From an uncultured Pelagibacteraceae bacterium (GTDB lineage: Bacteria > Pseudomonadota > Alphaproteobacteria > Pelagibacterales > Pelagibacteraceae), in the NCBI GenBank assembly GCA_902533075.1, contig CACAKN010000002.1:1-64000 (forward strand): a stretch of DNA of 64,000 nucleotides, given 5' to 3'. Position numbers and translations under genes: made by a program. Below, piece after piece: positions 1 to 64,000 of the stretch. Under the pieces are notes generated by a model, which had not been told where the DNA came from, did not search any database, and saw only the letters and a list, made by a program, of their open reading frames with translations. Position 1 is the stretch's first letter, and each line of letters starts with the position of its first letter.

Positions 1-477
1 TTGAAATTTTACTCTTGGTTGCCGATAGTTGTTTTATATGTGTCTGTATTAAATGAATTTGACGTTAACTATTTAGATCTTGACTTTTTCTCTTTCAATT
101 TTCCTTTTATTTTAATCTTTTTTTTCACGTTAAAAGATTTTAAAAACTTTGATTATCTTTTAGTTTTTTTGGCAGGATTGATTAATGATACTGTTGTAGG
201 TCTACCTCTTGGTTTAAGCAGTTTATCTTTCATGATAATTTGTATAGCAACATCATATTTTCGAAATATTACAATTAGACCCAATCAGACAAAAGATTGG
301 TTTTATTTTTTATTTGTTATAATTTTAGTTAACTCTTTAAATTACACAATCTTAACATTATTTTTTTCATATAATCTAATATTATGGGGTTATGTAGTTA
401 ATACTTTTTTTACTTTCTTATTTTATCTTATTTTTCTTACAATATTCAAATTTTATCTAAAAGGTATAAATGATTAA
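1..477 (+). CDS. mreD: Rod shape-determining protein MreD-like membrane protein (TTG start at window edge)
   Basis: Hydrophobic ~158 aa protein directly upstream of and overlapping mrdA and rodA; conserved mre/mrd order. Confidence 0.75.
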   Translation: MKFYSWLPIVVLYVSVLNEFDVNYLDLDFFSFNFPFILIFFFTLKDFKNFDYLLVFLAGLINDTVVGLPLGLSSLSFMIICIATSYFRNITIRPNQTKDWFYFLFVIILVNSLNYTILTLFFSYNLILWGYVVNTFFTFLFYLIFLTIFKFYLKGIND

Positions 478-2353
478 TTCATCTAGCGATAATGTAAAAA
501 AACTTAATTCCATAAATAGAAGAATGTTTATTACTGGCTCAGTAAAGTTTTTTATAATGATTGGATTGGTAAGTAGGTTATTTTTTTTACAGGTTAGAGA
601 AAATAAAAAATATTTAACTCTTTCAGATAAAAATAGAATAAGAGAATGGAAATTAGCCCCTGTAAGGGGAGAATTTCATGATTATTTTGGAAATGTTATT
701 GCAGGTAATTTTGAGGCGTATCAATTACATATTATCCCAGAGCAAGTAGAAGATTTTAGATATGTAATTTATAGACTAAAAGATTTACTAGAGTTGAGTG
801 ATAAAGAATTTAAAAGAATAATAAAAAAGAAAAATGAGATTAAGTCATGGGAAACTTTAATTGTATCAGATAATCTAAGTTGGAAAAAATTCTCAAAAAT
901 TAATAATCATCTTTATGATTTAAACGGTGTTAAGCCAGTTATTTCTATTTCTAGAAATTATCCTTTTGGGGAAAATTTTACACATATTATTGGATATGTA
1001 AGTCAAGCAAATGAGCAAGATATTGAAAATAATGAAGCAATAAAGAAAAATTTTGTACCAGGTCTTAAAATTGGAAAAGTAGGTTTAGAAAAATCTTTCG
1101 AAAAACAACTTATTGGTTCTAATGATATTGAGAGATATGAAGTAAATGCTTATGGCAGAAGAATCAGTCAGTTAGAATTTCAAAAAGGAGAGAAAGGCAA
1201 ATCTCTTAGGTTAACAATAGATACTAAAGTCCAACAATTATCAAATGAATTACTAAAAGATCAGGCTGGATCTATCTGTGTCATGGATATTTATACTGGT
1301 GAGGTAATTGCAATGCACTCTTCTCCTTCATTTGATCCCAACTTATTTGTTTTTGGGATAAGCCAAGATGATTGGCAAATTATTCGTAATGATCCAATGA
1401 AACCATTAGTTAATAAAACATTACAAGGAAATTACTCACCTGGATCAACTATTAAACCTATTGTTGCTTTATCAGCTTTAGAAAATGGAATTATTAATAC
1501 TAATTTTACTGTTAATTGTAGGGGTCATAAGCATCCATTAGAACTCTATGGTCAAACTTATCATTGTTGGAAAAAGGAAGGGCATGGATTTATGAATTTA
1601 AGAAATGCAATGAAACAATCCTGCGATACCTATTTTTACGAGATAGCTAGAAAACTTGGAGTAGATAGATTAAGTGAAACTGCTAAAAAATTTGGATTAG
1701 GAAAAGAAGTTTTTGGTAATCTATTTAACATTGAAAAAAAAGGTTTAATTCCAAGCACACAATGGAAGAAAAATGCTTTAGGACAAAGTTGGGTATTGGG
1801 AGAAACTGTAATTACTGGAATTGGTCAAGGCTATATTCAAACAACTCCAATTCAATTATGTTTAATGACTGCTCAAATTGCAAATGGGGGCTATAAGATT
1901 TATCCAAAAATAGTTATAGATGATGAAAATAAGGCATTTCCAATCGATAAATTTACACCATTGTATAAAAATTCTAAAAATATTAAGATTGTCCAAGATG
2001 CAATGTTTGCTTCAACCAATGAAGTAAGAGGAACTTCTTATAGATCTAGAATTGATGATCCAAAATATCAATTTGCAGGAAAAACTGGAACTGCTCAGGT
2101 TAAAAAAATTACTGAGAGAGATCGTGAGTTAGATTTAAAAACTTTTCAAATTCCTTATGAAGAAAGAGATCACGCTCTTTATATAGCATATGGTCCGTAT
2201 AAAAACCCACGTTATGCAGTTAGTATTTTAGTTGAGCATGGAGGAAATGGAAGTACTACAGCAGCTCCAATGGCAAAAAAATTATTTAAAAAAATTATTG
2301 ATAGACATCAATTAAGAGAGTCAATTAATAATAAAAAATATTTGGATATATAG
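470..2353 (+). CDS. mrdA: Penicillin-binding protein 2 (peptidoglycan transpeptidase)
   Basis: YSPGSTIKP active-site motif, SCDTYFYE, KTGTAQ motifs; N-terminal TM; adjacent to rodA. Confidence 0.95.
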   Translation: MINSSSDNVKKLNSINRRMFITGSVKFFIMIGLVSRLFFLQVRENKKYLTLSDKNRIREWKLAPVRGEFHDYFGNVIAGNFEAYQLHIIPEQVEDFRYVIYRLKDLLELSDKEFKRIIKKKNEIKSWETLIVSDNLSWKKFSKINNHLYDLNGVKPVISISRNYPFGENFTHIIGYVSQANEQDIENNEAIKKNFVPGLKIGKVGLEKSFEKQLIGSNDIERYEVNAYGRRISQLEFQKGEKGKSLRLTIDTKVQQLSNELLKDQAGSICVMDIYTGEVIAMHSSPSFDPNLFVFGISQDDWQIIRNDPMKPLVNKTLQGNYSPGSTIKPIVALSALENGIINTNFTVNCRGHKHPLELYGQTYHCWKKEGHGFMNLRNAMKQSCDTYFYEIARKLGVDRLSETAKKFGLGKEVFGNLFNIEKKGLIPSTQWKKNALGQSWVLGETVITGIGQGYIQTTPIQLCLMTAQIANGGYKIYPKIVIDDENKAFPIDKFTPLYKNSKNIKIVQDAMFASTNEVRGTSYRSRIDDPKYQFAGKTGTAQVKKITERDRELDLKTFQIPYEERDHALYIAYGPYKNPRYAVSILVEHGGNGSTTAAPMAKKLFKKIIDRHQLRESINNKKYLDI

Positions 2354-3481
2354 ATGTACCAACATAATAGATTAACAACAAATAATTTTAATTTTTTTTC
2401 AAAATTAGCAAATTTTGACTATGTTTTAATGGCATGTATTTTGTTGTTAGGTTTTATTAGTCTCGCTACGATGTACTCAACTGATGGAGGAAAAATTTTA
2501 TTTCATACCAAGAGTCATTTTACTAAGTTGATTGTTTTTACAATTATGATGTTGATATTTTCATTTATTAACATCAAATTTTGGTTTTCCATTGGTTATT
2601 TTTTTTATGTTATAATAATTGGACTTTTAATTTGGACATATTTGTTTGGAATTAAATCCTCAGGATCTCAAAGATGGATAGATCTATATTTTATAAATTT
2701 ACAACCATCTGAATTAATGAAGATATGTATCATTTTATGTTTGGCGAAATATTTTCATAGAATGAAATTAGAAAACGTAAATTCACTTTATGCAATTTTA
2801 TCATCTCTAATTATTATTTTGTTACCAATGGGTTTAGTAATTGTTCAACCTGATTTAGGAACTTCACTTTTGATATCTATTAGTGGACTGGCTGTATTAT
2901 GGTTTGCTGGAATAAATCATAAATATTTTATCTATACTATGATAGGATTTTTAATCTCTTTACCTTTTATAATCTCTTTTTTAAAACCTTATCAAAAATT
3001 AAGAGTTTTAACTTTCTTAAATCCAGATAGAGATCCTCTAGGTGCAGGATATCAAATAATTCAATCTAAAATTGCTGTTGGTTCAGGAGGAATTTTTGGT
3101 AAAGGTTTTTTAAAAGGTACTCAAAGTTATTTAGAGTTTTTACCAGAAAAACATACAGATTTTATTTTCACATTATTTTCTGAGGAATTTGGATTTATTG
3201 GTTCAGTATTTCTTCTTTTAATATATGCAATCATTATTTATAGGATAGTTGCAATTGGCGCTCAATCTAGAAGTTATTTTGCAAAATTATTTTGTTACAG
3301 TTTTGGAGCATCAATTTTTGTTTACATCACAATTAACATGAGCATGGTACTTGGTTTACTTCCAATTGTTGGATCACCTTTGCCAATTATGTCTTATGGT
3401 GGGTCATCAATGTTAGCTACAATGTTTGGCTTTGGAATAGTAATGAGTGCTAAAGTCCATAACCAACAATCAATTGCATAA
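2354..3481 (+). CDS. rodA: Rod shape-determining protein RodA (SEDS glycosyltransferase)
   Basis: Polytopic SEDS family; GSQRWIDL..QPSELMK and LPIVGSPLPIMSYGGSSML motifs. Confidence 0.95.
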   Translation: MYQHNRLTTNNFNFFSKLANFDYVLMACILLLGFISLATMYSTDGGKILFHTKSHFTKLIVFTIMMLIFSFINIKFWFSIGYFFYVIIIGLLIWTYLFGIKSSGSQRWIDLYFINLQPSELMKICIILCLAKYFHRMKLENVNSLYAILSSLIIILLPMGLVIVQPDLGTSLLISISGLAVLWFAGINHKYFIYTMIGFLISLPFIISFLKPYQKLRVLTFLNPDRDPLGAGYQIIQSKIAVGSGGIFGKGFLKGTQSYLEFLPEKHTDFIFTLFSEEFGFIGSVFLLLIYAIIIYRIVAIGAQSRSYFAKLFCYSFGASIFVYITINMSMVLGLLPIVGSPLPIMSYGGSSMLATMFGFGIVMSAKVHNQQSIA

Positions 3482-3530
3482 GTATAATTTGTCACCTAAA
3501 TTATATTAAAAATTACTATATAAGTTAATT

Positions 3531-4772
3531 ATGAGTAATTCTCTAAAAGTTGGAATAATTGGTGCAGGTATTCAAGGAATATCTAATGCTTTATTTCTCC
3601 AAAAAAAAGGTTTTGAAGTAACAGTCTTTGATAGAGAAGAACCCGGCAGCCCAGTAGCATCGTATGGAAATGCAGGACACTTTTCTCCGTATGCTTCATT
3701 ATCTTTAAATAGAACTGATGTTTTAGCTGATGTTCCAGCAATGTTGATGAGCTCTACCGGACCGTTGGCACTTAAATGGAATTATGTTCCAAAAATGATC
3801 CCTTGGTTTATTAAATTTATTTTAAATACATCAAAAAATAAAATGATGCATACAGCCAGAAATATGCATCAAATTTTAGATTTAGCTTTACCAGCATATG
3901 ATGAATTATTTGACGAAATAGACTTAGAGGGATTAGTTGAAAATAAAGGAATACTTTACATATGGAATGATAAAGATTTAAAAAGCAGAGAATTAGAAAT
4001 TAAAGTTAGAGAAGAATTAGGTGTTAAACAACAACTTGTAAATAAAGATGAAATTCATGATTTAGAGCCTAATATAAAACCATTTTATCATGCCGGCGTT
4101 TATTATCCTTACGCAAGACATGCAAGAAACCCAAAAAAGATTTTATTAAAGCTTTTTGAACTTTTTATAAAAAAAGGTGGAAAATTTTATAAAATGAACG
4201 TTCAAGATATAAGTTTTGATGATAACAGTCCTGTATTTATAACTGACAATAACAGATATACTTTTGATAAAGCTGTTATTGCGTGTGGAGCTTTTTCAAA
4301 AAAGTTAACAGATAATTTGGGCGAAAAAATACCACTTGATACTGAGAGAGGTTATCATGTTCACTTTAAAAACTGCGATCATCTTTTAACAAGGCCAGTA
4401 ATTTTTTCCAATAGAGGATTTGGTATCAGTCCAATGGAACAAGGATTAAGAGTTGTAGGGACAGTTGAATTTGGAGGATTAGATAATCCTCTTTCAAAAT
4501 CAAGAATAAAAAATTTAATTGATAATGCTAAATATATGTTAGGGGATTTGCCGGATCATGAAGATGAGTGGTTAGGATTTAGACCAACTTTACCAGACTT
4601 TTTACCAGTTATGGGACCATCAAAAAATCATAAAAATGTTTTCTATTGTTTTGGACATCATCATTTAGGATGGACATTAGGCCCAATTTCTGGAAAGATT
4701 GTATCTGGAATGATAGCTAAAGAAAATACTAATTTAAATTTAGAACCTTATAGCTCAGCAAGATTCAATTAA
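3531..4772 (+). CDS. FAD-dependent oxidoreductase, D-amino acid dehydrogenase (DadA)-like
   Basis: N-terminal GAGIQGISNALFLQKKGFEVTVFDRE dinucleotide fold; DAO-family C-terminus GFRPTLPDFLPVMG..HHHLGWTLGP. Confidence 0.85.
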   Translation: MSNSLKVGIIGAGIQGISNALFLQKKGFEVTVFDREEPGSPVASYGNAGHFSPYASLSLNRTDVLADVPAMLMSSTGPLALKWNYVPKMIPWFIKFILNTSKNKMMHTARNMHQILDLALPAYDELFDEIDLEGLVENKGILYIWNDKDLKSRELEIKVREELGVKQQLVNKDEIHDLEPNIKPFYHAGVYYPYARHARNPKKILLKLFELFIKKGGKFYKMNVQDISFDDNSPVFITDNNRYTFDKAVIACGAFSKKLTDNLGEKIPLDTERGYHVHFKNCDHLLTRPVIFSNRGFGISPMEQGLRVVGTVEFGGLDNPLSKSRIKNLIDNAKYMLGDLPDHEDEWLGFRPTLPDFLPVMGPSKNHKNVFYCFGHHHLGWTLGPISGKIVSGMIAKENTNLNLEPYSSARFN

Positions 4773-4775
4773 TTC

Positions 4776-5669
4776 ATGCAAAATACCAAAGCATATATAA
4801 TGCTGGTATGTGCTACATTATTTTGGGCAGGTAACTTTACATTAGGAAAGTTTGCTTATTTAGAAAATATACCTCCTAACTCACTTGCATTTTTAAGATG
4901 GTGCCTAGTATGGATGATTTTATTTCCATTCACTTATAAAGAGATACTGAAATTAAAAAATCAAATTAAAAGAAACTTATCATTATTTCTTATTTTAGGA
5001 TCAACTAGTGTGTGCATATTCACTTCACTTACTTATAATGCCTTGAATTATACTCAAGTAATCAATGCATCACTTTTTAATACAGCAATACCTGTAACAA
5101 TAATTTTAGTTTGTTTTCTTTTAAAAATCGAAAAAACAAATATTTTTCAAATATCTGGATTACTAATTTCAGTCTTAGGAATTTTAGCTATTATTACTAG
5201 ACTTGATCTTAATATTTTGCTTACCTTAAATTTTAATAGTGGAGATTTATTTATGATTGGAGCAATAATTGCATGGGGAATATATTCTGCGTATTTAAGA
5301 AAAAGAAACTTTGAAGTATCTTTACTTGCGCTGGTCCATATAATTTGTACATTTGGATTGATTTTTCTTTTGCCACTATTTATTTTGGACATAACACAGG
5401 GAAAAGTTATTGAGGTAAGTGAAAATCTTTTTTACATCTTAATCTATGTTGCAATATTTCCAAGCATTGGATCTTATTATTGTTGGGCTGGAGCAGTTTC
5501 TATCATTGGGGCAAATAGAGCTGGTATATTCTTATCTTTAATTCCTTTATTTAGCACAATAATGGCTATATTTTTTTACAATGAAAGATTTCAGTTTTTT
5601 CACTTGATTGGAGCAATTTTAATTATATTAGGTTTATTTTTATCAAATAAGGAAAATAAAAATGCTTAA
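4776..5669 (+). CDS. DMT/EamA family transporter
   Basis: ~10 TM, two EamA repeats. Confidence 0.85.
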   Translation: MQNTKAYIMLVCATLFWAGNFTLGKFAYLENIPPNSLAFLRWCLVWMILFPFTYKEILKLKNQIKRNLSLFLILGSTSVCIFTSLTYNALNYTQVINASLFNTAIPVTIILVCFLLKIEKTNIFQISGLLISVLGILAIITRLDLNILLTLNFNSGDLFMIGAIIAWGIYSAYLRKRNFEVSLLALVHIICTFGLIFLLPLFILDITQGKVIEVSENLFYILIYVAIFPSIGSYYCWAGAVSIIGANRAGIFLSLIPLFSTIMAIFFYNERFQFFHLIGAILIILGLFLSNKENKNA

Positions 5670-6612
5670 AGTAGCCATTTTAGATGATTATCAAAATGTT
5701 TCTCAGCAATTTGTTGATCTTGAAAAACTTTCTGGAAAATATGAAATTAAAATTTTTAGTGAACCTTTTGAAAATGAAGATGAAGCTATAGATAAGTTAA
5801 GAGATTTTGAAGCTTTATTAATAATGAGAGAAAGAACACCAATAACAAAAAATTTAATAGAAAATTTATTTAAATTAAAATTTATAGTTACTAGTGGATT
5901 AAGAAACAAATCAATTGATTTAGATGCAGCAAATAAAAGAAAGATAATAGTCTCTGGAACAGAAAGTAATTTAAACCCAACACCTGAATTAACTTGGGGT
6001 TTGATACTTGGTTTAGCTAGAAACTTTAAAGAAGAAATAGATAATATGTACCAGGGGTATTGGCAAACAACAGTTGGCGTTGAACTTAAAGGAAAAATTC
6101 TTGGACTAATTGGTCTTGGTAAAGTTGGATCTCAAGTTGCAAAAATTGGAAAAGTATTTGGAATGCAAGTGATGGCTTGGAGTGAGAATCTTAATTTAGA
6201 TACCTGTAAAGAATTAGATGTTTTACCTTGTAGTAAAGATGACCTAATTAAAAACTCAGACTTTTTATCAATACATGTTCAAGGTGGTGATAGATATAAA
6301 GATTGTATTACTTTAAAGGAGATGGATAAAATGAAAAAAACTTCATTTCTAATTAATACTTCAAGAGGTCCCATTGTAAATGAAGATGATTTAATAATTG
6401 CATTATCAACAAACGAAATAGCAGGAGCTGGTATTGACGTTTATGAAAAAGAACCTTTACCAGAAAATAATAAACTTAGATTTTTACCTAATGCTTTACT
6501 AACTCCTCATATTGGCTACGTGACTGCTGAAAATTACAATATTTACTATAGCCAAATGATAGAGTCTCTTGAAGCATGTGTTAATGGTAAGCCTATCCGT
6601 TTAATAAAGTAA
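5662..6612 (+). CDS. D-2-hydroxyacid dehydrogenase family protein
   Basis: GLIGLGKVGSQVAKIGKVFGMQV NAD-binding motif; INTSRGPIVNEDDLI; PHIGYVT. Confidence 0.9.
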   Translation: MLKVAILDDYQNVSQQFVDLEKLSGKYEIKIFSEPFENEDEAIDKLRDFEALLIMRERTPITKNLIENLFKLKFIVTSGLRNKSIDLDAANKRKIIVSGTESNLNPTPELTWGLILGLARNFKEEIDNMYQGYWQTTVGVELKGKILGLIGLGKVGSQVAKIGKVFGMQVMAWSENLNLDTCKELDVLPCSKDDLIKNSDFLSIHVQGGDRYKDCITLKEMDKMKKTSFLINTSRGPIVNEDDLIIALSTNEIAGAGIDVYEKEPLPENNKLRFLPNALLTPHIGYVTAENYNIYYSQMIESLEACVNGKPIRLIK

Positions 6613-6614
6613 TA

Positions 6615-7508
6615 ATGAATTTACCAGTTGTTAATCACGAAGACTATTTTGCGAAAATTGGTGATGACCACAAATTTCCCATTAATAAATTTAGAGAACT
6701 TGCTAAATATTTAGTTAAAAATAAGATAGTTAAAAAATTTCACGTTCCATATCCATGCTCAGACGAAACGTTGAGAAGGGCCCATTCAGAGAGTTATATT
6801 AGAAATGTTAAAAATAAAACTTTGGATAAAAATAGTATAAAAAAAATTGGTTTTCCATTAGTTGATAGTGTAGTTCAAAGATCATTAGTCGCAACGGGTG
6901 GCACTGTTTTAGCATCAAAATTGGCAATTAATAATGGCCTTGCTTGTAATACAGCTGGTGGAAGTCATCATGCAAACTTTGATGGAGGTGCAGGTTATTG
7001 TGTATTTAATGATGTTGCAGTTGCTGCAGAATATTTGCTTAGTTGTGGTTTGGCTGGAAGAATTTTGATTGTTGATTTAGATGTTCATCAAGGAAACGGT
7101 AACTCTGAGATATTTAAAAATAATAAAAATGTATTTACTTTCAGTATGCATTCTAAATCAAATTATCCAGCAAAAAAATCAGTCAGTGATCTTGATGTTG
7201 AACTAGACGATAATATGGAGGACAAACAATATATTAAAGTACTTAAGTTTTATTTAAATCAATTAAATCAAGAAAATTTTGATTATGTTTTTTATATAGC
7301 AGGGGTTGATATTCATTTTAATGATCGTTTAGGAAAATTAAAAATTTCAGATGAGGGAATAAAGGAGAGAGATGAAATTGTTACACAGAATTTTTTTTCA
7401 AAAGGCATACCTTTATGTGGAGTTTTAGGCGGAGGTTATAATAAAGATTTTCAAAAACTCGTTGAATTACACTCTTTTTTACACCAATCTTGTGCTAAAT
7501 TATTATAA
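6615..7508 (+). CDS. Histone deacetylase family protein
   Basis: GGSHHANFDGGAGYCVFNDVAVAA and DLDVHQGNG motifs. Confidence 0.92.
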   Translation: MNLPVVNHEDYFAKIGDDHKFPINKFRELAKYLVKNKIVKKFHVPYPCSDETLRRAHSESYIRNVKNKTLDKNSIKKIGFPLVDSVVQRSLVATGGTVLASKLAINNGLACNTAGGSHHANFDGGAGYCVFNDVAVAAEYLLSCGLAGRILIVDLDVHQGNGNSEIFKNNKNVFTFSMHSKSNYPAKKSVSDLDVELDDNMEDKQYIKVLKFYLNQLNQENFDYVFYIAGVDIHFNDRLGKLKISDEGIKERDEIVTQNFFSKGIPLCGVLGGGYNKDFQKLVELHSFLHQSCAKLL

Positions 7509-7512
7509 TTTT

Positions 7513-7881
7513 ATGAATAAAAAAAAATTAAATCTAACAGCAGAGCAAAAATTAGTAATGTTTGAGGATGGAACAGAACCACCTAACACAAGTGAGTTTA
7601 ACAATGAAAAACGAGAAGGAAGTTATCACTGTGCAAACTGTGATGTAAAATTATTTGATTCTAAAACAAAATATGAAAGCGGATCAGGTTGGCCTTCCTT
7701 TTTTCAATCATTGCCTAATGTTTTTGAAACAAAAACTGACCACTTATTAGGCTATGCGCGCACAGAATATCACTGTAAGAATTGCAAAGCACATCATGGT
7801 CATATCTTTGATGACGGACCACACCCAACTGGTAAAAGATATTGTAATAATGGAGTTTGTTTAACTTTTAAAGCTAAATAA
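7513..7881 (+). CDS. msrB: Peptide-methionine (R)-S-oxide reductase
   Basis: SGSGWPSF, GHIFDDGP, RYCNNG(V)C MsrB motifs; ATG at 7513 preferred over the ORF-track start that overlaps the upstream gene. Confidence 0.95.
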   Translation: MNKKKLNLTAEQKLVMFEDGTEPPNTSEFNNEKREGSYHCANCDVKLFDSKTKYESGSGWPSFFQSLPNVFETKTDHLLGYARTEYHCKNCKAHHGHIFDDGPHPTGKRYCNNGVCLTFKAK

Positions 7882-7883
7882 AT

Positions 7884-8138
7884 TTATTTAAGTAATTCTT
7901 GAAGTTTATTTTCTTTTTCTAACGACCTAACTTCATCATAGCCACCAATATGCTGATCATCGAAAAATATTTGAGGTATTGTTCTTTTTCCATTTGCTTT
8001 CTTAATCATTTCATCCATTGCCCCATCAACAGTAGCAATATTAATTTCGTTATAAGAAGCATTGTTTCTCGCTAACAATCTTTTTGCTGCATCACAGTAA
8101 TTACAAAAAGGACCAGTATAAATTGTAATTTTTTTCAT
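7884..8138 (-). CDS. grxC: Glutaredoxin 3
   Basis: TGPFCNYCDAAKRLL active site; RTIPQIFFDDQHIGGYDE. Confidence 0.93.
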   Translation of the reverse strand: MKKITIYTGPFCNYCDAAKRLLARNNASYNEINIATVDGAMDEMIKKANGKRTIPQIFFDDQHIGGYDEVRSLEKENKLQELLK

Positions 8139-8141
8139 AAA

Positions 8142-8438
8142 CTATAGATAATCATTTTTTTTAATTTTACTAGTTATTTGTTTTCTAGAATATTCAAATT
8201 TTTTTCTATGTTTGATACTTTTTTGATTTACTCTTTTTCTCCATAATCTAAATGAGGATGGTTTAAGTGATCGTCTCATAATTTTAATTACATCAGATTC
8301 TTTGTAACCAGTTTTTTTTTCAATTTCCTCAAAAGTGATCCTATCAGCCCAGGCTGCCCAGATGACCCAATCTGGATCCTCAATTTTGGGCTCTGGATTT
8401 TTAACCTTGGTGACTGGCCTGTGACCTTTTTTTTTCAT
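8142..8438 (-). CDS. TIGR03643/DUF2805-like family protein
   Basis: DPDWVIWAAWADRITFEEIEKKTGYKESDVIKIMRRSLKPSSFRLWRKRV. Confidence 0.75.
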   Translation of the reverse strand: MKKKGHRPVTKVKNPEPKIEDPDWVIWAAWADRITFEEIEKKTGYKESDVIKIMRRSLKPSSFRLWRKRVNQKSIKHRKKFEYSRKQITSKIKKNDYL

Positions 8439-8501
8439 AATTCCTTTATATTTGAAAAAAAACAATAATGCATTTTTTTTGAGATCTGTTATATTAGTTT
8501 T

Positions 8502-8557
8502 GATAGTCCTTCTTAGCCATCTTTAGCTCCCGGTTTTTAAGGACTATCTTTTTTTTT
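8502..8557 (+). terminator. 10-bp stem-loop followed by T9 (intrinsic terminator/attenuator or short sRNA)
   Basis: GATAGTCCTT (8502-8511) pairs perfectly with AAGGACTATC (8539-8548), followed by TTTTTTTTT (8549-8557) abutting ATG 8558. Confidence 0.75.
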
Positions 8558-9172
8558 ATGCTCCCTCTGGATTTCATCCTTTTTTTGCAAATAATAATTT
8601 TTTTATTTATTACACCAGGTACCCCAAGGATTGTTATTATTTCTTACTCAATGAATTATGGAGTCCAAAAATGCGCTTGGACAGCATTTGGTGATATTAC
8701 AGCTAACTTTATTCAAGCTACTTTAGTAATTTTTGTTTTAGGTACTTTTTTTTCAGATAATCCTACTTTCTTAAGTATTATTAAATGGATTGGAGTAATA
8801 TTTTTACTTTATTTAGCTTACGATGTTTATAAATCATCACCTAAAGAATTAAATTCTGAAATAATCACTTCAAAAAGTTTTTTTTCTTTTTTTAAAGATG
8901 GTTTTTTAGTTGCAGGAACAAGTCCAAAGGCCTGGTTGTTTTTTCCTTTAATATTCCCGCAATTTATCGATTTTAATTCAAATTATGTGGTTCAATTTTT
9001 TATTTTGATAACTACTTATGTCGTTTTAGATTTTTTATCTTTAATAGGTTACGCTTTACTTGCGCAAAAATTAATTTTGTGGATAAAAGCTAATCCAAAA
9101 ACAATTAATACAATCTCTGCGAGTGTTTTAGTTTTAATTGCCATAATAATTATTATTACACAACAATATTAA
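8558..9172 (+). CDS. LysE family translocator
   Basis: FITPGTPRIVIISYSMNYGVQ..; ~6 TM LysE/RhtB fold. Confidence 0.85.
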   Translation: MLPLDFILFLQIIIFLFITPGTPRIVIISYSMNYGVQKCAWTAFGDITANFIQATLVIFVLGTFFSDNPTFLSIIKWIGVIFLLYLAYDVYKSSPKELNSEIITSKSFFSFFKDGFLVAGTSPKAWLFFPLIFPQFIDFNSNYVVQFFILITTYVVLDFLSLIGYALLAQKLILWIKANPKTINTISASVLVLIAIIIIITQQY

Positions 9173-9260
9173 TGTATGTGATCGCACCTTTTGTCACTTG
9201 CAAAAGTACAATTTTCTTTATTAAATTGTCATTAATTAATTAATTAACAAGGGAAATAAA

Positions 9261-10499
9261 ATGAAAATAAATAAAATAATCTTGAGTTTTATTTCTGCAT
9301 TAGCAATATTATTATCAACATCTGTAACATCTTTTGCAAAAGTTGTTGGAGATAAGATAATATTAGGTTCTGCTATTTCATTAACTGGTAAATATTCATC
9401 TAATGGTGTTCATACTCAAAACGGATACAACATGGCCGTTGACAGAATTAATAGTATGGGTGGAGTTAAAGTTGGTGGAAAAACTTATAAGTTTGAAATC
9501 ATTTATTATGATGATGAGTCAAACCCAAAAAGAGCAGCGCAACTTGCAGAAAGATTAATCTCACAAGATGGTGTTGAGTTTATGCTTGGCCCATATAGTT
9601 CAGGATTAACAAAAGCAATTGCACCTGTAACAGAAAAATACGGTGTACCAATGGTTGAGGCAAATGGTGCTTCTAGATCTTTGTTTACTAAAGGTTACAA
9701 ATATCTATTTGCAGTTTTAGCTCCAGCTAACTTATATCTTGATGTTGCGATTAGAACAGCAGTTGAGCTAAATGGTGGTAAAGGCGTTAGAATTGCACAA
9801 GCGTTTGAACAAGATGCTTTTTCACAGGACGTTAGATTAGGTATTTTAGATGCAGCTAAGGAAACTGGATCTGAGATCATAATCGACGATAAATTACCAA
9901 AAGAGCTTAACGATATGGCTGCAACATTGGTTAAAGTTAAACAAATGAAACCAGATGTTTTAGTTGTATCAGGTCATACAAAAGGTGCATTAACAGCAAT
10001 TAGACAGATAGCTGAAATGAAGGTTGATGTTCCAATGTTAGCAATGACACACTGCGATGCTGCGAAATTATCAAAACAACATGGTAAAAATTCTCAGTAT
10101 GCATTATGTGCTTCTCAATGGCATAAAACATTAACTTATAAAGATGACTTCTTTAAAGATGGTATGACTTATGCGGCAGACTTTACAAAAGAGTTTGGAT
10201 ACGATCCTCCATACCAAGCAGCTGAGTCTTCTGCTGCATTGTTAGTGTTCAAAGATGCATTTGAAAGAGCTAATTCTTTTGATCAAAAGAAAGTAAGAGA
10301 TGCTCTTGCAGCAACTAACATGCAAACATTCTATGGAAACATAAAGTTCGCACCAGGCGGTCAAAATGTTGACAAGCCGATGGTACTTTTCCAAGTTATG
10401 TGTGATAGCGCTGGGAAGTGTGAAAATAAAGTTGTAGCTCCACTTAAATGGGCATCAGCTAAGTTGATTCACCCAGTTCCTAAGTGGTCTGAAAGATAA
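9261..10499 (+). CDS. Branched-chain/amide-type ABC transporter substrate-binding protein
   Basis: Signal peptide; periplasmic-binding type I fold (GSAISLTGKYSSNG..); first gene of a liv-type cluster. Confidence 0.9.
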   Translation: MKINKIILSFISALAILLSTSVTSFAKVVGDKIILGSAISLTGKYSSNGVHTQNGYNMAVDRINSMGGVKVGGKTYKFEIIYYDDESNPKRAAQLAERLISQDGVEFMLGPYSSGLTKAIAPVTEKYGVPMVEANGASRSLFTKGYKYLFAVLAPANLYLDVAIRTAVELNGGKGVRIAQAFEQDAFSQDVRLGILDAAKETGSEIIIDDKLPKELNDMAATLVKVKQMKPDVLVVSGHTKGALTAIRQIAEMKVDVPMLAMTHCDAAKLSKQHGKNSQYALCASQWHKTLTYKDDFFKDGMTYAADFTKEFGYDPPYQAAESSAALLVFKDAFERANSFDQKKVRDALAATNMQTFYGNIKFAPGGQNVDKPMVLFQVMCDSAGKCENKVVAPLKWASAKLIHPVPKWSER

Positions 10500-10513
10500 T
10501 TACAAATCTATAA

Positions 10514-10546
10514 ATACCCCCTAAACTCTAGGGGGTATTTTTTTTT
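10514..10546 (+). terminator. Intrinsic terminator/attenuator between SBP and permease genes
   Basis: ATACCCCCTAAACTCTAGGGGGTAT followed by T-tract. Confidence 0.85.
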
Positions 10547-10557
10547 AGAGGCAAATT

Positions 10558-11451
10558 ATGGATTTCATGGTTTTTCAATATCCAATGATTAGCGTTCAAG
10601 CTTGTTTGGATGGAGTGCTTTTAGGTATTTTGTTTGCACTTATTGCATATGGCATGGCTTTGCAATGGGGAGTTATGAATATTATAAATATTGCTCAAGG
10701 CGATTTAGTTATTCTTGGAGGATATATTGCTTACTTTATGTATCTCTATGGAATTCATCCTGCTTGGGGCGTAATTATAGCTCCGATCATAATGTATTTT
10801 GTTGGAGTAGGACTTTATAAATTAGTAATCAATAAAGTTGTCGATAGAGATTTATTTATTTCAATTCTTGCTACATTTGGAATAAGTATTCTTTTCATGC
10901 AATTAATGAATTTTGCATTTGGAGCTGATGTTGTATTGGCTAATTCAGGTTATGGAACAACTTTTTTATTTGATAGCGCAGTAGTTTTACCAAACTCAAA
11001 AATATTCTCTGCATTCATTAGTATTTTATTTGCAATTTGTTTAGTGATTTATATGAAAAAATCTAAGCTTGGTCGTGCTATTCGAGCTACAGCACAGAAT
11101 GCAAGAGCAGCAAAGATTTTAGGAGTAGATACAGAGAAAGTTTATGCAGCTACATTTGGCATTAATGCAGCTCTTTGTGGTGTTGCAGGCGCACTAATAT
11201 CAATAACATTTACAATTCATCCCTACATGGGATTACCTTATACGATTAGGTCTTTTATGATTGTAATTGTTGCAGGATTAGGAAATTTACCTGGAGTAGC
11301 ATTATCAGGTATGGGATTGGGAGTTTTTGAGGAGTTTGCAGATTATATTTTAGGTACTGAATTTAGAATAGGTGCAGTATTTTTATTATTAGTTTTAATT
11401 TTAGTTTATAGAAGATTTAAATTATCAAGAAAAAGGGAATACTTAAAATAA
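10558..11451 (+). CDS. Branched-chain amino acid ABC transporter permease LivH-like
   Basis: QWGVMNIINIAQGDLVILGGY; GRAIRATAQNARAAKILGVD. Confidence 0.9.
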   Translation: MDFMVFQYPMISVQACLDGVLLGILFALIAYGMALQWGVMNIINIAQGDLVILGGYIAYFMYLYGIHPAWGVIIAPIIMYFVGVGLYKLVINKVVDRDLFISILATFGISILFMQLMNFAFGADVVLANSGYGTTFLFDSAVVLPNSKIFSAFISILFAICLVIYMKKSKLGRAIRATAQNARAAKILGVDTEKVYAATFGINAALCGVAGALISITFTIHPYMGLPYTIRSFMIVIVAGLGNLPGVALSGMGLGVFEEFADYILGTEFRIGAVFLLLVLILVYRRFKLSRKREYLK

Positions 11452-12501
11452 ATGAACAAAAATTTGATTTTATATGCTGCAATATTGGTTTTTGGAATAA
11501 CAGCCCCTTTTATTTTTCCAGCATTTAAAGTTCAATTATCAATACTTTGTGTCTTAATTGTTTTAGCTCTTACATGGAATATTCAAGGTGGGGAAATGGG
11601 TTACAACACCTTTGGAAACATACTATTTTATGGTTTAGGAATGTATCTGTGTGCTTCAGTTCAAGTTGGCATGTTCTTTCCGTTAGCAGAGTGGACGGAG
11701 AGTGGTGGAGAAAAAACATTCGTGCACACTCCAGCTCAATTTTTCCAGGGGATGGCGATGGGTCTTGTGGTTGCAGCAGTTGTTCCGACAATAGTTGCTG
11801 GATTGATTGGTTATGCAATTTTAGGATTAAGAGGTCATTATTTTGCTATTTGTACATTAGGTTTAGGAGTTGCAGCTGGAGAAATTTCTGGAGGTATAGA
11901 AATTATCGGAGCTGGGCAAGGTTTTACTACACCACCATTTCCTGATGTTGGTGGTTTGGAAGCTAGAGGAGAATTCTTTTACTTATTAAGTTTTGGTGCT
12001 CTTGTATTAACATTTATTGCTGTAAGAGCAATTTACTCAACTAGATTTAAATTAATTCTCAATGCAATAAGAGATAATGAAGACAAAGCAGAGGCGATGG
12101 GAATTCAAACAATGAAATATAAGATTATTGGTTGGATGATATCTGCTTTCTTTTGTGGATTAGCTGGAGGAATTATGGGTGGTCTAGTTGGTTACATAGA
12201 CTCAACTGATGTTGCATTTGATGGAAGAGAGATGGGAGTGTTCATGGTCTTAATGGCTATCCTAGGTGGAAAAGGAACTTTATGGGGACCTGTCATTGGA
12301 GCAACAGTATTTCATATTTTCAAAGAAGGGTTTTGGACATTCTTTTTAGGATGGCAGTATGTTGCGCTTGGTGTTCTTATTGTTGTAATTGTAATTTATT
12401 TCCCTGAAGGAATAATGGGATGGTTAAGAGAAAAATATCCAGAAAGATTTGGAGAAGTAGTTGATGAAGCTGATAGAAAAGCGCAGGTAGAATTAAAATG
12501 A
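11452..12501 (+). CDS. Branched-chain amino acid ABC transporter permease LivM-like
   Basis: ALTWNIQGGEMGYNTFGNILFYGLGMYL; AIRDNEDKAEAMGIQ. Confidence 0.9.
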   Translation: MNKNLILYAAILVFGITAPFIFPAFKVQLSILCVLIVLALTWNIQGGEMGYNTFGNILFYGLGMYLCASVQVGMFFPLAEWTESGGEKTFVHTPAQFFQGMAMGLVVAAVVPTIVAGLIGYAILGLRGHYFAICTLGLGVAAGEISGGIEIIGAGQGFTTPPFPDVGGLEARGEFFYLLSFGALVLTFIAVRAIYSTRFKLILNAIRDNEDKAEAMGIQTMKYKIIGWMISAFFCGLAGGIMGGLVGYIDSTDVAFDGREMGVFMVLMAILGGKGTLWGPVIGATVFHIFKEGFWTFFLGWQYVALGVLIVVIVIYFPEGIMGWLREKYPERFGEVVDEADRKAQVELK

Positions 12502-13238
12502 GTATTTTAGAAGTAAATAATGTGAGTAAATCTTTTGGAGGAGTTAAAGCAAATGTTGATATCTCAATGAATGTTGAGAAAGGAAAAATAGTTGGTTTAA
12601 TTGGACCTAATGGTTCTGGTAAAACAACCCTTTTTAATTCTATCGTTGGAACTTATCCAATAGATAATGGATCTATTAAATTTAATGGTAAAGAAGTTTC
12701 TGAGTTACCAGTTCCAGTAATTGCAAAGCTCGGTCTTTTAAGAACGTTTCAGCAAACAAGGATTTATGGAAAATTAAATTGTGTAGAAAACATGTTAATT
12801 AGTCATAAAGGAAGTGACGCTAGCTTGCTTACAATATTTAATAAGATTCCAAAAGATTTAACTGAAAAAGCTGAAAACTTATTAAATTTTGTTGGTTTAT
12901 ATCAGAAAAGAAAATTAAGAGCCGGAGACTTATCTTTTGGCCAACAAAAGTTATTAGAACTAGCTATGGCATTAATGAATGAACCAGAAATGCTATTATT
13001 AGATGAACCTACTGCAGGAATTAATCCAGTACTGATTAATGGGATTATTGATAGGCTGATAAAAGTTAATCAAGATTTTGGTATTACACTTTTAGTGATC
13101 GAACATAATATGAAAGTAATTATGCAATTAGCAGAAGATATTTTTTGTTTAGCTCATGGAAAAATGCTTGCAAATGGTACACCAGATGAAATTAAAAATG
13201 ATAAGCGAGTTGTTGATGCTTATCTGGGTGCTCAATAA
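12498..13238 (+). CDS. ABC transporter ATP-binding protein LivG-like
   Basis: Walker A GPNGSGKTT; LSFGQQKLLELA; Walker B LLLDEPTAGI. Confidence 0.93.
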   Translation: MSILEVNNVSKSFGGVKANVDISMNVEKGKIVGLIGPNGSGKTTLFNSIVGTYPIDNGSIKFNGKEVSELPVPVIAKLGLLRTFQQTRIYGKLNCVENMLISHKGSDASLLTIFNKIPKDLTEKAENLLNFVGLYQKRKLRAGDLSFGQQKLLELAMALMNEPEMLLLDEPTAGINPVLINGIIDRLIKVNQDFGITLLVIEHNMKVIMQLAEDIFCLAHGKMLANGTPDEIKNDKRVVDAYLGAQ

Positions 13239-14023
13239 TGTCTAATCAATATGAAGTTTTAGGAAAAGCACCTGTAGCAGAAGATTTAAAAAACCTATCT
13301 CCTAACGATATTCATTTAACTATTAAAAATTTAAATGCTGGTTATGGTAAAATGGAGATACTGCATAATTTTGAACTTTTTGTTAGTAAAGCCCAATCAT
13401 TATGTTTGATAGGTCCTAATGGTGCAGGTAAATCTACGATACTTCATTCAATTTATGGGTTTACAAATATTTTTTCTGGAAAAATTGAAATTGATGGAAA
13501 AGAAATTACTAATCTTTCTCCAGCTGAAAAACTTAAATCTGTTGGAATAGCATATATTCTCCAAGATAATTCAGTATTCCCAGATATGACCGTAGAAGAA
13601 AATTTATTAATGGGAGGATTCATAAAGGATAAAACAGAAGAGTCTTATGAAGAAGCAGAAAAAATTTTACAAAAATATGAAAGATTGGGAAATAGAAGAA
13701 ATCAACCAGCAAAAGTTTTATCTGGAGGAGAAAGAAGATTATTAGAAATTTCAAGAGCTTTAGTTATGAAACCTTCTGTTTTATTGGTAGATGAACCATC
13801 AATTGGACTAGAACCTAGATATATAGATATGGTATTCGAAATTTTAAGAGATCTTCAAGAAAATGAAAAAAAAACCATTATCCTTGTAGAGCAAAATGCA
13901 AAAAAGGGGCTTGAGTTTGCTGATATTGGTTATGTTTTAGTTTCAGGCCAAACAGCTATCGCGGGCAAGGGAGATGATCTTTTAAATAATCCAGATGTTG
14001 GTCGCCTATTCTTAGGTGGTTAA
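13238..14023 (+). CDS. ABC transporter ATP-binding protein LivF-like
   Basis: GPNGAGKST; LSGGERRLLEISRAL; LLVDEPSIGL. Confidence 0.93.
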   Translation: MSNQYEVLGKAPVAEDLKNLSPNDIHLTIKNLNAGYGKMEILHNFELFVSKAQSLCLIGPNGAGKSTILHSIYGFTNIFSGKIEIDGKEITNLSPAEKLKSVGIAYILQDNSVFPDMTVEENLLMGGFIKDKTEESYEEAEKILQKYERLGNRRNQPAKVLSGGERRLLEISRALVMKPSVLLVDEPSIGLEPRYIDMVFEILRDLQENEKKTIILVEQNAKKGLEFADIGYVLVSGQTAIAGKGDDLLNNPDVGRLFLGG

Positions 14024-14727
14024 TGATAGATACCAAATATTTTTTAAAAGGATTTAAATCAATAAAAGGTGTTGGAAGTCCTGCAATTGCATTAGGCGCA
14101 AGTTTTGTTGCAATCGGTGCATTGCTTAAAAATTTAGGTTTCTCAATTCAAGAAAGTGTTTTTTCAACTTTTTTAACTTATGCATTGCCTGGTTCTTTAG
14201 TAATGGCTGAGTCAATGTTTGTTGGTGCTTCATTAATAAATATCTTTATTGCAGTATGGTTAGTAAATGCAAGACTATATCCAATGACAGTTTCTTTGAT
14301 GCCATTGTTGATGCATAGCTCTCAACCAAAATGGAAATATTATTTATCTTGTCATTTTATTGCTGTTTCATCATGGTTAATTATGAAAGATAATTGTGAA
14401 AAAATAGATAAAGAAAATAGAATTGATTTCTGGATAGGTATAGGCACTGCTACTTGGTCAGTAGCAATTTTCTCAACACTTTTAGGTTATATGGCTTCAG
14501 AGTATTTAAATAAGGATATTTTAATTGGCTTAGCAATTATAAATCCTATTTATTTTACATGTATGATGATCGGGGCAATGAAAACCTTGCAAGTAAGTTG
14601 TTCAGTAATTCTAGGGACATTTTTAGGTCCAGTATTTTATTTTATTTCACCTGAATGGTGTATTTTATTTGGAGGTTTTATTGCAGGAACTTTAGCATTT
14701 TTAATTGGAGAAATTCATGACAATTAA
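14023..14727 (+). CDS. azlC: AzlC family branched-chain amino acid exporter subunit
   Basis: AIALGASFVAIGALLKNLGFSIQESVFSTFLTYALPGSLVMAE; followed by azlD. Confidence 0.85.
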   Translation: MIDTKYFLKGFKSIKGVGSPAIALGASFVAIGALLKNLGFSIQESVFSTFLTYALPGSLVMAESMFVGASLINIFIAVWLVNARLYPMTVSLMPLLMHSSQPKWKYYLSCHFIAVSSWLIMKDNCEKIDKENRIDFWIGIGTATWSVAIFSTLLGYMASEYLNKDILIGLAIINPIYFTCMMIGAMKTLQVSCSVILGTFLGPVFYFISPEWCILFGGFIAGTLAFLIGEIHDN

Positions 14728-15043
14728 TGTAATTTTGGCGATTTTGGTTACATCTATTGCCACTTATTTATCTAGAATTTTAGGAGTAATTAGTGCTGAA
14801 AAAATTAAAGAAACTTCAAAAATGTTTAGGTGGTTTAATTGTTTAGCTTATTCAACTTTAGCCGCATTAATTGCTAGAATGATAATTTTTCCAGCTGGTG
14901 ATTTAGCTGAGGTAAATTACGTGTTAAGATTTATTGTTATAGGAACTTCTTTAATAGTCTTTTTTTTAACAAACAAGAATCTAGTATATCCTACAATTTT
15001 TTCTGCTTTGTTTCTTTCGTTATTAAATTTCATTAATATTTGA
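14705..15043 (+). CDS. azlD: AzlD family protein
   Basis: ~112 aa, 4 TM; overlaps azlC. Confidence 0.75.
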   Translation: MEKFMTINVILAILVTSIATYLSRILGVISAEKIKETSKMFRWFNCLAYSTLAALIARMIIFPAGDLAEVNYVLRFIVIGTSLIVFFLTNKNLVYPTIFSALFLSLLNFINI

Positions 15044-15238
15044 CGTATAATTTGTAAATTTTGTAGAAATTTAAAAAAAGTAGGTCTTGTGACAAAATTA
15101 CAACAAATTAAGCCTTATTTTTCAGTACTTTTTAAGCCTCAACTAAAACAAGAAAATACTTAGCTATACACAAGAAAATAAATTTGTTATCTACGGCTAA
15201 CGTTAATTTTATATATATAAAAGTAAAAGGGTAATATT

Positions 15239-15916
15239 ATGAAAAAACTATTATTAAGCATTGCCATGATTTTATCATTTGTGGTGTCTGCAAGTGCTGA
15301 TGTAACTAGGTCTATTGGAGTTACAGGTTTTGTCACAACAATCGACTCATCTGGTCACGAAGATGTCGACAATGATGGAACAAAAGATACTACAAAGAGC
15401 TTCTCTAACGACATTGCTTTTGGATCAGTTTTTGCAGAAGCATCAAGATCATTAGGTAATGGTGCTGTAATAACTGCGGGTATAGACTTAATTCCTATGT
15501 CAGCAGAATTTGATAGTAGATCAGTTACACAGTCTTCAATGAAAGACTCTGCTACTACTACGACTGGAACTAACAAAGGTACTGTTGAAGTAGATCAACA
15601 TGTTACGCTTTATATCCAGCCAGGCTTTGATGCAGGTAACGGTATAACTGTATTCGGAACACTTGGATATGTAACAGCTGATGTAGATTCTAAAATAGAA
15701 TCAATATCATCAACAAATAAAACTGTTAGTGAGTCATTAGATGGTACTAAAATGGGTTTAGGTGTTAAAGGCGAATTTGGTGATGATATGTTTTTCAAGT
15801 TTGAGTACGCTGAAACAGATTATGACACAATATCTGTAACAACAACTAATGATACAAAGGTATCTGCTGATATTGACAGCAAAGGTTTTGGTTTATCAAT
15901 TGGTAAGTCATTTTAG
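15239..15916 (+). CDS. Outer-membrane beta-barrel/porin-like protein
   Basis: Signal peptide ending ASA; alternating beta-strand composition, terminal aromatic residue (GKSF). Confidence 0.7.
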   Translation: MKKLLLSIAMILSFVVSASADVTRSIGVTGFVTTIDSSGHEDVDNDGTKDTTKSFSNDIAFGSVFAEASRSLGNGAVITAGIDLIPMSAEFDSRSVTQSSMKDSATTTTGTNKGTVEVDQHVTLYIQPGFDAGNGITVFGTLGYVTADVDSKIESISSTNKTVSESLDGTKMGLGVKGEFGDDMFFKFEYAETDYDTISVTTTNDTKVSADIDSKGFGLSIGKSF

Positions 15917-15940
15917 TTAGTTGAAATAATTAAAAATTTA

Positions 15941-15969
15941 AAGCCCTCATTTATGAGGGCTTTTTTTTT
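15941..15969 (+). terminator. Intrinsic terminator
   Basis: AAGCCCTCATTTATGAGGGCTT followed by T-tract. Confidence 0.9.
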
Positions 15970-16019
15970 GTCTAAATTGAAATTCTCTTATCAAAATATT
16001 AAAAATACTATAAATTTAT

Positions 16020-16949
16020 ATGATGATAAATTATCAATATAACAAAAATAAAATTGAAGGTTTTGAGATTTATTTAAACAATGTATCAAAAAGAATTGTA
16101 AATATTGATATCAATGAGGAATTAGTAAATAAACTTATATTTCCTTTTAATAAATTTGATCTAACCGCATTAGATTACAAACCATTTACTAGATTTACTA
16201 TTGCAAAGAGCTTAGATGAATTAAGTAACAATAAATTATCTATATTAATGAATAAAATTATTAAAGATAGAAATACTGGTTGCTTTATCATTAAACCAAA
16301 AAATATGACATCTAAGATAGATGATATTTTTTTAGTAAAATTATCAACAGCTATAGCTCACTTAATTGGCAAACCAAATCATGATGCAATGGCTGGAAAA
16401 TACTATGCAAGATTTCACGTTAAGCATACAGATAAAAGTGACTCTTATTTGAGAAAGGCTTATATAAATATGGATCTTCATACAGATGGCACATACGTTA
16501 AAGAAAAAACGGATTGGTTGCTTATGTCTAAATTAGAAGAAAAAAATGCTGAGGGAGGCGAAACAGCTATGTTGCATCTAGATGATTGGGAACATTGCAA
16601 GGAGTTATTTAATGATCCTGTATCTAGAGAGGACTTTGTTTGGGGTTCTCCAAAAAGTAAAAATATAGATTACAAGGTTGAGCATTCAGTTTTTTCAAGT
16701 GATAGTGAAGGTAGGGCGCAAATTTCTTATATTGACCAATTCCCAGAGCCAAAAAATATGAAACAAGGTAATTTTTTACAAAAATTATCTGATAGTTTGG
16801 AAGAGAGTAGCAATAAGATAATAACAAAATTACCTGTTGGATCATCAGTGGTTGCAAATAATTACTTTTGGCTTCATGGTAGAAGGCCGTTTAAAGAAAA
16901 CAAAGATTTAAGTAGAGAATTACTAAGAATAAGAGGTTCTTTTTTTTGA
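16020..16949 (+). CDS. glaH: CsiD/GlaH family 2-oxoglutarate/Fe(II) dioxygenase (glutarate 2-hydroxylase-like)
   Basis: ARFHVKHTDKSDSYLRKAYINMDLHTDGTYVKEKTDWLLM and LHLDDWE resemble the CsiD family. Confidence 0.88.
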   Translation: MMINYQYNKNKIEGFEIYLNNVSKRIVNIDINEELVNKLIFPFNKFDLTALDYKPFTRFTIAKSLDELSNNKLSILMNKIIKDRNTGCFIIKPKNMTSKIDDIFLVKLSTAIAHLIGKPNHDAMAGKYYARFHVKHTDKSDSYLRKAYINMDLHTDGTYVKEKTDWLLMSKLEEKNAEGGETAMLHLDDWEHCKELFNDPVSREDFVWGSPKSKNIDYKVEHSVFSSDSEGRAQISYIDQFPEPKNMKQGNFLQKLSDSLEESSNKIITKLPVGSSVVANNYFWLHGRRPFKENKDLSRELLRIRGSFF

Positions 16950-16997
16950 TTTATTTAAAGAAATTAATATAGAATTAATAAAGGTTATTTGTAGAAA

Positions 16998-17783
16998 ATG
17001 GAATATATTAAATTGGATTTAAACAGTCTTGATAAAGAAGCTGATAACTTAAAAAAAAAATATACTTCGGCAGAACCATTTCCTCACATAGTTATTGATG
17101 ATTTTTTTAATGAAAAAAATTTGGATTTATTAATAGAAAACTTTCCAAAAACTTCAGGTGAATTTAATTCTAAATTTGACAATTTTGCAGAAAAAAAACT
17201 TGCTTTAAATAATCCTTCTCAACTGTCTAAAACAACTAATGATTTCATAAATTTTTTAAACTCTTACATATTTATTAATTTTTTACAAAAAATAACAAGT
17301 ATTAAAGAGACTTTACTACCTGATCCATATTTAGTTGGAGGAGGTCTACACGAATTAAGAAATGGTGGATTTCTAAATATACATGCAGATTTTAATATTC
17401 ATCCCAAACTTCAATTGGATAGAAGACTAAATCTTTTAATTTATCTAAACAAGGATTGGAATGATGATAATGGTGGTCAACTCGAACTTTGGGATAAAGA
17501 TATGAAAAAATGTTTCAAAAGTATTTTACCAAAATTTAATAGGATGGTAATTTTTTCTACCACAAGTTTCTCAAATCATGGAAATCCTAAAAAAGTAAAA
17601 TGTGGTAATAGTACATCTAGAAAATCCTTAGCACTATATTATTATTCAAATGGAAGACCCGAACATGAAATAATATCAGAAAATCATGCTACAATATTTA
17701 AAAAAAGACCGAATTCTGATGACAAAAATCCTTATGAATTTAAAAAAATTTTTGGAAAATTTTATGTACGTAAAAGAAAATAA
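16998..17783 (+). CDS. 2OG-Fe(II) oxygenase family protein
   Basis: LNIHADFNIHPKLQLDRRLNLLIYLNKDW..GGQLELWD (HxD motif) ..FSNHGNP. Confidence 0.85.
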   Translation: MEYIKLDLNSLDKEADNLKKKYTSAEPFPHIVIDDFFNEKNLDLLIENFPKTSGEFNSKFDNFAEKKLALNNPSQLSKTTNDFINFLNSYIFINFLQKITSIKETLLPDPYLVGGGLHELRNGGFLNIHADFNIHPKLQLDRRLNLLIYLNKDWNDDNGGQLELWDKDMKKCFKSILPKFNRMVIFSTTSFSNHGNPKKVKCGNSTSRKSLALYYYSNGRPEHEIISENHATIFKKRPNSDDKNPYEFKKIFGKFYVRKRK

Positions 17784-17797
17784 GAAAAGTTTTTGAA

Positions 17798-18565
17798 ATG
17801 AAACTTGGTTTTATAGGAACAGGCAAAATTGCTTCATCAGTGATTACCGGGATATGTAATTCGAACATAAGATATAAAACTATAATTATATCTCCAAGAA
17901 ATAGAAAATTAGCATATTTTTTGAAAAAAAAATTTAAAAAAATTATTATTGCAAAAGAAAATCAAGAAATTGTAGATGAATCTCATTGGATATTTTTGGC
18001 CGTAACCCCAAATGTTGGAAAAAAAATTATTAAAGATTTGAGATTTAAAAAAAACCAAACAATCATTAGCTTTATTTCTACAATTAAACTTTCGGAATTA
18101 AAAAAAATGATTAAAGTAAAATCAACCATTATAAGAGCAATACCGCTTCCTCCTATATCACTTAAAAAGGGGCCTGTTCCAATATGTCCTCCAAATAAAA
18201 AAGTGAAAAATTTTTTTAATAAAATTGGCTCTACAATAGAAATTAAAAATGAAAGGTTATCTAAAAACTTCTGGTCCACGTCTGGTATGATGGCTTCTTA
18301 TTATGATTTATTAAGGGTTATGAGTAATTGGTTAGTTCAAAAAGGTATTAAACAAAAAGATGCCCAAAAATATATAACCTCTTTATTTTTGGCATTGTCT
18401 GAGGATGCAGTAGCAAATTCAAGAAAAGATTTAAAATTTTTAGTTAAAGATTCTCAAACACCCAAAGGTTTAAATGAACAGGGTTTAAAAGAAATGTCTA
18501 AAAAGGGTGTTTATAGATCTGTAATAAATACTTTAAATAGTATTTATAAAAGATTAGATAAATAA
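17798..18565 (+). CDS. Pyrroline-5-carboxylate reductase-like protein
   Basis: MKLGFIGTGKIASSVITGI; IIRAIPLPPISLKKGP; C-terminal dimerisation-domain pattern. Confidence 0.75.
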   Translation: MKLGFIGTGKIASSVITGICNSNIRYKTIIISPRNRKLAYFLKKKFKKIIIAKENQEIVDESHWIFLAVTPNVGKKIIKDLRFKKNQTIISFISTIKLSELKKMIKVKSTIIRAIPLPPISLKKGPVPICPPNKKVKNFFNKIGSTIEIKNERLSKNFWSTSGMMASYYDLLRVMSNWLVQKGIKQKDAQKYITSLFLALSEDAVANSRKDLKFLVKDSQTPKGLNEQGLKEMSKKGVYRSVINTLNSIYKRLDK

Positions 18566-18568
18566 ATA

Positions 18569-19354
18569 ATGTCAGAAAATATTTTAGAAATAAATAATCT
18601 CTCAAAATATTTTGGAGGTTTAGCAGCAGTATCAGAGTGCTCACTTAAGGTTAAAAAGGGAACCATTACAGGTATTATCGGACCTAATGGTTCGGGTAAA
18701 ACTACATTATTTAATTTAATCGCTGGAAATTTAAAATCTTCAGCTGGTAGTGTAATGTTTAACAACGAAAATATTACTGATGTTCCTTCTTATGAGTTAT
18801 TTTCAAAAGGATTACTTAGAACTTTCCAAATAGCGCATGAGTTTACAAATTTATCAGTTTTAGAAAATTTAATGATGGTTCCAGGAAATCAATCTGGGGA
18901 GAAATTAATGAATGCTTTATTAAAACCTTCATTAGTTGCTAAAGAGGAAAGTCAAATTAAAGAAAAGGCAATGGAGGTTGTTAATTTTCTAAATCTTAGT
19001 CATTTAAAAAATGAATTAGCCGGAAATTTATCTGGAGGACAAAAAAAACTATTAGAATTAGGTCGAACAATGATGGTTGATGCAAAACTAGTTCTATTGG
19101 ATGAAGTGGGAGCAGGCGTTAACAGAACCTTATTAAAAGATCTTGGTACAGCTATAGAAAAATTAAATAAAGAAAAAGGTTATACTTTTTGTATGATTGA
19201 ACATGATATGGATTTCATTGGTAGATTATGTGATCCAGTAATAGTTATGGCAGAGGGGTCTGTTCTATTTAAAGGTTCAGTCGAGGATGCAAAAAAAGAT
19301 GAAAAAGTAATAGAAAGTTATTTGGGTAGAGGTTCAAAGTTAAAGGGTAATTAA
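18569..19354 (+). CDS. ABC transporter ATP-binding protein LivG-like
   Basis: GPNGSGKTT; LSGGQKKLLELGR; LLDEVGAGV. Confidence 0.92.
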   Translation: MSENILEINNLSKYFGGLAAVSECSLKVKKGTITGIIGPNGSGKTTLFNLIAGNLKSSAGSVMFNNENITDVPSYELFSKGLLRTFQIAHEFTNLSVLENLMMVPGNQSGEKLMNALLKPSLVAKEESQIKEKAMEVVNFLNLSHLKNELAGNLSGGQKKLLELGRTMMVDAKLVLLDEVGAGVNRTLLKDLGTAIEKLNKEKGYTFCMIEHDMDFIGRLCDPVIVMAEGSVLFKGSVEDAKKDEKVIESYLGRGSKLKGN

Positions 19355-19356
19355 GA

Positions 19357-20064
19357 ATGGCATTTTTTGAAGGTAATAAAATGACAGGTGGTTATGGAAA
19401 TGGGCCAGATATAATTAATTCATGCTCCGTAAACGTTGAGAGAGGCGAAATAGTATCAATTCTTGGACCTAATGGAGCTGGAAAATCTACAGCAATGAAA
19501 GCAATGTTAGGTTTGTTAAATTTAAAATCTGGCTCTGTTTTAATTAATGGAAAAGATATTTCAACATTATCACCACAAGATAGAGTTAAGGAAGGTATTT
19601 CATTTGTTCCTCAAACAAAAAATGTTTTTGCAGGCATGACAGTTGAGGAAAATTTAGAGATGGGTGCTTTTCTAATTAATACTGAATTTAAAGAGACAAT
19701 TAATGAAATTTTTGACTTATTTCCAATTCTTAAAGAAAAAAAAGATCAATTGGTTGGAGAGTTGTCTGGAGGTCAAAGACAACAAGTTGCATTAGGTAGA
19801 GCGCTTATGATCAAGCCTTCTGTACTTATGTTAGATGAGCCAACTGCTGGTGTTTCACCTATTGTGATGGATGAATTATTTGATCACATTATTAAAGTAA
19901 AAAAGACCAATGTAGCAATTTTGATGGTTGAGCAAAATGCAAAACAGGCATTAAATATTTCTGATAGAGGGTATGTTTTGGTAACAGGTGAGAACCGCTA
20001 TTCTGGCACTGGAAAAGAATTATTAGATGATCCAAGAGTAAGAAGCTCTTTTCTAGGTGGATAA
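19357..20064 (+). CDS. ABC transporter ATP-binding protein LivF-like
   Basis: GPNGAGKST; LSGGQRQQVALGRAL; LMLDEPTAGV. Confidence 0.92.
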   Translation: MAFFEGNKMTGGYGNGPDIINSCSVNVERGEIVSILGPNGAGKSTAMKAMLGLLNLKSGSVLINGKDISTLSPQDRVKEGISFVPQTKNVFAGMTVEENLEMGAFLINTEFKETINEIFDLFPILKEKKDQLVGELSGGQRQQVALGRALMIKPSVLMLDEPTAGVSPIVMDELFDHIIKVKKTNVAILMVEQNAKQALNISDRGYVLVTGENRYSGTGKELLDDPRVRSSFLGG

Positions 20065-20065
20065 T

Positions 20066-21076
20066 ATGGATTTTGTAAATGCAATTATACTTTTATTAAA
20101 TTATATTTTTGTCCCAGCATTGGCATATGGATCTCAATTAGCCTTAGGTGCAATTTTTGTAACTTTGATTTATGGGATTTTACGATTTGCTAACTTTGCA
20201 ACTGGTGACATGATGTCTTTTGGAACTATGTTTACAATTCTATTTACTTGGTATTTTCAATCTTTAGGTATCAGTCTAGGTGTTTTTCCAACGGCGCTTT
20301 TAGCAATTCCTTTTGCTGTAATATTTATGATTGGTTATATGCTTTTGATAGATAAATTTGTCTTTAAATATTACAGAGTAAATAAAAGCCCACCAGTTCA
20401 GTTAGCAATGGTTAGTATTGGTGTGATGTTTGTTACTCAAGCTGTAGTAAGAATTATAATTGGTCCCTCAGATAGAAGATTTTTTGATGGAGAGAAATTT
20501 ATAATTAAGGCTGGAGAATTCAAAGAAATGACAGGTTTAAATGAAGGTCTTGCAATTAAATCAACCCAAGTCTTAACTATTATTGTTACATTAATTTTAG
20601 TCTCAACTCTCTTTTGGTTTTTAAATAAAACTAAGACAGGAAAAAGTATGAGAGCATATTCTGACAATGAAGACTTGGCATTGTTATCAGGTATTGACCC
20701 AAAAAAAATAGTTATGATAACTTGGGTCATAGCAGGTATCCTTGCTACAATTGGTGGCGCTCTATACGGTTTAGACAAAAGTTTTAAACCATTTACATAT
20801 TTTAATAATATGCTTCCAATATTTGCTGCAGCTATTGTAGGTGGAATAGGCAATCCATTTGGAGCATTTTTAGGAGGATATGTAATTGCTTTTTCTGAAA
20901 TATTATTAACATATGCATACAGAAAATTTTTTATGTATATTTTGCCTGAAAGTATGGAACCTGGTGGTTTAGTTCAATTACTTTCAACTGATTATAAATT
21001 CGCAGTATCGTTTTCAATATTAGTTATCGTATTACTCTATCGACCATCAGGAATTTTCAAAGGGAAGGTATTGTGA
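20066..21076 (+). CDS. Branched-chain amino acid ABC transporter permease LivH-like
   Basis: LIYGILRFANFATGDMMSFG; ATG at 20066 preferred over the upstream GTG. Confidence 0.88.
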   Translation: MDFVNAIILLLNYIFVPALAYGSQLALGAIFVTLIYGILRFANFATGDMMSFGTMFTILFTWYFQSLGISLGVFPTALLAIPFAVIFMIGYMLLIDKFVFKYYRVNKSPPVQLAMVSIGVMFVTQAVVRIIIGPSDRRFFDGEKFIIKAGEFKEMTGLNEGLAIKSTQVLTIIVTLILVSTLFWFLNKTKTGKSMRAYSDNEDLALLSGIDPKKIVMITWVIAGILATIGGALYGLDKSFKPFTYFNNMLPIFAAAIVGGIGNPFGAFLGGYVIAFSEILLTYAYRKFFMYILPESMEPGGLVQLLSTDYKFAVSFSILVIVLLYRPSGIFKGKVL

Positions 21077-22443
21077 GAAAAAATTTAAATGTAATAGCTG
21101 CTTATAGCATAATGATGGGGTTAATTATCCTTGTGGGAATATTTCAATCCTGGAATATTGCTTTATCAATATTTAATCTTTGCTTGATTTCAGCTGTCAT
21201 GACGATGGGTGCAAATATTCAATGGGGCTATGCTGGTTTAATTAATTTTGGAATAATGGGTTACACAGCTTTGGGTGGTTTAGCAGCAGTTTTAATTTCT
21301 GTTAATCCAGTTCAAGAAGCTTGGAGCGCAGGTGGTTCGAACATTTTATTTAGTCTATTTCTTATTATAGGAATGGTATTAGCTGTTAGATATGTTTTAA
21401 ACAAATATGAAAAATCGAAAAAAAGAACTTACATTATTGCTACAATTATTATCTTAGGAATTATCATAATACGATTTGTATCTGAGCCTGGTATCGAGGC
21501 AATTGAAGAGATAGAGCCAGCAAAAACTGGTTTTTTGGGTGGACTTGGTCTACCAATTATTTTTTCTTGGATAGTTGGAGCTTTGTTTGCTGGTGGATTA
21601 GCATTTGTTATAGGTAAAGTTGCCTTAGGTTTAAGAGCAGATTACTTAGCGATAGCAACCTTATTAATATCCGAAATTGTAATTGCAATTATTAAACATG
21701 AAGACTGGCTGACAAGAGGAGTTAAAAATGTAATTGGTTTAAAACGTCCCGCACCTTACGAGGTTAATTTACAACAAACCGATTGGTTCATTAATTTAGT
21801 TGAAAAATTTAACTCAAGTAAATTGAATTTAATTACAGATTTTGCTGAAAGACAAGCTGCTCTTAACCAATTTGTAATTGAAGGATCATCTGTTTTTGTA
21901 AAACTTTGTTACTCAGGGCTATTTTTGGTTGTAGTGATTATTCTTTTGATTTTAACTCAAAAAGCACTTTATTCTCCATGGGGAAGAATGATGAGAGCTA
22001 TAAGAGATAATGAAGAGGCAGCTAACGCTATGGGTAAAAATGTTGTTAAGCAACATCTTCTAATATTTGTTTTAGGCTCAGCCATTGTTGGAATTGCAGG
22101 AGCGATGTTAGTAACTCAAGATGGATTGTTTACTCCAGGAAGTTACAGACCGATGAGATACACTTTTTTAATATGGGTTATGGTTATAGTTGGAGGAAGT
22201 GGAAATAATTTTGGGGCAATTCTTGGAGGTTTTGCTGTTTGGTTCTTGTGGATTGAAGCTGCGCCAATAGGATTATATTTAGTAAATCTAACAACCGCAG
22301 GTTTAGATGATACACACGCTTTAAAAGTTCATTTAATTGAGAGTGTTCCTTATTTTAGATTTTTAATGATGGGAATTGGTCTATTACTTATTATGAGATA
22401 TCGACCAAAAGGTATACTTCCTGAAAAAATAGAAATAAAATAA
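21073..22443 (+). CDS. Branched-chain amino acid ABC transporter permease LivM-like
   Basis: ANIQWGYAGLINFGIMGYTALGG; MMRAIRDNEEAANAMGKN. Confidence 0.9.
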   Translation: MRKNLNVIAAYSIMMGLIILVGIFQSWNIALSIFNLCLISAVMTMGANIQWGYAGLINFGIMGYTALGGLAAVLISVNPVQEAWSAGGSNILFSLFLIIGMVLAVRYVLNKYEKSKKRTYIIATIIILGIIIIRFVSEPGIEAIEEIEPAKTGFLGGLGLPIIFSWIVGALFAGGLAFVIGKVALGLRADYLAIATLLISEIVIAIIKHEDWLTRGVKNVIGLKRPAPYEVNLQQTDWFINLVEKFNSSKLNLITDFAERQAALNQFVIEGSSVFVKLCYSGLFLVVVIILLILTQKALYSPWGRMMRAIRDNEEAANAMGKNVVKQHLLIFVLGSAIVGIAGAMLVTQDGLFTPGSYRPMRYTFLIWVMVIVGGSGNNFGAILGGFAVWFLWIEAAPIGLYLVNLTTAGLDDTHALKVHLIESVPYFRFLMMGIGLLLIMRYRPKGILPEKIEIK

Positions 22444-22448
22444 TTATT

Positions 22449-22520
22449 ATGAAATATATTATTACAGGTGCTGCAATTGCTTGGGCTTTATATATGGCCG
22501 ATAAATATTTATTTTTTTAA
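22449..22520 (+). CDS. Putative 23-aa membrane microprotein MKYIITGAAIAWALYMADKYLFF
   Basis: ATG 22449 to TAA 22520, 5 nt after the livM-like stop; single hydrophobic segment. Confidence 0.35.
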   Translation: MKYIITGAAIAWALYMADKYLFF

Positions 22521-22581
22521 AATTTTTATTACAACCACAGATTTAGAGTTATACACTTTTTTACACATCAAAGAATTAATC

Positions 22582-22609
22582 TTGAAAATTTAATCTTAAT
22601 AATTAAATA
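22582..22609 (+). promoter_or_regulatory. Putative sigma70-type promoter for the structured RNA
   Basis: TTGAAA (22582-22587), 16-nt spacer, TAAATA (22604-22609); predicted start ~22615-22617 coincides with the first stem. Confidence 0.5.
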
Positions 22610-22615
22610 AGTTAC

Positions 22616-22826
22616 ATACCTTAACTAACCTAAAAGAGAGAGCAAGGTATAAACTAGAAAGGATGCTGTTTGGCAAGGCAAACAGCGTGACCGCAATAAT
22701 TGGGAAATATATATTGGGCGGTCTTATCTTCCAATCTTTTAGCACCAGATTGGCAGTAATTATGATTAAAAAAAACAGCTGCTAATTAAGATAGTGGTGC
22801 TAGGGAACTGACCAACCTTTGGTCAT
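22616..22826 (+). ncRNA. Candidate structured RNA (or structured 5' leader) upstream of an HNH-nuclease gene
   Basis: Perfect stems 22616-22622/22644-22650, 22665-22672/22679-22686, 22689-22694/22718-22723, 22731-22736/22748-22753, 22809-22815/22819-22825; apparent pseudoknot 22740-22747/22795-22802; locally high GC. Confidence 0.75.
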
Positions 22827-22839
22827 AAGGAGGATACAT

Positions 22840-23262
22840 ATGTCGTTAGAAAATAATGACGCTCACTTTTTAGTAAGAGCTAAAAAGATTTTAAGAACAA
22901 ATGAGTGGCTACCAATACTAAACCACTTTTATAATCAAAAGACTCAAGCCTTTATGGATAATAATTTTGATAAAGTTTCAGATTATATTTATTGGGGACA
23001 TTTGATTGCTAATGCGATTGATTATGATCAGTATAGACAATCTCATCATTGGAAAGATCTTAGAACAAGAACTTTAGATAAATATAAAAACTGCATTGTT
23101 TGTTCTAGACCATCTGAGGATATGCATCATAATAGATATCATGGTGTTTTATTCAAGGAACAAGTTGGTGTTGATGTTGTTGCAATGTGTAGATGCTGCC
23201 ACACTAAGTTTCATAATGATAATAAAGTTGCAAATTATTATGAATTAAAAAGAACCAATTAA
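22840..23262 (+). CDS. Small HNH-endonuclease-domain protein (140 aa)
   Basis: CIVC..DMHHNRYHGVLFKEQVGVDVVAMCRCCHTKFHN zinc-ribbon HNH motif; strong SD AAGGAGG at 22827-22833. Confidence 0.85.
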   Translation: MSLENNDAHFLVRAKKILRTNEWLPILNHFYNQKTQAFMDNNFDKVSDYIYWGHLIANAIDYDQYRQSHHWKDLRTRTLDKYKNCIVCSRPSEDMHHNRYHGVLFKEQVGVDVVAMCRCCHTKFHNDNKVANYYELKRTN

Positions 23263-23299
23263 CAAAAAAAAACCCCAGCGAATTTCTTCGCTGGGGTTT
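23262..23299 (-). terminator. Intrinsic terminator, best T-tract on the minus strand (for the SBP gene); hairpin also downstream of the HNH gene
   Basis: AAACCCCAGCGAA-tttc-TTCGCTGGGGTTT, 13-bp stem; minus-strand readout continues into T9. Confidence 0.9.
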
Positions 23300-23312
23300 A
23301 AAATATTAAATA

Positions 23313-24494
23313 TTATCTTTGTTTTTTAGTTTTAAATTTTCCGCCTTTAATTTCTTGTTCTAAGAAAGAACCTTCAGCTTCGCCGACGCTAGTAAAAGTA
23401 ACTCCAGTCGCACCCTCGTAGTTTACTTTTTTACCTTTAGCTAGCAAATCTAAACCTTTTTTAAGTTCACCTGGATAAATTTTTGTTCCAGGGCCGTTAG
23501 CAACATCCATTACATTTTTTGCAATTGATGCTCTATCAGCTGACCCACCTGCTTGCATCGCTAAAACAATTAAAGCAGCTGCATCATAAGATTCTCCAGT
23601 GTAAGGACCAGAACTATCGATACCAGCAGCTTTTGCTACATTACCGAATACACCAGCGCCTTTACCAGTTGAACCTGGCATTGAGCCAAAAGATTTTTTC
23701 AAGTCTTTTCCAAATGCATCTACTAAAGACTGACCAATCATACCATCAGATAAAATGAATTTATCAAATGCTCCAGAGTCTAGAGAAGCTTGGATTATTC
23801 CTTTACCACCTTGGTCTAGGTAACCAATTACAGCTACCGCATCACCACCTGCTGAAGCAAGAGTTGCAACTTCAGATGAATAATCTGCTTTACCATCTTC
23901 GTGAGCAGTTACAGTAGTTACTTTAATACCATGAGCTTCAACAGCTGCTTTGTAAACATCCGCTAAACCTTTTCCATAGTCATTGTTAGTGTAAGTGATT
24001 GCAACACTTTTAACTTTTCTGTCTTTAGTAATATCAGCTAAAATTTGACCACCTCTAGCATCTGAAGGAGCAGTTCTGAAGAAATACCCTTTGTCATCAA
24101 GAGTTGTTAGTCCTGGTGATGTAGCTGATGGAGATATCATTACTACACCATTTGGCACAGCAACGTTTGAAGCTATAGCTCCAGTTACTCCTGAACAGTC
24201 AGCACCCATAATAGCCGCAACACCTTGTGAAACTACACCTTCAGCTGCTGCAGTTGCTGCAGCTGAATCAACACAAGTTGAGTCTGCTCTTACAACTGTA
24301 ATTTTTTCACCACCTAGTAATGAACCTGAATCTGAAGCTTCTTTAAAAGCAAGCTCAGCAGATGCAGCCATGGCAGGCGTTAGGGACTCGATAGGACCTG
24401 TAAATCCTAAAATAATTCCCATTTTAACTTCTGCAAAAACATTTGTTGTAAAAGTAGAAACAAATATAAATGCAGCTATAAATAGTTTTTTCAT
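23313..24494 (-). CDS. ABC transporter substrate-binding protein (branched-chain amino acid/amide type)
   Basis: Signal peptide; VKMGIILGFTGPIESLTPAMAASAELAFKEA; lies opposite the second liv cluster. Confidence 0.88.
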   Translation of the reverse strand: MKKLFIAAFIFVSTFTTNVFAEVKMGIILGFTGPIESLTPAMAASAELAFKEASDSGSLLGGEKITVVRADSTCVDSAAATAAAEGVVSQGVAAIMGADCSGVTGAIASNVAVPNGVVMISPSATSPGLTTLDDKGYFFRTAPSDARGGQILADITKDRKVKSVAITYTNNDYGKGLADVYKAAVEAHGIKVTTVTAHEDGKADYSSEVATLASAGGDAVAVIGYLDQGGKGIIQASLDSGAFDKFILSDGMIGQSLVDAFGKDLKKSFGSMPGSTGKGAGVFGNVAKAAGIDSSGPYTGESYDAAALIVLAMQAGGSADRASIAKNVMDVANGPGTKIYPGELKKGLDLLAKGKKVNYEGATGVTFTSVGEAEGSFLEQEIKGGKFKTKKQR

Positions 24495-24570
24495 TATTAT
24501 CCTTTTATTTTTGTTAACAATTTGTAAAAAATAAATTAAAGCCTATTTCAATATTTTTTCAATAAGCAAA

Positions 24571-25428
24571 TTATTTAATTTTATGAAGAAAAAAGACTGA
24601 AGTTATAACAATTATACCACCCAATATGAACATAATTGTAGGCACTTCACCAAAAATTATAAAACTTAATAAAATACCAAAAATAGGAAATAATGAGTAA
24701 AAGGGAAATATCTTTCCTACAGTGTAAAATCTATATAAGTAAAACATAAGCAAGTGAGCAAACAAAGAAACTACTATAGCTTGATAAAGAATTAATATCC
24801 AAGACTGTATTTTTATCTGATAAATATTTTTAATAATATTTCCTTCAATGAAAAAGGAAATAATCAATAAAATTATAAAACCAAAAATTCCTGTACTTGC
24901 GTTAATTAAACTTATATCTAAACTTTTAAGTTGTCTGGAATACACTTGAGATAAACCAAAAAATAATGCCATTAAGCTAGCAAAAAATAATCCTATAATA
25001 TTTTCAGTAATTTTAGGATCGAAAAATATTATTAGTATCCCAATAAATGAGAGAAAAATAAAAAACCATTTTTTGTTACTTATATTTTCTTTGAGTATAA
25101 TGGAGCTTACAAGAATACCAAAAGGAATTGCTAATTGAGATCCTAAAATAATTGGTGAAATGATAGATGAATAGTAAAGAGATAAATTCATAAAAACATA
25201 AACTAATACACCCATCGAAATTGAAAATATGATTAATGGTTTCAAATATTTTTGATTTGGAACTTCAAATTTCAAAAAAGGTATTAAGAATAAAAACACT
25301 AAACCCATTCTTAAAGAGGCCATCAAAATAGGGGGGACTGACTCATTTAAAACAAGCTTTGCCACAGGAAAAGAACTGCCATGAGCAACCATAATAAATA
25401 TTAATATAGTAAGATGTTTGATTGGCAA
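24571..25428 (-). CDS. DMT/EamA family transporter
   Basis: 10 TM EamA-like. Confidence 0.82.
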   Translation of the reverse strand: MPIKHLTILIFIMVAHGSSFPVAKLVLNESVPPILMASLRMGLVFLFLIPFLKFEVPNQKYLKPLIIFSISMGVLVYVFMNLSLYYSSIISPIILGSQLAIPFGILVSSIILKENISNKKWFFIFLSFIGILIIFFDPKITENIIGLFFASLMALFFGLSQVYSRQLKSLDISLINASTGIFGFIILLIISFFIEGNIIKNIYQIKIQSWILILYQAIVVSLFAHLLMFYLYRFYTVGKIFPFYSLFPIFGILLSFIIFGEVPTIMFILGGIIVITSVFFLHKIK

Positions 25429-25439
25429 TTTAATATTAA

Positions 25440-26078
25440 TTAAAAATATTTTTTAAATTCTTCGTTAATTGAAAGTATTTCAAGATCAACAAGTCCACCT
25501 ATAACAAGTTGAATAGCAACTAGTAATATAAATCCTAAGCCCACATAGGCTATCCATAAATGTTTTTGAATATAATTAGCAAGGTATGTTGCCATAGCTC
25601 CAGTAAGTATCACAGATAATACTAAACCAAAAATCATAAAACTAAAATTACCTTTAGCAGCACCTACAACACCAATTACATTGTCAAAACTAATTGTTAT
25701 ATCAGCGAATAAAACTTTATAAACACTTTGTATGTAAGATGGTTCTTTAGATTTTTTAGTTGGTGATTTTATTTTTTTTATTTCAAAAAGATCTTTTCTC
25801 AAATCATTAACAATCCAAATTAAAAGTAATCCTCCAATAATTTTAATAAAATAAAATTCAAATAAATATGTTGCAAATACCGCAAATATAACTTTAAATA
25901 TTAAAGCTCCTGCAACACCCCATAAAATTATCTGTTTTCTATTCTTCGGAGCAAAATTTGCAGCTATCAAACCAATAATTATGGCATTATCTGCTGCTAA
26001 GATTATATCTATAAAAATAATCTGTACTAATATGAGAGCTTCTTCTAACAAAGTAAGGACATAATAATTAAAATTCAA
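25440..26078 (-). CDS. TerC family integral membrane protein
   Basis: IIFIDIILAADNAIIIGLIA and VLFADITISFDNVIGVVGAA TerC repeats. Confidence 0.9.
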   Translation of the reverse strand: MNFNYYVLTLLEEALILVQIIFIDIILAADNAIIIGLIAANFAPKNRKQIILWGVAGALIFKVIFAVFATYLFEFYFIKIIGGLLLIWIVNDLRKDLFEIKKIKSPTKKSKEPSYIQSVYKVLFADITISFDNVIGVVGAAKGNFSFMIFGLVLSVILTGAMATYLANYIQKHLWIAYVGLGFILLVAIQLVIGGLVDLEILSINEEFKKYF

Positions 26079-26164
26079 GATAATTCAATTAAAAGTAGTA
26101 TAATTTTTTTATTGATAATTTTTATAATACATAATGAAATGCATTAAAAATAAATGGAGGACAA

Positions 26165-27136
26165 ATGAAAATTATGAAATATTTATTAACTATTTTAGTT
26201 TCATTAATTTTGTCAATAAATTTTGCAATTGCAGAGAAATGGGACATGGCTCTAGCTTATGGAGCTGGTAATTTTCATTCTGCAAATGCAGCTGAATTTG
26301 CAAAAAATGTTACTGAAAAAAGTGGTGGAAAATTAACTATTGTTACTCATCCTGGAGGATCACTTTTTAAAGGAGGAGAAATTTTTAGAGCTGTTAGAAC
26401 TGGCCAAGCTCAGATTGGTGAAAGATTTATGTCAGCTTTAGGAAAAGAAGATCCATTACTTGAAGTGGACTCTCAACCATTCTTAGCTACATCTTACTCA
26501 GATGCTATGAAACTTTACAAAGCTTCAAAAGATGAAATTATAAAAGGTTTAGATGCAAAAGGATTAGTTTTTTTATATGCTGTACCATGGCCTGCACAAG
26601 GTTTGTATAGTAAGAAAGAAATTAACTCTGTGAATGATCTAAAAGGATTAAAATTTAGAGCATATAATTCAGCAACTATTAGAATTGCTGAGTTGACAGG
26701 AATGGCTCCAACAAAAATTGAGGCAGCTGAAATTAGTCAAGCTTTTTCAACTGGTGCAGTTGAAAGTATGATTACTTCACCGACTACAGGAAAAAACTCA
26801 AAGATTTGGGAAAATGGAGTTAAATATTTTTACGACATAGCAGCTTGGTTTCCAAAAAATATGATAATTGTTAATAAAGATGCGTGGAATAATTTAGATA
26901 AAGCTACGCAAGATTTAGTAATGAAACAAGCAGCCTTAGCTGAAAGAAAAGGTTGGCAATTATCAAAACAAGGAAATGTTGGAGATAAAAAAGCTCTAGC
27001 AGATGCTGGAATGGTAGTTGGAAAAGTAAACTCATCTTTACAATCTCATTTTGAAAAAGTTGGAGAGACAATGGCTAAAGAATGGTCTCAAAAAGCTGGA
27101 TCAAGAGGAGCAGCTGTTTTATCAGCATATAAATAA
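26165..27136 (+). CDS. TRAP transporter substrate-binding protein DctP
   Basis: Signal peptide; TGQAQIGERFMSALGKEDPLLEVDSQPFL; adjacent DctQ/DctM. Confidence 0.9.
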   Translation: MKIMKYLLTILVSLILSINFAIAEKWDMALAYGAGNFHSANAAEFAKNVTEKSGGKLTIVTHPGGSLFKGGEIFRAVRTGQAQIGERFMSALGKEDPLLEVDSQPFLATSYSDAMKLYKASKDEIIKGLDAKGLVFLYAVPWPAQGLYSKKEINSVNDLKGLKFRAYNSATIRIAELTGMAPTKIEAAEISQAFSTGAVESMITSPTTGKNSKIWENGVKYFYDIAAWFPKNMIIVNKDAWNNLDKATQDLVMKQAALAERKGWQLSKQGNVGDKKALADAGMVVGKVNSSLQSHFEKVGETMAKEWSQKAGSRGAAVLSAYK

Positions 27137-27152
27137 TTTTATTCAATTTATC

Positions 27153-27185
27153 TTAAGGCCACTTTATTTTTAAAAGTGGCCTTAA
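27153..27185 (+). terminator. Stem-loop between dctP and dctQ (attenuation/processing/RNA stability)
   Basis: TTAAGGCCACTTT / AAAGTGGCCTTAA perfect 13-bp inverted repeat. Confidence 0.75.
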
Positions 27186-27192
27186 AATTATA

Positions 27193-27675
27193 ATGATTAA
27201 ATTTTTAGATAATAATTTACATAAAATTTATAAACTTTCAGGTTATATTGCTGCGATTTTTTTAATATTAGTTGCGTTATTTATTCTTATAGGAATTTCA
27301 TCAAGAATATTTGGTTTTTATATTAGAGGGTTAGCAGAATATTCTGGTTATTGTATGGCCTCAGCATCATTTTTTGCCTTAGCTTATACTTTTATAGAAG
27401 GTGGGCATATTAGAATTACTCTTTTTTTAGAAAAATTTACTGGTAAAAAAAAATGGATAATAGAAACATGGTGCCTAAGTGTGGCAACTTTTTTTTCAGG
27501 ATATTTAGCATTTTATTTTATCAAGATGCTAATCATATCTTTTAAATTTCAAGAAAGAAGTGAAGGTGCTGATGAAATTTTGATATGGATACCCCAAACA
27601 GGAGTAGCTATTGGTTCTACAATTTTTTTTATAAGTGTTTTTCATCAATTTATTTTAAATTTAAATAAACATTAA
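27193..27675 (+). CDS. TRAP transporter small permease DctQ
   Basis: 4 TM, GLAEYSGYCMASASFFALAYTFIEGGHIRI. Confidence 0.88.
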   Translation: MIKFLDNNLHKIYKLSGYIAAIFLILVALFILIGISSRIFGFYIRGLAEYSGYCMASASFFALAYTFIEGGHIRITLFLEKFTGKKKWIIETWCLSVATFFSGYLAFYFIKMLIISFKFQERSEGADEILIWIPQTGVAIGSTIFFISVFHQFILNLNKH

Positions 27676-27676
27676 A

Positions 27677-28987
27677 ATGGCTGAGATATTTTTAACAATT
27701 TTTTTTATTGTAGTTTTACTATTTTTTTTAGGATCTGGTATTTGGGTTGCATTAAGTATGATTGGAGTATCAGCTATTGGGATGATGATTTTCACATCTA
27801 GACCAGTCGGAGATGCAATGGCAACAACAATATGGGGAACATCTTCATCATGGACATTGACTGCTTTACCACTATTTGTTTGGATGGGTGAGATATTATT
27901 TAGAACAAAATTGTCGGAAAATTTATTCAAGGGACTTTCACCTTGGATGCAAAAATTACCAGGAGGTTTAATCCATGTTAATGTTGTTGGTTGTGCATTG
28001 TTTGCTGCAATATCTGGCTCATCAGCAGCAACAGTAGCTACTGTTGGTAAAATGTCTATTCCCGAGTTAAGAAAAAGAAAATATCCAGAAAAAATTTTAT
28101 TAGGAAGCCTTGCTGGCTCAGGAACTTTAGGATTGTTAATCCCACCATCAATAATTTTAATTATCTATGGGGTAGCTGTTCAAGAGTCTATAGCTAAATT
28201 ATTTATTGCAGGAATTATACCAGGTATAATGATTGCGCTAATTTTTATGTCATATGTAATTTTTTGGTCTTTATTAAACAAAAAAGAAATGCCAATTATA
28301 AAGCAAGAGTTTACATTTATTCAAAAACTAAGAAAATCAACTCAATTATTGCCAGTAATAATATTAATATCTGCAGTAATAGGATCAATCTATACAGGAA
28401 TAGCTACTGCTACAGAGGCAGCATCACTTGGAGTTGTAGGAGCACTAGTTCTTTCTTATTTTCAAAAAAGTTTAACAATTGAAACTTTTAAATTATCATT
28501 ACTAGGAGCTACTAAAACTTCTTGTATGATTGCATTTATACTAGCAGGTTCAACTTTTTTATCTTTAGCTATGGGCTTTACAGGTTTGCCTAGAAATTTA
28601 GCTATTTGGATTGAAAGTATGAGTTTATCACCTTATGTCTTAATATTTGTTTTAATGATCTTTTATATAATTTTAGGAATGTTTTTAGATGGGATATCAG
28701 CGGTGGTTTTAACTATGGCAATAATTGAACCAATGATACGACAAGCAGGCTTTGATATGATCTGGTTTGGAATTTTTTTAGTTATAGTCGTTGAGATGGC
28801 TCAAATAACACCACCTGTAGGATTTAATTTATTTGTACTACAGGGAATGGCCAATAAAGATATGGGCTATATTGCAAGAAGTGCATTTCCATTATTTTTA
28901 TTGATGATATTTGCTGTTGTCTTAGTTGTTTTATTTCCTGAAATTGTATTATTTTTACCTGAGCAAATGGTTAAAAATTTAAATTAA
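27677..28987 (+). CDS. TRAP transporter large permease DctM
   Basis: LPLFVWMGEILFRT; GSGTLGLLIPPSIILIIYG; EMAQITPPVGFNLFVLQ. Confidence 0.93.
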   Translation: MAEIFLTIFFIVVLLFFLGSGIWVALSMIGVSAIGMMIFTSRPVGDAMATTIWGTSSSWTLTALPLFVWMGEILFRTKLSENLFKGLSPWMQKLPGGLIHVNVVGCALFAAISGSSAATVATVGKMSIPELRKRKYPEKILLGSLAGSGTLGLLIPPSIILIIYGVAVQESIAKLFIAGIIPGIMIALIFMSYVIFWSLLNKKEMPIIKQEFTFIQKLRKSTQLLPVIILISAVIGSIYTGIATATEAASLGVVGALVLSYFQKSLTIETFKLSLLGATKTSCMIAFILAGSTFLSLAMGFTGLPRNLAIWIESMSLSPYVLIFVLMIFYIILGMFLDGISAVVLTMAIIEPMIRQAGFDMIWFGIFLVIVVEMAQITPPVGFNLFVLQGMANKDMGYIARSAFPLFLLMIFAVVLVVLFPEIVLFLPEQMVKNLN

Positions 28988-29511
28988 TATTTATTAATAG
29001 AATTTTTTAAATCATTATATTCATCACAACCACACCCACTCATTGCTTTTAATCTTTCTTTAGCTAAGATAGGTTTGTTAAGAGATAAATATAGTTCACC
29101 TAAATATTTATTTATATATTGGTTTTTTGGCTCTAAAGTTAAACCAAGGATATAATATGTTTCAGCGTTATCAAATTTTTTAAGTTTGTTGTAAGCAAAA
29201 CCCAAATAGAAAAATATATCTGGATCAATATCTTGGTTTTTGTTTGCTTTGAGTAAAAAATTTATTGACTCAGAATACATTTTATTAGCTTTTTTAATTT
29301 TACCTTTGGATTCATATTTCAATCCTTTGTTTATTCTTCTTATACCAATTGTTAAATCAGTAAATCTTTGCAACTCTGGGAGTTCATCTCTATATTTACT
29401 TGAGTTAGCAAAAACGTTCAAAGAAACCGCAAAAAAAGAAAAAAGCGATATATAAAAAAATAATTTTTTTAACATTAGTTTAAATTTATAAAATATAAAA
29501 AAATTTGACAA
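28984..29511 (-). CDS. TPR-repeat secreted protein
   Basis: Signal peptide; TPR-like repeats; C-terminal CGCDEYNDLK. Confidence 0.8.
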   Translation of the reverse strand: MSNFFIFYKFKLMLKKLFFYISLFSFFAVSLNVFANSSKYRDELPELQRFTDLTIGIRRINKGLKYESKGKIKKANKMYSESINFLLKANKNQDIDPDIFFYLGFAYNKLKKFDNAETYYILGLTLEPKNQYINKYLGELYLSLNKPILAKERLKAMSGCGCDEYNDLKNSINKY

Positions 29512-29536
29512 TTTTTTTTATACTATAAGATAAGAT

Positions 29537-30016
29537 TTAATATTTGGAAACTTTTTCGCCAGCTATGATAGCCTTTAAATCTTCATATTCTTCACAATTG
29601 CAACTTTTAAGGACTTCAAGCCTTTCAACTGCAAGGTTATGTCTTTTTGTTACAATGTATAACTCACCTAGATATTCATTAATGCCTTTATGATTTGGTT
29701 TTAATGCTAGCCCTTGCAGATAGTATTTTTCTGCTCTATCGTAATCTCCAAGTTTTCTTGTCGTGAACCCAAGATAATTTAGTGTATCAGCTTTATTTGG
29801 ATTTTTTTTGTTAGATTTTATTAAAAGTTTATTTGCTTTTTTATAAATTGCTTCGGCTTTATCGTTTTTACCTTTTTTTTCATTTTTTTTTGCCTTTAAA
29901 ATTAATTTTACAGCTTGATCGTAATTTGATTTAGTTTCTCCACCAGATGAACCAGCTGAATAAGAATTTGAAGTAAGTAAAAATAGAGTAAATAATGATA
30001 TTAAAACTTTTTTCAT
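29537..30016 (-). CDS. TPR-repeat secreted protein, paralogue of the neighbour
   Basis: Signal peptide; TPR repeats; C-terminal CNCEEYEDLK. Confidence 0.82.
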   Translation of the reverse strand: MKKVLISLFTLFLLTSNSYSAGSSGGETKSNYDQAVKLILKAKKNEKKGKNDKAEAIYKKANKLLIKSNKKNPNKADTLNYLGFTTRKLGDYDRAEKYYLQGLALKPNHKGINEYLGELYIVTKRHNLAVERLEVLKSCNCEEYEDLKAIIAGEKVSKY

Positions 30017-30789
30017 AATTTAAATTTTTGCATTTGTGTTAAAGTTTTTAGTACTAAGCCATTTTCTAACAAGTTATTTTTAATAGACTTTGCAGTACTT
30101 AATGAGCTTAAGTTATCTCCATGTATGCATATAGAGTCTATTTCGCAAGGTATTTGTTTTCCACTGTGACAATTAAGTGACTGAGACTTTACCATTTTTA
30201 ATACATGTTTTTTTGCCTCTTCAGGATCAGTAATTAAAGCATAAGGTTTTTTTCTTGATACAAGATTCCCATCATCTTCATAATTTCTATCAGCAAATAT
30301 TTCACAAGCAATTTTCATATCTACTTTTTTTGCCGCCTCTTCCATTTTAGAACCAGTGGGGACAAGATATATTAGATCTTTGCTTATTCCTTTAATAGTA
30401 TTTGCTAAAGTTGTAGCTAATTCTATATCCTCACAAGCCATATTATTTAAAGCTCCGTGTGGTTTTATATGTGAAACATTTTCTTGATGTTTAGAAGCTA
30501 TTTTTTGCAAAATTTCATACTGATCAATAATAAGTCTTTTTATTTCAGACGAGGACAAATTCATCCTCTCTCTACCAAAATTTTCAGGATCGTTAAATGA
30601 TGGATGTGCACCAATACTTACACCGTTTTTTTTTGAAATCTCTACAACTTGACTCATTGTATCTTCGTCACCTGCATGATATCCACAAGCAACATTGGCA
30701 GAATTAACAATTTCTAATAAATCTGGATCATGTTTATTAGAATGATGTTTTGATTTCTCACCTAAATCACAATTTATATTAATTTCCAT
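30013..30789 (-). CDS. pxpA: 5-oxoprolinase subunit PxpA (LamB/YcsF family)
   Basis: MEININCDLGE..; SANVACGYHAGDE; HIKPHGALNN. Confidence 0.93.
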   Translation of the reverse strand: MEININCDLGEKSKHHSNKHDPDLLEIVNSANVACGYHAGDEDTMSQVVEISKKNGVSIGAHPSFNDPENFGRERMNLSSSEIKRLIIDQYEILQKIASKHQENVSHIKPHGALNNMACEDIELATTLANTIKGISKDLIYLVPTGSKMEEAAKKVDMKIACEIFADRNYEDDGNLVSRKKPYALITDPEEAKKHVLKMVKSQSLNCHSGKQIPCEIDSICIHGDNLSSLSTAKSIKNNLLENGLVLKTLTQMQKFKL

Positions 30790-30816
30790 ACTATTAATTG
30801 TTAAGTATAACATGGC

Positions 30817-31491
30817 ATGATAAAAAATATATTAAATCTTGGTGACGCAGCTTTGTATTGTGATTTTGGAAAAGAAGTTAATAAAGAGACAAATACTCAA
30901 GTAATAAAATATTTTAAAAGTATCAAAGAAGAAAATATCGATGGTATAAATAATTTGACCCCATCTTATAATAAATTGATAGTATCTTTTGATTTAAAAA
31001 AAACTAATTTTAAAAAATTAAAAAATAAAATTGAAAATCTAAATATTAATAAAGATAATTATTTTAAAAATAAAAAAATTGAAATTCCTGTTTGTATTGA
31101 TGAGAATTTTTCACTAGATATTGAAAGACTAGAAAAAAAACTAACTTTAAGCCGGGAAAAAATTTATGAAAATTTTTTTCTTAAAGAGTTTTTTTGTTAT
31201 ATGACAGGTTTTATCGCCGGTATGCCATTTTTAGGTGATCTTGATAAAAATATGAGAGTAAATCGTCTTGAAACACCAAGAGTGAAAGTGCCTAGAGGAT
31301 CAGTTGGTTTAACAGAACAGTTTGCTAATATTTACACATTTGATAGTCCAGGTGGATGGAATATTATTGGAAATACTCCTTTAACTATATTTGATAGCTC
31401 AAAAGAAGATGAGCCTAATCTAATTAATCCAGGTGACTTAGTAACTTTTAAAGAAATAACTAAAGAGCAATATATTAATTACAATGGTTAA
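30817..31491 (+). CDS. pxpB: 5-oxoprolinase subunit PxpB (KipI-like)
   Basis: FIAGMPFLGDLD..LETPRVKVPRGSVGL..SPGGWNIIGNTPL. Confidence 0.92.
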   Translation: MIKNILNLGDAALYCDFGKEVNKETNTQVIKYFKSIKEENIDGINNLTPSYNKLIVSFDLKKTNFKKLKNKIENLNINKDNYFKNKKIEIPVCIDENFSLDIERLEKKLTLSREKIYENFFLKEFFCYMTGFIAGMPFLGDLDKNMRVNRLETPRVKVPRGSVGLTEQFANIYTFDSPGGWNIIGNTPLTIFDSSKEDEPNLINPGDLVTFKEITKEQYINYNG

Positions 31492-32428
31492 AAATTATTT
31501 TGATATTTTAAGAGCTGGAATTAATACAACTTTTCAAGATCAAGGACGTAACAATCTTTATCATATTGGTATCCCTTTTAGTGGGGCTATGGATAATAGA
31601 AATTACTTATTATCAAATAAATTAGTTGGAAATAAATTATCTAAACCGGTATTAGAATTCGCCTTTCAAGGTCCTTTACTAAAATATCATGGAAATAAAA
31701 TTAATATAGCAATAACAGGTGACGTTAATTTTGAAATAAAAAAAAATAACAATTTAATTCTTGGGGAGTGTTATAAATCTTTTACGTTAGAAAATGGTGA
31801 TGAACTAGATATTATTTCAACTAACAAATCTGTTTATGGTTATTTAGCAATCGGAGGCGAATTAGAATTAAAATTTCAATGGTCAAGTTGTTCAGTTAAT
31901 ACAAAAGCTAATATCGGCTCTAATAATGGAAAAAAACTAGAAGATAAACAAAAAATATTTGTTTCTAAAATAAATCTTAATCATAATCACAGGTTTCTAA
32001 ATTATGTAAATACAAAAATAGAGAATATTAGAATAGTTAAAGGTACTAACTTTGATTACTTTTCAGCACAAGGTAAAAGTGATTTTCTCAAAAATAAATT
32101 TAAAGTTTCTAAGCTATCTGATCGTATGGGTATGAGATTAGAAGGAAAAAAAATTGAGAATGTTATTGACACAAATATAAAATCAGAGGGCTTAGTAAAA
32201 GGTGTTATCCAAGTACCTGCAGATGGGAATCCAATAATTATGCTTTCTGATCATGGGACTATTGGAGGTTATCCAAAAATAGGAGTAGTGATTAGTGCTG
32301 ATTATGACAAATTAGTACAACTAACACCAGGTTCTGAAATAAAATTTAAAGAGGTCGATTTAATTAATGCAGAAACATTATTTAAATTATATGACTTAGA
32401 GACGCAAAATTTAATTTCACAAATTTAA
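31484..32428 (+). CDS. pxpC: 5-oxoprolinase subunit PxpC (KipA-like)
   Basis: GINTTFQDQGRNNLYHIGIPFSGAMD; SDRMGMRLEG; PADGNPIIMLSDHGTIGGYPKIG. Confidence 0.92.
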   Translation: MVKNYFDILRAGINTTFQDQGRNNLYHIGIPFSGAMDNRNYLLSNKLVGNKLSKPVLEFAFQGPLLKYHGNKINIAITGDVNFEIKKNNNLILGECYKSFTLENGDELDIISTNKSVYGYLAIGGELELKFQWSSCSVNTKANIGSNNGKKLEDKQKIFVSKINLNHNHRFLNYVNTKIENIRIVKGTNFDYFSAQGKSDFLKNKFKVSKLSDRMGMRLEGKKIENVIDTNIKSEGLVKGVIQVPADGNPIIMLSDHGTIGGYPKIGVVISADYDKLVQLTPGSEIKFKEVDLINAETLFKLYDLETQNLISQI

Positions 32429-33306
32429 TGACTTTTATAAGAAACTTACCTGGACCATTGTTAATTTTTTTAGGAGCTTTAAGTTTAAGTTTTGGTGGAT
32501 TACTTGTTAAATCTTTTGAGGGAGCTACATTATGGCAAATTTTATTTTGGAGATCTTTATTTTTTTCTCTTACTATTTTAGCTTTTTTAATTATTAGCTA
32601 TAAAGGAAAAACTTTAAAATCATTCTACGTTTCGGGTTTACCAGGATTTTTTGGTGGAATAATACTATCTATTGGTTTCTGTGGTTATGTTTTTGCAATG
32701 TATAATACGACAGTTGCAAATACTAATTTTATCATTTCACTTCAAATATTATTTCTTTCAGTATTTGGGTATTTTTTTTTAAAAGAAAAAATAAGTACTA
32801 CAACTTTAACTTCAATAATTTTGGCAATGTTAGGCGTTTTATTGATGGTTGGAAATTCACTCACACCAGGTGAGTTATCTGGAAACCTAGCAGCATTTTC
32901 TATGCCAATAGTTTTTGCAATTTTAATTATAATAATAAGAAAATATCCGAATGTAGATATGGTTCCAGCTCAATTTGTAGCTGGAGTATGTTCATGTTTA
33001 GTTGGTTTTTTGCTCTCAACTAAAATAATGATATCTCCTCATGATATTTTTTTAGGTTTTCTAGCTGGTTTTTTTCAAGTTGGGTTTGGTTTTATATTTA
33101 TAACAATCGGAGCAAGAACAACTACTTCTGCTACGGTTGGAATCATAATGTTATCCGAATCTGTCCTAGGACCTATATGGGCATTCCTTTTTGCAAGTGA
33201 AAGACCCTCTGTATTTGGATTAATTGGTGGCGCAATTATACTTTTTGCGGTTTTATTACAATTTTATTCGCTTTTAAGTAAGCAAAAAAAAATTGTTTCT
33301 GATTGA
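32428..33306 (+). CDS. DMT/EamA family transporter
   Basis: 10 TM, EamA repeats. Confidence 0.85.
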   Translation: MTFIRNLPGPLLIFLGALSLSFGGLLVKSFEGATLWQILFWRSLFFSLTILAFLIISYKGKTLKSFYVSGLPGFFGGIILSIGFCGYVFAMYNTTVANTNFIISLQILFLSVFGYFFLKEKISTTTLTSIILAMLGVLLMVGNSLTPGELSGNLAAFSMPIVFAILIIIIRKYPNVDMVPAQFVAGVCSCLVGFLLSTKIMISPHDIFLGFLAGFFQVGFGFIFITIGARTTTSATVGIIMLSESVLGPIWAFLFASERPSVFGLIGGAIILFAVLLQFYSLLSKQKKIVSD

Positions 33307-33333
33307 CTTTTTTCCATACATATAAGAATATCC

Positions 33334-33496
33334 TGCCACGGGAGAGACTACAGAATATCGTAGCGCCGAAGGAGCAACCACCCAGGAATCTCTCAGGCAA
33401 AAAGGACCGTAACATATTAACTCTGGAAAGAGATTTAATTCTCGCCGAAGGAGCAAAACTCTCAGGCAAATATACAGATGGGTACAAAGAGTTAAT
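33334..33496 (+). promoter_or_regulatory. Tandem glycine riboswitch upstream of gcvT
   Basis: Two glycine-aptamer cores: GGGAGAG..GCGCCGAAGGAGCAA..CTCTCAGGCAAAAAGGACCG and CTCTGGAAAGAG..CGCCGAAGGAGCAA..CTCTCAGGCAAATATACAGATGGG. Confidence 0.95.
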
Positions 33497-34600
33497 ATGG
33501 AAACAAAAAAAACATCGCTGTACCAATTACATCAAGATTGTAATGCAAAATTTGTTGAATTTGCAGGCTATCAAATGCCGATACAATATTCGGAAGGTAT
33601 TGTAGAAGAGCACAAATTCACACGAAATCACTCAGGTATCTTTGATGTTTCCCATATGGGTCAGCTATTTATTTATGGTGGTGAAGACTTAATTAAAGAT
33701 TTAGAAAAAATTTTTCCTTTAGATCTTAAAAATTTAAAATTAAATCATTCAAAATACAGCTTCTTAATGGACAAAGATGCTGGGATACATGATGATTTAA
33801 TTATCACAAAAACAAATGAAGGCTTTTTGATAATCCTCAATGCAGCATGTAAAGATAATGACTTTAAAATTTTAAAAGAACTTCTTGAGGAGAAGTATAA
33901 AATGGTACTAGATGAAAATAGATCTCTAATTGCCATTCAGGGTCCTAAATCATCAGAAATTCTTAATGATGTAGTTAATGGTGTGAAAGATCTTAACTTT
34001 ATGTCTGGAAACTGGTTTACATTTGAAAATCAGAAAGTTTATATTACGCGATCTGGTTATACGGGTGAAGACGGTTTTGAGATATCTATCGCAAATGATT
34101 TTGTAAACCAATTAACTAGAGAATTAATCAACAAAGGATCTAAATTAATAGGTCTTGGAGCAAGAGATACACTTAGATTGGAAGCCGGTTTATGTCTTTA
34201 TGGTCATGATCTTGATAAAGACAAAACTCCAGTGGAAGCAAATTTAAAGTGGGCTATTTCAAAAGAAAGAATCTCTAAAGGAGATTTTATTGGCTCTGAC
34301 ATAATTATTAAACAATTAAATGATGGTGTCAGTAAAATAAGAGTTGGAATTAAACCTGAGGGAAGAATTATTGCTAGAGAAAAGACAAAAATATTTAATC
34401 AATCAGATGTTCATATTGGAGAAATCACAAGTGGTACATTTGGACCAAGTGTTAATGGACCTGTTGCAATGGGTTATGTAGAAAATGAATTTTCAAAAAA
34501 AAATACTAAAGTATTTTTAGAAGTCAGAGGTAAAAAACATCCTGCAAGTATTTGCAGCTTACCATTTTATAAAAAAAGTTATGTCAAAGGAGTAAATTAG
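33497..34600 (+). CDS. gcvT: Glycine cleavage system T protein (aminomethyltransferase)
   Basis: [28 protein letters not shown]; downstream of glycine riboswitch. Confidence 0.97.
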
Positions 34601-34980
34601 TGAGTGAAGTAAAATATTCAAAAGAACACGAGTGGATTAAATTAGATGGAGATGTTGCAACAATTGGTATCACAAAACATGCTACGGAGATGTTAGGTGA
34701 TATAGTTTTTGCAGAGCTTCCAGAAAAAGGTTCTAGCGTAGAGAAAGATGGTACAGCTGGCGTTGTGGAATCAACCAAAGCTGCTAGTGATGTATATACT
34801 CCTGTGAGTGGTGAAGTAGTTGATACCAATCAAGCTATAGTAGATGATCCATCAAAGATTAATCAAGATCCAGAAGATTCAGCGTGGTTTTTTAAACTTA
34901 AAATAAAAGATCCATCAGAAATGGATACTTTAATGAATAAAGACGATTACGATAAATTTGCAAAGGAGACTTCAGCATAA
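34600..34980 (+). CDS. gcvH: Glycine cleavage system H protein (GTG start)
   Basis: [36 protein letters not shown] lipoyl-lysine motif. Confidence 0.97.
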
Positions 34981-37850
34981 TGTTACCAAATTCAGAAAAA
35001 GATTTTTTAAAAAGACATATTGGTCCTTCTGAGGAAGACCAATCAAAAATGTTAAAAGAATTAAACTACAAGTCACTAGATGATTTAATCGACAATACTG
35101 TTCCAGAAAAAATAAAGTTTAAAGGTGAACTTAATATTGGTGACTCAAATTCAGAATACGAGGCGTTAAGAAAGTTACGAGCGATTTCGAAAAAAAATCA
35201 AGTTTACTCAAATTTTATTGGTATGGGTTATTATGGAACTTATACACCCTATGTAATTTTGAGAAATATACTAGAAAATCCAGGTTGGTATACTTCCTAT
35301 ACACCTTATCAGCCTGAGGTAGCTCAAGGAAGACTTGAGATGTTATTAAACTTTCAACAAATGATTGTTGATTTTACAGGGATGGATATTGCCAATGCGT
35401 CTTTATTAGATGAAGGTACAGCAGCAGCAGAGGCCATGGGTCTAAGTCACAGATTAAATAAAAAAGATAGTAATTTAGTTTTTGTTTCTGAAGATTGTCA
35501 CCCTCAAACAATAAATGTAATTCAAACAAGAGCTGAACCTATGGGTTTAAAGGTTTTAGTCGGTAAAGAAGATGAAGTTTTAGACCAGCTAAAAGAGGAT
35601 TTAGTTTGTGGAATTTTACAATATCCAGGAACTTTAGGAGATATTAAAGACCCAAGTGAAGCAATTAGCAAAATTCACAAAAAGAATGGGAAGGCGGTAT
35701 TAGCTTGTGATCTGTTAGCCCTAGCAAAATTAAAAACGCCGAGAGAACTTGGTGCCGACATCGCAGTTGGAAGCTCTCAAAGATTTGGTATTCCAATGGG
35801 ATATGGAGGTCCACATGCAGCTTTTTTTGCTACAAAAGATGAGTTTAAAAGATCAATGCCCGGAAGGATTGTCGGTGTATCAGTTGATAGACATGGTAAT
35901 AAAGCATATAGATTATCATTACAAACTAGAGAGCAGCATATTAGAAGAGATAAGGCGACGAGTAATATTTGTACTGCCCAAGCTTTATTAGCAATTGTGT
36001 CAGCAGCATATGCTATTTATCATGGTCCAGATGGAATTAAAAATATTTCAGAAAGAGTGTCTCAATTAGCAAAAAGTTTTGCTGATAAAATAAAACAATC
36101 TGGATACGAGCTTTATTCGAATAATTTTTTTGATACTGTTACGATTATTACTAGAGAAAAGACTGATCAAATTTATAAGAATGCTTTGAAACAAAGAGTT
36201 AATATTCGAAAAGTAAATTCTGAAATGCTTGCTGTTTCATTTGATGAAAGAAAAAATGTATATAGAGTAAATCAACTATTAAAAATTTTTAATGCTGCAG
36301 AATCAATCAAAAAAGAAGATCCACCAGTAAGTTTACCTAATCTTCCAAAAAACTTATTAAGAACTTCAAAATATTTAGAACATCCAGTTTTTAATTCATA
36401 TCATTCTGAAACTGAAATGCTTAGATATTTAAAAAGATTAGAAGATAAAGATATAGCATTGAACAGAACTATGATTGCACTTGGTTCTTGTACAATGAAA
36501 TTAAATGCTGCTGCCGAAATGATCCCAATATCATGGAAAGAATTTGCAGAACCTCATCCGTTTGTCCCAATTGAACAAATGGAAGGTTTTAGAGATTTAT
36601 TTACTGATCTAAAAAATTGGTTGCGTTCTATAACTGGTTTTTCAGGTGTTTCCTTGCAACCTAATGCAGGTGCTCAAGGTGAGTATGCGGGCTTAATGGT
36701 TATCAGAAAGTATCATTTAGATAGAGGTGAGGCTAATCGTAATATATGTTTAATTCCAAGTTCAGCACATGGTACTAACCCAGCAAGTGCACAAATGGTT
36801 GGAATGAAGGTGGTAGTTGTTAATTGTGATAAAGAGGGAAATGTTGATTTTGATGATTTAAAGAAAAAAGCTGAACAACATTCGGAAAATCTTGGGGCAC
36901 TAATGGTAACTTATCCATCTACACATGGAGTATTTGAGGAAAAAATAACTGATATCTGTGAGTTAGTCCACAAACATGGTGGACAAGTCTATATGGATGG
37001 AGCAAATTTAAACGCCCTAGTTGGAGTTGCAAAGCCTGGAAATTTTGGTCCAGACGTCTGTCATATTAATTTGCATAAAACATTTTGTATTCCACACGGT
37101 GGGGGAGGACCAGGTATGGGACCGATTGCTTGTAAAAGACATTTACAAGTTTATCTACCTAATCATCCAGTGATAAAAGATTGTGGACCAACATCTGGCA
37201 TTGGAGCAGTCTCGGCAGCTCCTTGGGGTAGTTCAAGTATTCTATCAATCTCTTGGATGTACATTAAAATGATGGGATCAGCTGGTTTAAAGCTTGCTAC
37301 TGAAGTAGCAATATTAAATGCGAATTATATTGCTCATAGACTAAAAGATCATTTTCCAATTCTGTATAAAGGATCAAATGGAAATGTTGCTCATGAATGT
37401 ATTATTGATATTAGAAATATTAAATCAGAGACAGGAGTAACCGAAGAAGATATTGCAAAAAGATTAATAGATTATGGATTTCATGCACCAACTATGTCAT
37501 GGCCAGTAGCTGGTACAATGATGATAGAGCCAACTGAAAGTGAGGGTTTGTCAGAACTCGATAGATTTTGTGATACTTTAATTAAGATTAAAGAAGAAAT
37601 TGAAAAAATTAAATCAGGTGAATTTGATAAAATAGACAATCCAATAAAAAATGCTCCTCACACGGACAGCGAACTGGCTTCTGATGATTGGAAACATAAA
37701 TACTCAAGAGCAGAAGCTGCTTATCCAGCAAAATTCTTAAGAGCTAATAAATTTTGGCCTCCAGTTGCAAGAGTAGATAATGTTTATGGTGACAAGAATA
37801 TATTCTGTACTTGTCCAAGCATAGATGAATTTAAAGAAGATGCAGCTTAA
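34980..37850 (+). CDS. gcvP: Glycine dehydrogenase (decarboxylating), P protein, single chain
   Basis: 956 aa; FIGMGYYGTYTPYVILRNILENPGWYTSYTPYQPE; NLHKTFCIPHGGGGPGMGP PLP-lysine motif. Confidence 0.97.
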   Translation: MLPNSEKDFLKRHIGPSEEDQSKMLKELNYKSLDDLIDNTVPEKIKFKGELNIGDSNSEYEALRKLRAISKKNQVYSNFIGMGYYGTYTPYVILRNILENPGWYTSYTPYQPEVAQGRLEMLLNFQQMIVDFTGMDIANASLLDEGTAAAEAMGLSHRLNKKDSNLVFVSEDCHPQTINVIQTRAEPMGLKVLVGKEDEVLDQLKEDLVCGILQYPGTLGDIKDPSEAISKIHKKNGKAVLACDLLALAKLKTPRELGADIAVGSSQRFGIPMGYGGPHAAFFATKDEFKRSMPGRIVGVSVDRHGNKAYRLSLQTREQHIRRDKATSNICTAQALLAIVSAAYAIYHGPDGIKNISERVSQLAKSFADKIKQSGYELYSNNFFDTVTIITREKTDQIYKNALKQRVNIRKVNSEMLAVSFDERKNVYRVNQLLKIFNAAESIKKEDPPVSLPNLPKNLLRTSKYLEHPVFNSYHSETEMLRYLKRLEDKDIALNRTMIALGSCTMKLNAAAEMIPISWKEFAEPHPFVPIEQMEGFRDLFTDLKNWLRSITGFSGVSLQPNAGAQGEYAGLMVIRKYHLDRGEANRNICLIPSSAHGTNPASAQMVGMKVVVVNCDKEGNVDFDDLKKKAEQHSENLGALMVTYPSTHGVFEEKITDICELVHKHGGQVYMDGANLNALVGVAKPGNFGPDVCHINLHKTFCIPHGGGGPGMGPIACKRHLQVYLPNHPVIKDCGPTSGIGAVSAAPWGSSSILSISWMYIKMMGSAGLKLATEVAILNANYIAHRLKDHFPILYKGSNGNVAHECIIDIRNIKSETGVTEEDIAKRLIDYGFHAPTMSWPVAGTMMIEPTESEGLSELDRFCDTLIKIKEEIEKIKSGEFDKIDNPIKNAPHTDSELASDDWKHKYSRAEAAYPAKFLRANKFWPPVARVDNVYGDKNIFCTCPSIDEFKEDAA

Positions 37851-37856
37851 CAATTA

Positions 37857-39095
37857 ATGAAAATTGCTGTTGTTGGCTCAGGCATATCAGGATTAAGTGC
37901 TGCATATTACTTATCAAAAAAACATCATGTAGATCTTTTCGAGAAGGAAGATCGTTTCGGTGGTCACTCTCATACTATTGATTTATCGTTTGGCACAAAA
38001 AAAGTTCCAGTTGATATAGGCTTTATTGTATTTAATTACGCAACTTACCCAAATTTAATAAATTTTTTTGAAGAGAATAAAATTGCAATTGAAAAAAGCG
38101 ATATGTCTTTTTCCGTATCAGTTGAAAAATCTTCATTTGAATATTGTGGTAGAGGATTAAATGGAATTTTTTCGAATAAGACTAATCTGTTTAATCTAAG
38201 ATTCCTTAAAATGTTTTTTGATATAATAAAGTTTTACAAAAAATGTGATAATATAAAAAAAATTGATCAAGATACAACACTTGGTGATTATTTGAGAAAG
38301 GAAAATCTTTCAAAAGAGTTCATCAACTATCATTTGATACCGATGGTCTCAGCTATATGGTCAATGCCACCTAGTGCTGCCAGTCAAATGCCGTTAAGAT
38401 TTTTCTTAAAGTTTTTCCAAAATCATGGTTTGTTTAAGTTAAAAAATAGACCCCAGTGGTACACTGTATCAAATCGAAGTAGAACTTATGTTCAAAACAT
38501 TATTTCAAAAATCAGCGGTGAATATTTTAAAAATTATACAATCAAAAAAATTAAAACAAAAAATAAAGGTATAAATTTATATTATGGTGGAGAAAATGAG
38601 TATTTTGGTTACGATAAAGTTGTAATAGCAACACATGCAGATGAAGCACTATCAATAATTGATAATCCAACTTCGCAGGAAAAAAAAATCCTATCAAATT
38701 ATAAATATAAAGAGAATATTGCCTATATTCATACGGATAAACAAGCAATGCCAAAAAATAAAAAAGCTTGGTGTTCATGGAATTCCTCAATTAAAAAAAA
38801 TGAAATAGAAAAAAATTCAATTACGTATTGGTTAAATTTACTGCAGAATTTAAAATGTGAAGAAAATATTTTCCTAACTTTAAATCCTTATTTTGAAATA
38901 GAAGAGAGTAAAATTTTAAAGAAAGTAAGATTTACGCACCCATATTTTGACCAATCAGCTTTAAATTTTCAAAGTCAGCTTATAAATTTACAAAATAAAA
39001 GAAATATCCTTTTTTGTGGTAGTTATTTTGGTTACGGTTTTCATGAAGATGGAATAAAATCATCTATTGAAATGCTTAAAACCCTTAATGACTAG
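37857..39095 (+). CDS. FAD-dependent amine oxidase-like protein
   Basis: MKIAVVGSGISGLSAAYYLSKKHHVDLFEKEDRFGGHSHT. Confidence 0.88.
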   Translation: MKIAVVGSGISGLSAAYYLSKKHHVDLFEKEDRFGGHSHTIDLSFGTKKVPVDIGFIVFNYATYPNLINFFEENKIAIEKSDMSFSVSVEKSSFEYCGRGLNGIFSNKTNLFNLRFLKMFFDIIKFYKKCDNIKKIDQDTTLGDYLRKENLSKEFINYHLIPMVSAIWSMPPSAASQMPLRFFLKFFQNHGLFKLKNRPQWYTVSNRSRTYVQNIISKISGEYFKNYTIKKIKTKNKGINLYYGGENEYFGYDKVVIATHADEALSIIDNPTSQEKKILSNYKYKENIAYIHTDKQAMPKNKKAWCSWNSSIKKNEIEKNSITYWLNLLQNLKCEENIFLTLNPYFEIEESKILKKVRFTHPYFDQSALNFQSQLINLQNKRNILFCGSYFGYGFHEDGIKSSIEMLKTLND

Positions 39096-39846
39096 TTTTA
39101 TTTATAACGGCACTGTAATTCATAAAAGATTTAAACCGAAAATTCATTTTTTTAAATATAAAGTATTTTCACTTTTAATTGATCTCTCTGAATTAGAAAA
39201 ATTGGATAAAACTATTAATTTTTTTTCATACAATAAATTTAATTTAGTAAGTTTTTTTGACAAAGACCATGGTAATAGAGATGGTTCATCCTTAATTTAC
39301 TGGGTTAAAAAAAATCTTACACAAAATAATATTACCTGTGAAAATATTACAATTAAACTTTTATGCTATCCAAGAATATTTGGATATGTTTTTAATCCTT
39401 TAAGTGTATTCTATGTCTACAATAACAAAAAAGATCTAATATCTATATTATATGAAGTTAAAAACACTTTTGGCGAACAACATACTTATGTTTTTAAGGT
39501 TAAAAATAATAATTTATTACAACATAATTGTGAAAAAAAATTTCATGTTTCACCTTTTATTGACATGAATTGTAATTATTTTTTTAGAATTTTAAAACCT
39601 GCAGATAAAATTTCAGTCATCATAGATCAATATCAATTAAACGAAAAAATTTTGTATGCTTCACAAGATGGTAAAAGAACAGATTTTACAACTTCAGAGT
39701 TAATTAAATCTTATCTAAAACATCCATTAATGACCTTAAAAATTATCGCAGCGATACATTTTGAAGCGTTCAAATTATGGATCAAAGGAATTAAATTTGT
39801 CAAAAAAAAATTTAAAATTAAAAATAACATAACTTTTGAGAATTAA
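39067..39846 (+). CDS. DUF1365 family protein
   Basis: NGTVIHKRFKPKIHFFKYKVF; LLCYPRIFGYVFNPLSVFYVY. Confidence 0.88.
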   Translation: MKCLKPLMTSFIYNGTVIHKRFKPKIHFFKYKVFSLLIDLSELEKLDKTINFFSYNKFNLVSFFDKDHGNRDGSSLIYWVKKNLTQNNITCENITIKLLCYPRIFGYVFNPLSVFYVYNNKKDLISILYEVKNTFGEQHTYVFKVKNNNLLQHNCEKKFHVSPFIDMNCNYFFRILKPADKISVIIDQYQLNEKILYASQDGKRTDFTTSELIKSYLKHPLMTLKIIAAIHFEAFKLWIKGIKFVKKKFKIKNNITFEN

Positions 39847-41024
39847 TGAGTTTATATAATTTTTCAGATAAAATCGTTTTTAAAATATTGAAAGATATTA
39901 AGTATGGCTATTTAGAATTAACAAAATTCAATGGAGAACTTTTAAAATTTGGTGATCCACAAAGTAATTTAAAAGCAGTTTTAAGGATTAAAAAACCTAA
40001 TTTCACGTTTAATTTAATTAAAGGTGGTAGCATTGGTCTTGCAGAATCGTATATGAAGGATGAATTTACAACTGATAATTTATCTAATCTAATTGAAATT
40101 ACTGCAAGAAATATAAAAATAATTCATAAATTTTCTGGTTTATTAGATTTTCCAATGATTAATTATTTTAAAAATATTTTTATAAAAAATACCAGAGGAA
40201 GAAGTAAGGAAAATATTTCAAAACATTATGATTTGGGAAATGAGTTTTTTTCACTTTGGTTAGACAAAACATTAACTTATTCAAGTGCAATTTTTGATGA
40301 AAAAAATAAAGATTTAACAAACGCGCAAAATAACAAATATCAAAAATTAATTAATTTAATTAAACCTAATAATGGAGATAAAATTTTAGAAATAGGTTGT
40401 GGCTGGGGAGGATTTGCAGAATATCTTGGAAAAAAATATGATGTAAAACTTGACTGTATTACAATTTCTAAAAAACAATTTGAATATGCAAAAGAAAGAA
40501 TTCATAGATGTGGTTTAAATGAAAAAGTTAATATTGAAATAAAAGATTATAGAGATTTAAAAGACCAATATAATTCTATAGCGTCAATTGAAATGATTGA
40601 GGCTGTAGGGAAAAATTACTTAGAAAGTTATTTTAAAACTATTAAAAATAATTTATCAGACAACGGTAAAGCTGCTATTCAAGCTATAACTATAGATGAC
40701 GCTTTGTTTGATAGATATAAAAATAAAGAGGATTTTATTCAAAAATATATTTTTCCTGGTGGCTTTCTTCCAAATAAAAACAGTATAAACAAATATGTTT
40801 CTGATAACGGTTTGACTATTAAGTCTTATCAATCTTATGCTGACCATTATTCAAATACTTTGTCAATATGGAGAGATAAGTTTAATAAAAAATGGGATCA
40901 AATAAAAAATCAAGGATTTGATTTGACATTTAAAAGAATGTGGGAGTTTTACTTGTGTTATTGTGAAGCTGGTTTTAAGTCAAAAAATATTGACTTAATA
41001 CAATTTTCAATTCAAAACAAATAA
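39846..41024 (+). CDS. Cyclopropane-fatty-acid synthase family SAM-dependent methyltransferase
   Basis: ISKHYDLGNEFFSLWLDKTLTYSSAIF; ILEIGCGWGGFAEY. Confidence 0.93.
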   Translation: MSLYNFSDKIVFKILKDIKYGYLELTKFNGELLKFGDPQSNLKAVLRIKKPNFTFNLIKGGSIGLAESYMKDEFTTDNLSNLIEITARNIKIIHKFSGLLDFPMINYFKNIFIKNTRGRSKENISKHYDLGNEFFSLWLDKTLTYSSAIFDEKNKDLTNAQNNKYQKLINLIKPNNGDKILEIGCGWGGFAEYLGKKYDVKLDCITISKKQFEYAKERIHRCGLNEKVNIEIKDYRDLKDQYNSIASIEMIEAVGKNYLESYFKTIKNNLSDNGKAAIQAITIDDALFDRYKNKEDFIQKYIFPGGFLPNKNSINKYVSDNGLTIKSYQSYADHYSNTLSIWRDKFNKKWDQIKNQGFDLTFKRMWEFYLCYCEAGFKSKNIDLIQFSIQNK

Positions 41025-41035
41025 GGAACAAAACT

Positions 41036-41584
41036 ATGCTCGACATAAAATTATTTAGATCAATTTTATTGATAATTTCACTAATCTTAATTACAAGTTG
41101 TTCTATAAATAGCTCTATGAAGCCAGAAGATTTTAAAAATAAAGAACCCCGATTGATAATTGAGGAATATTTAGCAGGTAAAACTAAGGCTTGGGGAGTT
41201 CTTCAAAATAGATCTGGAAAAGTTACAAGACAATTTTCTGCTGACCTAAATGGAAAATGGGATGGTAAACAGCTAATACTTGATGAAAAATTTAATTGGG
41301 ATGATGGTGAAATTCAAACTAGACAATGGCAAATAACTAAAATTGACGAAAATAATTATGAAGGTTCGGCAGGAGATGTTGTTGGAAAAGCAAAAGGTTA
41401 TTCTTATGGACCTGCATTTAAATTTGAATATGTTCTTTTAGTTCCTGTTAAAGGGAAAGAAATGAAAATTACTTTTGATGATTGGATATTTAAACAAGAT
41501 GATCGTGTAGCAATAAATAGGGCTACAATGACTAAATTTGGTTTTAAAGTTGCTGAACTAACAGTTGTTTTTGTAAAAGATTAA
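41036..41584 (+). CDS. DUF3833-like lipoprotein
   Basis: Lipobox-like LITSCSINSS; MKPEDFKNKEPRLIIEEYLAGKTKAWGVLQNRSGKV. Confidence 0.8.
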   Translation: MLDIKLFRSILLIISLILITSCSINSSMKPEDFKNKEPRLIIEEYLAGKTKAWGVLQNRSGKVTRQFSADLNGKWDGKQLILDEKFNWDDGEIQTRQWQITKIDENNYEGSAGDVVGKAKGYSYGPAFKFEYVLLVPVKGKEMKITFDDWIFKQDDRVAINRATMTKFGFKVAELTVVFVKD

Positions 41585-42342
41585 TTTTTTTTTTGATATT
41601 TGGTCATTTTACCAACTAAACCAAAATAAATTTTGCTTGGTAAGAAACTTAACATTTTTAGTACAAAAGTTAAAGATTTTGGAAAATGGATTTCAAAAAT
41701 ATTTTTATTTATCAATCCATCATAAATTTTTTCAGCTGCATATTCAGTTGTTTTTAAAAAAGGCATTTTAAAATCATTCTTATCTGTCATTGGTGTTTTG
41801 ATAAAGCCTGGTGACACTAAACAAATACGTACGTTAGATCTTTTAAAGTCAAAATATAAACTCTCAGCTAAATTGTTCAAAGCTGACTTCGATGGTCCAT
41901 AACCAGTTGAATTTGGTAGCCCCCTATATCCAGCTATCGATGATACAATAGTAATAATACCTTCTTTTTTATTTTTAAAATATTCTTCTACAGCCTTAAT
42001 ACTATTTAATGTTCCAAAGAAATTGACTTTAAAAACGTCTTCAATTTGTTCCACATCAATATCTTTTTCTTTTTTTGGATTCCACGTTCCAGTTGAAAAA
42101 AAACAAATATCAACACTTTGAAACTTATTTTTGATTGTTTCAAAAACCTCTTTACATTTTAACTTGTCAGTTACATCTAATGGAAATCCATAAATATTTT
42201 CATTATTGTTAGATATTTCTTTTAATAAATTTTCTCTTCTTGCTGAAATTGCAACATTCCAGCCTTTATTAGCAAATTTTATTGCTAAGGCTTTACCAAT
42301 ACCAGTACTTCCGCCAGTTATCCAAATAGTTTTTTTATTCAT
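41581..42342 (-). CDS. SDR family oxidoreductase
   Basis: TGGSTGIGKALA; catalytic YGPSKSAL. Confidence 0.92.
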   Translation of the reverse strand: MNKKTIWITGGSTGIGKALAIKFANKGWNVAISARRENLLKEISNNNENIYGFPLDVTDKLKCKEVFETIKNKFQSVDICFFSTGTWNPKKEKDIDVEQIEDVFKVNFFGTLNSIKAVEEYFKNKKEGIITIVSSIAGYRGLPNSTGYGPSKSALNNLAESLYFDFKRSNVRICLVSPGFIKTPMTDKNDFKMPFLKTTEYAAEKIYDGLINKNIFEIHFPKSLTFVLKMLSFLPSKIYFGLVGKMTKYQKKN

Positions 42343-42348
42343 TTTATA

Positions 42349-42834
42349 GTGATGTATAATACTTATATGTTAAAAAATAAATTCATATCATTTATTCTGT
42401 TTTTTATTTTTACATATTCTGCATCATTAATTGGGGGAATGGCGACAATAAGTAATAAAGAACCTTGGTACTCAGAGCTTGTGAAATCAAATTATAATCC
42501 ACCTGACTGGGTTTTTGCACCTGTTTGGACAACTCTATACTTCATGATGACACTAGCTATTTGGTTTTATTGGCATAGTAAAAACAGAGAAATGAATACT
42601 GTTTATATTTATTTTATCCATATAGTATTTAATACAACTTGGAGTATTGTTTTTTTTGGCTTACATCAAATTTTATTAGCTTTGATTATATTAGTGATTC
42701 TAATTATTTTTATAATTATTCTTATTTTTAAATTTAGACGTGCCAATTATGTTAGTCCATACTTAATGATTCCCTATTTACTTTGGAGTTGCTATGCACT
42801 ATTTCTAAATTTAAACTTATTTATTTTAAATTAG
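42349..42834 (+). CDS. TspO/MBR family protein
   Basis: WYSELVKSNYNPPDWVFAPVWTTLYFMM. Confidence 0.93.
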   Translation: MMYNTYMLKNKFISFILFFIFTYSASLIGGMATISNKEPWYSELVKSNYNPPDWVFAPVWTTLYFMMTLAIWFYWHSKNREMNTVYIYFIHIVFNTTWSIVFFGLHQILLALIILVILIIFIIILIFKFRRANYVSPYLMIPYLLWSCYALFLNLNLFILN

Positions 42835-42835
42835 T

Positions 42836-43939
42836 ATGGATGATGTTGTAATAATTGGTGGGGGAATAATTGGTACTGCTACAGCTTATTTTCTGTCAAA
42901 AGAGGGCAGAAAAGTAAAAGTAATAGAAAGAGATCCTACATATAAGAAAGCTTCATTTCCATTATCTCTAGGTGGTTTTAGAAGACAATTTTTTCAAACT
43001 GAAAATATTTTACTTGGTAAATTTGCACGAGAATTTATTTTTCAAATACCTAAATTATTAAAAACAGAAAAAAACCCCAAACCAACCGCTAGTATGGTCA
43101 CCAACGGTTATCTATTAATGTTTGGACCTGAACATGCCGAAGAGCAATACAAAGCTCTAGAAAATCATAAAGCTTGTGAAGCGGGTACAAAAAATATTAA
43201 AGGCTCTGAACTAAGTAAATTTTTTCCATATATAAATAGTAATGGAATAGAAACAGCAACATTTACTGACAATCAAAGTGAAGGTTGGATTGATCCCTTT
43301 ATGTTCCATGGAGCATTAAAAAGTAAGGCGATGGAACTTGGCGCTGAATTTATTAAAGGAGAAGTAAAATCTCTTTCAGAAATAAAGGCCGAAACAATTA
43401 TCTCTGCTGCTGGATGTTGGACAAAAGAATTATTAGAGGATATTCCAGTTGAACCACAAAAACACACAGTATTTAGAGTTAAATGTCCAAAACATATTCC
43501 TGAAATGCCTTTAACAGGCGATTTAACAACAGGAGTATATTGGAGACCAGAGGGAAAAGAATATTTAGCTGGGTCACCAAAATCTATTTTTGATGCAACT
43601 GATCTTGAACCTGCCTGGAATGATTTCGAAGAACTTGTTTGGCCAGCTTTAGCTAAAAGAATTCCCGCTATGGAAGAATTAAAATTAACTGGTGGATGGG
43701 CTGGTTATTACGATTGTAATAGACTTGACAATAATGCTGTAGTTGGAAAGCACCCGAAATTTGATAACGTTTATCTAGCTACAGGTTTTACTGGAAGAGG
43801 GTTAATGCAAGCACCAGGCATAGGAAGAGCACTTACTGAACTAATAACAACAGGCTCCTATCAATCAATTGATATTTCGAATATGGCAGTTGAAAGAGTC
43901 TTGGGAAAAAAAGCTCGACCAGAACCATACGTCCTCTAA
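42836..43939 (+). CDS. FAD-dependent oxidoreductase (DAO/sarcosine oxidase-like)
   Basis: VVIIGGGIIGTATAYFLSKEGRKVKVIERD; GWAGYYDCNRLDNNAVVG..GFTGRGLMQAPG. Confidence 0.88.
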   Translation: MDDVVIIGGGIIGTATAYFLSKEGRKVKVIERDPTYKKASFPLSLGGFRRQFFQTENILLGKFAREFIFQIPKLLKTEKNPKPTASMVTNGYLLMFGPEHAEEQYKALENHKACEAGTKNIKGSELSKFFPYINSNGIETATFTDNQSEGWIDPFMFHGALKSKAMELGAEFIKGEVKSLSEIKAETIISAAGCWTKELLEDIPVEPQKHTVFRVKCPKHIPEMPLTGDLTTGVYWRPEGKEYLAGSPKSIFDATDLEPAWNDFEELVWPALAKRIPAMEELKLTGGWAGYYDCNRLDNNAVVGKHPKFDNVYLATGFTGRGLMQAPGIGRALTELITTGSYQSIDISNMAVERVLGKKARPEPYVL

Positions 43940-43946
43940 TTATTTT

Positions 43947-45200
43947 GTGATTAAAAAGAATATTTTTTCATTTTCGTTATCAATTGTATTTGCAATGATA
44001 ATTGGCTATTTAATTTATAAACAAATTGTTTATCCAACAGTTATTCCAATGGTTATAAAAGGTGGGGCAAGTTTATTTGCCGATTGGACTGTAATTTTAA
44101 ATGCCAATGACTGTGTTCAAAAAGGATATGATGTTTTTTTAGAAAACCCTTGTGATAAATGGAACCGCAAACATGTTTATGGTGAGATATTGCTACATAT
44201 ACCTTATATTAGGTCTTTCGCAAAATTTTATTATTTTTATTTTCCTTTAATACTTAATTTTATTTTTTTATATGTAATTTCATACAGTCTATTTAACCTA
44301 GATTATAAAAAGTCATTTCCATTTTTATTATTACTAGTTTTTAGTTTGCCAGTTATTTTAGTTATTGAGAGAAGTAATATAGATTTAATTGTATTTATAT
44401 TTATATTTTTAATTTCTAAATATAATAGTAAATTTTTAAGTTATTTCTTAATAATTATTTCATCAATTTCCAAAATTTATCCAATTTTATTATCGGTAGT
44501 TTTTTTTTTTGAAAATAAAAAAAAAGATATTTTAATTAATTTAATTATTATTTTAATCATTTTGTCTGTATTATTTGGTTTGCAATTTGAAAGCTTTGTT
44601 AAAATATTCAATAATAAAGGCCAATTTTCAGGATTTGGCTATGGACTATATGAATTTTCTTTTTTAGGATTATTTAAATTTATAAATAATTTAGATATAA
44701 ATTTTAATGGATCTAATTTTAATTGGGTTAAGTATCTTTACATACTCCTTTTTGTGATTTTACCAGTAATATTATTAAATATTTTAAATAATTCTAAAAT
44801 TAATCTACTTTTCGATAATGGCAATTTTAACCTTGATGGTAAATTTGAAAATAAGATTTATTTTATATCATCTACAATAATTGTTTTTTGTTACTTTACA
44901 TTTTCGAATTTTATATATAGGGAAATTTTTTTTCTTGGATTAGTGCCAGCTTTACTTATTTACAAGAATACATCTAAAAGCAATATCTTAAATTTTTATT
45001 TTTATTTTTTAATTACCAAGTTTATCTTAACAACAATTTTTATTTATTTTTACCAGAATAATATTTTTCCAATGATTAAGCCACTATTAATAGTATTTAA
45101 GCATACGATAGATTTCTTTTTAGTGTCGATAGTATTGCGTTTTTATTACAATTTCTTAATTTTATTTGCTCGAAAGAAACTTCTTCAAATAACTTATTAG
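43947..45200 (+). CDS. Polytopic membrane protein (DUF2029/GT87-like), probable GTG start
   Basis: Multiple TM segments; start moved to 43947 to avoid the large overlap with the upstream gene. Confidence 0.5.
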   Translation: MIKKNIFSFSLSIVFAMIIGYLIYKQIVYPTVIPMVIKGGASLFADWTVILNANDCVQKGYDVFLENPCDKWNRKHVYGEILLHIPYIRSFAKFYYFYFPLILNFIFLYVISYSLFNLDYKKSFPFLLLLVFSLPVILVIERSNIDLIVFIFIFLISKYNSKFLSYFLIIISSISKIYPILLSVVFFFENKKKDILINLIIILIILSVLFGLQFESFVKIFNNKGQFSGFGYGLYEFSFLGLFKFINNLDINFNGSNFNWVKYLYILLFVILPVILLNILNNSKINLLFDNGNFNLDGKFENKIYFISSTIIVFCYFTFSNFIYREIFFLGLVPALLIYKNTSKSNILNFYFYFLITKFILTTIFIYFYQNNIFPMIKPLLIVFKHTIDFFLVSIVLRFYYNFLILFARKKLLQITY

Positions 45201-46648
45201 GTTCCACAAAAAGTTTTATATTCTTCACCTAGAGGTGAGGTTTGCTGATAATCATTTATTCCTTTTTGCTTTAGATAAGGTTTTTCTAATATTCCTAAAA
45301 TTTTAATTAATGGATTAAAATCACCATCTTCAGCAGCTATTAAAGCTTCTTCAACTTTGTGATTTCTTGGAATAACCATAGGATTATTATTTTTCATCAA
45401 ATTAATATATTTATCTGATGAATTATTGTTTTTAAGAAGTCTTTTTTTCCATCTTATTCTCCAATCTAAGAAATCATTATTTTCAAAAACTTTTTCTTTT
45501 TTCGGACCTTGATCCATTAAATGGCAAAAAGTATTTGTGTAGTCCACTTTTTTTTTATGCATCCAGGTTAATAAATCCAAAATTAAAGATTTGTCTTTGT
45601 CATCGAGACCAATTAATCCTAATTTATTTCTCATCATGTTAATCCATTTTTCCTCATAGATTTTTTCAAAAGTATTTATTGTTTCAGTTGCTATTTCAAT
45701 AGCTCTGTCTTTATCTTTATCTATAAAAGGTATTAAGCACTCTGCAAATCTAGCTAAGTTCCATTTCGTAATAACAGGTTGATTACAATAAGCATACCTT
45801 CCCATTTGATCTATTGAGCTAAAAACAGTTTTTGGATCATAAGAGTCCATAAAAGCGCATGGACCATAATCAATTGTCTCCCCAGAGATACTCATATTAT
45901 CTGTATTCATTACGCCATGAACAAAACCAACACGCATCCAGTTAACTACTAAATTACATTGTCTCTCGATAATAAGATTCAATAAATCTAAAGCCTTATT
46001 ATTTGAATTTTTAATTTCAGGATAATGTCTATCAATCGTGTAATCTAATAAAGTTTGTAATTCATCTTCTTTTTGCCTTGCTGCAATATATTGAAAAGTA
46101 CCAACTCTGATATGACTAGAAGCAACACGAGTTAATATGGCACCCTGTAAAATTTTCTCTCTTTGAATATTTTCCCCTGTTTTTACCACTGCTAAACTTC
46201 TTGTAGTCGGAATATTTAAAGCACTCATAGCTTCACTAATTATATATTCTCTTAACATAGGACCTAGAGCTGCTCGACCGTCACCATTTCTTGAAAATGC
46301 AGTTTTGCCCGAGCCTTTAAATTGTATATCATATTTCTTATTTGCTCTTGTTGTGTGTTCACCAATTAATACTGCTCTACCATCTCCAAGCATTGTAAAA
46401 TGACCAAATTGATGACCCGCATAAGCCTGCGCTATAGAATTACTTCCATTTGGTAATACATTTCCTGAAAAAATTTTTGAAAGCTCTTTTTTATCGATTT
46501 TAGAAAAATCAAGATTTAATTCAGAGGCCAAGCTTTCATTGAGCACTACTAAATCAGGATTTTTTACAGGGACAGGATTTACATCTTCTTTAAAAGATTC
46601 TGGTAAATTAAAATAGGTATTTTTGAAATTCCAATTGATTTTACTCAT
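45197..46648 (-). CDS. selO: SelO (YdiU/UPF0061) protein adenylyltransferase
   Basis: AYAGHQFGHFTMLGDGRAVLIGE; QFKGSGKTAFSRNGDGRAALGPMLREYI; C-terminal FCGT. Confidence 0.95.
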   Translation of the reverse strand: MSKINWNFKNTYFNLPESFKEDVNPVPVKNPDLVVLNESLASELNLDFSKIDKKELSKIFSGNVLPNGSNSIAQAYAGHQFGHFTMLGDGRAVLIGEHTTRANKKYDIQFKGSGKTAFSRNGDGRAALGPMLREYIISEAMSALNIPTTRSLAVVKTGENIQREKILQGAILTRVASSHIRVGTFQYIAARQKEDELQTLLDYTIDRHYPEIKNSNNKALDLLNLIIERQCNLVVNWMRVGFVHGVMNTDNMSISGETIDYGPCAFMDSYDPKTVFSSIDQMGRYAYCNQPVITKWNLARFAECLIPFIDKDKDRAIEIATETINTFEKIYEEKWINMMRNKLGLIGLDDKDKSLILDLLTWMHKKKVDYTNTFCHLMDQGPKKEKVFENNDFLDWRIRWKKRLLKNNNSSDKYINLMKNNNPMVIPRNHKVEEALIAAEDGDFNPLIKILGILEKPYLKQKGINDYQQTSPLGEEYKTFCGT

Positions 46649-46687
46649 AAAAAAAGCGATTTATAACAATATAAACCGCTTTTTTTT
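46649..46687 (-). terminator. Stem-loop/intrinsic terminator between fdh and selO
   Basis: AAAAAGCGATTTATA-acaa-TATAAACCGCTTTTT. Confidence 0.75.
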
Positions 46688-46698
46688 GAATTTTAAAT

Positions 46699-47898
46699 CT
46701 ATTTTTTCTTATATTTTGCTGCTTCTTCTGAACCACCAGTTGCAGAACCTTTACTATATGAGTGGGCACCCATACCAGCTAATTGACCATCTTTTACAAT
46801 TAAATACTGATTTCTTATCTCTTTGCCTTCAAAGAAACATTCCAATATCTCTCGTACACCATCAGCATATCTCCCTTGTGCTGTCAAAGAAGTCCCTGAA
46901 GTATGAGGTGTCATACCATGATTAGGCATACTTCTCCACACATGATCGTTTGGTGCTGGTTGTGGAAACCAAACATCCCCGGCATAACCACTCAACTGAC
47001 CACTTTTAAGTGCCTTTGCGATCGCTTCACGATTACAGATTTTTCCTCTAGCAGTATTTACTATATAAGCACCTTTTTTCATTTTACTAATCATTGCATC
47101 ATCGAATAAGTTTTCAGTTTCTGGATGAAGAGGACAGTTAATTGTCACTACATCACAAACTTTAACCATAGACTCTACTGACTCATGAAATGTAAGATTA
47201 AGTTCTTTTTCGACTGAATCAGGTAGTTTATGTCTGTCAAAATAATGTAAATGAACATCAAATGGTTTCATTTTTCTTAAAGCATCTAACCCTATACGGC
47301 CTGCAGCAACTGTTCCAATATGCATACCTTCCACATCATATGATCTTTGAACAGCATCAGCTATATTCCATCCACCTTCATTTACTATTCTATGCTGATT
47401 ATGATAATCTCTTACCATTGATACAATCATCATAACTATGTGCTCAGCTACAGATCTAGAGTTACAATAAGTTACCTCTACAACATCAATTTTATTATCC
47501 ATTGCAGATTGTAAATCAACATGGTCTGAACCAATACCTGCTGTGATTGCCATTTTAAGTTTTTTTGCTTTTGCAATTCTCTCTTTTGTTAAATAATATG
47601 GAAAGAATGGTTGGGAGATAACAATATCAGCATCAACAATATGTTTGTCAGCCTCACATCCATCTCCATCTTTACTATTAGTAACTACTAATTCATGTCC
47701 GTTGCTTTCTAAAAATTTTCTTAATCCAAGTTCACCAGACACACAACCTAGTAATTGTCCTGGAGTATAATCTCTACCTTTTGGTGAAGGTAAAGTCATT
47801 CCATCAGGGTATTTTTCAATTTTAGGTAATTCAGAAAGTGCATATGATTTTGGCATTCCACCTTTTGGATCATCATATAATATGCATAATATTTTCAT
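46699..47898 (-). CDS. fdh: NAD-dependent formate dehydrogenase
   Basis: DPKGGMPKSYA; HIVDADIVISQPFFPYYLTKERI; AGIGSDHVDL; NTARGKICNREAI; TPHTSGTSL. Confidence 0.95.
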   Translation of the reverse strand: MKILCILYDDPKGGMPKSYALSELPKIEKYPDGMTLPSPKGRDYTPGQLLGCVSGELGLRKFLESNGHELVVTNSKDGDGCEADKHIVDADIVISQPFFPYYLTKERIAKAKKLKMAITAGIGSDHVDLQSAMDNKIDVVEVTYCNSRSVAEHIVMMIVSMVRDYHNQHRIVNEGGWNIADAVQRSYDVEGMHIGTVAAGRIGLDALRKMKPFDVHLHYFDRHKLPDSVEKELNLTFHESVESMVKVCDVVTINCPLHPETENLFDDAMISKMKKGAYIVNTARGKICNREAIAKALKSGQLSGYAGDVWFPQPAPNDHVWRSMPNHGMTPHTSGTSLTAQGRYADGVREILECFFEGKEIRNQYLIVKDGQLAGMGAHSYSKGSATGGSEEAAKYKKK

Positions 47899-47967
47899 TT
47901 ATTCTCCTGTGTATTAAAATATTTATTTAGGGCATCTAACCTTATTTTGAGGCCCCTAGCAAATGAA

Positions 47968-48432
47968 TTATTTTTGACTTGGGTAAGATTTTTTTAAAAT
48001 AAATCGGTTTATAATTATTGCGGATATAATAATTATTATTGAACCTGTTATTACAGGGCTGAATAAATAATCGAATGATACACTTCCAACTATGACTATA
48101 ATGGGATTTCCTCCTGCAGGAGGGTGAGTAACATTGAATAAAATCATTAAACCGACCCCAAAACCTACAGCTATAGGAATGGTAACAAAAAGTGGCAGTG
48201 GCACAAAGTGCAAAACAATTAAACCAACAATCGTAGTCACCAGGTGTCCAAAAAATACATTTTTTGGCTGAGCAAAAGGACTCTCTGGATAACCATAAAG
48301 TAAAACCATTGATGAACCAAATGACGCTATTAAGAATATTCCAAATTCTGTTTTGTAAGTTAATAATGTTAAAATTCCAATTGTGATAATAGAGAATAAA
48401 CCTGCTAAAATAGATTGTTTAACATTTCCCAT
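47968..48432 (-). CDS. HPP family membrane protein
   Basis: FGSSMVLLYGYPESPFAQPKNVFFGH; THPPAGGNPIIV. Confidence 0.93.
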   Translation of the reverse strand: MGNVKQSILAGLFSIITIGILTLLTYKTEFGIFLIASFGSSMVLLYGYPESPFAQPKNVFFGHLVTTIVGLIVLHFVPLPLFVTIPIAVGFGVGLMILFNVTHPPAGGNPIIVIVGSVSFDYLFSPVITGSIIIIISAIIINRFILKKSYPSQK

Positions 48433-48436
48433 AGCT

Positions 48437-48835
48437 TTAATTTGATACTATTTTTTTTAGTGTCTTGAAAGGTAATAATAAACATTCTTTTCTAGAAATA
48501 CTTTTTTTTTTAAATAATTTTTTCAAAAATTGCCATTTTTTGTCAATTATCTTTGAATTTCCATCAAAATATAATTTTGCATCATCACATAACTCATTTA
48601 ATTTGTTTTTTTTATTATTAATTGAGATTTTTGATAATAAACTTGCTGATGCCTGACAATAAACACATGATTTACCTTGGTATCCAAAATCAAGTATTTT
48701 TTCGTTCTTAATAATTAATTTAATTAACATTTCATCTCCACATAATGAATTTTTTAGTTTGGAAAAATGTGTGTGATTCTTAATATCTCTATTATTATCA
48801 GTATCTGAAGCTAAATTTAATATTTCTAAATCCAT
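48437..48835 (-). CDS. IscU/NifU-like iron-sulfur scaffold domain protein
   Basis: LCGDE, GKSCVYCQASASLL, RKECLLLPF three-cysteine arrangement. Confidence 0.8.
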   Translation of the reverse strand: MDLEILNLASDTDNNRDIKNHTHFSKLKNSLCGDEMLIKLIIKNEKILDFGYQGKSCVYCQASASLLSKISINNKKNKLNELCDDAKLYFDGNSKIIDKKWQFLKKLFKKKSISRKECLLLPFKTLKKIVSN

Positions 48836-48868
48836 TTAATTTTTTATACTAACTTATATAATATAAAA

Positions 48869-50119
48869 ATGAAATCTTATAGCCAAGCGTTAAAAATACT
48901 TAAAGAAAATAAAATTGAAATAAATGATGAAAATATAAATTCATCAAAAAGCTTAAATAGAGTAAGTTCAATTGATATTTATACTAATTCAGATTATCCA
49001 TCAGCTAACAATGCATCATTTGATGGTTATGCAATTAAATCTAAAGATACAAATAAATTAGATAATAAGATTTATCAAAAGTTCAAAATAATTGGGTCAA
49101 TTGCCGCAGGAGACAAGCCAATAAAAAAAAAAATTAAAAAGTTTGAAACAGTAGAGATAATGACTGGTGCATTAATACCCAAATCTTTTGATACAATAAT
49201 TCCTATTGAACAAATCAATTTCTATCCAAATAAAAAAAAAGCAAGATGTATTCTACTTAATAAAAAAGTCCCGAAATTTAAACATATAAGGTTTAAAGGA
49301 TCTGATTATAAAAAAGGTGATTTATTAATTTCTAAAGGAACAATCTTACAATCTAGTCATATACTAGCGTTAAAAACATTAGGTGTTTTAAATATAAAGG
49401 TAAAAAAAATACCTAAAATTTTATTTTTTTCAACAGGTAATGAAATAACAAATCAGCAAATAATTCCAGATTGGAAAGTAAGAAATTCAAATAGTCATTA
49501 TATTCATTCACTAAAAGAAAATTTTTTATTTGATTTTAAAGATGGTGGAATTTTAAGAGATAAGGATAAACTTAAATTTGAAAAAAAGATAAAAAAAATC
49601 CTAAATTCGAATATTGATATTATTATTACCTCTGGCGCAGTATCAGCCGGTAAATTTGATTTTATACCAAATGTTATAAAAAAATTTAAACACTCAAGTT
49701 ATTTTAAAGGTGTAGCTATTAGACCTGGAAAACCAGTTTTATTTGCAAAAATTAAAGGAAAACAGAAAGCTATTTTTGGTTTGCCTGGTAATCCTATTTC
49801 ATCAGCAGCATGTTTTAGATTCTTTATCTATCCCTATTTACAAAATTTACTAGGTATTAAAGAGGAAAAACCCATTAAAGCAACTTTAAAAAATAGTTTT
49901 AATAAAAAAAAACTTTTTACCCGTTTTATCAAAAGTAAAATCAATACAACTAAAAATGGTAATGTTGAAGTCAAAATTTTAAAAGGTCAAGAGTCATACA
50001 GAATTCAATCTTTTGTTAATTCAAATATTTGGACATTGTTGCCTGCGGGTAAATCAAAATTTAAAAAGGGAGAAATTGTAGATTGTTTTTTTCCACATCA
50101 ACCAAATAAAACTTTTTAG
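48869..50119 (+). CDS. moeA: Molybdopterin molybdotransferase MoeA
   Basis: NASFDGYAIKS; MTGALIPKSFDTIIPIEQ; VSAGKFDFI; GLPGNPISSAACF. Confidence 0.93.
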   Translation: MKSYSQALKILKENKIEINDENINSSKSLNRVSSIDIYTNSDYPSANNASFDGYAIKSKDTNKLDNKIYQKFKIIGSIAAGDKPIKKKIKKFETVEIMTGALIPKSFDTIIPIEQINFYPNKKKARCILLNKKVPKFKHIRFKGSDYKKGDLLISKGTILQSSHILALKTLGVLNIKVKKIPKILFFSTGNEITNQQIIPDWKVRNSNSHYIHSLKENFLFDFKDGGILRDKDKLKFEKKIKKILNSNIDIIITSGAVSAGKFDFIPNVIKKFKHSSYFKGVAIRPGKPVLFAKIKGKQKAIFGLPGNPISSAACFRFFIYPYLQNLLGIKEEKPIKATLKNSFNKKKLFTRFIKSKINTTKNGNVEVKILKGQESYRIQSFVNSNIWTLLPAGKSKFKKGEIVDCFFPHQPNKTF

Positions 50120-50170
50120 TAATGGCCTATTTTTGTTGTAGTTCAAAGTAATTACAATTAAACATTCATA

Positions 50171-51076
50171 ATGGTTGAATTGAAAAACGAAAAAATTGCA
50201 GTACCTGTAGTTTTATTTGCAGGTATTCTTTGGTCTTTTGGACCTTTGGTTGTTAGATATATGGATGATCCCAATACAGTGCCTTGGCAATATATTTTTG
50301 GTCGAGGACTTACGATTTTTATTATTTTAAATTTATACCTGTATTTTGAAGAGGGATTAAATTTTTATAAAAATTATAAAAGGGTTGGTAAATCAGGACT
50401 TATTGGTGGATGTGGTCTTGGAGTAGCTATGATGTCATTTATTTATTCAATTACAAATACCTCTGCTGCAATTACCCTCCTATGTTTGGCGGCAATGCCT
50501 TTTTTTACAGCTCTCCTTGCTTTTTTATTTTTAAGAGAAAGAATTTCTTTAAATGTTTGGATATCTATATTTATTGCAACTATAGGAATAATTATTATGG
50601 CTGTTGGCAATACCGAAAAAAACTCGATTATTGGATTTATTTTTGGTATTACTTCATCAATTGGTTTTTCCGTATTTTCTGTAAGTCTTAGATGGAGAAA
50701 AGAAACTCCAAAATTTACTACAGTTGCAGTTGCTGGTCTAATATGTTTTTTAGTAGCATCAATTATGATACTGATTAAAGATCAACCTTTTTTTGCTTCA
50801 AGCTTTAACAGTTCAATGTTTTCTTTACATGGCACACTGGTTTGTATGGGTTTAATCTTGTATTCTATAGGTTCAAAAGCAATTCCAGCTGCAGAATTAA
50901 CATTATTATCTTTAACAGAAGTAATAGGAGGAATTTTTTGGGTATGGCTACCTTTATTTGGAATAAATGAAGTACCTTCAACAAGTACAATAGTTGGAGG
51001 TTTTTTTCTTTTTATTTCAATAGTTTATTACAGTTTAATAATGCGATGGAATAAAAGATTTATAGCTTTAAATTAA
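50171..51076 (+). CDS. DMT/EamA family transporter
   Basis: 10 TM EamA repeats. Confidence 0.87.
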   Translation: MVELKNEKIAVPVVLFAGILWSFGPLVVRYMDDPNTVPWQYIFGRGLTIFIILNLYLYFEEGLNFYKNYKRVGKSGLIGGCGLGVAMMSFIYSITNTSAAITLLCLAAMPFFTALLAFLFLRERISLNVWISIFIATIGIIIMAVGNTEKNSIIGFIFGITSSIGFSVFSVSLRWRKETPKFTTVAVAGLICFLVASIMILIKDQPFFASSFNSSMFSLHGTLVCMGLILYSIGSKAIPAAELTLLSLTEVIGGIFWVWLPLFGINEVPSTSTIVGGFFLFISIVYYSLIMRWNKRFIALN

Positions 51077-51087
51077 ATCTCTTAGTA

Positions 51088-52203
51088 ATGAATAAAAAAA
51101 AAATTAAAGTTAATAGTTGGAATGAATGGGACCCACTTAAACATGTTATTGTTGGTAGAGCAGATGGTACCTGTATTCCTGCCCCTGAACCAGCCTTAGA
51201 TGCAAAAGTTCCTGAAGACTCTGATATGAGGGGTAAGTTTGGTCCAAGAACCAAAGATACAATTGATAAAGCAAATCAACTTTTAGATGATTTTTCTAAT
51301 ATTTTAATAAAAAGAGGAATTCAGGTTGATCGACCTACACCATTAAACTTCAATCAAAAAATATCTACTCCTGATTGGCAGTCAGAAACTATGTTTGGTT
51401 GTATGCCGCCTAGAGATGTTTTACTTACAGTAGGAAATGAAATTTTAGAGGCAACTATGAGTTACAGGTGTAGATGGTTTGAATATCTTTGTTATCGACC
51501 ATTATTAAAAGAATATTACAATTCAGACCCAAATATGAAACATGAATCTGCCCCTAAACCTAGGTTAACGGATGATGATTATCGAAAAGATTATTTATCA
51601 GATAAAATTGGGATTCAAAAAAGACTTCAGTGGACTGAGGATAAATTTTTTGTAACAACCGAGGAAGAGCCATTATTTGATGCTGCAGACGTTCTAAGAT
51701 TTGGAAAAGATCTTGTTGTTCAACATGGATTTACAACAAATTTAAAAGGAATTGATTGGCTTAAAAGACATTATAAAGATCACAGAATACATGCTGTAAA
51801 TTTTCCAGGAGATCCTTATCCAATACATATAGATGCAACATTTACACCTATTAGAGAAGGATTAATTATTAACAATCCTCAAAGAAGATTACCAAAAAAT
51901 CAAAAAAAACTTTTTGAAAATAATGGGTGGGAAATAATTGATGCTGCTCAGCCAGCTCACAATGAACCACCACCACTTTGTTACTCATCAGTATGGCTTT
52001 CAATGAATGTTTTGGTATTAGACTCTAAAACAGTTTGTGTTGAAAAAAGCGAAAAATATCAATCTGAACAACTTGATAAATTAGGGATGGAGGTTATACC
52101 AGTCGAGTTAAGAGATGCATATGCTTTTGGTGGAGGCCTTCATTGTTGCACTGCTGATGTATATAGAGAGGGAACATTAAAAGATTATTTTCCAAAACAA
52201 TAA
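51088..52203 (+). CDS. Amidinotransferase (glycine/serine amidinotransferase-like)
   Basis: NSWNEWDPLKHVIVGRADGTCIPAPEP; GDPYPIHIDATFTPIREG; GGGLHCCTADVYREG. Confidence 0.9.
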   Translation: MNKKKIKVNSWNEWDPLKHVIVGRADGTCIPAPEPALDAKVPEDSDMRGKFGPRTKDTIDKANQLLDDFSNILIKRGIQVDRPTPLNFNQKISTPDWQSETMFGCMPPRDVLLTVGNEILEATMSYRCRWFEYLCYRPLLKEYYNSDPNMKHESAPKPRLTDDDYRKDYLSDKIGIQKRLQWTEDKFFVTTEEEPLFDAADVLRFGKDLVVQHGFTTNLKGIDWLKRHYKDHRIHAVNFPGDPYPIHIDATFTPIREGLIINNPQRRLPKNQKKLFENNGWEIIDAAQPAHNEPPPLCYSSVWLSMNVLVLDSKTVCVEKSEKYQSEQLDKLGMEVIPVELRDAYAFGGGLHCCTADVYREGTLKDYFPKQ

Positions 52204-52204
52204 A

Positions 52205-52432
52205 TTAATTAGGATTTCTTTTTAAGTATTCAATAAAGTTTATTACCTCATTGAATTTTTCATCAGGTATATCTTTATAACTAGCATTAAACTTTTCTTT
52301 AACACAAAGAGCTACATGCGCGTAAGGGTTTCTTCCCTTCGGATGATTAGGATGATCTGGTAATTGTCCATTTAGAAAATCGCCAGCTTCCTGTGTCATT
52401 TTCCATAGTTTACTTACGTTTTCTTTGTTAAT
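52205..52432 (-). CDS. Small conserved-looking protein, probable ATT start (ORF track: ATG 52399)
   Basis: Frame open back to ATT 52432: (I)NKENVSKLWKMTQEAGDFLNGQLPDHPNHPKGRNPYAHV..; N-terminal extension matches the fragment at 53914-53982. Confidence 0.65.
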   Translation of the reverse strand: MNKENVSKLWKMTQEAGDFLNGQLPDHPNHPKGRNPYAHVALCVKEKFNASYKDIPDEKFNEVINFIEYLKRNPN

Positions 52433-52482
52433 ATTAATTTACATTTATATTAAATTTTAGCTTATAATAATTATTAAAATAA

Positions 52483-53826
52483 ATGATCGTAAAACATTTT
52501 TGTAACTCGTTTAACTTAATAAAAACTGGGAAGAGTACAATTGTTTGTGATCCTTGGGTTGGTGAAGCTGCACAAACTTCTTGGATATCATACCCGGTAC
52601 ACAAAGAAGGTGGAAAAATTTTAAATGAGATTAATCCAAATTTTATTTACATAAGCCATCTACACTGTGATCATTTTGATCGAATAACTTTATCTCAATG
52701 CAAAAATAAAAATGTCAAAATTATAATCAAACAATTTAAAATCCCAATATTAAAAAAAAGAATTATAGACCTTGGTTTTAAAAATATTATGGAATGCCAA
52801 CCATGGAAAAAATATAGACTAAATGATGATATTTCAATATCTATTATTCCTCAAATGTCTTCAAATAATAGTGGTTTAGAAGAGCAAATAAATTATGACT
52901 TAGATACATCTATTGTAATTCAATCGAACAAAACTAAAGATGTTTTTTATAATGGGGTAGATAATCCACTAACATCAAAAGATTATAAATTTGTTAAAAA
53001 ATTTATTTCAAAGAACTTTAATAAAAAAATTGCTGTAACTGTTTTACAAGATGGTGCTGCTGGTGAGTATCCACACTACTTTTTAAATATAGATAGAAAG
53101 AAAGCAAAAAATAAAGTTATTAAAGCTTCACTTGTGTCTTTAAGAGAAAAAATAAAAATTCTTAAACCTGAAGCTTACTTTTCACCAGCACCAGGTGCAA
53201 TTATTAGCGGAAAGTTTTCTCAACTCAATGATTTAGTAGCAAAACCAAGTTTAAAGAATGTAAAAAAAATCTTAAAAAATGAACCAACGATACCTTTAAA
53301 TATTTCTGGTGGTGGAATAGCTACAAAAAATAAAGAAAAATGGACAGTAAAAGAACCAAATTATAATTTTACTCAAAAAGAGATTATTAAAAAATTTTCT
53401 AAGAAAAAATATTTTTATGCTGAAAAAGCTAATAATGTTAATATAAAGATTTTAAATGAAGTTTTTTTAAAAGCACTCAATAATTATTACGAAAGAGTTG
53501 CAAAATATCCTATTAAAACAAGTTGGAAAGTTGAATTTTCTATATATAAAAATTTATCTTTAAATACTTCTAAAAAAATCGACTTTAAAAATTCTAAATT
53601 TGTAAAAGATTACTACATGAAATTTAATACCTCAAAAAAAAAATCAAAAAAGAATTTTACATTATTGCGATGTCATTTAGATCAAAGCCTATTTTATGCA
53701 TTATTAGCAAAAAAAAAAGAAGCAAACTGGAATCATGCCCTTTCAGGAACTTTAATTCTATATGATAGGATACCAGATAGATTTGATCCTAATCTTTTAT
53801 TTTCATTAAATTTTTTAACAATTTAG
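52483..53826 (+). CDS. MBL-fold metallohydrolase-like protein
   Basis: SHLHCDHFD metallo-beta-lactamase motif; long uncharacterised C-terminal domain. Confidence 0.8.
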   Translation: MIVKHFCNSFNLIKTGKSTIVCDPWVGEAAQTSWISYPVHKEGGKILNEINPNFIYISHLHCDHFDRITLSQCKNKNVKIIIKQFKIPILKKRIIDLGFKNIMECQPWKKYRLNDDISISIIPQMSSNNSGLEEQINYDLDTSIVIQSNKTKDVFYNGVDNPLTSKDYKFVKKFISKNFNKKIAVTVLQDGAAGEYPHYFLNIDRKKAKNKVIKASLVSLREKIKILKPEAYFSPAPGAIISGKFSQLNDLVAKPSLKNVKKILKNEPTIPLNISGGGIATKNKEKWTVKEPNYNFTQKEIIKKFSKKKYFYAEKANNVNIKILNEVFLKALNNYYERVAKYPIKTSWKVEFSIYKNLSLNTSKKIDFKNSKFVKDYYMKFNTSKKKSKKNFTLLRCHLDQSLFYALLAKKKEANWNHALSGTLILYDRIPDRFDPNLLFSLNFLTI

Positions 53827-53913
53827 CATTTTATTGAATGCATAAAAAAATGGATATTTATTTTTAATAAAAATTAAAAAATTTGCTTAACTAGTGTGAG
53901 CTAGTGTGTTCAT

Positions 53914-53982
53914 TTAACTCCCCAAATAATCGCCAGCTGCTTGAATAATTTTCCAAAGTTTACTTCCATTTTCTTTGTTCAT
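53914..53982 (-). pseudogene. Truncated paralogue of the 52205-52432 gene: MNKENGSKLWKIIQAAGDYLGS*
   Basis: DNA and protein similarity to the 5' part of 52205-52432; ATG overlaps the stop of the phyH-like gene (TAATG). Confidence 0.7.
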
Positions 53983-54809
53983 TAATATTTACCTTTTTTT
54001 GAAGATCCTTTATAAAAAATATCTTGTAGGTTATCATTTTCTTGTTTTTTTATTCTTAAATCATCTTCCTTTAGTAATGATTTTGGTCTATCAATTTTTT
54101 TATGATAATTAAATTCGTCAACACCTCTTGCTAATTGAACTCCATTTTTACCTAAAATTTGTTTAACATTGGTACTTATATAACTTTGAATTACAAAGCC
54201 TATTCTTCGATCATCACTTTTATTAAGATCTGAACCATGCACAATAGTTGGATGATGAAGAGACATTTGTCCTGCATTTAAAATTAAAGGTGTAGTTTTT
54301 TCTTTTGGCACATTTTTGACAGTTTGACCTCTAGTTAATAAATTACCTTCATTAAACTTTTCATCATGTTCTTTAAGATTATTTTTATGTGAGCCAGACC
54401 ACATTCTCATACAACCATTTTTTTCATTAGAATCTGTTATTGCAACCCAAGCAGTTACCCAATTATAAGGTTCTAAACCTATGTACTTAGCATCTTGATG
54501 ATAACTAACAAAACCTTTTTCATTTGGATTTTTAATAAACAAAGTTGTTCCACAAACAAGAATATTTTTACCAATTAAACTTTCAACCGCATCTAAAATT
54601 TTTGGATTATGTGTAACTTCATCAAGCAAAGGTGAAATCAAATGAGCGTTATATCTACCTGATTTTTCTAACTCCCCAGGAATTTTATTTTCAATTAATT
54701 CAATTTCTTCTCTAATTTCTTTTGCTTTTTCTTTTGAGAAAATATTTATTGGAGAGACAAAACCTTCATCTTTATATTGTTTGAGTTGATTTGAGGAAAG
54801 ATAAGACAT
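53982..54809 (-). CDS. Phytanoyl-CoA dioxygenase (PhyH) family protein
   Basis: FVSYHQDAKYIGL (HxD), MRMWSGSHKN, MSLHHPTIVHGSDLNKSDDRRIGFVIQ. Confidence 0.9.
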   Translation of the reverse strand: MSYLSSNQLKQYKDEGFVSPINIFSKEKAKEIREEIELIENKIPGELEKSGRYNAHLISPLLDEVTHNPKILDAVESLIGKNILVCGTTLFIKNPNEKGFVSYHQDAKYIGLEPYNWVTAWVAITDSNEKNGCMRMWSGSHKNNLKEHDEKFNEGNLLTRGQTVKNVPKEKTTPLILNAGQMSLHHPTIVHGSDLNKSDDRRIGFVIQSYISTNVKQILGKNGVQLARGVDEFNYHKKIDRPKSLLKEDDLRIKKQENDNLQDIFYKGSSKKGKY

Positions 54810-54825
54810 ATTATTTAAAGATTAT

Positions 54826-55614
54826 ATGAGTGGCTCTATTTCTTCAATAAATTACTGTCCTGTAAAATCAATATCATTTCAAACTTCCAATGAGTGTAAA
54901 ATAAAAAAAAATATAGGAATAGTTAATGATAGAATTTTTGCATTTTCTAAAGGTTTAGAATTTAATCAAGCAAGGTTATTTGAAAAAAATCTAGAAGAAA
55001 GGAGAGGTAAATGGAATAAAATTTTAACTCTCAAAAACTCCCCTGTATTAAATAAGTATAATTTTAAATTTAAAGATAATAAGTTAACATTTACCCAAAG
55101 AGGTAATGAAATTCTAACTATCGATATTAGCAAGAAAAATGAGTATGATTTACTTTCAAACAAAATTTTGGAATTAGAGGGTTCTCTTCAAAAACCAATA
55201 TTTTTGATGGAAAATATAGACATCCCTTTTTTTGATACATCAATATCAAATAAATCTGTCTTAACTCACTCGATATCTTTTATAAATAACAAAAGTATTG
55301 AGGATTTTGAAAAAAAAATTAATCAAACAATTGAACCCCAAAGATTTAGAGGCAATATACATGTTGATGGAATAGAAGCATGGGAAGAAAGAAACTGGAT
55401 CGGACGGATTATTAAGATAAATGATATTTCATTCAAGGTTGAAAAAAATATACCAAGATGTGTGGCGATTAATTTAAAACCAAGCTCTGATGATAATAGT
55501 TTAAATTTACTTAACTCTTTAAAAAAAACTTATAACCACTTTGATATGGGAATTTATCTTACTGCTCTTGATGATGGACAGGTAAATATTGGTGACAGTG
55601 TTTCAATAAAATAA
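54826..55614 (+). CDS. MOSC domain-containing protein
   Basis: N-terminal MOSC beta-barrel pattern; QRFRGNIHVDGIEAWEERNWIGRIIKI; PRCVAIN. Confidence 0.88.
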   Translation: MSGSISSINYCPVKSISFQTSNECKIKKNIGIVNDRIFAFSKGLEFNQARLFEKNLEERRGKWNKILTLKNSPVLNKYNFKFKDNKLTFTQRGNEILTIDISKKNEYDLLSNKILELEGSLQKPIFLMENIDIPFFDTSISNKSVLTHSISFINNKSIEDFEKKINQTIEPQRFRGNIHVDGIEAWEERNWIGRIIKINDISFKVEKNIPRCVAINLKPSSDDNSLNLLNSLKKTYNHFDMGIYLTALDDGQVNIGDSVSIK

Positions 55615-55702
55615 TTTTTATCAACTTGAGATTGTAATTTTTCAACTATACTTTTTAAATCTTTTTTGATTTAATTATTTATTAATTAAAAATAATGAGG
55701 AG

Positions 55703-56554
55703 ATGAAAATGAGTAAAATATTTAAGTCATTAATAGTTTTTCTTGTGCTTCTTTTTTCAATTTCTGCAGTAAATGCAAAAACTCTTACTGAAAGACTTGC
55801 GGATGGACATAAATTAAGACTAGGTTTTGGAACAGCAGTGCCCTGGGCTTACGCTGGAGATGGTGGTGAAGCTTTAGGATTTGTTAATATGATAGCATTA
55901 ACAGTTCTAGAAGAGATGGGTATCACTGAACATGAAACAAAAGTTTTTGAATGGTCAGGATTAATTCCAGGATTAAATGCAGACCGTGCAGATATGATTA
56001 CTGGTGGTATGTATATTTTAAAAAGTAGATGTGCAAACATGGACTTTTCAGATCCAATAGGTGTATTTGGTGATGCAATGCTAGTGCCAAAAGGTAATCC
56101 AAAAAACATTAACAACTATGCAGACGTAATTTCAACTGGGGCTAAATTAGTTACAGGAACTGGATTTAATACTGTAGAAGCAGCTAAAAAATATGGTGTG
56201 CCAGACAGTCAAATGCTTTTAGTTGAAGGTGAAGTTGGTATCTTAGCAGCAATGAAAGCTGGAAGAGCTGACGTTGCAGTACAAACATTCTTTGGTGCTA
56301 AAGAGCATGAGAAAAAAACTAATGGCAAATTTGAAGTTACCGATCCTAAATTAATGCCTAAAGAAACTTTAAACGTTGTAGGAATTGGATTTAGAAAAGG
56401 TGATGACAAATTTAGAGAAGCATTTAATGCAGCTCTAGCTAAAGTTATGGCTAACCCAGCAACTATGTTGAAAAGAGCTGGAGAGTATGGGTATGATAAA
56501 GCTCAACTTCCTCCACCAGACATGAGTACTGAGTGGGCTTGCTCAACTAAATAA
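55703..56554 (+). CDS. ehuB: Ectoine/hydroxyectoine-type (EhuB-like) ABC transporter substrate-binding protein
   Basis: Signal peptide; family 3 SBP fold; followed by two HisMQ-type permeases and ATPase. Confidence 0.75.
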   Translation: MKMSKIFKSLIVFLVLLFSISAVNAKTLTERLADGHKLRLGFGTAVPWAYAGDGGEALGFVNMIALTVLEEMGITEHETKVFEWSGLIPGLNADRADMITGGMYILKSRCANMDFSDPIGVFGDAMLVPKGNPKNINNYADVISTGAKLVTGTGFNTVEAAKKYGVPDSQMLLVEGEVGILAAMKAGRADVAVQTFFGAKEHEKKTNGKFEVTDPKLMPKETLNVVGIGFRKGDDKFREAFNAALAKVMANPATMLKRAGEYGYDKAQLPPPDMSTEWACSTK

Positions 56555-56577
56555 TTTAATAAGAAGTTATTAAAGTA

Positions 56578-56610
56578 AACCAGGCAACTTAATTGTTGCC
56601 TGGTTTTTAA
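56578..56610 (+). terminator. Intrinsic terminator/attenuator after the SBP gene
   Basis: AACCAGGCAAC-ttaatt-GTTGCCTGGTT plus T-tract. Confidence 0.88.
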
Positions 56611-56627
56611 AATTTAAAGGTATTTAT

Positions 56628-57299
56628 TTGACTTATTTTGAATTTTTAAACGAACATGGGATAACTCTTTTACTTGGAACAGTAACAACTGTGAAAGTGC
56701 TAGTTTGTTCAATGATTCTTTATGTAATTATCTCTATGATATTTGGCCTGATGAGGCTTTCTAAGAATCCGGTAATACAAGGGACAGCTACTATTTATAT
56801 AGAATTTTTTAGAGGTACTTCTTTGTTAGTACAATTATTTTGGGCATATTATGTTTTACCTTTTTTTGGAATATCATTAGAAGCTTTTACAGCAGGAGTA
56901 GTAGCTTTAGGTCTGAATTTTGGAGCATATGGCGCTGAAATAGTAAGAGCTGGAATACTTGCAGTGCCCAAAGGACAATGGGAGGCAGCTTATTCATTAA
57001 ATTTTACTGCAGCAAAAAGAATTAAAAGAATTATTATTCCCCAAATTTTTCCAATAATATTGCCACCAGCAGCAAATTTAACTGTAGAATTATTAAAAGC
57101 TACAGCATTAGTTGCATTAGTTACCGTGGTTGATCTTACTTTTGAAGCAAAACAAATTAACTCTATAACGTGGTTATCAGCACAATGTTTTGGAACAGCA
57201 TTACTTATTTATTATATAATGGCTAGATTTGCATTAGTCCCATTTTTAAGATGGTTAGAAGTCTTAGCAGCTAGAAAAATTGGAAAGGAGAAAGTTTAA
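56628..57299 (+). CDS. ehuC: Amino-acid-type ABC transporter permease (EhuC-like)
   Basis: IEFFRGTSLLVQLFWAYYVLP; EAAYSLNFTAAKRIKRIIIPQ. Confidence 0.75.
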   Translation: MTYFEFLNEHGITLLLGTVTTVKVLVCSMILYVIISMIFGLMRLSKNPVIQGTATIYIEFFRGTSLLVQLFWAYYVLPFFGISLEAFTAGVVALGLNFGAYGAEIVRAGILAVPKGQWEAAYSLNFTAAKRIKRIIIPQIFPIILPPAANLTVELLKATALVALVTVVDLTFEAKQINSITWLSAQCFGTALLIYYIMARFALVPFLRWLEVLAARKIGKEKV

Positions 57300-57302
57300 A
57301 TT

Positions 57303-57980
57303 ATGGAAATGGGTTGGAGATGGGATTTTACTTATGAAATATTGCCTCAAATGGCAATTGCAACACTTAATACTATTCTTGCAGCAGGTGTAGGTTATGC
57401 AATCGCTTTGATTGTTGGATTATTTTTTTTATTAGCACAAAGAACCCCCTCTAAAATTTTTAATTGGGTTAACAGAGAATTAGTTGAGTTTATAAGATCG
57501 ACTCCATTGCTTATACAATTATTTTTTGTATATTTCGTATTACCACAGTTTGGTATTACTTTATCTGCTTGGGTGTGTGGAATGATTACTATTGGTCTTC
57601 ATTTTGGAACATATATGTCAGAAGTATATCGTGGAGCACTTGAGGGAGTTTCAAAGACACAATGGGAGGCTTGCAGAGCTTTAAATTTTTCTACAATTTA
57701 TACTTATCGAAGAATTGTTTTACCTCAAGCGTTTCCAATAGCAATACCAGGAATGGGTAATTATCTAGTAGGTATATTTAAAGATACTCCGTTGTTATCA
57801 ACCATTGGTGTTGCAGAATTATTCCATGCTGCCACAGCAGTTGGTGGTTATAATTATAGATATTTAGAACCTTATACTTTAGTGGGTATCATATTTTTGA
57901 CACTTTCAATTCCTGCAGCAATGTGGGTAAGAAAACTTGAACGAGATGTTAATATATCTCAAGGTAAAATAAAAAAGTAG
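57303..57980 (+). CDS. ehuD: Amino-acid-type ABC transporter permease (EhuD-like)
   Basis: VEFIRSTPLLIQLFFVYFVLPQFG; QWEACRALNFSTIYTYRRIVLPQA. Confidence 0.75.
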   Translation: MEMGWRWDFTYEILPQMAIATLNTILAAGVGYAIALIVGLFFLLAQRTPSKIFNWVNRELVEFIRSTPLLIQLFFVYFVLPQFGITLSAWVCGMITIGLHFGTYMSEVYRGALEGVSKTQWEACRALNFSTIYTYRRIVLPQAFPIAIPGMGNYLVGIFKDTPLLSTIGVAELFHAATAVGGYNYRYLEPYTLVGIIFLTLSIPAAMWVRKLERDVNISQGKIKK

Positions 57981-57983
57981 ATT

Positions 57984-58775
57984 ATGAAAAAAAATAATTC
58001 AGATCAAATTATAGTGAAGTTTGATGAAGTAACTAAACAATATGGTGATTTAGTTGTTTTAGATAAACTTAATTTAGAAATTAAAAAGAATGAAATGGTT
58101 TCAATTATAGGTCCATCTGGATCAGGAAAAACAACAGTATTGAGAGTTTTAATGACTTTGGAAAAGATTAACGGTGGAGTAATCTATTTAGATGAAGAAC
58201 CTTTAACACATATGGATTCGAATGGAAGTTTAGTTAAAGCGAATGAAAAATATTTAAGAGAAAGAAGATCGAAAATAGGTATGGTGTTTCAACAATTTAA
58301 TTTGTTTCCACACATGACAGCTTTACAAAATTGTATAGAAGCTCCAGTTGAAGTATTAGGTATGAAAAAAGAAGAGGCAGAGGAAAGAGCCTTAGAATTA
58401 TTAGAACTTGTTGGTCTATCAGATAAAAAAGATCAACACCCAAGTAGATTATCTGGTGGGCAACAACAAAGAGTGGCGATCGCAAGAGCACTTGCTATGA
58501 GGCCGAAAGTAATGTTGTTAGATGAAATAACTTCAGCACTTGATCCTGAAGTTGTAGGTGAAGTTTTAAATGTCATAAGATCATTAAATAAAGAGCATAA
58601 TTTGACAATGATTATGGTTACTCATCAGATGGGTTTTGCAAGAGAAATATCTGACAGAGTATGTTTTTTTAATGATGGAAAAATTTTTGAACAAGGGCCA
58701 CCAGAAGAATTATTTGGAAATCCTCAAAATGAGAGAACTAAAAAATTTTTACATGCTGTATTAGATGCTAATTAA
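57984..58775 (+). CDS. ehuA: Amino-acid-type ABC transporter ATP-binding protein (EhuA-like)
   Basis: GPSGSGKTT; LSGGQQQRVAIARALAM; LLDEITSALDPE. Confidence 0.85.
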   Translation: MKKNNSDQIIVKFDEVTKQYGDLVVLDKLNLEIKKNEMVSIIGPSGSGKTTVLRVLMTLEKINGGVIYLDEEPLTHMDSNGSLVKANEKYLRERRSKIGMVFQQFNLFPHMTALQNCIEAPVEVLGMKKEEAEERALELLELVGLSDKKDQHPSRLSGGQQQRVAIARALAMRPKVMLLDEITSALDPEVVGEVLNVIRSLNKEHNLTMIMVTHQMGFAREISDRVCFFNDGKIFEQGPPEELFGNPQNERTKKFLHAVLDAN

Positions 58776-58783
58776 AAAAAAGT

Positions 58784-59326
58784 TTAATTTTTTTTGGTTT
58801 CATTTATTTCAAAATCATCTAGACGTTTGAATAATTCATCTTGTAGAGATCTATCTTTTTCCTCTTCGATAGCTCTTCTTAATTGATCTCGTCTTTTAAG
58901 TCTTTCTTCTTTTTGCAACTCCTCTTCAAGCTTAATTCTTTGATCTTCATCGAATTTTTGTTCCCATTCTCTAATTCTTTGTGCTTCAAAATCTTTTTGT
59001 CGAGCTTCTTCATCCGCTTTAATCTTTTGTTCTTTTTGTTTTTTTCTTAAATCTTTTAATTCTCTATTTTTTTGTTCCTCCTCTCTAGCTTTTAAATCAA
59101 TTTCTTTTCTATTTTGCTCCTCATCTTTAAGCTTAAGCTCTTTTTCTTTGTTTCTTAAATCGTTAGCAATTGAAACTAAATTTTCATCTTTTTTAACAAG
59201 TCTTTCATTTTCAATTTTTTGATTATCTTCTTTAGATCTTAAATCTTTTTCTTTAATTCTTAATTCGTCTTCTTTTAGTCTAAACTTATTTTCTTCTTTT
59301 TTTAATTTTTCTTCCCAAATTTTCAA
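58784..59326 (-). CDS. Highly charged K/E coiled-coil protein (frame continues open to ~59418)
   Basis: Continuous K/E/R-rich heptad-like sequence; listed TTG start lies inside the coiled coil. Confidence 0.65.
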   Translation of the reverse strand: MKIWEEKLKKEENKFRLKEDELRIKEKDLRSKEDNQKIENERLVKKDENLVSIANDLRNKEKELKLKDEEQNRKEIDLKAREEEQKNRELKDLRKKQKEQKIKADEEARQKDFEAQRIREWEQKFDEDQRIKLEEELQKEERLKRRDQLRRAIEEEKDRSLQDELFKRLDDFEINETKKN

Positions 59327-59375
59327 TTCCTTTTTTTCTTTAATAAGATCATTATTTTCTTGAAGTTTTTTTAAT

Positions 59376-59534
59376 TTAATTTCTTTTATTTTCTTTAACT
59401 CTTGGTTTTTTTTTAAAATTTACAAAAGCTTTGCTTAAAGATTTAGTTGTAATAGTCGCAATTTTAGCCAAACCATTATTATTCTTTAAGCTTTTTTTTT
59501 TTAATTTAGATTTTAAATTTTTTTTTTTTGTCAT
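59376..59534 (-). CDS. Putative N-terminal part of the coiled-coil gene in another frame: MTKKKNLKSKLKKKSLKNNNGLAKIATITTKSLSKAFVNFKKKPRVKENKRN*
   Basis: ATG 59534 to TAA 59376; overlaps the downstream coiled-coil frame at an A9 run (59406-59414, T9 on +). Confidence 0.5.
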   Translation of the reverse strand: MTKKKNLKSKLKKKSLKNNNGLAKIATITTKSLSKAFVNFKKKPRVKENKRN

Positions 59535-59708
59535 TTTTTAAAAGTGTATTTGAGCAAAGAATTTGGTTTGATTCAATATATCAATGAAAAAAAATTTTTT
59601 TTCAGTGACTATTTTGAGTTTCAACCTATGAGTGATTATTAACTTATAATTCAATAAATTCGTAATATTCCTTTTGCATTAAAGTAAGCAAGACATTATT
59701 AATTTTTT

Positions 59709-60344
59709 GTGAGGAAATTTAATAAATTAATAATTGCATGTGATGGCGAGTCAGCTAGTGGCAAAAGCACTGCAGCAAAATTAATTTCAAAAAAATATAA
59801 ATTATTATTAATAAATTCAGGTCTTTTGTACAGATACGGAAGTAAATCAATTATTAAACACAATCCTAAAAATATTGTTTCCTTCTTAAAGAAAAGATTT
59901 AATAATATTTCTTATAGGCAAATAGCCAAACAGAATTTACACACAGAGCAAATAAGTAACCATGTTGCTTTTTTAGCAAAAAATAGAAAAGTAAGAAAAA
60001 TTATAAATAGATTCCAAACAAAAATAATAAAAAAAAACAAGATGATTTGCGTTGAAGGTAGAGACATTGCTAGTAAAATTCTTGCAAAAAATCCAAAATA
60101 TGATTTAGCTTTTTATTTTAAATGCAATATAGATGTGGCAAGTTATAGAAGATGGTTAGAATTAAAGAAAAAGGTTCCTTTAAAAGAAGTTAAAAAGTCT
60201 CTTAATAAAAGAACTCTTATGGATAAAAATAGAAAAAATAGTCCTTTAATAAAAGTTAAAGACTCAATATTAATTAATACAAATAATTTATCAAAAAAAG
60301 ATGTTATTTCAAAAATGTCTAAATTTATTGAGAGGCTTAACTAA
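59709..60344 (+). CDS. cmk: Cytidylate kinase family protein
   Basis: ACDGESASGKSTAAKLI; INSGLLYR; CVEGRDIASKI. Confidence 0.88.
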   Translation: MRKFNKLIIACDGESASGKSTAAKLISKKYKLLLINSGLLYRYGSKSIIKHNPKNIVSFLKKRFNNISYRQIAKQNLHTEQISNHVAFLAKNRKVRKIINRFQTKIIKKNKMICVEGRDIASKILAKNPKYDLAFYFKCNIDVASYRRWLELKKKVPLKEVKKSLNKRTLMDKNRKNSPLIKVKDSILINTNNLSKKDVISKMSKFIERLN

Positions 60345-61627
60345 ATTATCTTCTCTTCTTTTATCGGTTCTTCAATAGGTTCTGTTGTGGGATTTAACTC
60401 TATACCTGCTGGTGTAATCGTCTGTGGCATAGCTACAAATTGTGAGTCAGGGTTATCAACAGTTTGTCTTACTCTCATCCTATAAATACCAAAAAAACCA
60501 ATAATTGAATGAAAAAAACACAAAAATACAAAGAAACCATTTGAACCTACTAAATCCATAAAAAGTGAACATAAAAAAGGACCACCCATTGCGCCAAGAC
60601 CAAATACAAACTGAAGACCTGCTCCAGCAGCAACAAATTTTTCTTTAGGAATATAATCATTTGTATGAGCTAAAATCAGAGAAAACATTGGTAAACTAAA
60701 AAAAGAAAAAAGAATTAGAAAAATATAAAACCAAGTTTTACTAGTTGCGAGACCATCAGGTAAATACATTTGTCTTGAAACTAAAATTGCTAGTAGGGCA
60801 AAAAATGCAGCACCAAAAGTAGAAAAAACTATTACTTTTCTTCTATCGTATAGATCAGATATTTTTCCAACTGGAAATTGTGATACAGCTCCAGAAATAG
60901 CTAGAAGAAAAGTTACAATAGAAATTTCTAATATTGTAAAATTCATTGATGTTGCATAAACTGCTAATAAAGTGAATAAAGCAGACTGAATCGTTCCATA
61001 AAAAAAAGAACTCACCATTCCAAAAGGTGATGCCTCATAAAGATTTTTAAGAGTCATAGCCTTAATTTTTTTAAAAGTAGGTGGTTTTTTCTTTGTAAGC
61101 AAAATTGGTATTAGTGCTGCTGATGTAATCACTGAAATCAAAATAAAAGGCTGAAAATTTTGTGGACTACTAAAGTTAAGTAGAAACATACCAACACCCA
61201 TAGTGCTGTACAGAATTACCATGTAAATTGATAATACACTCCCTCTATTTTTATTACTTGACCTATCATTCAACCAACTTTCAGCGACTGTATAAATACA
61301 GACCATACTTATTCCAGTTAGAACTCTTAACAAAAACCAAATAAATGGATTTATTAGAATTGAGTGGACCAAAATAACCAGTGACGCTAAAGAAGCAAAA
61401 GCCGCAAAAACTCTTATATGACCAACTCTTGAAATTATATTAGGAATAGTTGCTGCACCCACAAAGTATCCTACAAAATACCCTGACATCATGAACCCAG
61501 TTGCTGTTAAACTAAATTCTTCTTGGACTGCTCTTACGCCTAGTAAAGAGCCTTGGAAACCATAGGCCATCATTATAAAACCCATACCCAAAAATAGTGC
61601 CCAAGAATTTTTTAAAACTTTATTCAT
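60341..61627 (-). CDS. MFS transporter
   Basis: 12 TM; YFVGYFVGAATIPNIISRVGHIRVF; GKISDLYDRRKV. Confidence 0.9.
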   Translation of the reverse strand: MNKVLKNSWALFLGMGFIMMAYGFQGSLLGVRAVQEEFSLTATGFMMSGYFVGYFVGAATIPNIISRVGHIRVFAAFASLASLVILVHSILINPFIWFLLRVLTGISMVCIYTVAESWLNDRSSNKNRGSVLSIYMVILYSTMGVGMFLLNFSSPQNFQPFILISVITSAALIPILLTKKKPPTFKKIKAMTLKNLYEASPFGMVSSFFYGTIQSALFTLLAVYATSMNFTILEISIVTFLLAISGAVSQFPVGKISDLYDRRKVIVFSTFGAAFFALLAILVSRQMYLPDGLATSKTWFYIFLILFSFFSLPMFSLILAHTNDYIPKEKFVAAGAGLQFVFGLGAMGGPFLCSLFMDLVGSNGFFVFLCFFHSIIGFFGIYRMRVRQTVDNPDSQFVAMPQTITPAGIELNPTTEPIEEPIKEEKII

Positions 61628-61684
61628 AAATCTGATGTACCTATTCGCGATGTATTATTAAATCAAGTCTTAATTGTGACAAGC

Positions 61685-62563
61685 CTAGGAATTTTTAAGT
61701 TTTAAAAAGGAGTGTATAGCTATTGTTGTAATTATAATTAATCCACCTTGGAGAGTCTCTATACTTGGTTGTTCTTTAATGATTAACCAAACCCATATAG
61801 GACCTATAATGGTCTCCAATAAAAAAAATAAATTGACTTCAGCAGCAGGTATAAATCTTGGAGCTATAGTAACCAAAACAAAAGGTATTGCTACGCAAAG
61901 AATACACATTAAAGGTACTATTAGGATATCTTTTTCATTCAAATTGAAGCTTTCAATAAATAAAAGAGCAAAAAGAGCAACAAAAAGCTTTCCAACAACA
62001 GCAGCTGGAACCAAATTTTTTGATTTAGCTGATCGAATTGTTACAGCTCCTACAGCTAAACCAACTGCAGTAATAAAACCTAATATGTCCCCAAAGAAAT
62101 TACCTAATTTGAGAGAGTCAAAAAAAATATAAATTATAGCAACAAATGTTATAATTATTGAAACCCAAGTCTTTTTATCTGGAGGTTCTTTCAGAATAAT
62201 TGCCCCAAGAATAGCTGATAACATTGGTGCAGTAGCAATCATGACAAGTGTATTTGCTACATTAGTATTTTGTATTGATACAACGAAAGTAATATTTGTT
62301 ACACTGAATGTGAAGATATATATAAGACCATGGTATCCAGTAGTAAAAAGAATTTTGAAAAAACTTAATTTATAAATAATTAACATTCCTAAAAAAACTG
62401 TAAAAAATGGAATTATTCCCCTATAAAAAACTAAACCCCAAGTATCAACATTTGAAAGCCTTATAAACAAAGAGTCTGGCGTGATAAACATAACTGCTAC
62501 AAAAGCCATTAAAGATCCCTTATGTTGATCAGATAGATTTTTCATGCCTTTAATTCTTTCCAA
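61685..62563 (-). CDS. DMT/EamA family transporter
   Basis: 10 TM EamA repeats. Confidence 0.87.
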   Translation of the reverse strand: MERIKGMKNLSDQHKGSLMAFVAVMFITPDSLFIRLSNVDTWGLVFYRGIIPFFTVFLGMLIIYKLSFFKILFTTGYHGLIYIFTFSVTNITFVVSIQNTNVANTLVMIATAPMLSAILGAIILKEPPDKKTWVSIIITFVAIIYIFFDSLKLGNFFGDILGFITAVGLAVGAVTIRSAKSKNLVPAAVVGKLFVALFALLFIESFNLNEKDILIVPLMCILCVAIPFVLVTIAPRFIPAAEVNLFFLLETIIGPIWVWLIIKEQPSIETLQGGLIIITTIAIHSFLKLKNS

Positions 62564-63468
62564 AAAGTTTTAGCAAGGTTTATCTCAGATAGATCATATA
62601 AAGTTTTTAATCCTGTAGGAGATGTTACATTTATGTCTCCATTTAGCTTTTGATCAATAAAATCAATTCCAGCAAAAAATATATTTTCTTTATTTAAATC
62701 TTTTGCAATTAGCTCAGATATTTTTTTTTCTATTTTTGTAAGTTTAGTATTTACTGGTTTGGCTCCTTTACTTAGATTGCTTAAATAAGATCCTTTTTTT
62801 GGAATTCTTGAAATTGCCCCAACAATTTTTCCATTTATTAAAAAAACTCTTTTATCACCTTTGTATATTTTAGGTAAATATTTTTGACACATTATATAGT
62901 TATGTTTTTTAATATATTTATTTATAATATTAAAATTAAACTTATCTAATAGAAGAATATCATTGCCACCATAACTATGAATAGGTTTTAAAATTATTCT
63001 CTTATGATTTTTAAAAAAATTTTTTATTTCAATAATATTTTGAGTAAAAATCGTACTTGGCATAAATTTAAGATATTTCATTGAATAAAGTTTTTCAGAA
63101 ATATTTCTTATTGAACTTGGATTATTGATAATTTTTACTTTTTCTTTAATCTTATCTAGGATATATGTGGTAGAAATATACTCTAGATTAAAAGGCGGAT
63201 TTTGTCTGATTAATATAAATTTACATTTTGAAAGTTCTAATTTTTGTTTTTTAAAAATTTTAAAAAACTTTTTTTTATTATAATAAAATTTTATAAAAAA
63301 ACCTTTTGCTATTACTTTAAAATTTATTACCGAAAGGTCTTTAGGACTATAATAAAATATTTTATATTTTTTATCTTGCACTACCTTAGCCAAAAAAATA
63401 CTTGTATCAGTTGAAGGGTTTAGCTTTGAGGGATGATCACCTTGAATTGCAACGATTTTATTTGTCAT
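62542..63468 (-). CDS. gshB: Glutathione synthetase
   Basis: QGDHPSKLNPSTDTS; LIRQNPPFNLEYIS; KPIHSYGGNDI; FAGIDFIDQ..NVTSPTGL; adjacent gshA. Confidence 0.9.
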   Translation of the reverse strand: MTNKIVAIQGDHPSKLNPSTDTSIFLAKVVQDKKYKIFYYSPKDLSVINFKVIAKGFFIKFYYNKKKFFKIFKKQKLELSKCKFILIRQNPPFNLEYISTTYILDKIKEKVKIINNPSSIRNISEKLYSMKYLKFMPSTIFTQNIIEIKNFFKNHKRIILKPIHSYGGNDILLLDKFNFNIINKYIKKHNYIMCQKYLPKIYKGDKRVFLINGKIVGAISRIPKKGSYLSNLSKGAKPVNTKLTKIEKKISELIAKDLNKENIFFAGIDFIDQKLNGDINVTSPTGLKTLYDLSEINLAKTFWKELKA

Positions 63469-64000
63469 ATAATTTACTTAAATCTTCACTTCTCGAAAAT
63501 TCATTAATCATATGATCTGCATTTGTAGTTTTATTATCAATAACTTTTTGCAGGTGATTTAAAAATAAAGATTCATTTTTTTTATTTTTATTAATTATGT
63601 CTCTATTCTCTAACCCTTTCTTTGACATTTTAAATAAAGTAGATGCCCAGTAGAGAAGATCTTTGCCCATTAGCTGTGTATTAAATCCTTTTTTAGGAGC
63701 TTCAATATAAGCATTAATAATTTTATTTTCATCCCATTTAGAAACTAATTCATAAACTTCATCAAGATTTCCATAAAGCATCCCGACATTAAAAGCAGGA
63801 CCAGCACACAAGCAGTCCCAGCCGCAAGTGTCCATTGATCTTAGTTCTATATATTTTTTTAATCTATTTTCTGTGAAAATTGTGCTTAGATGTAAGGATA
63901 AATCGTTTTTATTTGGTAATCGATTATTAATTTCATTAATTTTACCATCCATAAAATCTTTAAAAATATATTTTTGACCAGAAATAAATTTTTCTTTTTC
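63458..64000 (-). CDS. gshA: Glutamate-cysteine ligase, C-terminal part (runs off window end)
   Basis: STIFTENRLKKYIELRSMDTCGWDCLCAGPAFNVGMLY; frame open to 64000. Confidence 0.85.
   Translation of the reverse strand, partial: EKEKFISGQKYIFKDFMDGKINEINNRLPNKNDLSLHLSTIFTENRLKKYIELRSMDTCGWDCLCAGPAFNVGMLYGNLDEVYELVSKWDENKIINAYIEAPKKGFNTQLMGKDLLYWASTLFKMSKKGLENRDIINKNKKNESLFLNHLQKVIDNKTTNADHMINEFSRSEDLSKLYDK

What the first reader, a model, noticed from the sequence alone, without database searches (positions are those of the whole stretch)
22582..23262. Structured RNA + small HNH nuclease module between a liv permease operon and its likely binding protein
An intergenic segment has a plausible promoter (TTGAAA-N16-TAAATA), then about 210 nt of visibly higher GC with five perfect hairpins and a pseudoknot, then a strong SD and a 140-aa HNH-domain ORF. 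The RNA starts where the promoter predicts. This is more structure than a simple leader needs, and it recalls RNA-guided-nuclease ancestors (HEARO/omegaRNA with IscB). However, the ORF has no visible RuvC or PLMP segment, so it is not a recognisable IscB/IsrB. It could be an HNH-linked ncRNA, a cis-regulator of the nuclease, or a nuclease-mobilised RNA element. Computational work on 'Ca. Pelagibacter ubique' and marine metagenomes has described several orphan structured RNAs (e.g. SAR11_0636-, IMES-type motifs), so the RNA itself may already have a motif name even if its function is unknown.
Basis: partly seen in the sequence, partly recalled or inferred. Interest (0 to 1): 0.85.

Follow-up and report, generated by a model that had tools for sequence, protein, structure and literature searches.

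The report
Pseudoknot-leader HNH nuclease cassette in SAR11
A tiny DNA-cutting-enzyme gene, headed by an elaborately folded RNA that probably hides its ribosome-binding site, sits in one gap between genes and turns up patchily in unrelated Pelagibacter lineages; it works like phage homing-endonuclease cassettes, but with an RNA leader that is absent from Rfam.

Summary
A conserved promoter, a strongly folded ~224-nt leader and a 140-aa HNH ORF occupy 22521-23262. Three independent copies (this genome, L066, L072), all at the same site, show that the RNA is real: stem C, an H-type pseudoknot (S1+S2) and stem E pair in 78/78 cells, with five double-compensatory changes. No Rfam family matches.

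The RNA is not a member of HEARO/omegaRNA: there is no RuvC or PLMP and no HEARO match. The unit is a cassette. Most relatives lack it, the small-ORF stop abutting the terminator. Its carriers are scattered on the host tree (AU p=5e-5), its terminator travels with it, the HNH is under purifying selection (dN/dS ~0.15), and one genome keeps a deleted remnant.

Best explanation: a free-standing, homing-type HNH gene spreading by allelic recombination into a variable convergent spacer. Its leader would be a cis-acting translational switch. The Shine-Dalgarno is buried in a helix in all three copies, in three registers; opening it costs more than in shuffles (1, 0 and 8 of 100 as high), and the helix competes with pseudoknot stem S1.

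Shown: structure, linkage, patchy allelic distribution, selection. Inferred: switching, homing, nuclease activity. A trans-acting RNP is not excluded.

The parts
22449..22520 (+). 23-aa ORF MKYIITGAAIAWALYMADKYLFF, conserved after livM in all relatives examined; its stop marks the left edge of the variable site
22521..22581 (.). Element-specific, highly conserved upstream block (94-98% identical in three copies, with the leader only 65-72%); no RNA fold; possible operator or upstream activator DNA
   Evidence: dnaN similarity rejected
22582..22609 (+). Promoter TTGAAA-N16-TAAATA, hexamers and spacing kept in three copies; resembles a Pelagibacter rnpB promoter (L077)
22616..22650 (+). Hairpin A AUACCUU/AAGGUAU; re-formed with other letters in L066 (AUAACCU/AGGGUUAU); absent in L072
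22663..22688 (+). Hairpin B AUGCUGUUUG/CAAACAGCGU, loop GCAAGG; re-formed in L066 with GCAAG kept; absent in L072
22689..22723 (+). Stem C GACCGC/GCGGUC (GAUCGC/GCGAUC in the other copies)
22725..22732 (+). Anti-Shine-Dalgarno strand UAUCUUCC, pairs with GGAGGAUA 22829-22836; register differs in L066 and L072
22731..22753 (+). Pseudoknot stem S1 CCAAUC (22731-22736)/GAUUGG (22748-22753), invariant, overlaps the anti-SD strand
22740..22802 (+). Pseudoknot stem S2 UAGCACCA (22740-22747)/UGGUGCUA (22795-22802); UGGCAGAA/UUCUGCCA in L072; A-rich loop between
22809..22825 (+). Hairpin E UGACCAA/UUGGUCA, loop ACCU kept
22829..22833 (+). Shine-Dalgarno GGAGG
22840..23262 (+). 140-aa HNH protein: helical N-terminal region plus CxxC-HH-CxxCH-H zinc HNH domain; dN/dS about 0.15
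23264..23311 (.). Convergent terminator spacer that travels with the cassette (W-L072 90%, W-L074 85%, nearest empty hosts 50-56%)

Best explanation
A mobile, free-standing (homing-type) HNH endonuclease cassette. It occupies the convergent spacer between the liv permease operon and the livK-type gene, and spreads between Pelagibacter lineages by recombination through the conserved flanking genes, with or without help from cutting by the nuclease. Its own promoter makes an mRNA with a ~224-nt structured leader. In the OFF fold, the strand around UAUCUUCCAAUCU pairs with the Shine-Dalgarno and closes a three-way junction with stems S2 and E. In the alternative fold, the same strand (CCAAUC) pairs with GAUUGG to make the H-type pseudoknot, which frees the Shine-Dalgarno. 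The leader would thus hold nuclease translation low and conditional. Shown: RNA structure, linkage, purifying selection, patchy allelic distribution, co-travelling terminator. Inferred: switching, its trigger, nuclease activity, homing.
For: Covariation: 78/78 cells paired, 5 double-compensatory changes, 2/500 shuffles as high, slid controls 22-41% paired. SD burial: opening cost 6.9, 7.4 and 4.9 kcal against shuffled 2.3, 2.4 and 3.7, with 1, 0 and 8 of 100 shuffles as high; helices of 8, 9 and 11 bp in different registers. Conserved promoter. Empty sites and other cargo at the same place. Copies at the same site in L066 and L072 and a remnant in L074. Carriers not a clade on livM, AU p=5e-5. 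HNH dS between W and L066 is 0.46 against livM 1.01, while W-L072 is 0.81 against 0.55. Terminator co-transfer. Purifying selection on HNH. Precedent: T4-type free-standing HNH/GIY-YIG genes in intergenic sites with structures that sequester the RBS (PMC2988022).
Against: Only three copies carry the RNA. The anti-SD helix alone is weak when only the SD flanks are randomised (p 0.45, 0.18, 0.008). Hairpins A and B, in two of three copies, are more than simple SD hiding needs. The nearest HNH relatives (24-33% identity) lack this leader. No cleavage target is known, and ordinary recombination of cargo would give the same distribution. The AF2 model of the HNH part has low confidence.
Confidence: 0.52

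Rival explanations
1. Trans-acting RNP: the pseudoknotted RNA is a ncRNA cofactor or guide bound by the minimal HNH protein, working like omegaRNA with IscB although unrelated to it.
For: RNA directly upstream of and linked to a nuclease in all three copies; large structure with a pseudoknot and fast-changing hairpins; L3 loop keeps an A-run that resembles the A-rich empty site, but this is low complexity.
Against: No RuvC or PLMP, 140 aa, no HEARO match. No terminator between RNA and ORF, and the SD lies inside the fold. HNH relatives exist without the RNA. No variable guide segment identified.
Confidence: 0.14
2. Riboswitch proper: the leader binds a small molecule or ion and controls HNH translation, independent of any selfish role.
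For: Invariant S1, L1, A-rich loop and AGGKAA next to a helix that buries the SD; pseudoknot riboswitches close to start codons (the methionine-associated motif later called SAM-V) occur in this organism group (PMC2704228).
Against: One gene family at one locus only, in 3 of 399 genomes; no metabolic gene attached; no similarity to a known aptamer.
Confidence: 0.14
3. Passive cargo: the gene (for example defence) is swapped into a permissive convergent spacer by ordinary homologous recombination; the nuclease does not promote its own spread and the leader is just its regulator.
For: Other, unrelated genes occupy the same spot in other genomes; the whole spacer including the terminator is replaced.
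Against: HNH relatives also sit at another convergent junction (folD/argG in L002, L003); remnant formation (L074) fits invasion and degeneration; no defence family match beyond weak HNH hits.
Confidence: 0.17

Closest known systems
Free-standing homing endonucleases of T4-like phages (mobE, segB) and I-TevI with RBS-sequestering RNA structures (PMC2988022)
   Same: Small HNH/GIY-YIG gene in an intergenic site, patchy allelic presence, RNA structure predicted to hide the ribosome-binding site
   Different: Host is a bacterial chromosome; leader is far larger, with a pseudoknot, a three-way junction and extra 5' hairpins; has its own promoter; no cleavage shown
HEARO / omegaRNA with IscB or IsrB (PMC9755519)
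   Same: Structured RNA directly upstream of an ORF with an HNH domain
   Different: No RuvC, no PLMP, 140 aa, no HEARO model match, SD part of the fold, no transposon copies elsewhere
Pseudoknot cis-regulatory RNAs of SAR11 (rpsB motif, SAM-V; PMC2704228)
   Same: Leader RNAs with pseudoknots in this organism group; [quoted passage not shown]
   Different: Different sequence and topology; linked to a nuclease gene, not metabolism; not in Rfam 15
Cas5-HNH (PDB 8yb6) HNH domain
   Same: Nearest solved HNH zinc domain by sequence profile (E 3e-9)
   Different: Only about 62 residues align; no Cas5 part, no Cascade

Membership tests
HEARO/IscB/IsrB | RuvC and PLMP domains in the protein | tested here: not met
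   140-aa ORF, only weak HNH/zinc matches in Pfam and NCBIfam
HEARO/IscB/IsrB | RNA matches the HEARO covariance model | tested here: not met
   No match to the window RNA at E<=10 or to L066/L072 at E<=1
HEARO/IscB/IsrB | RNA guides DNA cleavage in trans | not testable with these tools
   needs biochemistry
Free-standing homing endonuclease | Homing-type nuclease domain | tested here: met
   HNH zinc motif intact, profile match E 3e-9 to a solved HNH; the usual N is D, as in the closest relatives L002 and L003
Free-standing homing endonuclease | Intergenic, with occupied and empty alleles at one fixed site | tested here: met
Free-standing homing endonuclease | Spread between lineages rather than vertical descent | tested here: met
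   AU p=5e-5, dS conflict, terminator co-transfer
Free-standing homing endonuclease | Cuts the empty allele or its neighbourhood and gives biased inheritance | not testable with these tools
   needs cleavage and cross assays
SD-sequestering translational leader | Conserved helix burying the SD, with a competing fold | tested here: met
   weaker; prediction only
Riboswitch | Specific ligand binding | not testable with these tools
   needs in-line probing or similar
Group I intron | P3-P7 catalytic core (Rfam intron model) | tested here: not met
   No Rfam intron match at E<=10
Known SAR11 motifs (SAR11_0636, rhtB, IMES) | Covariance model match | tested here: not met

The most novel reading that the evidence does not exclude
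A new, minimal RNA-protein nuclease system: a ~210-nt pseudoknotted RNA acts in trans with a stand-alone 140-aa HNH protein to find or cut DNA and to home into an intergenic site, independently of the IscB/Cas9 lineage.
Probability: 0.1. Interest if true: 0.9.

Novelty: new variant of a known kind. Interest (0 to 1): 0.6.

Why it matters
It documents an RNA structure absent from Rfam 15, supported by compensatory changes, that is tied to a spreading nuclease cassette in one of the most abundant bacterial groups on Earth. Selfish nuclease genes must keep expression low; phages use simple hairpins, and here a streamlined bacterium carries what looks like a pseudoknot-based switch. It gives a testable case of how homing-type genes persist in small genomes, and a direct test (cis leader or trans RNP) of whether RNA-assisted HNH systems exist outside IscB/Cas9.

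Tried and rejected
1. Rfam identity: none within 22600-22840 at E<=10, none at the RNA in L066/L072.
2. Similarity of block 22522-22588 to dnaN coding DNA (BLAST E 1e-8 in one genome): a profile of eight dnaN genes scores it no better than background; rejected.
3. Short DNA matches of the RNA in relatives: chance, in argG, tRNA flanks and the like.
4. CM hit in G299 (28 bits, E 0.0096 per genome over 399 genomes): chance.
5. Viral origin: no relative in IMG/VR by the window protein, A5, HNH DNA pattern, RNA core pattern or block pattern; only weak HNH-domain matches in phages; none in plasmids.
6. HNH structure: AF2 pLDDT 63 with most of the HNH region near or under 50; not used for a fold search.
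7. Anti-SD helix test with randomised SD flanks only is weak; the opening-cost test is stronger.
8. Profile-based collection searches with A1 failed because no stretch was conserved enough.

Full report
OBSERVATION. The window lies in a SAR11 (Pelagibacter-type) genome, 970 kb in 37 contigs. At 22582-22609 there is TTGAAA-N16-TAAATA, followed by a leader and a 140-aa ORF from ATG 22840 to 23262, with SD GGAGG at 22829-22833. The leader folds at z = -4.94, and Rfam has nothing there even at E<=10. The rhtB and glycine motifs found elsewhere in the window show that the search works.

COPIES. The first searches found no DNA relative of the RNA in 297 relatives and HNH relatives at only 24-33% identity. 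Wider searches found the same unit at the same site in SAG AG-899-J03 (L066, the same contig as L073; contig ends inside the HNH gene) and in G302 (L072, complete). G474 (L074) has a remnant: the left end is joined to the last HNH codons, next to the same terminator. A covariance model found no further copy in 399 genus genomes, and two further searches of 250 genomes each, overlapping the earlier sets, added none.

RNA STRUCTURE. Aligning the three cores gives 26 pairs, all 78 cells paired, and five pairs changed on both sides. Only 2 of 500 shuffles reach these values, and sliding the partners by 1-3 columns drops pairing to 22-41%. The change in S2 is the clearest: UAGCACCA/UGGUGCUA in two copies, UGGCAGAA/UUCUGCCA in the third. 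S1 (CCAAUC/GAUUGG), the short L1, the A-rich loop and AGGKAA are nearly invariant, so S1 itself has no covariation support. Hairpins A and B are re-formed with different letters in L066, with loop GCAAG kept, but are missing in L072. The core is therefore stem C, the pseudoknot, stem E and the SD.

SD CONTROL. In each minimum-energy fold the SD closes a three-way junction with the strand just 5' of, or overlapping, S1. The helix has 8, 9 or 11 pairs in three registers. The cost of opening the SD is 6.9, 7.4 and 4.9 kcal against shuffled means of 2.3, 2.4 and 3.7; 1, 0 and 8 of 100 shuffles are as high. A narrower test that randomises only the SD flanks is weak. S1 and the anti-SD helix share nucleotides, which suggests a two-state switch. 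That step is inference.

CASSETTE. In most of the 29 close relatives read, the stop of a conserved 23-aa ORF after livM abuts the terminator; others carry unrelated genes there. Carriers do not form a clade on livM (AU p=5e-5; window plus L072 p=0.005), and L066 is 98% identical in livM to an empty genome. HNH dS is 0.46 for W-L066 where livM gives 1.01, but 0.81 for W-L072 where livM gives 0.55, so the element's history is not the host's. The terminator spacer of W is 90% and 85% identical to the carriers L072 and L074 but only 50-56% to its closest empty hosts. The whole spacer therefore appears to be exchanged through the flanking genes. HNH dN/dS is about 0.15, and the HNH domain is nearly invariant.

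UPSTREAM BLOCK. 22521-22581 is the most conserved part (94-98%), does not fold and is specific to the element. It is probably regulatory DNA; its role is unknown. An apparent dnaN similarity did not survive a profile test.

INTERPRETATION. The closest working analogue is the free-standing homing endonuclease gene of T4-like phages, where RNA structures hide the ribosome-binding site (PMC2988022). This unit meets the testable features of that kind, but cutting and biased inheritance cannot be tested here. It is not a HEARO/IscB member. A trans-acting RNP remains possible because the RNA is larger than SD hiding requires.

Noticed in passing
window 22449-22520: 23-aa ORF (MKYIITGAAIAWALYMADKYLFF) directly after livM, almost invariant in the other 32 loci read; a probable unannotated small membrane protein of the liv operon.
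   Followed up: partly
window 22521-23311 and the same place in L039, L046-L049, L052, L054, L056, L057, L059: The convergent spacer is a hotspot: empty in most genomes, but in others it holds an MFS-like transporter, another membrane protein, a recurring ~250-bp insert with a ~53-aa ORF (read by eye), or small membrane proteins.
   Followed up: partly
L048, downstream of the small ORF: A different candidate mobile nuclease at the same site: a 347-aa protein with treble-clef zinc-finger repeats (DUF4379, E 1e-12) and a CapR homology domain.
   Followed up: partly
window 22521-22581: Element-specific noncoding DNA, 94-98% identical between copies whose leaders are only 65-72% identical; holds TACAC repeats about 11 bp apart; function unexplained.
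   Followed up: partly
L002 1480-1947, L003 1474-1944: Distant HNH relatives sit between convergent folD and argG, a junction with no HNH gene in L011, preceded by an ATATTAACA...TGTTAATAT palindrome instead of the RNA.
   Followed up: partly
L077 274-314: Promoter of a Pelagibacter RNase P RNA gene resembles the cassette promoter (CTTGAAAATTTAAT...), a possible stable-RNA promoter type.
   Followed up: no
window 8484-8566 and 33329-33419: rhtB sRNA motif and a glycine riboswitch aptamer, both known families.
   Followed up: no
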